From NCBI GenBank assembly GCA_015489255.1, contig WGAD01000031.1:1-26064 (forward strand): a stretch of 26,064 nt of DNA. Direction: 5' to 3'. This DNA is from Anaerolineales bacterium (GTDB lineage: Bacteria; Chloroflexota; Anaerolineae; Anaerolineales; Villigracilaceae). Each line of letters opens with the position of its first letter. Positions within the stretch are counted from its first letter, which is position 1. The position numbers and the translations under genes were made by a program. The notes below the pieces were generated by a model that made no database searches, had not been told where the DNA came from, and saw only the letters and a list, made by a program, of their open reading frames with translations. This document shows positions 1 to 26,064 of the stretch, one piece after another.

Positions 1-9
1 GGATTGCTC

Positions 10-972
10 ATGCACTACCGCCGCCTGGGACGTTCTGGCCTGAAGGTCAGCGAAATTTCTCTGGGCGCCTGGGTGACCTTTGGCGCCCAGGTGGATGAAC
101 AAAAAGCCACCGACCTGATCCACGCCGCCTACGATGCCGGCATCAACTTCTTCGACAACGCCGATGTATACGCCGACGGTCTGGCGGAAACCCTGATGGG
201 GCGGGCCATTCGCGGCTTGCCGCGCGAAGGCCTGGTCATTTCCAGCAAGGTGTTCGGCCCCACCATGCCCGGCCCCAACGGACGCGGTCTGTCGCGCAAG
301 CACGTTACCGAATCCATCCATGCCAGCCTCAAACGCCTGGGGGTCGATTACCTGGACCTCTATTTCTGTCACCGCTACGACCCCGATACCCCTCTAGAAG
401 AAGTCGTTTACACGATGGACATGCTCATCCGGCAGGGGAAAATCCTGTACTGGGGCACTTCCGAATGGCGCGCCTGGCAGATCGTGGCCGCCTGGCGCAT
501 TGCCCGCGAAAATCATCTCGCCCCGCCAGTGATGGAACAGCCGCAGTACAACATGTTCCACCGCGCGCGCGTTGAATCAGAATTGAGCGCAATCTGCCCT
601 GAATATGGGATTGGCCTCACCACCTGGAGCCCGCTCTCCTTCGGCCTGCTGAGCGGAAAATACAACCATGGTGTGCCCGCCGACAGCCGCGCAGCCCAGC
701 CGGGTTATGAATGGATGCAAGACCACCTCTCGCCTGAGCGGATTGCCACCGTCCGCCAACTGGGCGACCTGGCGCAGGAACTGGGCATGACGACGGCCCA
801 ACTCGCCATCGCCTGGCTTTTGCGCCGCAAGGAAGTCAGCAGCGTCATCACCGGCGCAACCCGCCTGGAACAACTGCAAGAAAACATCCAAGCCGGGCAG
901 CTGCGCACCCTCCTGACGGAAGAGGTACTCGAGCGCATTGAGCAAATTCTGGGCAACGCGCCGGAAGATTAA
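10..972 (+). CDS. Aldo/keto reductase, Kv-beta/YghZ-like
   Basis: This is a 320-residue NAD(P)H-dependent aldo/keto reductase, a cytoplasmic (beta/alpha)8 barrel that reduces aldehydes or ketones. All four catalytic residues of the family are visible: Asp49 and Tyr54 in NFFDNADVY, Lys80 in ISSKVFGP and His121 in YFCHRYD. The run SLKRLGVDYLDLY and a C-terminal ITGATRLEQLQEN cofactor-binding segment are typical of the voltage-gated K+ channel beta-subunit branch (AKR6/AKR14), and the length fits. I start at the ATG at 10, which has GGA at 1-3 in front; a TTG at 4 is in frame but would have no ribosome site. The true 5' context lies outside the window. It converges on the tupA-like gene 11 bp downstream. 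The substrate cannot be deduced. Confidence 0.93.
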   Translation: MHYRRLGRSGLKVSEISLGAWVTFGAQVDEQKATDLIHAAYDAGINFFDNADVYADGLAETLMGRAIRGLPREGLVISSKVFGPTMPGPNGRGLSRKHVTESIHASLKRLGVDYLDLYFCHRYDPDTPLEEVVYTMDMLIRQGKILYWGTSEWRAWQIVAAWRIARENHLAPPVMEQPQYNMFHRARVESELSAICPEYGIGLTTWSPLSFGLLSGKYNHGVPADSRAAQPGYEWMQDHLSPERIATVRQLGDLAQELGMTTAQLAIAWLLRRKEVSSVITGATRLEQLQENIQAGQLRTLLTEEVLERIEQILGNAPED

Positions 973-983
973 CTCCGGCAAGT

Positions 984-1799
984 TCATTCCGCATCCGGGA
1001 AGAAGAGCGGCTCTCCGTACACGTCCACGCCAAACCTGCGGATGACTTCCTGCGTCTCTGGCGCGACCATAAAACGGGCAAAGGCGCGCGCGCCTTCTGC
1101 GTTTACCAGCGGCCATTTTTCCGGGTTCACCGTCATCACATGGTAGATATTCAACAGCTGCGGATCCCCTGACGACAAAATCTCCAGGCGCAAGGTATCG
1201 CGGTTCGCCAGGTAAGTCGCCCGATCGGTGAGCGTGTAACCACCCTTTTCCGCGGCGATGCGCAAAGTGGCGCCCATCCCCTGGCCGGATTCGATATACC
1301 CCGGCCAGGCCGGGGTGATGCCGGCCTCTTGCCAAATGGCGCGCTCTTTTTTATGTGTGCCGGAATCGTCACCGCGAGAAACGAAGAGAGCCTGCGCCGC
1401 GGCAATGCGATCAAAGGCCGCTGCGGCGGCCCCGGCCTCGCGCACGCCGGCCGGGTCTTCGGGTGGGCCGACGATGACAAAATCGTTATGCATCACCAGC
1501 AGGCGCTCACCGCCATACCCCGCCTGCATGAATTCTTCTTCGGCCTGCGGCGCGTGGACGAGCAGAACGTCGGCGTCGCCGTTGCGCCCCATTTCCAGGG
1601 CTTTTCCGGTGCCAACCGCCACGACCTTGACGCGATAGCCGCTTTGGGCTTCGAACAATGGGATGAGTACGTCCAGCAAACCGGAATCCTGCGTGCTCGT
1701 GGTCGTTGCCAAAATCAATTCCGCCGCTTCCGGCTGAACCGGCTGACAGGCAGCCAACCCCAAGACGAAAAGGAGCAGCCATTGGAAACCTTTATTCAT
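984..1799 (-). CDS. tupA: Tungstate-type ABC transporter substrate-binding lipoprotein (TupA-like)
   Basis: This 271-residue extracytoplasmic solute-binding protein probably captures tungstate (or molybdate) for an ABC importer. A short hydrophobic signal ends in a lipobox LAAC with the lipidated Cys18. The oxyanion-binding signature TTTSTQDSG follows at about 32-40, and SRGDDSGTHKKE lies near the middle; both are characteristic of TupA/WtpA-like proteins. The length is normal. GGAGG lies just upstream of the ATG, and a very good promoter (TTGACA, 18-nt spacer, TATACT) precedes it. No permease (tupB) or ATPase (tupC) gene is in the window, so it appears as an orphan; its neighbours are a convergent reductase and a divergent methyltransferase. 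Family assignment is firm, but tungstate versus molybdate specificity is inferred. Confidence 0.88.
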   Translation of the reverse strand: MNKGFQWLLLFVLGLAACQPVQPEAAELILATTTSTQDSGLLDVLIPLFEAQSGYRVKVVAVGTGKALEMGRNGDADVLLVHAPQAEEEFMQAGYGGERLLVMHNDFVIVGPPEDPAGVREAGAAAAAFDRIAAAQALFVSRGDDSGTHKKERAIWQEAGITPAWPGYIESGQGMGATLRIAAEKGGYTLTDRATYLANRDTLRLEILSSGDPQLLNIYHVMTVNPEKWPLVNAEGARAFARFMVAPETQEVIRRFGVDVYGEPLFFPDAE

Positions 1800-1828
1800 G
1801 CGCCTCCTCCGCGAAGAAATAGGCTTCC

Positions 1829-1858
1829 AGTATAATCCTGCGGAAAAGGACGTGTCAA
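1829..1858 (-). promoter_or_regulatory. Promoter of the tupA-like gene
   Basis: On the minus strand TTGACA (1853-1858) is a perfect -35 and TATACT (1829-1834) is the -10, separated by 18 nt. The predicted start is near 1822, giving a leader of about 23 nt that contains the GGAGG site. The -10 overlaps that of the divergent methyltransferase. Confidence 0.7.
1831..1836 (+). promoter_or_regulatory. -10 box of the methyltransferase gene
   Basis: A perfect TATAAT with no recognisable -35 predicts transcription from about 1843. AAGGA then lies at 1847-1851 and the ATG at 1859, so the leader is only about 16 nt. It shares bases with the minus-strand TATACT. Confidence 0.55.
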
Positions 1859-2518
1859 ATGCTGAATTTGAAAAAAGTCTTCGCTCGTCTCCCTGTGGCC
1901 CGTTCCACGCGCGCTTATGAATTCGGCCTGGATCTACTGCCCGGACTGCCAGCTGCCCCTCGCTTGCTGGAAATCGGCACGGGGCAAGGCTACAGCGCCG
2001 CCTGGCTCAGCCGCCGCTTTCCGCAGGGACAGGTGCTCTCTCTGGACATTCAGCGCACCTGCCTGAAGCGAGAAAATCTGGCCTTCGGCCCCCGCCGCCC
2101 AGATTTTATCCAGGCAACCGCTCCATCCCTGCCGCTGGCCGCTGCCAGTTGCGATGCTGTTCTGCTGGTCATGACCTTCCACTGTCTGCCAGCGCCGCAA
2201 CAGGTGATACACGAAGCAGCGCGCGTCCTGCGCCCCGGCGGCTGGCTGCTGCTGGCCGATGTCAACGGCCAGCACTGGCTGAAAACGCCCTTTGAATGGG
2301 TCGAACACATCGGCATCAGCCCCCTGACCAAAGCCTACACCGCCGGTGAAATCGACGCCCTTTGCCAGCACGCCGGCCTCAGCCAGCGACAGGCCCACTG
2401 GCGCCCAGGGAAAGAAGGCGGCTTTATGATGTGGTTCACAGCCCGCAAACCAGAGGGCCACACCATCGATGCGCAGGCTGCGCCTATCACCCCGCCAGGG
2501 AGATCACAAGGTCTCTGA
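1859..2518 (+). CDS. Class I SAM-dependent methyltransferase
   Basis: This 219-residue protein has the Rossmann fold of Methyltransf_11/UbiE-like enzymes. Motif I is LLEIGTGQG (residues 36-44), the acidic post-I loop is VLSLDIQ, and the downstream motif ARVLRPGGWLLLADV is the usual hydrophobic strand after motif III. The substrate is not recognisable. An AAGGA site precedes the ATG by 7 nt. The C-terminal 20 or so residues look like a poorly conserved tail, and the last 15 bp overlap the 3' end of the convergent ccdA-like gene, so the two transcripts would be antisense there. It is divergent from the tupA-like gene across a 59-bp promoter region. Confidence 0.85.
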   Translation: MLNLKKVFARLPVARSTRAYEFGLDLLPGLPAAPRLLEIGTGQGYSAAWLSRRFPQGQVLSLDIQRTCLKRENLAFGPRRPDFIQATAPSLPLAAASCDAVLLVMTFHCLPAPQQVIHEAARVLRPGGWLLLADVNGQHWLKTPFEWVEHIGISPLTKAYTAGEIDALCQHAGLSQRQAHWRPGKEGGFMMWFTARKPEGHTIDAQAAPITPPGRSQGL

Positions 2519-3247
2519 AGGCTCCAAAGCGTGTCCGCCAAGATAGCCGATATAGGCCGGCACCAGCGGCAAGACACAGGGGGAAAGAAAAGAAACCAGC
2601 CCGGCCAGAATAGCCAGGAAATAGGTCGGCGTTACCTCTGCCGCCAGAGGCAAATCGGGGAAAAACCCGTTTCGCTGGGCCCAAATGGCAATGGCGGTTA
2701 ACTGGTTGGTAAACAACATCAACCCAATGACCAGCAAAAACACCCCGTTGATAATTTGAATGCTACGCATATAACGGCGGAAACGCTGCACCATCTCACT
2801 GGCGCGCCCAATTCCGGCGCCAATTGCCAGGAACGGAAGGGCCAATCCGAGCGCATACCCGCTGGACAAAACCATCGCCTGGACGCTGTTTTGCGCGCTC
2901 AACCCCATGGTCAAGATCGCGCCTAGCGTCGTTCCAATACAGGGCGTCCACCCTGCTGCAAAGAAAACCCCCATCAGCACGGAAGCCGCCACCCCCCGGC
3001 GCTTTCCGGCAACAAAATCTGGCCGCGTATCATAGGCCAGCGCCGGAATATGAATCAATCCCAGCGTATGCAAGCCGAAAGCCATAACGACAACGCCCCC
3101 AATCTTGGCTAGCAAGAGTTTGTAACTCCCAAACGCCCGCCCCAACAAAGTAGCGGAACCACCCCAGCCGATCACAAAAACGAGGGAAAAACCCACCACA
3201 AAGGCCAGGGCATGAAGAAAAACACGGGTTCGTTGGCTTGCGTTCAT
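2504..3247 (-). CDS. ccdA: CcdA/DsbD-type thiol-disulfide transmembrane protein, circularly permuted
   Basis: This six-helix membrane protein of 247 residues belongs to the CcdA/DsbD family, which carries reducing equivalents from cytoplasmic thioredoxin to the outside for cytochrome c maturation. Both redox cysteine motifs are present: FFAAGWTPCIGTTLGAI in the middle (usual helix 4) and SFLSPCVLPLVPAY near the end. In normal CcdA the second motif is in helix 1 at the N-terminus; here the chain begins with the usual helix-2 sequence (FVVGFSLVFVIG) and the helix-1 sequence comes last, followed by only about 15 residues. A stop codon lies in frame upstream, so no N-terminal copy is hidden. I use the ATG at 3247, preceded by AAGAAGGG; a TTG at 3265 is less likely. 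It is divergent from a c-type cytochrome gene, a likely client. Confidence 0.88.
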   Translation of the reverse strand: MNASQRTRVFLHALAFVVGFSLVFVIGWGGSATLLGRAFGSYKLLLAKIGGVVVMAFGLHTLGLIHIPALAYDTRPDFVAGKRRGVAASVLMGVFFAAGWTPCIGTTLGAILTMGLSAQNSVQAMVLSSGYALGLALPFLAIGAGIGRASEMVQRFRRYMRSIQIINGVFLLVIGLMLFTNQLTAIAIWAQRNGFFPDLPLAAEVTPTYFLAILAGLVSFLSPCVLPLVPAYIGYLGGHALEPSETL

Positions 3248-3295
3248 GGTTGCCCTTCTTTCCAAAAAATTACCGGTGACATTTCAGCCGCGCTC

Positions 3296-3324
3296 ACTAT
3301 AAAGTAAAGCCGTCTTTTTTTCCA
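3296..3324 (-). promoter_or_regulatory. Promoter of the ccdA-like gene
   Basis: On the minus strand TGGAAA (3319-3324), a 17-nt spacer and TATAGT (3296-3301) form a plausible sigma-70-type promoter. Start is predicted near 3289, giving a leader of about 42 nt. Confidence 0.5.
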
Positions 3325-3337
3325 GCCTTTAGAGCGC

Positions 3338-3371
3338 AAAAAACACGGGCATTTTTGCCTGTTTGCCGTGT
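3338..3371 (-). terminator. Hairpin with minus-strand T-run upstream of the ccdA promoter
   Basis: ACACGG (3343-3348) pairs with CCGTGT (3366-3371), with a further weak inner pairing. Read on the minus strand it is followed by six T residues (3343-3338). It could insulate the ccdA promoter from antisense read-through; no minus-strand gene lies upstream of it. Confidence 0.3.
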
Positions 3372-3372
3372 C

Positions 3373-3401
3373 TTGTTTAAGTCATCTATTTCATGTATGC
3401 T
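3373..3401 (+). promoter_or_regulatory. Promoter of the cytochrome c gene
   Basis: TTGTTT (3373-3378), a spacer of exactly 17 nt and TATGCT (3396-3401) fit a weak sigma-70-type promoter. Start is predicted near 3408. A small hairpin, ATTGG-GAAA-CCAAT (3403-3416), lies at the predicted 5' end of the transcript. Confidence 0.4.
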
Positions 3402-3466
3402 AATTGGGAAACCAATGGTCGTTCCCATTCCGCTCATCTCCGATCATCATCAGGAGAACCCCTAAA

Positions 3467-3958
3467 ATGACAAAAAAAGCCTGGCTCATTCCCACCCTCT
3501 TCCTGGTCGGAAGCCTTCTGTTTGCAGCCTGCCTTCCCGGCGGCAACGGGTTGGACTGGCCCGGCCGTACATTTGATTCCAATGGCGCCCGCATTTTCTA
3601 CACAGCCACCAATGAAAATGGTGAACGCATCCGCTACAGCGGCGGGCCAGCGGCCGGCGGCATGATGGGCGGAGGGTTGGCCTGCGCCTCCTGCCACGGC
3701 CCGGATGGTCGTGGTGGAGAACGCTATATTCACATGCAAACCATCAACGCACCCGATATTCGTTATGTCGCCCTGGCCGCCGATGAAGGCGAAGGCGGGC
3801 ACGAAGGCGCAGAAACTTACGATCTGGAAACCTTCCGCATGGCTGTTGTCGAGGGGCGTCATCCCGATGGCGAACGCCTCGATAGCATAATGCCTCGCTG
3901 GCAATTAAGCGATCAAGACCTGGCTGACTTGCTAGAGTTTTTGAAAACACTTCCTTGA
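3467..3958 (+). CDS. Monohaem c-type cytochrome lipoprotein
   Basis: This 163-residue secreted electron carrier has a signal peptide ending in FAAC, with Cys22 as the probable lipidated residue. One haem-binding motif is present, CASCH at residues 73-77, and the likely axial methionine is Met142 in MPRW, as in class I cytochromes. The C-terminal helix LADLLEFLKTL is typical of the fold. Gly/Met-rich sequence precedes the haem site, and the stretch between CxxCH and Met142 is longer (about 65 residues) than in a minimal cytochrome c. AGGAG precedes the ATG by about 10 nt; an upstream in-frame TTG at 3404 is rejected because the signal sequence would then be buried. It is divergent from ccdA and followed by a terminator, so it is monocistronic. 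Redox partners are unknown. Confidence 0.88.
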   Translation: MTKKAWLIPTLFLVGSLLFAACLPGGNGLDWPGRTFDSNGARIFYTATNENGERIRYSGGPAAGGMMGGGLACASCHGPDGRGGERYIHMQTINAPDIRYVALAADEGEGGHEGAETYDLETFRMAVVEGRHPDGERLDSIMPRWQLSDQDLADLLEFLKTLP

Positions 3959-3990
3959 AACCAACCCGCCGCTGCGGCAGATTGGTTTTC
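3958..3990 (+). terminator. Rho-independent terminator after the cytochrome c gene
   Basis: An AACCAA arm pairs with TTGGTT, with GCC/GGC pairing inside, and TTTTC follows. It begins at the stop codon of the cytochrome gene. Confidence 0.6.
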
Positions 3991-4021
3991 TTGCCTTCCC
4001 GTGCACAGTAAAGCGTTTTTT

Positions 4022-4501
4022 ATGTCCTTTGGCTCCGCCGCCCTCAAAAAAGACCTGGAAACCTGGTATCGCTTGCCGGTGGAAATCACCGTCACTGCCA
4101 ATCATTTGCATCGGGTACAATTTGCCGGGCTGACCCTGCCCCACCCGGGTGTAGTCAACTGGATTTCACGCCGGGGGCATCCGCTGGCAACGCGCCTGGA
4201 ACTGACCGCCCTGCATGAATATGGACATTTGCAAACCCTCCCTGTTCCCATCCTGCACTTGCTCTTCGTTCTCTGGCCGCGAGATGGCGCGCCAACCATA
4301 TCAGGATGGCGACGTCTGGTCGGCATCTTGTTGTCCCACCAGGTTATCTGGGAGATAGCATCAGAAGCCTACGTCGCCACCCACGATCGACGCGCAACCT
4401 GCGGCCCGCGCTCCAGACAGGACAAAACACTCTATGCCATATTCTGGGGCGGGATGGCGTTGCTCGGCCTCTGGAGCACGCGCCAGTCCATTAAACGGTA
4501 A
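4022..4501 (+). CDS. Small HEYGH-motif membrane protein, possible zinc peptidase
   Basis: I do not recognise a named family for this 159-residue protein. Its clearest feature is ALHEYGHLQT, with HEYGH at residues 65-69: a zincin-type HExxH in a helix-like context, preceded by a basic segment. Two hydrophobic stretches follow, one soon after the motif (HLLFVLWP) and one near the C-terminus (LYAIFWGGMALLGLW), so it is probably membrane-attached. A candidate third metal ligand is one of the Glu residues in IWEIASEAY, about 50 residues after the motif. The start is uncertain: the ATG at 4022 and a GTG at 4001 are both possible and neither has a strong ribosome site. It lies between two terminators, so it may be its own unit. 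Peptidase activity is inference from the motif alone. Confidence 0.68.
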   Translation: MSFGSAALKKDLETWYRLPVEITVTANHLHRVQFAGLTLPHPGVVNWISRRGHPLATRLELTALHEYGHLQTLPVPILHLLFVLWPRDGAPTISGWRRLVGILLSHQVIWEIASEAYVATHDRRATCGPRSRQDKTLYAIFWGGMALLGLWSTRQSIKR

Positions 4502-4503
4502 GA

Positions 4504-4530
4504 CCTGCGCCACGAAGGCGCAGGCTTTTC
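4504..4530 (+). terminator. Rho-independent terminator after the HEYGH gene
   Basis: A perfect 8-bp stem (CCTGCGCC, loop ACGAA, GGCGCAGG) is followed by CTTTTCTCTTT, starting 3 nt after the stop codon. It also separates this gene from the converging SHOCT gene. Confidence 0.85.
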
Positions 4531-4548
4531 TCTTTCGGCACAGCGCTT

Positions 4549-4794
4549 TCAGGCACTGAGGTCACGCCGAGCCTGTTCGAATTCCTCCCGGCTGATTTCG
4601 CCGCGTGCATAACGCTGGGCCAGGATCTCCTGTGCAGAGACAGGGCGCTGCGGTGCCCTCGGCGTTCGTCCGTGTGTTGTCGCTGCACCAGCCAGGCCGC
4701 GGGCCAGCCAGAAGCCTCCAAAGAGCAGGGCGCCCCAGAAGAGCAGCATCCAAACCAGGCCCGCCCCGGCAAAACTCATTCCAATACCCATCAT
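4549..4794 (-). CDS. SHOCT-domain small membrane protein 2
   Basis: This 81-residue protein has one N-terminal membrane helix (about residues 9-33, rich in Gly, Leu, Phe and Trp), a short polar Pro/Arg linker, and a C-terminal SHOCT motif, ILAQRYARGEISREEFEQAR. SHOCT domains are short helical tails of unknown function, often on membrane proteins, thought to mediate oligomerisation. AGGAG lies 10 nt before the ATG at 4794. It lies 25 bp downstream of a second SHOCT gene with the same architecture; the two share YARGEIS and form a tandem paralogous pair, probably co-transcribed. No partner enzyme is adjacent. Confidence 0.8.
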   Translation of the reverse strand: MMGIGMSFAGAGLVWMLLFWGALLFGGFWLARGLAGAATTHGRTPRAPQRPVSAQEILAQRYARGEISREEFEQARRDLSA

Positions 4795-4819
4795 CTTGAC
4801 CACGCTCCTTTCAGAGAAT

Positions 4820-5074
4820 TTAGCGCAAGGTCTCGCGCATGTTGAGGTATTCGTCCTGGCTGATCTCACCGCGCGCGTACCGCACCTTCAGGATATCCAA
4901 AGGTGAAACGCCGCCGACGGCTGCATTCCCGTTGCCGGCGTCTGCCAGGCGACGGACGCTCCACGCCACCAGCCAGATCACTGCCAGGAAAACCAGCAGG
5001 TTGAGCGCCAAACCGACCCAACCATAAGTGCCGTTGTATCCCAGGCAATTGCCGAACCATCCGAGTCCCATCAT
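4820..5074 (-). CDS. SHOCT-domain small membrane protein 1
   Basis: This is an 84-residue protein. It starts with MMGLGWFGN, followed by a hydrophobic helix (GLALNLLVFLAVIWLVAW, about residues 20-40), a Gly/Asn/Ala linker and the SHOCT tail ILKVRYARGEISQDEYLNMR. AGGAG is 8 nt before the ATG at 5074. An ATG-containing extension up to 5233 is rejected because it would put unrelated, low-quality sequence before the good ribosome site. It is the promoter-proximal gene of the pair. Its N-terminus contains a Cys (in GNCLGYNG) absent from the downstream paralogue. Confidence 0.8.
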   Translation of the reverse strand: MMGLGWFGNCLGYNGTYGWVGLALNLLVFLAVIWLVAWSVRRLADAGNGNAAVGGVSPLDILKVRYARGEISQDEYLNMRETLR

Positions 5075-5206
5075 ACTAAAATCTCCTTTCGTCTTGGTTT
5101 GTGCCTGTATCTTAAGCAGGGTTTGTAAAGTTTCCTTAAAGGCCGCTTGAAGGTTTGGCAAAAACCACCCAACCGCGCCCCTGCCCCGGGCCCGCAATGG
5201 CGGCGC

Positions 5207-5240
5207 CAGAGCATGAATTTTGCTACAATGCATGCCCTGG
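5207..5240. promoter_or_regulatory. Interrupted palindrome over the acylase -10 box (operator candidate)
   Basis: CCAGAGCATG (5207-5216) and CATGCCCTGG (5231-5240) are inverted copies matching at 9 of 10 positions with 14 nt between. The -10 element lies in the spacer. This is the geometry of a dimeric repressor site, but no regulator gene is adjacent. Confidence 0.4.
5221..5229 (+). promoter_or_regulatory. Extended -10 promoter of the acylase gene
   Basis: TGC followed by TACAAT is an extended -10 element; no good -35 is seen 17 nt upstream. Start is predicted near 5236, giving a leader of about 87 nt. Confidence 0.5.
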
Positions 5241-5322
5241 CTGCGCGCGGCGGTGGTTGGGGAACATCGTTTTCAGGGGAAACGTGTTGTAATCAGCAAG
5301 CAACTTCGAAGGAGGTAGAGAA

Positions 5323-7884
5323 ATGAAACGATGGCAAAAGATTGGCCTGGGTACGGTGGTGCTGGCGGCCTTGCTCCTGGCTGGCGTGTTTTATTGGTTC
5401 CGTGTGTACCTGCCCCAGCAGGTGGCGCCCCGGTCTTTCCCGCAGGTGGAGGGCGAACTGCAAGCCGAAGGCTTGCTGGAGCCGGTGGATATCGTGCGGG
5501 ATGAAATGGGCATCCCGCATATTTACGCCCAAACCATGCACGATCTCTTCTTCGCCCAGGGCTATGTCCACGCACAGGATCGCTTCTGGCAGATGGACTT
5601 CTGGCGGCACGTGGGCAGCGGACAGTTATCCGAAATGTTTGGCGAAAGCCAGCTGGATACCGACAAATTCCTGCGCACGATGGGGTGGCGGCAGGTGGCC
5701 GAAATGGAGTATGAGCAGCTGGATGCGCGCTCGCGCGCCATTCTGGACGCTTATGCCGAGGGGGTGAATGCCTACCTCCAAGGACGGGAGCCGGAGGCGC
5801 TTTCATTGGAATATAAGGTGCTGGCGCTGCTCAATCGTGATTACCGCATCCAGCCCTGGACACCGGTGGATTCGCTGGTCTGGGGGAAGGCAATGGCCTG
5901 GGACCTGCGCGGCAACATGGATAATGAAATCGCCCGGGCCGTGCTGCTGGGCAGCCTGCCGCCGGAACAGGTGGATTTGCTCTACCCGCCTTACCCGCAG
6001 GATCTGCCGACCATTGTGACCCAACCCTGGGGTGACCGAGCCGCCTCTCAGGATGCGCAGGCCGCCGCAGCGGCCCGCAGCCTGGACGCCGCAGTCTGGG
6101 ATCAGCTGCAATCCCGTTTCCAGGCGCTGGATGCGCTCATCGGGGAGACCGGGATCGGCGTGGGATCCAATTCCTGGGCGTTGAGCGGGGAGTGGACGAC
6201 CACCGGCAAGCCGATGCTGGCAAACGACCCCCATCTGAGCATTCAGATGCCCTCGATCTGGTATCAGATCACCCTGCATTGCCAGCCGGTGGACGCAGAA
6301 TGCCCGTTTTCTGTGGGCGGCTTTTCGTTTGCCGGTGTGCCGGGCGTGATCATCGGGCATAATGAACGTGTGGCCTGGGGGTTCACCAACGTAGACCCGG
6401 ACGTCATGGACCTGTACATCGAGAAGATCAACCCAGATAATCCGCTGCAGTATGAATACCAGGGCGAATGGGTAGATTTTGAAACCCGCGAAGAGACCAT
6501 CGCCGTTGCCGGCGGCGAACCGGTGACCATTACGGTTCTCAGTTCGCGCCACGGCCCGATTATCTCGGACGTGTACGGCCCGCTGAAAGATGAAGTTGAT
6601 ACAAAAGAAAACCCGGATGCGCAGCCCTTCCGCGATCAGGCCGGCATTGACCTGCCGGAACATTACGCCATCGCCCTTTCGTGGACGGCGCTGAGGCCCT
6701 CGACGCCTTTCGAGGCCATTTGGGGGTTCAACATGGCGCAAAACTGGGAGGCGTTTCGCCAGGCGGCGAGTTCGTTCCATGTTCCGGCGCAAAACCTGGT
6801 CTATGCCGATGTCGATGGCAACATTGGCTATCAAATGCCTGGCCTGGTTCCCATTCGCAAAGCGGGCGATGGTCGCTTGCCGGTGCCGGGATGGACTGGA
6901 GAATACGATTGGGCCGGCTACATCCCCTTCGAAGATTTGCCCTCAGCCTTCAACCCGCCGGAAGGGTACATCGTCACAGCCAACAACCGGGTGCCGCCCT
7001 GGGATTACCCCTACCTGATTACCACCGACTGGACCTATGGCTTTCGGGCGGCGCGCATTCTCGACATGCTGGCTGCCATGCCCGGCAAGGTAAGCGCAGA
7101 AGACATTAAGGTAATGCAGTTTGACGCCAAAAACATGAACGCCGAGCGTTTGACGCCAATTTTGCTGTCTTTGCCCATGGAAGGAGAAGAGGCCGACGTG
7201 CGCGACCGCTTCCTGGCCTCCTGGGATTATCAGAACCGTGCCGATTCGCAGTCGGCTGCTGTCTTTGCCTACTTCTGGCAGCGGCTGCTGCTGGATACGT
7301 TTGCCGACGACTTGCCGGAAGCGTACTGGCCGGAAGGCGGGGAGCGCTGGATGCAGGTCATGCGCCTGCTGATAGATGAGCCGGATCATCCGTTTTGGGA
7401 TGATGTCACCACGCCCGAGCGTGAGAACCGGGATGATATCTTCTTGCGCGCTTGGGAGGAGACGGTGGCAGATTTGCGCGCCGACTACGGTCGTGATCCA
7501 GCCGACTGGCCCGCCTGGGGCGATTTGCACGTCGCTGTTTTTCGCAACCAGACACTGGGCATGTCGGGCGTTGGTTTGATCGAAGACCTCTTCAACCGCG
7601 GGCCGTATGCTGCTGCAGGCGGCAAAGGGTTGGTCAACGCCACCGGCTGGAAAGTGACAGAAGGCTTCGAGGTCACCTGGTTGCCCTCCATGCGCATGAT
7701 CGTCGACCTGGGCGATCTGAATGCCTCTGAAACAGTGCACACAACGGGCCAGTCGGGCCATGCCTTTCATCCGCATTATGACGATATGGCGCCGTTGTGG
7801 GCAGCTGGTGAATACTACCCAATGTGGTGGGATGAGGCGGATGTGCGCACGCACGCCGAGGGAACGTTACGCCTGGTTCCATAA
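5323..7884 (+). CDS. Penicillin acylase family (Ntn) amidohydrolase
   Basis: This 853-residue S45-family N-terminal-nucleophile hydrolase is made as one precursor that cuts itself into alpha and beta chains. A signal-anchor helix occupies about residues 7-26. The alpha-chain hallmark VDIVRDEMGIPHIYA and YVHAQDRFWQMDF follow. The new N-terminus and nucleophile is Ser282 in GVGSNSWALSG, preceded by Gly281 at the cleavage point; NDPHLSIQMPSIWY, just after it, is also characteristic. GNIGYQMPGLVPIR and TANNRVPPWDY are conserved beta-chain segments. AAGGAGG lies 7 nt before the ATG. The family cleaves amides of beta-lactams, acyl-homoserine lactones and other N-acyl compounds; the natural substrate here is unknown. 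It is a single-gene unit ending at a strong terminator. Confidence 0.95.
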   Translation: MKRWQKIGLGTVVLAALLLAGVFYWFRVYLPQQVAPRSFPQVEGELQAEGLLEPVDIVRDEMGIPHIYAQTMHDLFFAQGYVHAQDRFWQMDFWRHVGSGQLSEMFGESQLDTDKFLRTMGWRQVAEMEYEQLDARSRAILDAYAEGVNAYLQGREPEALSLEYKVLALLNRDYRIQPWTPVDSLVWGKAMAWDLRGNMDNEIARAVLLGSLPPEQVDLLYPPYPQDLPTIVTQPWGDRAASQDAQAAAAARSLDAAVWDQLQSRFQALDALIGETGIGVGSNSWALSGEWTTTGKPMLANDPHLSIQMPSIWYQITLHCQPVDAECPFSVGGFSFAGVPGVIIGHNERVAWGFTNVDPDVMDLYIEKINPDNPLQYEYQGEWVDFETREETIAVAGGEPVTITVLSSRHGPIISDVYGPLKDEVDTKENPDAQPFRDQAGIDLPEHYAIALSWTALRPSTPFEAIWGFNMAQNWEAFRQAASSFHVPAQNLVYADVDGNIGYQMPGLVPIRKAGDGRLPVPGWTGEYDWAGYIPFEDLPSAFNPPEGYIVTANNRVPPWDYPYLITTDWTYGFRAARILDMLAAMPGKVSAEDIKVMQFDAKNMNAERLTPILLSLPMEGEEADVRDRFLASWDYQNRADSQSAAVFAYFWQRLLLDTFADDLPEAYWPEGGERWMQVMRLLIDEPDHPFWDDVTTPERENRDDIFLRAWEETVADLRADYGRDPADWPAWGDLHVAVFRNQTLGMSGVGLIEDLFNRGPYAAAGGKGLVNATGWKVTEGFEVTWLPSMRMIVDLGDLNASETVHTTGQSGHAFHPHYDDMAPLWAAGEYYPMWWDEADVRTHAEGTLRLVP

Positions 7885-7901
7885 AGGGCGCTTCTGATGA
7901 G

Positions 7902-7945
7902 CACAGCCGCCTCTTCTTCGGGGCGGCTGTGTTGCGGTTTTATTT
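7902..7945 (+). terminator. Rho-independent terminator after the acylase gene
   Basis: A perfect 10-bp stem, CACAGCCGCC (7902-7911) with GGCGGCTGTG (7922-7931), is followed by TTGCGGTTTTATTTT. Confidence 0.85.
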
Positions 7946-7971
7946 TCACCTATTTTTACCCAAAATGCCTT

Positions 7972-7977
7972 TATAAT
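7972..7977 (+). promoter_or_regulatory. -10 box placed for a leaderless E1 transcript
   Basis: TATAAT ends 6 nt before the ATG at 7984, so the usual start site falls on the A of the start codon. No Shine-Dalgarno exists in this AT-rich stretch and no convincing -35 is visible. Confidence 0.55.
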
Positions 7978-7983
7978 AAAAAC

Positions 7984-10044
7984 ATGGCTACTTACACCCT
8001 CCCCGAAATAGATTGGCAAGAAATTGCGCGCCTGGTGCTGCGCTCGCGGGCGTTAGATGAGCTGGAAGAAGGCACGCTTACCCCGCAAAAGAAGGTCAAA
8101 TATCAGTTTTCCGCCAAAGGGCACGAACTGGCACAGGTCCTTCTCGGCTGGCATTTGAACCATCCGCACGATGGGGCCACCGTGTACTACCGCTCGCGCC
8201 CGCTGATGATGACGCTGGGGCTGAGCCTGCGCGAGGCTCTTGCCAGCAGCCTGGCCCGCTCGGGGTCGATCACCGAGGGGCGGGATGTGGGCGTGATGTT
8301 TGCCTTGCCGCCGCGCCGTGGCGCAACAGTCTTGCCAGCTTCTGGCGATGTGGGGGCACAATATTCCCCGGCGGCGGGTTGGGCACAGGCCATCCGCTAC
8401 CGCAGCCAGACGTTGGGAGAGGCCGATTGGCAGGGAGCGCTGGCTGTGGCCTGTGGCGGCGAAGGTTCGGCAGCGGCCAACGGGTTTTGGGCGGCTTTGA
8501 ACATCGCCACCACCCGCAATGTGCCCCTGTTGTTCTTCATAGAAGACAACCGCTTTGCCATTTCCGTCCGCAGCCAGCGGCAGTATCCCGGCGGTGATCT
8601 GACCGCCAACCTGGCTTCCTATGGCAACCTGAAAATTTTTACAGGCGACGGCACAGACCCGGCCCAGGCCGCCGAGGTTATCCGGGCGGCGGTGACCTAC
8701 GTCCGCAAGGCCCAGTCTCCGGCCTTGCTGCGTTTGCAGGTTGTGCGCCTGATGGGGCACACCTTCATCGACAACCAGGCATACAAAACCGCTGCGGAGC
8801 GCGAGGCAGAAGCGCGGCGCGATCCCTTGCGCCAGCTGCAAGATTTTCTCCCCCACCTGGACTGGCCCGCTTTGCAAAGAGAAGTGACAACCGAACTCCA
8901 GGAGGCCCTGTCGGAGGCTGAGGCCCAACCCGAGCCAGACCCGAAACAGGCAGCCCGTCACCTGTTCTACGAGGTGCCGCAGCAAGTGGGCGGCTTATTG
9001 CCCGAGATCCGGCAAGGGGTGTTGCTGCCGATGCCAGCGGGCAGCCAGGAACCGCGCCCGGCCTCCCCGCAGCGGGTGGGGCTGGTCGAGGCCGTCCGGC
9101 GGGTGTTGACGGAAGAGATGTCCCTCAATCCGCGCATCCTGGTCTTTGGCGAAGACGTGGGACGCAAAGGCGGCGTGCACGGGGCAACGGCGCACTTGCA
9201 AAAGCGGTTTGGCGAGGCGCGGGTGTTCGATACCTCGCTCAACGAAGACGGCATTATGGGGTCGGCAACGGGCATGGCGCTGGCGGGCTTGCTGCCTGTG
9301 CCCGAGATCCAGTTTCGCAAATACGCAGACCCGGCCACCGAACAAATCAACGACAACGGCACCATGCGCTGGCGCATGGCGGGAAAATTTGCCGCTCCGG
9401 TGGTGTTGCGCATGCCAGTTGGCTTTGCCCGCACCACTGGCGACCCCTGGCACTCGGTAACCGCCGAAGCGGTATACGCGCACACGCTGGGCTGGAAGCT
9501 GGCCTTTCCCTCCAATGCCGAAGACGCTGCCGGGTTAATGCGCGCAGCCTTGCGCGGCAACGATCCGGTCATCTTTTTCGAACATCGTGCCTTGCTCGAT
9601 GCTGCGGAAGCGCGCTGCCCCTACCCGGGACCGGACTATCTTTTGCCCTTTGGCCGGGCAACCTACCGTTTGCGCGGCGCCGGTCTGACGGTGGTGACCT
9701 GGGGGGCGATGGTGTATCGCTGCCTGCAAGCTGCGGAGGCCTGGCCCGGAGAGATCGACTTGCTCGATCTGCGGACGATCGTACCCTGGGACCAGGAGCG
9801 GGTGATGGATTCTGTGCGGCGCACGGGGAAGTTGCTGGTGGTGCACGAAGACACGCGCACCGGCGGCTTTGCCGCCGAGATCATGGCAGCCGTGACCGAG
9901 GAGGCTTTCGAATACCTGGACGGGCCGCCGCGGCGGCTGACGACGGCAGATTGCATGATCCCTTACAACGCCGCCTTGATGGACGCCGTTGTGCCCACGG
10001 TGGACGCGATCCGCCGGGCAATGGGCGACCTGCTGGCTTATTGA
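7984..10044 (+). CDS. 2-oxoacid (branched-chain-type) dehydrogenase E1, fused alpha and beta
   Basis: One 686-residue chain carries both halves of a thiamin-diphosphate E1 that decarboxylates 2-oxoacids and passes the acyl group to a lipoyl E2. The alpha part (about 1-330) has the ThDP/Mg motif GGEGS (158-162) ending at Asn189 in IEDNRFAIS; GEG resembles branched-chain E1 more than pyruvate E1 (GDG). A Pro/Gln/Glu-rich linker (about 330-365) follows. The beta part (about 366-686) has FGEDVGRKGGVHG, NEDGIMGSATGMALAG and PEIQFRKYADPA, plus the conserved catalytic-pocket His490 in PWHSVTAEA. I choose the ATG at 7984; in-frame sequence up to 7897 runs through the acylase terminator. The 3' end overlaps the convergent hydrolase by 7 bp. 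No E2, E3 or lipoylation genes are in the window. Substrate range is inferred. Confidence 0.93.
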   Translation: MATYTLPEIDWQEIARLVLRSRALDELEEGTLTPQKKVKYQFSAKGHELAQVLLGWHLNHPHDGATVYYRSRPLMMTLGLSLREALASSLARSGSITEGRDVGVMFALPPRRGATVLPASGDVGAQYSPAAGWAQAIRYRSQTLGEADWQGALAVACGGEGSAAANGFWAALNIATTRNVPLLFFIEDNRFAISVRSQRQYPGGDLTANLASYGNLKIFTGDGTDPAQAAEVIRAAVTYVRKAQSPALLRLQVVRLMGHTFIDNQAYKTAAEREAEARRDPLRQLQDFLPHLDWPALQREVTTELQEALSEAEAQPEPDPKQAARHLFYEVPQQVGGLLPEIRQGVLLPMPAGSQEPRPASPQRVGLVEAVRRVLTEEMSLNPRILVFGEDVGRKGGVHGATAHLQKRFGEARVFDTSLNEDGIMGSATGMALAGLLPVPEIQFRKYADPATEQINDNGTMRWRMAGKFAAPVVLRMPVGFARTTGDPWHSVTAEAVYAHTLGWKLAFPSNAEDAAGLMRAALRGNDPVIFFEHRALLDAAEARCPYPGPDYLLPFGRATYRLRGAGLTVVTWGAMVYRCLQAAEAWPGEIDLLDLRTIVPWDQERVMDSVRRTGKLLVVHEDTRTGGFAAEIMAAVTEEAFEYLDGPPRRLTTADCMIPYNAALMDAVVPTVDAIRRAMGDLLAY

Positions 10045-10922
10045 CCCTCTGGGGAGACAGGGGACGCAGAGCCGAAAGCCTGAGCCAAAAAGCCGTGCAC
10101 ACGCGGCCAAAACTCCGGATGGGTGCAGCAATTGCTGTGCCCTTTGCCCGGGACGATCCACAGCGTGCTCTGCCCGGGAGGTGCGGCCTGCTGAAGCTGG
10201 CGAGCCTGCTCCAGGGAGACCGTCTCGTCCCGCTCGCCATGGATGATCAAAAACTGCGCTGCCGCCTGCCCAATGTGGTTGACCGGCGCGATGGCGTCGA
10301 GATCTATGCGGTAACGCCATTGCATAAAAGCAAAGAGGAAACGGATGATGAAATCTGGCAGGCCTTTTTTCTCCATTTCCCAGCGCATGGTATCGATCGG
10401 GTGGCCGATGGCGCCCACCGTGACAACGGCGCGGATTTGCGGGCAGAGACCAGCGGCGTTGATAGCTGCTCCGCCGCCGATGGACAAGCCCAGGATACCG
10501 ATCTGCTGCGCGGCCTGCGGCTGCTGGTTTTCCAGGTAGCGGACAGCGGCGCAGGTATCTTCGGTAAACGTCCACACCGTCGGGTGGGGAATGCGATCGC
10601 TATCGCCGTGGTTGCGGGCATCGAAGGCCAGCAGGTGATACCCCTGCGCGTGCAACTGGCGGATATGCCGCAACATGCGTTCACGGTTGCGGCTCCAGCC
10701 GTGCACCAGCACCAGCGTTGGCCGCCCTGTCTGCCCGGGGATCCACCAGGCGGCCAGGCTTTCGCCGCTTTCCAGCGGCAGACGGACTTCCTCGAAGGGG
10801 ATGTCGTCGTCCGCGGGTGTCCGCCTGGGCGACGTGATTTTGTAAGCGTACATGCGTTCCATCAACCGATCGATCAGCAGCAAGCCGAGAATCAGCCCTG
10901 CCAGCAGCCATAACCAGGCCAT
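10038..10922 (-). CDS. Alpha/beta hydrolase with N-terminal membrane anchor
   Basis: This 294-residue serine hydrolase begins with a hydrophobic helix (about residues 2-17), so it is probably membrane-tethered. The oxyanion-hole segment LVHGWSRN starts near residue 72. The nucleophile elbow is GLSIGG with Ser147, and the likely acid and base are Asp232 (HGERDETV) and His262 (PGKGHSN), giving a complete triad. FDARNHGDSD is typical of this branch (DUF1749/BAAT-like and acylaminoacyl-peptidase-like hydrolases). AGGAGG precedes the ATG. It is the last gene of a five-gene minus-strand operon, 9 bp after the MazG-like gene, and overlaps the E1 gene end. The substrate is unknown. Confidence 0.9.
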   Translation of the reverse strand: MAWLWLLAGLILGLLLIDRLMERMYAYKITSPRRTPADDDIPFEEVRLPLESGESLAAWWIPGQTGRPTLVLVHGWSRNRERMLRHIRQLHAQGYHLLAFDARNHGDSDRIPHPTVWTFTEDTCAAVRYLENQQPQAAQQIGILGLSIGGGAAINAAGLCPQIRAVVTVGAIGHPIDTMRWEMEKKGLPDFIIRFLFAFMQWRYRIDLDAIAPVNHIGQAAAQFLIIHGERDETVSLEQARQLQQAAPPGQSTLWIVPGKGHSNCCTHPEFWPRVHGFLAQAFGSASPVSPEGQ

Positions 10923-10931
10923 GTTTTCCTC

Positions 10932-11261
10932 CTAGCGATGATCGCCATCCCCGCGGATGACGCCGCGAGATTGCCGATCGGCAAGTTTGGCGATGTTGTA
11001 GCGGGCGATCTCCTCGAGGCTGAAGCCCAGTTCCGTGGCGATCTGGGTCAGATACCAGAGCACGTCGCCCAGCTCGGCTTTCAAATCCTCGCGGATCGTT
11101 TCATCCAGCTGGCCGTTGCGGTCGCGGAAGAGTTTTTTGATCTTCCCGGCCACCTCGCCGGCTTCATTGGTCAGCCCAAGGGTGGGGTAAACGATCGGGT
11201 GCCCGATGGCCGGATATTTGGCCGTGCGGCGCGAAAGGCGCTGGTATTCGGCAAAATCCAT
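10932..11261 (-). CDS. MazG-like nucleotide pyrophosphohydrolase
   Basis: This 109-residue all-alpha NTP pyrophosphohydrolase is of the short MazG-like type. The metal-binding signature is complete: EAGE (Glu33, Glu36) and ELGD (Glu63, Asp66), with basic KIKKLFRDR between. Such enzymes hydrolyse (d)NTPs, including damaged nucleotides, to monophosphates and act in the cytoplasm as nucleotide-pool cleaners. GGAGG lies about 7 nt before the ATG. The gene starts 2 bp after the LLM oxidoreductase stop, so translation is probably coupled. The normal MazG partner genes are absent. Confidence 0.9.
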   Translation of the reverse strand: MDFAEYQRLSRRTAKYPAIGHPIVYPTLGLTNEAGEVAGKIKKLFRDRNGQLDETIREDLKAELGDVLWYLTQIATELGFSLEEIARYNIAKLADRQSRGVIRGDGDHR

Positions 11262-11263
11262 GG

Positions 11264-12271
11264 TTAGCCTCCGTGAAAGGCTGTGAGCAATGTCTTCCAG
11301 AAGTCATCGCGCTGCCCGGGGACAAAGGGGGCGTAGAGCGTCAGCCGATCGGCCAGCCCCTGGTAGCGGGAATACAGCGCATCGGCCAACGCCGCAGCGT
11401 TGGGGGCGCGGGTGACGAAGGCGTCTAGCATTTCGTCGCTGATCAGGGCGGGCATTTGTTCCCATTGGCCGCGGGCGGCCAGGGCCGAGAGTTGTGCGGC
11501 GGTTTCCTCCCAGCCGTGCAGCTTCATCACGCGTCGGTAAGAGGGGGTAGAAGCGTAAAAGGCAATTTGCTCACGGGCAAAGGCCAGTTCTTGTTCATCC
11601 AGCGCGGTGAAAACCGTGACCGAAAGAGCTACTTGCTGGCGGCTGCGCCCGGTTTTTTGGGCGCCCTTTTCTATCGCCGGCAGGATGACCTCTTGCAGGT
11701 AGCGCGGAGAATGGAAGGGGTGCGCCAGGAAGCCATCGCAGACTTCGCCGGCCAGCCGCGCCAGCCCGGTGTTGACGCCGGCGATGTAGATGGGGATATC
11801 TGGATGTTCTACCGGCCCCGGATGGAAGAACGGAGACATCAAGGTGATTTGATAATGTTCACTGCGGTAATTGAGCTTTCCGCCGTGCTGCCAGTGATGC
11901 CAGAGGGCGCGGATGGCGCCGATCTGGTCGCGGAGCTTGCCGACGACGGAATCGGGCCAGTCCATGCCGAAACGACGGGTGATGTGTCCTTTGACTTGCG
12001 TACCCAGGCCAAGGATAAAGCGCCCTGCGGAAGCCTGCGCCAGGTCCCAGGCTGTGTAGGCCAGGTCTCCCGGCGAGCGGGCAAAAGCAATGGCAACCGC
12101 GGTGCCCATTGCCAGTCGACGGGTATGTTTGGCGATCAGGGCGTGTGGCAGGAAGGGGTTGTGTTTGGTTTCGCTTGTCCACAGGCCATCGAAGCCAAAG
12201 TCTTCGGCAGCGCGGGCGACCGGCGGCACGTTGCCCAGGGGCATGGGCGGCAGGGCGGCATCGAGTTTCAT
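11264..12271 (-). CDS. LLM-class F420-dependent oxidoreductase
   Basis: This 335-residue protein has the luciferase-like TIM barrel. N-terminal strand KLDAALPPMPLGNV, then FGFDGLWTSETKHNPFLP, LAMGTAVAIAFARSP and FILGLGTQVKGH (the flavin-phosphate-binding region) match the family branch called probable F420-dependent oxidoreductase (MSMEG_2256-like). F420 is used for hydride transfer, but FMN cannot be excluded. I start at the ATG at 12271, which has AAGGAG upstream; an in-frame TTG at 12286 would overlap the preceding stop. It lies between the M42 peptidase and the MazG-like gene in one operon. The substrate is unknown; an F420 biosynthesis search in the genome would support the cofactor call. 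Confidence 0.9.
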   Translation of the reverse strand: MKLDAALPPMPLGNVPPVARAAEDFGFDGLWTSETKHNPFLPHALIAKHTRRLAMGTAVAIAFARSPGDLAYTAWDLAQASAGRFILGLGTQVKGHITRRFGMDWPDSVVGKLRDQIGAIRALWHHWQHGGKLNYRSEHYQITLMSPFFHPGPVEHPDIPIYIAGVNTGLARLAGEVCDGFLAHPFHSPRYLQEVILPAIEKGAQKTGRSRQQVALSVTVFTALDEQELAFAREQIAFYASTPSYRRVMKLHGWEETAAQLSALAARGQWEQMPALISDEMLDAFVTRAPNAAALADALYSRYQGLADRLTLYAPFVPGQRDDFWKTLLTAFHGG

Positions 12272-12282
12272 GGCAGGCTCCT

Positions 12283-13329
12283 TCAATTCAGCAGGTAGGC
12301 CAAAAGCCAGCGCGCGGTGGCTTCCAGCGCCTGGCTGTGGGTGCGTTCATAATTATGCGAGGCGTCCACCCCGGGGCCAATGAGGGCGACGGCCACATCG
12401 GCGCCGGCACGCCAGAGGGCTTCGCCGTCCGAACCGTAATAGGGGTAGAGGTCGGCTTTCCAGGGGATCTCATACTGCGCGGCCAGTTTGCGCAAGCGGT
12501 TGGAAAGGCCGTGATGGTAAGGCCCGCCGCTATCTTTGAGGCAGAGCGTAGCGTGGAACTCATCCGAGGTTTGCCCCTCGCCGACGGCGGCCATATCCAC
12601 CGCCACCAGTTCGTGAATCTCCGTGGGCAAGCCGGCGGCGGCGCCATGGCCGACTTCCTCGTAGTTGCTGATCAGGATGTAGGTGGTTTGGGCGGGCGGT
12701 TGGCCGGCATCGGTCAGGGCTTTGGCGGCGGCCAGGATAGCCGCCACGCCGGCCTTGTCGTCCAGGTGACGCGAGCGGACGAAGCCTTCGGTCATTTCCA
12801 CGCGCGGGTCGAAGACTACATAATCGCCGACCTGGATGCCCAGGGCACGGGTCTCTTCGGCGGAAGAGGTGCGCGCGTCGAGCCGAACTTCCATGTGGTC
12901 ATCATCCCGCGGGCTGTCTTTGGTTGCGGCGCCATAGACATGAACAGAGGCCGTTGTGAGAAGCAGGCTGCCGCGGATCCGCTGGCCGCTTTGAGTATAA
13001 ACCCAGCAGCCTTCGCCTTCAACGAAATTCCAGGGGAAGCCGCCAATTTTGCTCACCTTCAGGCGTCCATTGGCTTTAATTTCGCGCACCATGGCACCCA
13101 GGGTGTCCACGTGGGCAGTCAGGGCACGGGGCACATCGTTCTTTTCTCCCGGCAAGGTGACCAGCAGCGCACCTTTACGCGTGCGGCGGGTTTCCAGGTG
13201 CAGCGCCCGAAAGGCAGACTCGGCCAGCGCAATGGCCGCCCCGGTGAACCCGGTGGGCGAGGGAGTATTGAGCAAATTGACGAGAAAATCCAGCATGTAT
13301 TCGGTGTCGAGTGGAGGGAGTTTGCGCAT
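12283..13329 (-). CDS. M42-family metalloaminopeptidase / endoglucanase-like
   Basis: This 348-residue dinuclear metallopeptidase of clan MH forms large cytoplasmic shells that trim peptides. Metal ligands and catalytic residues can be placed: His73 and Asp75 in TAHVDTLGA, the bridging Asp190 in RHLDDKAG, the general base and ligand pair Glu224-Glu225 in NYEEVGHG, Asp245 in VAVDMAA, and His325 near the C-terminus in SHNYERTH. The length is normal. AAAGGAA lies about 8 nt before the ATG. It follows the thioesterase stop by 27 bp and precedes the LLM gene by 11 bp. Family members are often mis-annotated as endoglucanases; aminopeptidase activity is the better guess. Confidence 0.92.
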   Translation of the reverse strand: MRKLPPLDTEYMLDFLVNLLNTPSPTGFTGAAIALAESAFRALHLETRRTRKGALLVTLPGEKNDVPRALTAHVDTLGAMVREIKANGRLKVSKIGGFPWNFVEGEGCWVYTQSGQRIRGSLLLTTASVHVYGAATKDSPRDDDHMEVRLDARTSSAEETRALGIQVGDYVVFDPRVEMTEGFVRSRHLDDKAGVAAILAAAKALTDAGQPPAQTTYILISNYEEVGHGAAAGLPTEIHELVAVDMAAVGEGQTSDEFHATLCLKDSGGPYHHGLSNRLRKLAAQYEIPWKADLYPYYGSDGEALWRAGADVAVALIGPGVDASHNYERTHSQALEATARWLLAYLLN

Positions 13330-13356
13330 CGGTTGGTTCCTTTCTCGGAGGCAGTT

Positions 13357-13785
13357 TCAGCGTTCTGGCAGACCTTCGAAGCGTTGAATGACCTGGCGCC
13401 AGTGTTGTGGGATGGGAATGGTGGCGCCGCTGTGGTAATCAAAGGTCACCAAAACGGTGCTTCCCTCGGCCAGGACGGTTTGATCGGCGGAGAGATACAG
13501 CCGGTACGCCATGTCCATGCTTTTGTTGCCCAGGCGGGTGATGGCAACCGCAACCCGCACATCCTGCCCAAAGTGAATCGGCTGGCGGTAGGTGATCTCG
13601 GCGGAAGCCAGGATGATGCCGATCTCCAGGAACGATTGTTCCGGGGAGAAAAGCCCCAGATGCATGAGATAGTGCAGGCGGCCATGTTCAAAATAGGTCA
13701 GGTAAGCGGCGTTGTTGACGTGGCCTTGCGGGTCCAGGTCTCCATAACGCACATGGATGGGATGAGAGAATTTAAAGGCGTTCAT
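13357..13785 (-). CDS. Acyl-CoA thioesterase (4-hydroxybenzoyl-CoA type)
   Basis: This 142-residue hot-dog-fold enzyme probably hydrolyses acyl-CoA thioesters. VRYGDLDPQGHVNNAAYLTYFE near the N-terminus contains the catalytic Asp18 (DLDPQGHVNN), followed by the long hot-dog helix. The later strand ITYRQPIHFGQDVRV fits YbgC/FadM-like members. I start at MNAFKFSH (13785): a perfect -10 box ends 6 nt upstream and no ribosome site is present, so it is probably leaderless. The in-frame extension to 13815 would run through the promoter and hairpin. It is the first gene of the minus-strand operon. Confidence 0.9.
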   Translation of the reverse strand: MNAFKFSHPIHVRYGDLDPQGHVNNAAYLTYFEHGRLHYLMHLGLFSPEQSFLEIGIILASAEITYRQPIHFGQDVRVAVAITRLGNKSMDMAYRLYLSADQTVLAEGSTVLVTFDYHSGATIPIPQHWRQVIQRFEGLPER

Positions 13786-13791
13786 GCAGCG

Positions 13792-13797
13792 ATTATA
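13792..13797 (-). promoter_or_regulatory. -10 box placed for a leaderless thioesterase operon transcript
   Basis: TATAAT on the minus strand ends 6 nt before the start codon at 13785, the same spacing as the E1 gene. The -35 region would fall inside the adjacent hairpin. Confidence 0.55.
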
Positions 13798-13801
13798 GCG
13801 C

Positions 13802-13842
13802 AAAACCGGCTGCACCCGCGACTGTTCATCGCGGGTGCAGCC
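13802..13842 (-). terminator. Long perfect hairpin, terminator for the upstream minus-strand gene
   Basis: A 14-bp perfect stem (13808-13821 with 13829-13842, 7-nt loop) has TTTT (13805-13802) just beyond on the minus strand. It ends transcription of the small Cys-rich gene and lies directly against the thioesterase promoter. Confidence 0.7.
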
Positions 13843-13908
13843 TGACCAACTCAGAGGGAGGAGAGAGAGTCTGTCAATCCGGGTGGAGGAGGTGAACCAC
13901 CCAGGATG

Positions 13909-14133
13909 TCAGTCGTCCAATGGATTGTACAACGGATGGGTGCCGGCCCACACACAGGAGGGCGTATCGCGCAAATTGCATTCCAGGTGATGGGAACAGC
14001 GGCGCGCGCGCCGCCGCGGCGGCTGTTCGGGCAGGTGATCGGCGGGGAAGACCAGTTCGCTTTCAATCCGCACCCGCTGCCCGATGTGCTCACATTCGAA
14101 TTCGCGGTCGGTAACCCAGGCAATGGTAGCCAT
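13909..14133 (-). CDS. Small Cys/His-rich protein, unknown
   Basis: I do not recognise this 74-residue protein. It has Cys14 and His16 (FECEH), an Arg-rich run at about 40-45, then Cys46, His48, His49, Cys52 and Cys60 (RRCSHHLECNLRDTPSC), a set that could bind a metal. No membrane helix or signal is present. Gene status rests on a strong AAGGAGG 8 nt before the ATG, a promoter-like TGGAAA-17-TACAAT upstream and a strong terminator downstream. An ATG-containing extension to 14175 is rejected because it passes the ribosome site. It follows the sugar dehydrogenase gene by 117 bp on the same strand. Confidence 0.62.
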   Translation of the reverse strand: MATIAWVTDREFECEHIGQRVRIESELVFPADHLPEQPPRRRARRCSHHLECNLRDTPSCVWAGTHPLYNPLDD

Positions 14134-14161
14134 TTGGCGCCTCCTTTGTGTGCGCAAGTGT

Positions 14162-14190
14162 ATTGTAGAAAACATTCACCCGTTTTTCCA
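14162..14190 (-). promoter_or_regulatory. Promoter of the small Cys-rich gene
   Basis: On the minus strand TGGAAA (14185-14190), a 17-nt spacer and TACAAT (14162-14167) predict a start near 14155. The -35 is identical to that proposed for ccdA. Confidence 0.5.
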
Positions 14191-14250
14191 GTGACAGGCG
14201 TCATCTTTTGGCGGAGGAAGCCTCGCAGTGCGTATGACGAATTTCCTGCT

Positions 14251-15549
14251 TTAGGGCGCCGGCACCAGTTTGAGCACCTGCCCCCGATAATCGACCAGGT
14301 ACACTTCTCCGGAGGGGTCCTGGCCGAAAGAAGCGATATTACCCAAAGAGGCATAGAGCAGGCGGTTTTCCCAGGTTCCCGCGTCGGTGCGGCGCAACCC
14401 CCAAACGTGCCCGCTGCAAAAATCGCTGTAGAGATACAGGCCCTGCCATTCGGGGGGCAGGTCGCTGCCGCGATAGACCACGCCGCCGGTGATCGAGCAG
14501 CCCTGGTCGTGGCCGTATTCGTATACGGGGAAGATGAGGCCGGCGTCTTCGGGCGGCTGCCCTTCGAACGGGTGGCTGCCTTCGTAGTAATCCCAGCCGA
14601 AGTTGTACGGCGGGGGCGCTCCAGCGGGGAGGTAATCGACCTCTTCCCATTTTTCTTGCCCCACATCGGCGATGTACAGATCGCCGGTGGCCGGGTCGAA
14701 GGTGAAGCGCCAGGGGTTACGCAACCCCCAGGCCCACACTTCGGCGCGTCCTCCGCCGTGGGTAAAGGGGTTGTCTGCCGGGATGGCGTAAGGCTGCCCG
14801 CTGTGAACGTCTATGCGAAGAATCTTGCCCAGCAGGCTGTTGGTGTTTTGGGCGTTGCCGTGCGGGTCGGCACGGTAACCGCCATCGCCGAGGGCGATGT
14901 AAAGGTAACCGTCGGGGCCGAAGGCCAGGCCGCCGCCGTTGTGGTTGGCGTAGGGCTGGCTGATGTGCAGCAGGCGCGTCTCGCTGGCCGGATCAGCTTG
15001 TGTGGGGGTGGCCCGCTGGTAGCGGGCGATGACGGTGTTGCCGTCGCGGTCGGTGTAGTTGAGGTAAAAAAAGCCGTTTTCCGCATAAGCCGGGTCGAAA
15101 GCCAGCCCGAGCAGCCCTTGTTCACCACCCTCGGTGCCGACGCGGTCGCGGATGTCCAGGAAGGGCGTCGGTTGCAGGCTGCCATCGGCTTCCGCCAGGC
15201 GAATGAGGCCGTCTTGCTCGAGGACGAAGAGCCAGCCGCTGCCATCGGGCGGCGATTGGAGGTCCACCGGACGGTTCAACCCCTGGATGAGCGGCTCCCA
15301 TTGTGCGCTTTCGGGCTGAGGAAAGGCCTGGGAGGCGGCGGTAGCCGTCGGACTGGGGACAGGGGTTGCCGTTTGTTCCGTGGGCAGGGATGCGGATGGG
15401 CTGGCCGCTGGCAGCGCCGTGTGAACGGGTGGGGTGTAGGTTGTCAGCGGTGCGCCGCCGGGATCGCGCCGCCGTTGCAGCAGCCAGCCGAGCAGCATCA
15501 GCAGCAAAGCCAGGGCGATGAGTTTAAGCAAGAGACGGCGTGAGGGCAT
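14251..15549 (-). CDS. PQQ-dependent sugar dehydrogenase-like beta-propeller (sGDH/HHIP type)
   Basis: This 432-residue protein is exported: a basic start and membrane helix (about residues 6-24) are followed by a Pro/Thr/Ser-rich spacer (about 29-80) and a six-bladed propeller of the soluble glucose dehydrogenase type (from about 83). The signature NHNGGGLAFGPDGYLYIALG carries His203 at the place of the catalytic histidine of soluble glucose dehydrogenase. GLAFDPAYAENGFFYLNYT, WGLRNPWRFTFDP and DLYIADVGQ are also typical. Family members oxidise aldoses with PQQ, though many homologues in this branch have unknown substrates. GAGGGG lies just upstream of the ATG, overlapping the end of the YkvA-like gene 3 bp away, so the two are co-transcribed. 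PQQ biosynthesis genes are not in the window. Confidence 0.9.
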   Translation of the reverse strand: MPSRRLLLKLIALALLLMLLGWLLQRRRDPGGAPLTTYTPPVHTALPAASPSASLPTEQTATPVPSPTATAASQAFPQPESAQWEPLIQGLNRPVDLQSPPDGSGWLFVLEQDGLIRLAEADGSLQPTPFLDIRDRVGTEGGEQGLLGLAFDPAYAENGFFYLNYTDRDGNTVIARYQRATPTQADPASETRLLHISQPYANHNGGGLAFGPDGYLYIALGDGGYRADPHGNAQNTNSLLGKILRIDVHSGQPYAIPADNPFTHGGGRAEVWAWGLRNPWRFTFDPATGDLYIADVGQEKWEEVDYLPAGAPPPYNFGWDYYEGSHPFEGQPPEDAGLIFPVYEYGHDQGCSITGGVVYRGSDLPPEWQGLYLYSDFCSGHVWGLRRTDAGTWENRLLYASLGNIASFGQDPSGEVYLVDYRGQVLKLVPAP

Positions 15550-15552
15550 GGC

Positions 15553-15921
15553 TTACCCCTCGTCTGGGTCGCGGATTTCTCCGTCGATCACTTCGGGCGG
15601 GGGCGATGCATCATCGTCCGGGGGCAGCAGCCCTAACGCCCGCTTGTGTTCAGCAACGACGTGAGGCGGGCTGAGTTCGATGAATAGATTGACGCCCAGC
15701 CAGAGAATGGCGGCGTCGTCCAGCGCACCGATGACGGGCAAGGCCATGCCGGGCGCCAGGTCCAGGGGCCAGGCCAGGTACGCCAGCGAGCCAATGGGCA
15801 AAATCTTCAACAAAGCCGGAACGCGCGCGTCTTGAAACAGCCGCCACACCAGGCGGATGCGCTGCGCCAGTTCACGAATGGCGCTGATATTTTGCGGGGG
15901 TTGGAATGGTTGTTGAGACAT
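15553..15921 (-). CDS. YkvA/DUF1232 family small membrane protein
   Basis: This 122-residue protein carries the DUF1232 core: ILPIGSLAYLAWPLDLAP, then PVIGALDDAAILWLGVNLF, with the conserved DxxP-like turn and the GxLDD motif, giving one or two membrane hairpins. The last 30 residues are acidic and Pro-rich. The function of the family is not established. AGGAGG lies 3 nt from the ATG, and a -10 box (15937-15942) predicts a leader of only about 9 nt. It is the first gene of a pair with the PQQ-type dehydrogenase. Confidence 0.88.
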   Translation of the reverse strand: MSQQPFQPPQNISAIRELAQRIRLVWRLFQDARVPALLKILPIGSLAYLAWPLDLAPGMALPVIGALDDAAILWLGVNLFIELSPPHVVAEHKRALGLLPPDDDASPPPEVIDGEIRDPDEG

Positions 15922-15936
15922 GTTCCTCCTGCCATG

Positions 15937-15942
15937 ATTATA
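15937..15942 (-). promoter_or_regulatory. -10 box of the YkvA-like gene
   Basis: TATAAT on the minus strand predicts a start near 15930, so the AGGAGG would be the very 5' end of the mRNA. No clear -35. Confidence 0.45.
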
Positions 15943-15943
15943 T

Positions 15944-16080
15944 AAGCATTTTTGTTTTTACACGGCACCCCAAAGACGGGGAACACGGCGTTTTCCTGCG
16001 ATCGCCGGGCGTTGCTTATCAGGTCGTTCACGCAACCATGCTTTTTTGTGCACTCCCCGAAGACGCGGAGAAAACGCCCC
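15944..16080. repeat. Degenerate intergenic direct/inverted repeat
   Basis: Two similar blocks, around 15944-15980 (T-rich, then CACCCCAAAGACGGGGA) and 16040-16072 (T-rich, then CACTCCCCGAAGACGCGGAG), form a rough direct repeat. GGCGTTTTC (15987-15995) and GAAAACGCC (16070-16078) are perfect inverted copies. This fills the 185-bp gap between arsC and the YkvA-like gene; no gene is seen there. Confidence 0.4.
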
Positions 16081-16106
16081 GCACCTTTGGCCTGCCCCGG
16101 CGGGGG

Positions 16107-16526
16107 TCAGCTTGTTTCCCAGGCATTGAGCAAACGCGGGATTTCAGCAGCGATTTGGTCGCGCACCTGGCGGAAGGCCTCCAGCACCTCGGCTTCGGCG
16201 CCCTCCGCTGCGGCAGGATCAGGATACCCGCTGTGCAGACGTTCCCCTTTTCCCAGCCATACCGGACAAGTCTCGGCGGCGTGATCGCAGACGGTGATGA
16301 CGACATCAAAATCCATTCCCCGAAAGACATCCGCGTGTTTGGGCGCCCCTTGATGAAAGAGGCCGATCTCTCGCAGAACCTGTATGGTCAGCGGGTGCAC
16401 ACGGTCAGCGGGCGCAGTTCCCGCGCTAAAGGCCTGCCAGCGTCCGCCCATCTCGTGGTTGACAATGGCCTCTGCCATTTGCGAGCGACAGGAATTGCCG
16501 GTACAGAGAAACAAGACCTTATACAT
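16107..16526 (-). CDS. arsC: Arsenate reductase, thioredoxin-coupled LMW-phosphatase type
   Basis: This 139-residue enzyme reduces arsenate to arsenite with a LMW-tyrosine-phosphatase fold. The P-loop is LFLCTGNSCRSQMAEA with nucleophile Cys8 and Arg14; Cys80 and Cys87 in ITVCDHAAETCPV are the second and third redox cysteines, as in thioredoxin-linked ArsC, so the triad is intact. DPAAAEG further on fits the general-acid loop. I start at MYKVLF (16526); AAGGAGG lies 11 nt upstream. An in-frame extension to 16613 lacks homology-like sequence and crosses the promoter. No arsR, arsB or acr3 is nearby, so the arsenic role is inferred from the protein alone. Confidence 0.92.
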   Translation of the reverse strand: MYKVLFLCTGNSCRSQMAEAIVNHEMGGRWQAFSAGTAPADRVHPLTIQVLREIGLFHQGAPKHADVFRGMDFDVVITVCDHAAETCPVWLGKGERLHSGYPDPAAAEGAEAEVLEAFRQVRDQIAAEIPRLLNAWETS

Positions 16527-16551
16527 TGCCTGGGCAACCTCCTTGCCAACC

Positions 16552-16581
16552 ATTGTATCAGAGACGGGGCGCATTTTTTCA
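16552..16581 (-). promoter_or_regulatory. Promoter of arsC
   Basis: On the minus strand TTGAAA (16576-16581), an 18-nt spacer and TACAAT (16552-16557) predict a start near 16545 and a leader of about 19 nt that begins with the AAGGAGG. Confidence 0.5.
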
Positions 16582-16582
16582 A

Positions 16583-16730
16583 CCTGAGTTTCGGATAAGA
16601 AGGCTTTATCCAAACTGTCATTGCGAGCCGCCGTAGGCGGCGTGGCAATCCCCTGGATGGCTGGGCGGGAGATGGCTTCGGGCGCTCTGCACCCTCGCCA
16701 TGACGCTGCTCATCGTTATCCGCAATTCAG
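16583..16730. repeat. Nested palindromic repeat element, MITE-like
   Basis: Outer arms CTGAGTTTCGGATAA (16583-16597) and TTATCCGCAATTCAG (16716-16730) are inverted copies matching at 13 of 15 positions. Inside, TGTCATTGCGAG (16615-16626) and CTCGCCATGACG (16694-16705) are a second inverted pair (10 of 12). It carries no ORF. The TGTCATTGCGAG type of element is a widespread high-copy repeat in environmental bacterial genomes. It occupies most of the 313-bp gap between arsC and dnaE; the rest holds the two promoters. Confidence 0.6.
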
Positions 16731-16780
16731 TTTTTTAATGTGCCGTTATCTTAAAACCTGAATAGAGAAGCAAGGCTACG

Positions 16781-16789
16781 TGCTATAAT
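16781..16789 (+). promoter_or_regulatory. Extended -10 promoter of dnaE
   Basis: TGC followed by a perfect TATAAT gives an extended -10 with a predicted start near 16796 and a leader of about 44 nt. No good -35 is seen. Confidence 0.55.
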
Positions 16790-16839
16790 CACACGCGTAC
16801 TTATCTTGCCCCCCTCTCCAATTCACGAGAAAGATCCCC

Positions 16840-19800
16840 ATGTCTTTTGCCCACTTGCACGTCCACACCATCTATTCGCTGCTGGATGGATACAGCCATA
16901 TCGATCGCTTGATGCAGCGCGTCAAAGAGATGAACATGCCGGCGGTCGCGGTGACCGATCACGGCACCATGTATGGCGTCATCGAGTTCTACCGCGCCGC
17001 TCGCAACGCCGGGGTGAAACCGATCATCGGCATCGAAACGTATATGGCGGCCCGCGGCATGCAAGACCGCGACCCGCGCCTGGATAAAAAATCCACGCAC
17101 TTGCTTTTGTTGGCCGAAAACGAAGTCGGATACAAAAACCTGTTGAAAATCGCTTCGGCGGCCCAGACGGACGGCTTTTATTACTATCCGCGCATCGATC
17201 ACGACTTTTTGGCCGAACACGCCGAAGGATTGATCTGTACCAGCGGCTGTCTGGGCGCGGAAATCCCGCAGGCCTTGCTGAAGGAAGACCCGGAAGAAGC
17301 CGTCCGGCGGATGAACTGGTATTACGATGTCTTTGGGCCGGACCGTTTTTATGTGGAGCTGCAGCACCACAACATCGCCGAAATCACCGAAGTCAACCGG
17401 CAACTGGTGGAACTGGGCGCGCGCTATTCCGCGAAGTTCGTCGCCACCAATGATGTCCATTACATTGACCCGGAGGACGCCTATTTCCAGGATGTGATGC
17501 TCGCCATCCAGACCGGCAAGCCGCTGTCCGCTGCCGACCGTTTCCGCATGGAAGGCTCGGATTATTATTTGCGTTCGCCGGAGGAGATGAGGCAACTTTT
17601 TGCGGAAGTGCCCGGCGCCATCAGCAACACGCTGGAAATCGCCGAGCGTTGCAACGTGGAATTCCGCTTTGCGGATGAGACCCACGAATACCACCTGCCC
17701 CATTTCCCGGTGCCGGAAGGCGAAACGGCCCAAACCTATCTGCGCAAGCTGTGCGAGGCGGGCGCGCGCAAGCGCTACGGGGCACGGGCGACCAGCCAGG
17801 AAGTGGTCGATCGCCTGAACTATGAACTGGACGTCATCCACACCATGGGGTTCGACGCCTACTTCCTGATTGTGTGGGACCTGTGCCGCTACTCGCGTGA
17901 AAAAGGCATCTGGTATAACGCCCGTGGTTCTGCGGCCGGTTCGATTGTGGCCTATACGCTGGGCATTACCCTGGTGGACCCGCTCGACAAGGGCCTGCTC
18001 TTCGAACGCTTCCTCAATCCCGGGCGCGTTTCCATGCCCGATATCGACCTGGATTTCCCGGACGACCGGCGCGAAGAATTACTGGCCTATACCGCCCAAA
18101 AATACGGCTCCGACAAGGTAGCGCAGATCATCACCTTCGGCACCCTGGGCTCCAAGGCCGCGGTGCGCGATGTGGGCCGGGTGATGGAGGTGGACCTCGA
18201 TACGGTCAACCGCATCAGCAAATTGATTCCGCAAAAAAACAACAAGCCGGTTTCGCTGAAAAAAGCCCTGGAGGAATCCGCCGAGTTGCGCGAATGGTAT
18301 GAACGAGACCCCAGGGTAAAAAAGCTGATCGATACCGCCTCCCGCCTGGAAGGGGTGGTCCGCAACCCGGGGACGCACGCCGCCGGCGTGGTGGTCGGCG
18401 ACAAGCCGCTGGTGGAATACCTTCCTTTGCACCGGCCCACCAACCAGAACGCCGAAAGCGCCATTCCCACCGTCACCCAGTTCGAGATGAGCATCCTCGA
18501 TTCGCTGGGGATGCTCAAGGTCGATTTCCTCGGCCTGTCTACGCTGACGGTCATGTCCCGCGCCTGCGATTTAATCAAGGAGCGGCATGGCGTGGAATAC
18601 AACCTGGCGAACATCCCCCACGACGACCCGGCCACCTATGAATTGCTTGGCCGCGGCCAGACGGCGGGCGTCTTCCAGCTGGAAGGCAACGGGATGACCC
18701 GTTACCTGGTGGAAATGCAGCCCAAAACCTGGGACAATGTGATCGCCATGGTGGCGCTTTACCGACCGGGGCCGATGGAATTCATCCCGCAATATATTCG
18801 CCGTATGCGGGGGGAGGAGGAGGTCACCTACAAGCACCCCTGGCTGGAGGAGATCTTCGCCGAAACATACGGCATTCCGGTCTATCAGGAACAGATCATG
18901 CAGGCCGCGGTCAAACTGGCGGGGTATAACCGTTCCGAGGCCGACAACCTGCGCAAGGCGATTGCCAAGAAAAAGAAGAAACAACTGATCAAGCACCGCG
19001 CCAAGTTCATCGAAGGCGCCGTAAAAAACGGTATTCCGCGCCACACGGCGGAAGAGATCTTCGATGAATGGGAAGAATTCGCCCGCTACGGTTTCAACAA
19101 ATCTCATGCGGCGGTCTATGGCCTGATGGCCGTGCAAACGGCCTTTCTCAAGGCGCACTATCCGGCGGAGTTCATGGCCGCGCTGATGTCGGTATTTAAA
19201 TCGGACACCAGCAAGATCACAACCTACATCAATGAAAGCCGCAAGATGGGGCTGGAGGTCTTGCCGCCGGATGTCAACGTCAGCCGCTACGATTTCAGCA
19301 TCGAAGACTTGCCCGGTGGCCGGACGGCCATTCGCTACGGGTTGGGGGCGGTGAAGACCGTCGGCTACGGCCCGGTAGAGGCCATCATCAAGCCGCGCGA
19401 CGCCGACGGCCCCTTTGCCAACCTGGATGATTTCATTCGCCGGGTGGACCTGCGCGCCGTGGGCAAGCGCGCGCTGGAAGCCTTGATCAAGGTAGGCGCG
19501 CTGGATGCCTTTGGCAGCCGGGCGGGTTTGTTGTCGATCCTCGATCAGATCACCGGACAGAGCGCATCCTATTTCCGCGCCAGCGAGGCCGGGCAGCTCA
19601 GCCTCTTTGGCGAGGCGACCTCGGTACAGTTCAACGCCATCCATGTGCCGGAGATCGAAACCGACCGCCGCGAACAGCTCAACTGGGAACGGGAATTGCT
19701 GGGGATCTTTGTCAGCGATCACCCGCTACGCCCTTATGCCGACTTTTTGACCCAGGGCGTTTCGCACACGGCCAACACCATCGAAGAAGCGCAGAAGAAC

Positions 19801-20490
19801 CAGCGCGTGCGCGTGGCCGGGATGGTCAACCGGGTGCGCCGCCACATGACCAAAACGGGCAAAGAGATGGCTTTTGCCACCATAGAAGATTTATACGGCA
19901 ACATCGAACTGGTGCTCTTCCCCAAAACCTGGGAGCAATACCGCCATTTGCTGACAGAAGACCGCGTGCTGGTGGTGGAAGGCAAGGCGGATGACACCTC
20001 ACCGCCCAAAGTGCTGGTCGATCACATCAGCACGGAGATGACGATTGTTGTGGCCGCCGAAGAAGAGGAGGGAGACGCCCCCCCAGCCGTGCGGGAGAGT
20101 GCTGCGGCCTATGCCCCCTCATGGCAGGCGGTGGAGATGCCGCCAGAACCGCCCCTGTCCCCGTTTGAAGTGCCACCAGCCGGCGGCAACGGCGCCGCGG
20201 CGCCGGCCAGCGTTCAGCCGCCAGCCGGCCCTGAGTCGGCTGCCCGGCTTCCCCGACAGCTGACCGTCGTCCTGCGCAGCAGCGCAGACCGTGCCCGCGA
20301 CATCCGCCTGGTGGAACGCGTGTGCCGGTTGCTGCAATCGGTGCCGGGAGAGGATCGTTTCATGTTGCGCATCATCCAAAACGGGCACGAGCATCTGATC
20401 GACTTTCCTCGCCATCGCACCGACATCAACCGGGTGTTGCCCGGTCTGCGCAAATGGCTGGATGAACACGATTTGTTGATTGAAAAATAG
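16840..20490 (+). CDS. dnaE: DNA polymerase III alpha subunit
   Basis: This 1216-residue replicative polymerase has an N-terminal PHP domain in which nine probable zinc ligands are all present (His7, His9, Asp16, His41, Glu66, His87, Cys137, Asp205, His207), as in Thermus DnaE and unlike E. coli, so it may proofread by itself. The C-family catalytic aspartates are Asp401 and Asp403 in MPDIDLDFPDDRR and Asp562 in KVDFLGLS; ARGSAAGSIVAYTLG and FARYGFNKSHAAVYG are also diagnostic. An OB fold (about 988-1065) with TKTGKEMAFATIEDLYG follows, then a Pro/Ala/Glu-rich linker (about 1072-1140) and a short C-terminal domain. The start has only a weak GAGAAAG site. It stands alone after the repeat element and converges on the acetyltransferase gene. 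Confidence 0.97.
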   Translation: MSFAHLHVHTIYSLLDGYSHIDRLMQRVKEMNMPAVAVTDHGTMYGVIEFYRAARNAGVKPIIGIETYMAARGMQDRDPRLDKKSTHLLLLAENEVGYKNLLKIASAAQTDGFYYYPRIDHDFLAEHAEGLICTSGCLGAEIPQALLKEDPEEAVRRMNWYYDVFGPDRFYVELQHHNIAEITEVNRQLVELGARYSAKFVATNDVHYIDPEDAYFQDVMLAIQTGKPLSAADRFRMEGSDYYLRSPEEMRQLFAEVPGAISNTLEIAERCNVEFRFADETHEYHLPHFPVPEGETAQTYLRKLCEAGARKRYGARATSQEVVDRLNYELDVIHTMGFDAYFLIVWDLCRYSREKGIWYNARGSAAGSIVAYTLGITLVDPLDKGLLFERFLNPGRVSMPDIDLDFPDDRREELLAYTAQKYGSDKVAQIITFGTLGSKAAVRDVGRVMEVDLDTVNRISKLIPQKNNKPVSLKKALEESAELREWYERDPRVKKLIDTASRLEGVVRNPGTHAAGVVVGDKPLVEYLPLHRPTNQNAESAIPTVTQFEMSILDSLGMLKVDFLGLSTLTVMSRACDLIKERHGVEYNLANIPHDDPATYELLGRGQTAGVFQLEGNGMTRYLVEMQPKTWDNVIAMVALYRPGPMEFIPQYIRRMRGEEEVTYKHPWLEEIFAETYGIPVYQEQIMQAAVKLAGYNRSEADNLRKAIAKKKKKQLIKHRAKFIEGAVKNGIPRHTAEEIFDEWEEFARYGFNKSHAAVYGLMAVQTAFLKAHYPAEFMAALMSVFKSDTSKITTYINESRKMGLEVLPPDVNVSRYDFSIEDLPGGRTAIRYGLGAVKTVGYGPVEAIIKPRDADGPFANLDDFIRRVDLRAVGKRALEALIKVGALDAFGSRAGLLSILDQITGQSASYFRASEAGQLSLFGEATSVQFNAIHVPEIETDRREQLNWERELLGIFVSDHPLRPYADFLTQGVSHTANTIEEAQKNQRVRVAGMVNRVRRHMTKTGKEMAFATIEDLYGNIELVLFPKTWEQYRHLLTEDRVLVVEGKADDTSPPKVLVDHISTEMTIVVAAEEEEGDAPPAVRESAAAYAPSWQAVEMPPEPPLSPFEVPPAGGNGAAAPASVQPPAGPESAARLPRQLTVVLRSSADRARDIRLVERVCRLLQSVPGEDRFMLRIIQNGHEHLIDFPRHRTDINRVLPGLRKWLDEHDLLIEK

Positions 20491-20515
20491 GCAGCCCGCC
20501 GGTGTGTGCCGCCCC

Positions 20516-21334
20516 TTAACGCGGCGCCGTGCTGGCCTGCGGCAGGCGGCGGAGATCGCGGCAGCGTTCGCAAGTCGGGTTCTGGCAAAGCAGGGCTTGC
20601 GGGTCCTTTTGGACGAGAGCGACGACGGTCTCCAGCAGGCCAGCGACGGGCATGGCACGAACCTGTGCCGTGCCGACCTTCAAAGTGATGGCCGAGTGCA
20701 GGTGGGGGGCGATGGCCTCAAATCCCAGCGAACACCCCGGGAAACCGTGAATTTCGCGCACACCGTGCGGCGTCAGCGCCCAACGGACGAATTGCCGCCG
20801 CCCGGCCAGTTTTTCGCCGTAGTGAATGGCGGTGTTGCTGGTGTGGTCAACGCCCATGAGCAGCACCCAGCCGTCGGCAGCGGCCAGCGCGCCCACAGGC
20901 GCCAGTGGATCGTAGAGCGTCTGCCGGGCCAGCAGGGCATCCACACCTACGCCGCCGAAAGAGAGCAGCGGGTGGCGGGTGCGCCGCGCCTGCCGATGGC
21001 GGAGCAAAACCCGCGGCAGCACGCCCATCATTTTGTGTGGCGGCAAATTGGCGTGAAAGGGAACGGCCATCAGATCCTGGTCGCGGTATGTGCCGTAGGT
21101 CATGCCGTTCAGCGGCGGCCCCACCAACGGGCGGAGCATGGTCTGGTAGGTGAAGGTGGGGGCCATCACACCGGCGGTTTCGGCCAGCAACGCGCCCAGC
21201 AAGGCTTCGGCGCCGCCGCGCACAGGGCCAAAGGCCCGCATGGAGGTATGCACCAGCACCGGGCGATTGCGCAACCCCAGGCTGCGCAACGTCCGGCGGA
21301 AGTCGGGGTAGCCCAGGGTCAGCGGCCTTTCCAC
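20516..21334 (-). CDS. AAC(3)-family N-acetyltransferase (YokD-like)
   Basis: This 272-residue protein belongs to the AAC(3) acetyl-CoA-dependent family. VLVHTSMRAFGPVRGGAEAL contains the CoA-contacting His29-Thr-Ser-Met segment, followed by VMAPTFTYQT, RHPLLSFGGVG and MGVDHTSNTAIHYGE, the last being the conserved active-site region. Many chromosomal members do not confer aminoglycoside resistance, so the substrate is open. The extreme C-terminus has three cysteines (CQNPTCERC), possibly a metal knuckle. It starts at a GTG lying inside the end of the enoyl-CoA hydratase gene (16-bp overlap), without a clear ribosome site, which implies translational coupling. The end lies 25 bp from the dnaE stop. 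Confidence 0.9.
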   Translation of the reverse strand: MERPLTLGYPDFRRTLRSLGLRNRPVLVHTSMRAFGPVRGGAEALLGALLAETAGVMAPTFTYQTMLRPLVGPPLNGMTYGTYRDQDLMAVPFHANLPPHKMMGVLPRVLLRHRQARRTRHPLLSFGGVGVDALLARQTLYDPLAPVGALAAADGWVLLMGVDHTSNTAIHYGEKLAGRRQFVRWALTPHGVREIHGFPGCSLGFEAIAPHLHSAITLKVGTAQVRAMPVAGLLETVVALVQKDPQALLCQNPTCERCRDLRRLPQASTAPR

Positions 21335-22095
21335 AACGGTTCGCGTTTTTCGATGAACGCTTGCATCCCCTCTTTTTGGTCTTCGCTGGCGAAGAGGAAA
21401 TAGAAGGCGCGGCGTTCGGCGTCCAGCCCCTGGCTGAGGGGCAGTTCAAAAGCCAGGTTGACCATCTCCTTGCCCAGGCGGACGGCCAGCGGCGCCCGGC
21501 TGGCGATTTGGGCGGCCAATTCCAGGGCTTCATCCAGGTAACGTTCTTGCGGCACGACGCGGTTCACCAGCCCAAAGCGCAGGGCTTCTTCGGCGGACAA
21601 CATGCGGTTGTTGAGCACCATCTCCATGGCAATGGCCTTGCCGACCGCGTGCGTCAGGCGCTGGGTGCCGCCGGCCCCGGGGATGACGCCTATGGTAACT
21701 TCGGGCTGGCCAAACTTTGCGCTCTCCGCGGCGACGATCATATCGCACGACATAGCCAGTTCGCAGCCGCCGCCCAGGGCATAGCCGGAAACAGCGGCGA
21801 TGATCGGTTTGGTGACGGCGCGAATGGCATCGAAGAGCTCGACAAAGCTCCCCTTGAGCATATCCACGGCGGAGGCGGAGGCCATTTGTTTGATGTCGGC
21901 GCCAGCGGCAAAAGCGCGTTCATTGCCAGCAATGACAATGGCGCCAATGGCTTCATCGGCTTCGAAGGCTTGCAAGGCAGCGGCCAGTTCACTCAGCAGC
22001 GGGCCGTTGAGGGCGTTGAGCGCTTTGGGGCGGTTGAGCTGTATCAACCCGACACGCTCCCGTTTTTCGGCCAGAATGTTTTCGTAAGTCATCAT
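21319..22095 (-). CDS. Enoyl-CoA hydratase (crotonase family)
   Basis: This 258-residue crotonase hydrates 2-enoyl-CoA in beta-oxidation or related pathways. The oxyanion-hole segment is AFAAGADIKQM (about 61-71), and both catalytic glutamates are present 20 residues apart: Glu112 in ALGGGCELAMSCD and Glu132 in GQPEVTIGVIPGAGGTQRL. The C-terminal helix carrying FASEDQKEGMQAFIEKR is also standard. GGAGG lies 5 nt before the ATG at 22095 and 8 nt before a second ATG at 22092; either could be used. A long in-frame extension to 22359 is rejected as it crosses the promoter. No other beta-oxidation gene is adjacent. Confidence 0.94.
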   Translation of the reverse strand: MMTYENILAEKRERVGLIQLNRPKALNALNGPLLSELAAALQAFEADEAIGAIVIAGNERAFAAGADIKQMASASAVDMLKGSFVELFDAIRAVTKPIIAAVSGYALGGGCELAMSCDMIVAAESAKFGQPEVTIGVIPGAGGTQRLTHAVGKAIAMEMVLNNRMLSAEEALRFGLVNRVVPQERYLDEALELAAQIASRAPLAVRLGKEMVNLAFELPLSQGLDAERRAFYFLFASEDQKEGMQAFIEKREPLWKGR

Positions 22096-22129
22096 CTTTT
22101 CCTCCAAAAAAATTTCTAACCCTGTTTTT

Positions 22130-22135
22130 ATTATA
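22130..22135 (-). promoter_or_regulatory. -10 box of the enoyl-CoA hydratase gene
   Basis: TATAAT on the minus strand predicts a start near 22123 and a leader of about 28 nt containing GGAGG. No clear -35. Confidence 0.5.
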
Positions 22136-22187
22136 GTCGGATATGATAAGTTGCGTACCCACCCGGTGGACTTCACGCCAATTGATG

Positions 22188-22206
22188 AACCAGCCGCTTG
22201 CTGGTT
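22188..22206. other. Hairpin in the intergenic gap
   Basis: AACCAGC, loop CGCTT, GCTGGTT is a perfect 7-bp stem without a T-run on either side. The surrounding 276-bp gap between the hydratase and the membrane protein gene shows no other clear gene. Confidence 0.35.
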
Positions 22207-22334
22207 GAGCCGCCTCACAAGGGCACATTGCAACCCAGGAGTGCAAACAATGGCTGCAAGACGGCATTCGCCGGAGCAATGCCTGCTCGGCCAGCGGTTT
22301 TGCGGCGTCATGGTGGTTACAGTCTCCAACAGAT

Positions 22335-22348
22335 TGGATGAACATCCA
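22335..22348. promoter_or_regulatory. Short palindrome upstream of the four-helix protein
   Basis: TGGATG-AA-CATCCA is a perfect 6-bp inverted repeat 23 bp before the start codon at 22372; it could be an operator or an mRNA hairpin. Confidence 0.25.
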
Positions 22349-22371
22349 TGGTTTGGCAAAAGAGGTGAACG

Positions 22372-22770
22372 ATGGACATTTTATTGAGCATTCATTCCGC
22401 GCTGCGCTGGCTGCTGGCTGCGCTTTTGCTGGGTTTGTTGGGCCGCCTGGCCTGGTTACTGGGGCGCAGGCAAGCCTTCGCCAAAATGGATCGCGGGCTG
22501 CTGGCGGCCTTCAGCGGCCTGATGGATACCCAGGCGCTGCTGGGGCTGCTGTATTTCTTCCTTTCCGGGCTGGGAGGCGCCGGTTTTCCGCTTTACCGCA
22601 TTGAGCACCTGACGACCATGTTCCTGGCCGTTGGGGTCAGTCATTTGCCCTTGCGCTGGCTGAAGAAAGGTCACCCGCAAGCCGTGCGCAATTCATTCCT
22701 GGCCGTGCTGGTGACGATGGCCCTGATCTATGCGGGCGTCGTTTCCCTGCCCGGCGGCTGGACACGCTGA
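22372..22770 (+). CDS. Four-helix membrane protein, cytochrome-b-like, unknown
   Basis: This 132-residue protein has four predicted membrane helices (about 5-30, 45-65, 77-95 and 107-127) and no soluble domain. Helix 1 begins IHSALRW with His8, and helix 3 is bracketed by His79 and His91 (EHLTTMFLAVGVSHLPLRW). This layout resembles small proteins loosely annotated as cytochrome B in Bacteroidota, where such histidines might bind haem; the resemblance is from memory and haem binding is inference. GAGGTGA lies about 5 nt before the ATG. It converges on the HAD gene, 22 bp away. The function is unknown. Confidence 0.78.
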   Translation: MDILLSIHSALRWLLAALLLGLLGRLAWLLGRRQAFAKMDRGLLAAFSGLMDTQALLGLLYFFLSGLGGAGFPLYRIEHLTTMFLAVGVSHLPLRWLKKGHPQAVRNSFLAVLVTMALIYAGVVSLPGGWTR

Positions 22771-22792
22771 CCGGCGGGCCCCGATTGGGCGA

Positions 22793-23455
22793 TCAGGACA
22801 GCAAAATCGAGGCCAGGTCGGCGGTGGAGGGCAGGATCAGGTCGGCGCCGCTGCGCCGCAGTTCGCCTTCTTCCCCGAACCCGCAGAGCACGCCGACGGT
22901 TTGGGCGCCGGCTGCGCGTCCTGCGTGGATGTCCACCGTCGTGTCTCCGATCATCAAACATTCCTCGGGCCGGACGCCCATCCGTGCGGCAGCCCACAGG
23001 ATGGGATCGGGGTAGGGTTTGGTGTGTTCGACGGTGGTGGCGCCCGCCACACAGACGAAGCGATCCAAAATGCCGGTGGCTTCCAGCAGGGCGCGGGTGC
23101 TGGTCTCGTCGCGAGCGCTCACCACGCTCAAGGGATAGCGCTCGCCGAGGGCCGCCAGCATGGTTTCTACGCCGGCGATCAGCCGAAAGTGGCGCATGGG
23201 GCGGGAGCGGCGCTGCAGGCGCTCGATCAGGCCGTAGAGTTCGTCGTCCAGGCCGAACCGGTCTGGAATGCCGATCAACCAGTTGCCCGGGGTCTCGGCG
23301 GCCATCACCAGCCGCCGCGCCAGACGATGAGGGTCCGTCAGCGGGTGGAGGAAGGTCAACCAACGGGCCAGCCGCTCCACGGCTAAGTCGTCGGTGTCGT
23401 TGAGGGTGCCGTCCACATCAAAGCAGAGGGCGCGGATCCGGTCTTTTTGCAGCAT
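22793..23455 (-). CDS. HAD-superfamily phosphatase (phosphoglycolate phosphatase-like)
   Basis: This 220-residue HAD hydrolase has all four motifs: DVDGTLND (nucleophile Asp13, acid Asp15), the Ser in VVSARD, the Lys in HTKPYPDP and GDTTVDI. An alpha-helical C1 cap lies between motifs I and II (about 18-90), as in Gph/PGMB-like phosphatases acting on small phosphate esters. GVRPEECLMIGDTTVDIHAG is the usual late signature. AAGGAG lies 7 nt before the ATG, and a hairpin (23474-23488) lies in the leader just above it. It is divergent from the threonine synthase gene. The substrate is unknown. Confidence 0.9.
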   Translation of the reverse strand: MLQKDRIRALCFDVDGTLNDTDDLAVERLARWLTFLHPLTDPHRLARRLVMAAETPGNWLIGIPDRFGLDDELYGLIERLQRRSRPMRHFRLIAGVETMLAALGERYPLSVVSARDETSTRALLEATGILDRFVCVAGATTVEHTKPYPDPILWAAARMGVRPEECLMIGDTTVDIHAGRAAGAQTVGVLCGFGEEGELRRSGADLILPSTADLASILLS

Positions 23456-23496
23456 AGACGATCTCCTTTTCTCCCGCTTCGGTGCGGGCTGCCTGT

Positions 23497-23502
23497 ATTG
23501 TA
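23497..23502 (-). promoter_or_regulatory. -10 box of the HAD gene
   Basis: TACAAT on the minus strand predicts a start near 23490, leader about 35 nt. No clear -35. Confidence 0.4.
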
Positions 23503-23555
23503 CCCGTTGGGTGCGGCTTCTGTTGGGCGTAGCGGCCTTTCTCTTTTTTGCCTTA

Positions 23556-23564
23556 TGCTATACT
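23556..23564 (+). promoter_or_regulatory. Extended -10 box close to the threonine synthase start
   Basis: TGC followed by TATACT ends 9 nt before the ATG at 23574, so the mRNA would have a leader of at most about 3 nt. No Shine-Dalgarno is present. Confidence 0.5.
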
Positions 23565-23573
23565 GAACATATC

Positions 23574-24752
23574 ATGAGCGCCCTGGTCTCCACCATCACC
23601 CACCTGGAGTGCCCGCAATGCGGGCGTCGCTTCCGCCCCGATCGGGTGCAGACGATTTGCAAACGCTGCCGGTCGCCTTTGCTGGCACGGTATGACCTGG
23701 AAAAAGCCGCCCGTCAGATGCACCCCTCTTTGTCAACGCGACCGCGCGGCCTTTGGCGTTGGGCAGAACTACTGCCCGTGCGCTCGCCGGCGCACCGGAT
23801 TTCCCTGGGAGAGGGGGATACCCCTTTGCTGCCCTTGCCGCGGCTGGGAGAACGCCTGGGGCTGGCCCAGCTATACCTCAAAGACGAGGGGCGCAACCCT
23901 ACCGGCTCGTTCAAAGCCCGTGGGCTGGCTGTGGCTGTTTCACGCGCTAAGGAGCTGGGCGTGCGCGGTTTGGTCATCCCCACGGCGGGCAACGCCGGCG
24001 GCGCGCTGGCGGCTTACGCGGCCCGCGCCGGTTTGCCGGCGCGCGTCTTCATGCCGCAAGATGCGCCGCTTCTCAACCAGCGCGAAGTGCTGGCGGCGGG
24101 CGCCCAATTGCACCTGGTCGCCGGTCTGATCACCGATGCGGCGGTGCAGGCGCGCAAGGCGCTGCGGCGCGGCTGGCTGGATGTTTCGACTTTTCGTGAG
24201 CCGTATCGGGTGGAAGGAAAGAAGACGATGGGGCTGGAGATGGCCGAGGCCTTTTCCTGGCAACTGCCCGAAGCGATCGTTTACCCCACGGGCGGCGGCA
24301 CGGGACTGGTGGGAATGTGGAAGGCTTTTGCTGAACTGGAAGCCATGGGATGGATCGACGAGCGGCGTCCACGGATGATCAGCGTTCAGGCGGCGGGGTG
24401 CGCGCCCCTCGTGCGCGCCTGGCAGCGCGGCGCGGAGCGCGTGGCGCCCTGGGAGAACGCCTCTACCCTGGCCGCGGGGTTACGCGTCCCCTCCATTTTC
24501 GCCGACCGGCTGGTGTTGCGCGTTCTGCGCGAAAGCGACGGCCTGGCCGTGGCGGTGACGGATGATGAAATTTTGCAGGCGCAGCGCGAACTGGCGCACC
24601 AGGAAGGCATTTGGGCAGCCCCCGAGGGCGCAGCCACTCTGGCCGCCCTGAAAAAACTCCGCCAAAAAGGCCTGCTGGATGCTCACCAGAGGGTGGTGTT
24701 GTTCAATACCGGCACGGGGTTGAAATATCCGAAGGAAGAACGCGATGGGTAA
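23574..24752 (+). CDS. thrC: Threonine synthase, PLP-dependent, with N-terminal zinc ribbon
   Basis: This 392-residue fold-type II PLP enzyme makes threonine from O-phosphohomoserine. An N-terminal zinc ribbon (Cys13, Cys16, Cys29, Cys32 in CPQCG and CKRC) is common in the archaeal and Chloroflexota-type ThrC. GEGDTPLLPL follows, then the PLP lysine Lys114 in NPTGSFKARG, TAGNAGGALAAYAARAG for the phosphate-contacting region, and PTGGGTGLVGMWKAF for the PLP phosphate-binding loop. Threonine ammonia-lyase or a cysteate synthase-like relative is a minor alternative. The ATG at 23574 has no ribosome site. The last 8 bp overlap the start of the sensor gene (ATGGGTAA). Confidence 0.9.
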   Translation: MSALVSTITHLECPQCGRRFRPDRVQTICKRCRSPLLARYDLEKAARQMHPSLSTRPRGLWRWAELLPVRSPAHRISLGEGDTPLLPLPRLGERLGLAQLYLKDEGRNPTGSFKARGLAVAVSRAKELGVRGLVIPTAGNAGGALAAYAARAGLPARVFMPQDAPLLNQREVLAAGAQLHLVAGLITDAAVQARKALRRGWLDVSTFREPYRVEGKKTMGLEMAEAFSWQLPEAIVYPTGGGTGLVGMWKAFAELEAMGWIDERRPRMISVQAAGCAPLVRAWQRGAERVAPWENASTLAAGLRVPSIFADRLVLRVLRESDGLAVAVTDDEILQAQRELAHQEGIWAAPEGAATLAALKKLRQKGLLDAHQRVVLFNTGTGLKYPKEERDG

Positions 24753-26064
24753 AAAGGAAGAACGTTCCCTGCTCTCTTTGCTGTATAGCATCAGCCGCGA
24801 CCTGGCCAGCGAACTGGAATTGCGCGAAGTGTTGCAACGGGTGTTGTTTGCTTCTTTGGAGCATGTGGGTGGAGAGCGCGCCAGCATTGTGGTGCTGGAT
24901 GATCAAGGCAATCCGGTCGATGCGACCATTGTGTACAACGGACAGATGCACACCCACACCACCCGGCAACTGCGAGAAACGGTGGAACGAGGGCTGGCCG
25001 GATGGGTGGTGCGTCACCGAAAAGCGGCGCTGGTAACCGATACCAGCCACGATGAACGCTGGCTTCACCGCCCCGACGATGCCGAACTGGAAACCCCCAA
25101 ATCGGCGATTTGCGTCCCCTTGCTCTCGCGCAGCAAACTGGTGGGGGTGTTGACGCTGGTGCACCCTCGCCCCGGCGCTTTTAGCCATACCGACCTGGAA
25201 TTGATGCAATCTATCGCCGACCAGGCGGGCATTGCAGTGCTCAACGCCCGCCTGTATGCCGAAAGCCAACGGCAGGCGCGGGTGATGACCGCCCTGGCCG
25301 AGAGCGCCATGAACATCAACGCCTCTTTGCAACTGGAAGACGTGTTCTTCAAAATTCTGGAGCAAATCAGCCGGGCGCTGCAAGTGCAAACAGCGGCCAT
25401 CGCCTTGCTGGAAGCCGATCAGCTGGTGATTGCCCGAGCGCTGGGGCAGGCCAGCGAGCAACTTCAGGGGCTGCACCTCTCCAAAGACCAGGGCATCTTT
25501 GGCTGGGTCATGCGCGAGGGGCGTGGAACGGTAGTCCCCTACGCCGAAAAAGATGAACGCTTTTCTGCAAGCGATGCACTTCCTGCTCTGGAAACCCGAG
25601 CGCTAGCGTGCGCACCGCTGCGCGTGGGCCGCCGCACGATCGGCTTGTTGATCGCAGTCAACCCCATCAAAGGCAGATTCGACCGCGACACCCTCCTGCT
25701 GATGACCGGCATCGGCAGCCTGGCCGGCCTGGCCATCCAAAATGCACGCCTCTTCCAGCGGCTGGATGCCGCGCATCGGCGGTACCGCGAACTTTTCGAA
25801 GAAAGCATTGACCCCATTGTGCTCACTGACCTGGAAGGGCAGGTGCTGGAAGCCAACCGCATGGCCTTGCGCGTGCTGGGCTTCGACCTGGAAACGATCC
25901 AGGCGATGACCGTGGACCAATTGCACGAGGTCTTGTGGGCGAACGTGGGCATGGACTTCGAACTGGTGAGCGGCAATGCGCCCGTGCGGTATGAATCGGC
26001 CCTGTATCGGCGAAACGGAACCTTGAGCGTAGAAGTGTACGTCCACCGCGTATATTACGAAAAC
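24745..26064 (+). CDS. GAF-GAF-PAS sensor protein, 3' end outside the window
   Basis: The first 440 residues are open to the window edge. Two GAF domains are seen, about 20-165 (SISRDLASELELREVLQRVL, then SAICVPLLSRSKLVGVLTLV) and about 185-340 (the second with APLRVGRRTIGLLIAVNPI). They are followed by a PAS domain from about 350 (YRELFEESIDPIVLTDLEGQ, then VLEANRMALRVLGF). Each GAF starts from a coiled helix. No catalytic output is visible; a histidine kinase is the commonest partner of this order, with a diguanylate cyclase or phosphatase as alternatives. AGGAAG precedes the ATG by 6 nt, and the start overlaps the threonine synthase stop by 8 bp, so translation is probably coupled. Confidence 0.88.
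   Translation, partial: MGKKEERSLLSLLYSISRDLASELELREVLQRVLFASLEHVGGERASIVVLDDQGNPVDATIVYNGQMHTHTTRQLRETVERGLAGWVVRHRKAALVTDTSHDERWLHRPDDAELETPKSAICVPLLSRSKLVGVLTLVHPRPGAFSHTDLELMQSIADQAGIAVLNARLYAESQRQARVMTALAESAMNINASLQLEDVFFKILEQISRALQVQTAAIALLEADQLVIARALGQASEQLQGLHLSKDQGIFGWVMREGRGTVVPYAEKDERFSASDALPALETRALACAPLRVGRRTIGLLIAVNPIKGRFDRDTLLLMTGIGSLAGLAIQNARLFQRLDAAHRRYRELFEESIDPIVLTDLEGQVLEANRMALRVLGFDLETIQAMTVDQLHEVLWANVGMDFELVSGNAPVRYESALYRRNGTLSVEVYVHRVYYEN

Follow-up and report, generated by a model that had tools for sequence, protein, structure and literature searches.

A CcdA homologue with its first transmembrane helix at the C-terminus, and its relatives in Chloroflexota and other phyla

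CcdA has been presented as the smallest elevator-type protein, in which TM1 and TM4 move inside an O-shaped scaffold by a mechanism that awaits confirmation (PMC7329351). Here we show that the window, by which we mean the whole stretch of 26,064 nucleotides analysed, encodes a DsbD_TM/CcdA homologue whose six helices follow one another in the order 2-3-4-5-6-1. To our knowledge, helical membrane proteins that are circularly permuted in nature have rarely been documented and no elevator-type carrier is among them, and no description of a permuted CcdA was found in the literature searched. Taken as a whole, the evidence is best explained by a working, naturally circularly permuted CcdA, a reading in which we have considerable confidence. 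What is new here is the circular permutation of CcdA, which we infer to be functional and which is probably recurrent.

Helix order and predicted fold

The gene is a minus-strand open reading frame, 3247..2504, that starts with an ATG at 3247, stops at 2506..2504 and encodes 247 amino acids (Table 1). Its product matches the Pfam model DsbD_TM (PF02683) with 40.1 bits against a cut-off of 27.1, the best stretch starting from position 39 of the 219 in the profile, and among PDB sequences phmmer returned 5vkv, the solved structure of Thermus thermophilus CcdA, as the sole match at E ≤ 1 (E 1.2e-26). The alignment to 5vkv wraps from the C- to the N-terminus, with residues 6-188 pairing with 36-208 (73.8 bits) and residues 211-240 with 7-36 (30.1 bits). 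The initial annotation had placed the redox motif in the last helix and the start of the protein at the normal helix 2 sequence, and the wrapped alignment bears this out: the N-terminal sequence FLHALAFVVGFSLVF corresponds to helix 2 of ordinary CcdA, the helix 4 motif GWTPCIG occupies residues 99-105, and the protein ends with the helix 1 motif SFLSPCVLPLVPAYIGYLGG. The stop, said to follow after about 15 residues, comes exactly 15 residues after SPCVLPLVPAY.

It had also been proposed that an in-frame stop upstream excludes a hidden N-terminal copy of helix 1. No such copy was found in the translated 150 nt upstream or among the P[CS]xxP-type motifs in all six frames of the window. The motif scan gave six matches, of which SFLSPCVLPLVPAYIGYLGG alone is CcdA-like and the other five were judged unrelated by eye. 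The upstream stop and the single CcdA-like motif in the window thus agree on the absence of a second helix 1. The protein shares with CcdA/PF02683 both the homology and the redox cysteine pair of TM1 (PCxxP) and TM4 (PCxG), here C224 and C103, and departs from the TM1-to-TM6 order of that family. Because of its 2-3-4-5-6-1 order it is therefore filed as a CcdA-derived permuted variant and not as an ordinary CcdA.

Table 1. Positions of the permuted ccdA gene, its parts and its divergent neighbour in the window
Feature	Position	Strand	Basis
Permuted ccdA gene, order TM2-TM3-TM4-TM5-TM6-TM1	2504..3247	-	Pfam DsbD_TM 40.1 bits; wrapped alignment to 5vkv
Ribosome-binding-like stretch GAAGGG, 5 nt from the ccdA ATG	3253..3258	-	By eye
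In-frame stop, 12 codons upstream of the permuted ccdA ATG	3284..3286	-	Translation of the upstream 150 nt
N-terminus and TM2, residues 1-32, normal helix 2 start	3152..3247	-	5vkv alignment
TM4 redox motif TPCIG, residues 101-105, Cys103 invariant	2933..2947	-	Alignments of permuted proteins
Linker from TM6 to relocated TM1, residues 182-208	2624..2704	-	AF2 model, charge count
Relocated TM1, residues 207-240, broken helix 207-220 / 228-240	2528..2629	-	AF2 model; 211-240 vs 5vkv 7-36
TM1 redox motif SPCVLPLVP, residues 222-230, Cys224 invariant	2558..2584	-	5vkv alignment; alignments of permuted proteins
Divergent neighbour, predicted c-type cytochrome lipoprotein (PF00034, CASCHG)	3467..3958	+	Scan of 3404-3958; start and lipoprotein assignment judged by eye

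The CcdA fold consists of two inverted three-helix repeats, which together make up the O-shaped scaffold and place TM1 next to TM4. The predicted structures (pLDDT 76 and 80, pTM 0.72 and 0.74) agree with 5vkv along helices 2-6, and their last helix has a break at SPCVLPLV; the relocated TM1 would dock in the helix 1 site. Relative to ordinary CcdA, the chain would be cut in the cytoplasmic TM1-TM2 loop, and TM1 would be joined to TM6 by an extracytoplasmic linker of ~25 residues. As the number of helices is even (six), TM1 would keep its out-to-in direction and both new ends would lie in the cytoplasm, ordinary CcdA presumably ending on the extracytoplasmic side. The mean number of K and R residues before the first helix is 2.5 (92 sequences), so that the N-terminus preceding TM2 is probably cytoplasmic; the mean in the TM6-TM1 linker, which to judge from the sequences is probably extracytoplasmic, is 1.2. 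Within the same O-shaped scaffold as in CcdA, the redox pair would consist of Cys103 in TM4 and Cys224 in the relocated TM1, and TM1 would be anchored on the extracytoplasmic side, with its cytoplasmic end free, the reverse of ordinary CcdA.

A linker of this length, modelled with low confidence (pLDDT about 64 at residues 191-210 in the AF2 model), would also allow the C-terminal TM1 to complete a neighbouring protomer, giving a domain-swapped dimer that is functional only as an oligomer, and the invariance of both cysteines fits that arrangement as well. We nevertheless consider it improbable, as a plain intramolecular fold needs no extra assumption and ordinary CcdA has been described as monomeric (PMC7329351).

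Conservation and spread across phyla

A first search for related proteins gave a list of 120, which besides the window's own protein holds 119 at 62-74% identity and 94-100% coverage; every protein listed has the motif at the C-terminal end, an agreement far beyond chance. Two more searches, with the distant relatives L136 and L131 as queries, brought 240 more proteins; each list holds the best 120 of thousands of matches to predicted proteins and includes its own query, so that three of the 360 are the queries themselves. Among the matches listed, the PC motif lies only near the C-terminus in 354 of 360, and none of the 360 has an N-terminal copy of helix 1 or two copies. The remaining six comprise two whose motif is C-terminal when judged by eye, namely P0229, with a C-terminal PCFLP, and P0228, with a C-terminal extension past the motif, and four truncated proteins, P0207, P0208, P0210 and P0211, which lack the end. 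C103 and C224 are invariant in all four alignments of permuted proteins; in those of 22 and 119 diverse permuted proteins the same holds for P102, P223 and P227, while P230 is invariant in the former and conserved at 90% or more in the latter. Two listed proteins, P0026 and P0110, are permuted CcdAs with one and two N-terminal heavy-metal-associated (HMA) domains respectively, which would be cytoplasmic.

For the survey of genomes we used a profile of 22 permuted proteins, against which permuted genes appear as a single full-length row and ordinary genes as two rows. Phylum names are those of the sequence records, and the counts are lower bounds. Among Chloroflexota, at least 28 of 400 genomes carry a permuted ccdA at E ≤ 1e-64 (one of them frame-broken), in 32 rows of which 31 span the profile; all but those of G259 and G266 were read. 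The row that ends early, in G325, has a frameshift before helix 1. The permuted ccdA concerned, locus L181 (G325:C1, about 721977-722594), belongs to group C; its frame is lost in the linker ahead of TM1, which reflects either a sequencing error or a broken copy. This is the one observation in favour of regarding the unusual order as a product of assembly error, frameshift or pseudogene formation. Against this stand intact frames with identical order in hundreds of listed proteins and in the 31 profile-spanning rows from 27 Chloroflexota genomes, which leave an artefact with a negligible probability.

In Deinococcota, at least 21 of 111 genomes have full-length rows at E ≤ 1e-40, 22 rows in all, scoring 1e-53 to 1e-65; ten of these were read, and in each of them helix 1 is confined to the end; 17 of the 21 positive genomes also have an ordinary-type row. 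The permuted form was furthermore found in at least one of 149 Acidobacteriota, one of 199 Bacillota and two of 118 Nitrospirota genomes, all four copies being confirmed by reading, and the search with the permuted profile gave none in 200 Pseudomonadota and none in 150 Gemmatimonadota genomes. Outside Chloroflexota and Deinococcota the thresholds were 1e-52 to 1e-58, at which divergent permuted forms may be missed. Rows of G703, G569 and G1184 that run past helix 6 only through stop codons were counted as non-permuted.

Between the Bacillota copy and the Chloroflexota copy L004 there is 63% identity, and the former may represent a transfer or a misplaced contig. The same two readings apply to L261 (G978), a group A-like permuted CcdA from an assembly classed with Bacillota. 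The Nitrospirota permuted CcdAs (L262 7266-8204, L263 7779-8717) have ~40 extra residues between TM3 and TM4 and are placed with group A+B on the tree.

The suggestion that the permutation could be a shared trait of this lineage is therefore correct as to its being conserved and shared, the identical order recurring in related genomes, and too narrow as to a single lineage, since the genome survey finds it in several phyla. An oddity of a single genus is likewise ruled out by the copies in Chloroflexota and Deinococcota and the rare ones in Acidobacteriota, Nitrospirota and Bacillota. The 366 plasmid records of relatives, none reaching 60% identity and with pieces joined without an order check, were left out of the evidence. 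The protein has no PADLOC match, and a role in anti-phage defence was set aside.

Number of origins

Trees of the rotated sequences were made with 117, 60 and 85 rows, and trees of TM2-TM6 only with 85 and 108 rows. The near-copies L119 and L123 were dropped from the 117-row tree, and L119, L123, L117, L008 and L137 from the 60-row tree, in which 31 of 85 ordinary rows were used. The 85-row trees do not contain the frameshifted L181, and in the 108-row tree 16 ordinary rows of the 85-row set are omitted and 39 rows added, among them Deinococcota and the Acidobacteriota copy. The permuted rows stand in four to seven places among the ordinary CcdAs, which requires four state changes in the 117- and 60-row trees, five in the 85-row trees and seven in the 108-row tree. 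The five places in the 85-row trees are A+B; C; D1, consisting of L135, L136, L039 and their kin; D2, consisting of L042 (7521-8546), L115 (7100-8143) and L134 (7602-8609); and L009. The D2 proteins carry an insert of ~100 mostly hydrophobic residues between TM2 and TM3.

The hypothesis of one clade for all permuted rows was rejected with the rotated sequences (p 0.0127 with 60 rows, 0.0036 with 85) as well as with TM2-TM6 only (p 0.0006 with 85 rows, 0.0068 with 108 in a quick tree), and because of this rejection the permutation either arose repeatedly or was undone. Could there nonetheless have been one ancient permutation, spread by descent and transfer, with the scatter reflecting poor resolution or a return to the ordinary order? 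The deep branches are indeed weak, the well supported (starred) ones force only 2 to 3 changes, and a single clade of A+B+C is not rejected (p 0.20 and 0.21). Transfer is, moreover, likely, since the Bacillota L234 and the Nitrospirota L244/L245 group with A+B. Against a single origin are the four rejections and, in the 85-row TM2-TM6 tree, the joining of D1 with the ordinary L174 and L208 at 95/87 and of C with the ordinary L014 at 93/91, and we regard it as rather unlikely. As far as the sequence trees tell, the order has changed at least twice, through repeated gain or through gain and loss. To the proposition that the permutation was fixed several times independently (in the five Chloroflexota places and in Deinococcota and Acidobacteriota lineages), each time by relocating precisely TM1, the mobile elevator helix that bears a redox cysteine, and with a product that fully replaces ordinary CcdA in cytochrome c maturation, we give an even chance. 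Most likely, ccdA would have been duplicated in tandem and fused, and the outer helix copies then lost, more than once; a seven-helix intermediate with TM1 at both ends was not seen among the 360 listed proteins and the loci read.

Genomic context, probable role and known systems

We searched for PF02683 at E ≤ 1e-3 in 22 genomes, taken from a set of 23 with permuted rows by leaving out G325. All matches fall in permuted genes in 13 of them (G208, G276, G304, G152, G283, G037, G262, G349, G361, G388, G319, G218 and G184; 94-99% complete). The other nine have a further match, which is a full-profile ordinary CcdA over the cut-off in seven and weaker in G318 and G160. Among the seven is the window's own genome, whose ordinary CcdA (L002, 237 aa) has FFSPCVFALVPAY at its N-terminus. 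Cytochrome c assembly genes (PF01578) are present in all 13 sole-copy genomes: ten have two frames, one of CcmF length (668-697 aa) and one of CcmC length (in G304 split over two contigs). In G388, G319 and G218 there is just one, of 330-335 aa, which corresponds to CcsA; these assignments are presumptive and made by size.

Neighbouring genes were clustered within 7 kb of 34 permuted loci, 18 of group A (the window's), two of B, six of C and eight of D. A CcmC-like gene lies within 2 kb upstream at eight of the 16 B, C and D loci, seven of these in sole-copy genomes; at L134, L042, L126 and L131 its best NCBIfam model is TIGR01191 (ccmC), with 109-131 bits, below the cut-off of 186. In L134 the run reads ccmA, ccmB, ccmC, a gap of ~1 kb, permuted ccdA and DUF2085, and in L115 permuted ccdA is followed by ResA/TlpA-like and glutaredoxin-like genes. 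Other thioredoxin-fold neighbours occur at L113, L261 and L267 (AhpC-TSA/TlpA-like), and L117 has a DsbA-like one of the NCBIfam Rcas_1661 family, below its cut-off. Because the permuted protein is the sole DsbD_TM protein found in 13 of 22 genomes, all with cytochrome c assembly genes and seven times with a CcmC-like neighbour, it very probably works as CcdA, as far as genomic evidence can tell. CcdA is named as a variant in organisms other than E. coli (PMC3601427), so that reductant in the sole-copy genomes is likely to come from the permuted protein. This reductant would pass from cytoplasmic thioredoxin to extracytoplasmic TlpA/ResA/CcmG or DsbA-like proteins, for use in cytochrome c maturation and related tasks.

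The association with ccm and thioredoxin-like partners is thus found in relatives, and the window copy has a c-type cytochrome neighbour only: the genes around it encode a methyltransferase, the c-type cytochrome and a solute-binding protein, and no ccm-like, thioredoxin-like or P-type ATPase partner was seen among the window genes scanned. For the window's group A, and for that group only, it is conceivable, if doubtful, that the protein is a CcdA paralogue of identical redox chemistry that does something else, for instance providing thiols for the handling of copper, while the ordinary copy serves cytochrome c maturation. At 12 of the 18 group A loci there is a P-type ATPase cluster no more than 7 kb away (the one checked has HMA, YHS and E1-E2 ATPase domains), two homologues bear the HMA domains mentioned above, and seven of the ten group A genomes tested keep an ordinary CcdA. 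Speaking against a paralogue, the nearest divergent gene in the window is the c-type cytochrome, and the DsbD_TM proteins found in G184 are one group A and one group D copy and no others.

Several further features of these loci were observed. The convergent methyltransferase gene of the window (1859-2518) overlaps the stop of the permuted ccdA with its 3' end by 15 bases (2504-2518). L009 has, 3 kb from its permuted gene, a second and longer DsbD_TM-like ORF (10800-11918, 373 aa) of ordinary order, with PCTLP near residue 74. In L269, L270 and L271, which belong to one Chloroflexota family, permuted ccdA is followed by an ORF that by eye resembles chorismate mutase/prephenate dehydratase.

So what does the position of TM1 mean for the mechanism? 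The elevator is proposed to have two moving helices, TM1 among them, and the permuted relatives change the tether of TM1. As this tether has been changed in nature, these proteins are ready-made constructs for asking whether TM1 moves and which loop connections are important. Under the elevator model the same motion must be possible with either tether, whereas a static TM1 would make the order almost irrelevant. Should repeated fixation be true, TM1 works whether it is tethered at the cytoplasmic or the extracytoplasmic end, and recurrence would clearly exemplify how the topology of a membrane protein can be rearranged repeatedly in evolution. Source names of the permuted proteins, where shown, are mostly CcdA or cytochrome c biogenesis protein, with no indication of the order, and helix 1 could be put in the wrong place by models that follow the chain order of ordinary CcdA.

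Among known systems, the ArsG-family permease (NF040495) belongs to the same superfamily and is the best NCBIfam match of the window protein, yet with 24.8 bits against a cut-off of 200 and a match from profile position 39 the protein lies outside that family. With the HMA-DsbD-type metal tolerance proteins, which we take to be COG2836-like, some permuted homologues (P0026, P0110) share an N-terminal HMA domain, whereas such a domain is absent from the window protein, whose transmembrane part belongs to PF02683 and not to DsbD_2. The transmembrane beta domain of DsbD has the same redox core fold and a role in reductant supply to CcmG; unlike DsbD, the window protein, at 247 aa, is the transmembrane part only, without the thioredoxin-type domains (N-terminal alpha and C-terminal gamma), its helices are permuted, and it scores 12.2 bits on the NCBIfam DsbD model against a cut-off of 330. 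CcdA itself, as represented by 5vkv, is homologous over all six helices, has both PC motifs and is of the same size, and relatives of the window protein have the ccm-like genes and TlpA/ResA-like thioredoxins as partners. In contrast to CcdA, the window protein has TM1 at its C-terminus, with the TM1-TM2 loop cut, TM6 and TM1 joined and both ends predicted to be cytoplasmic.
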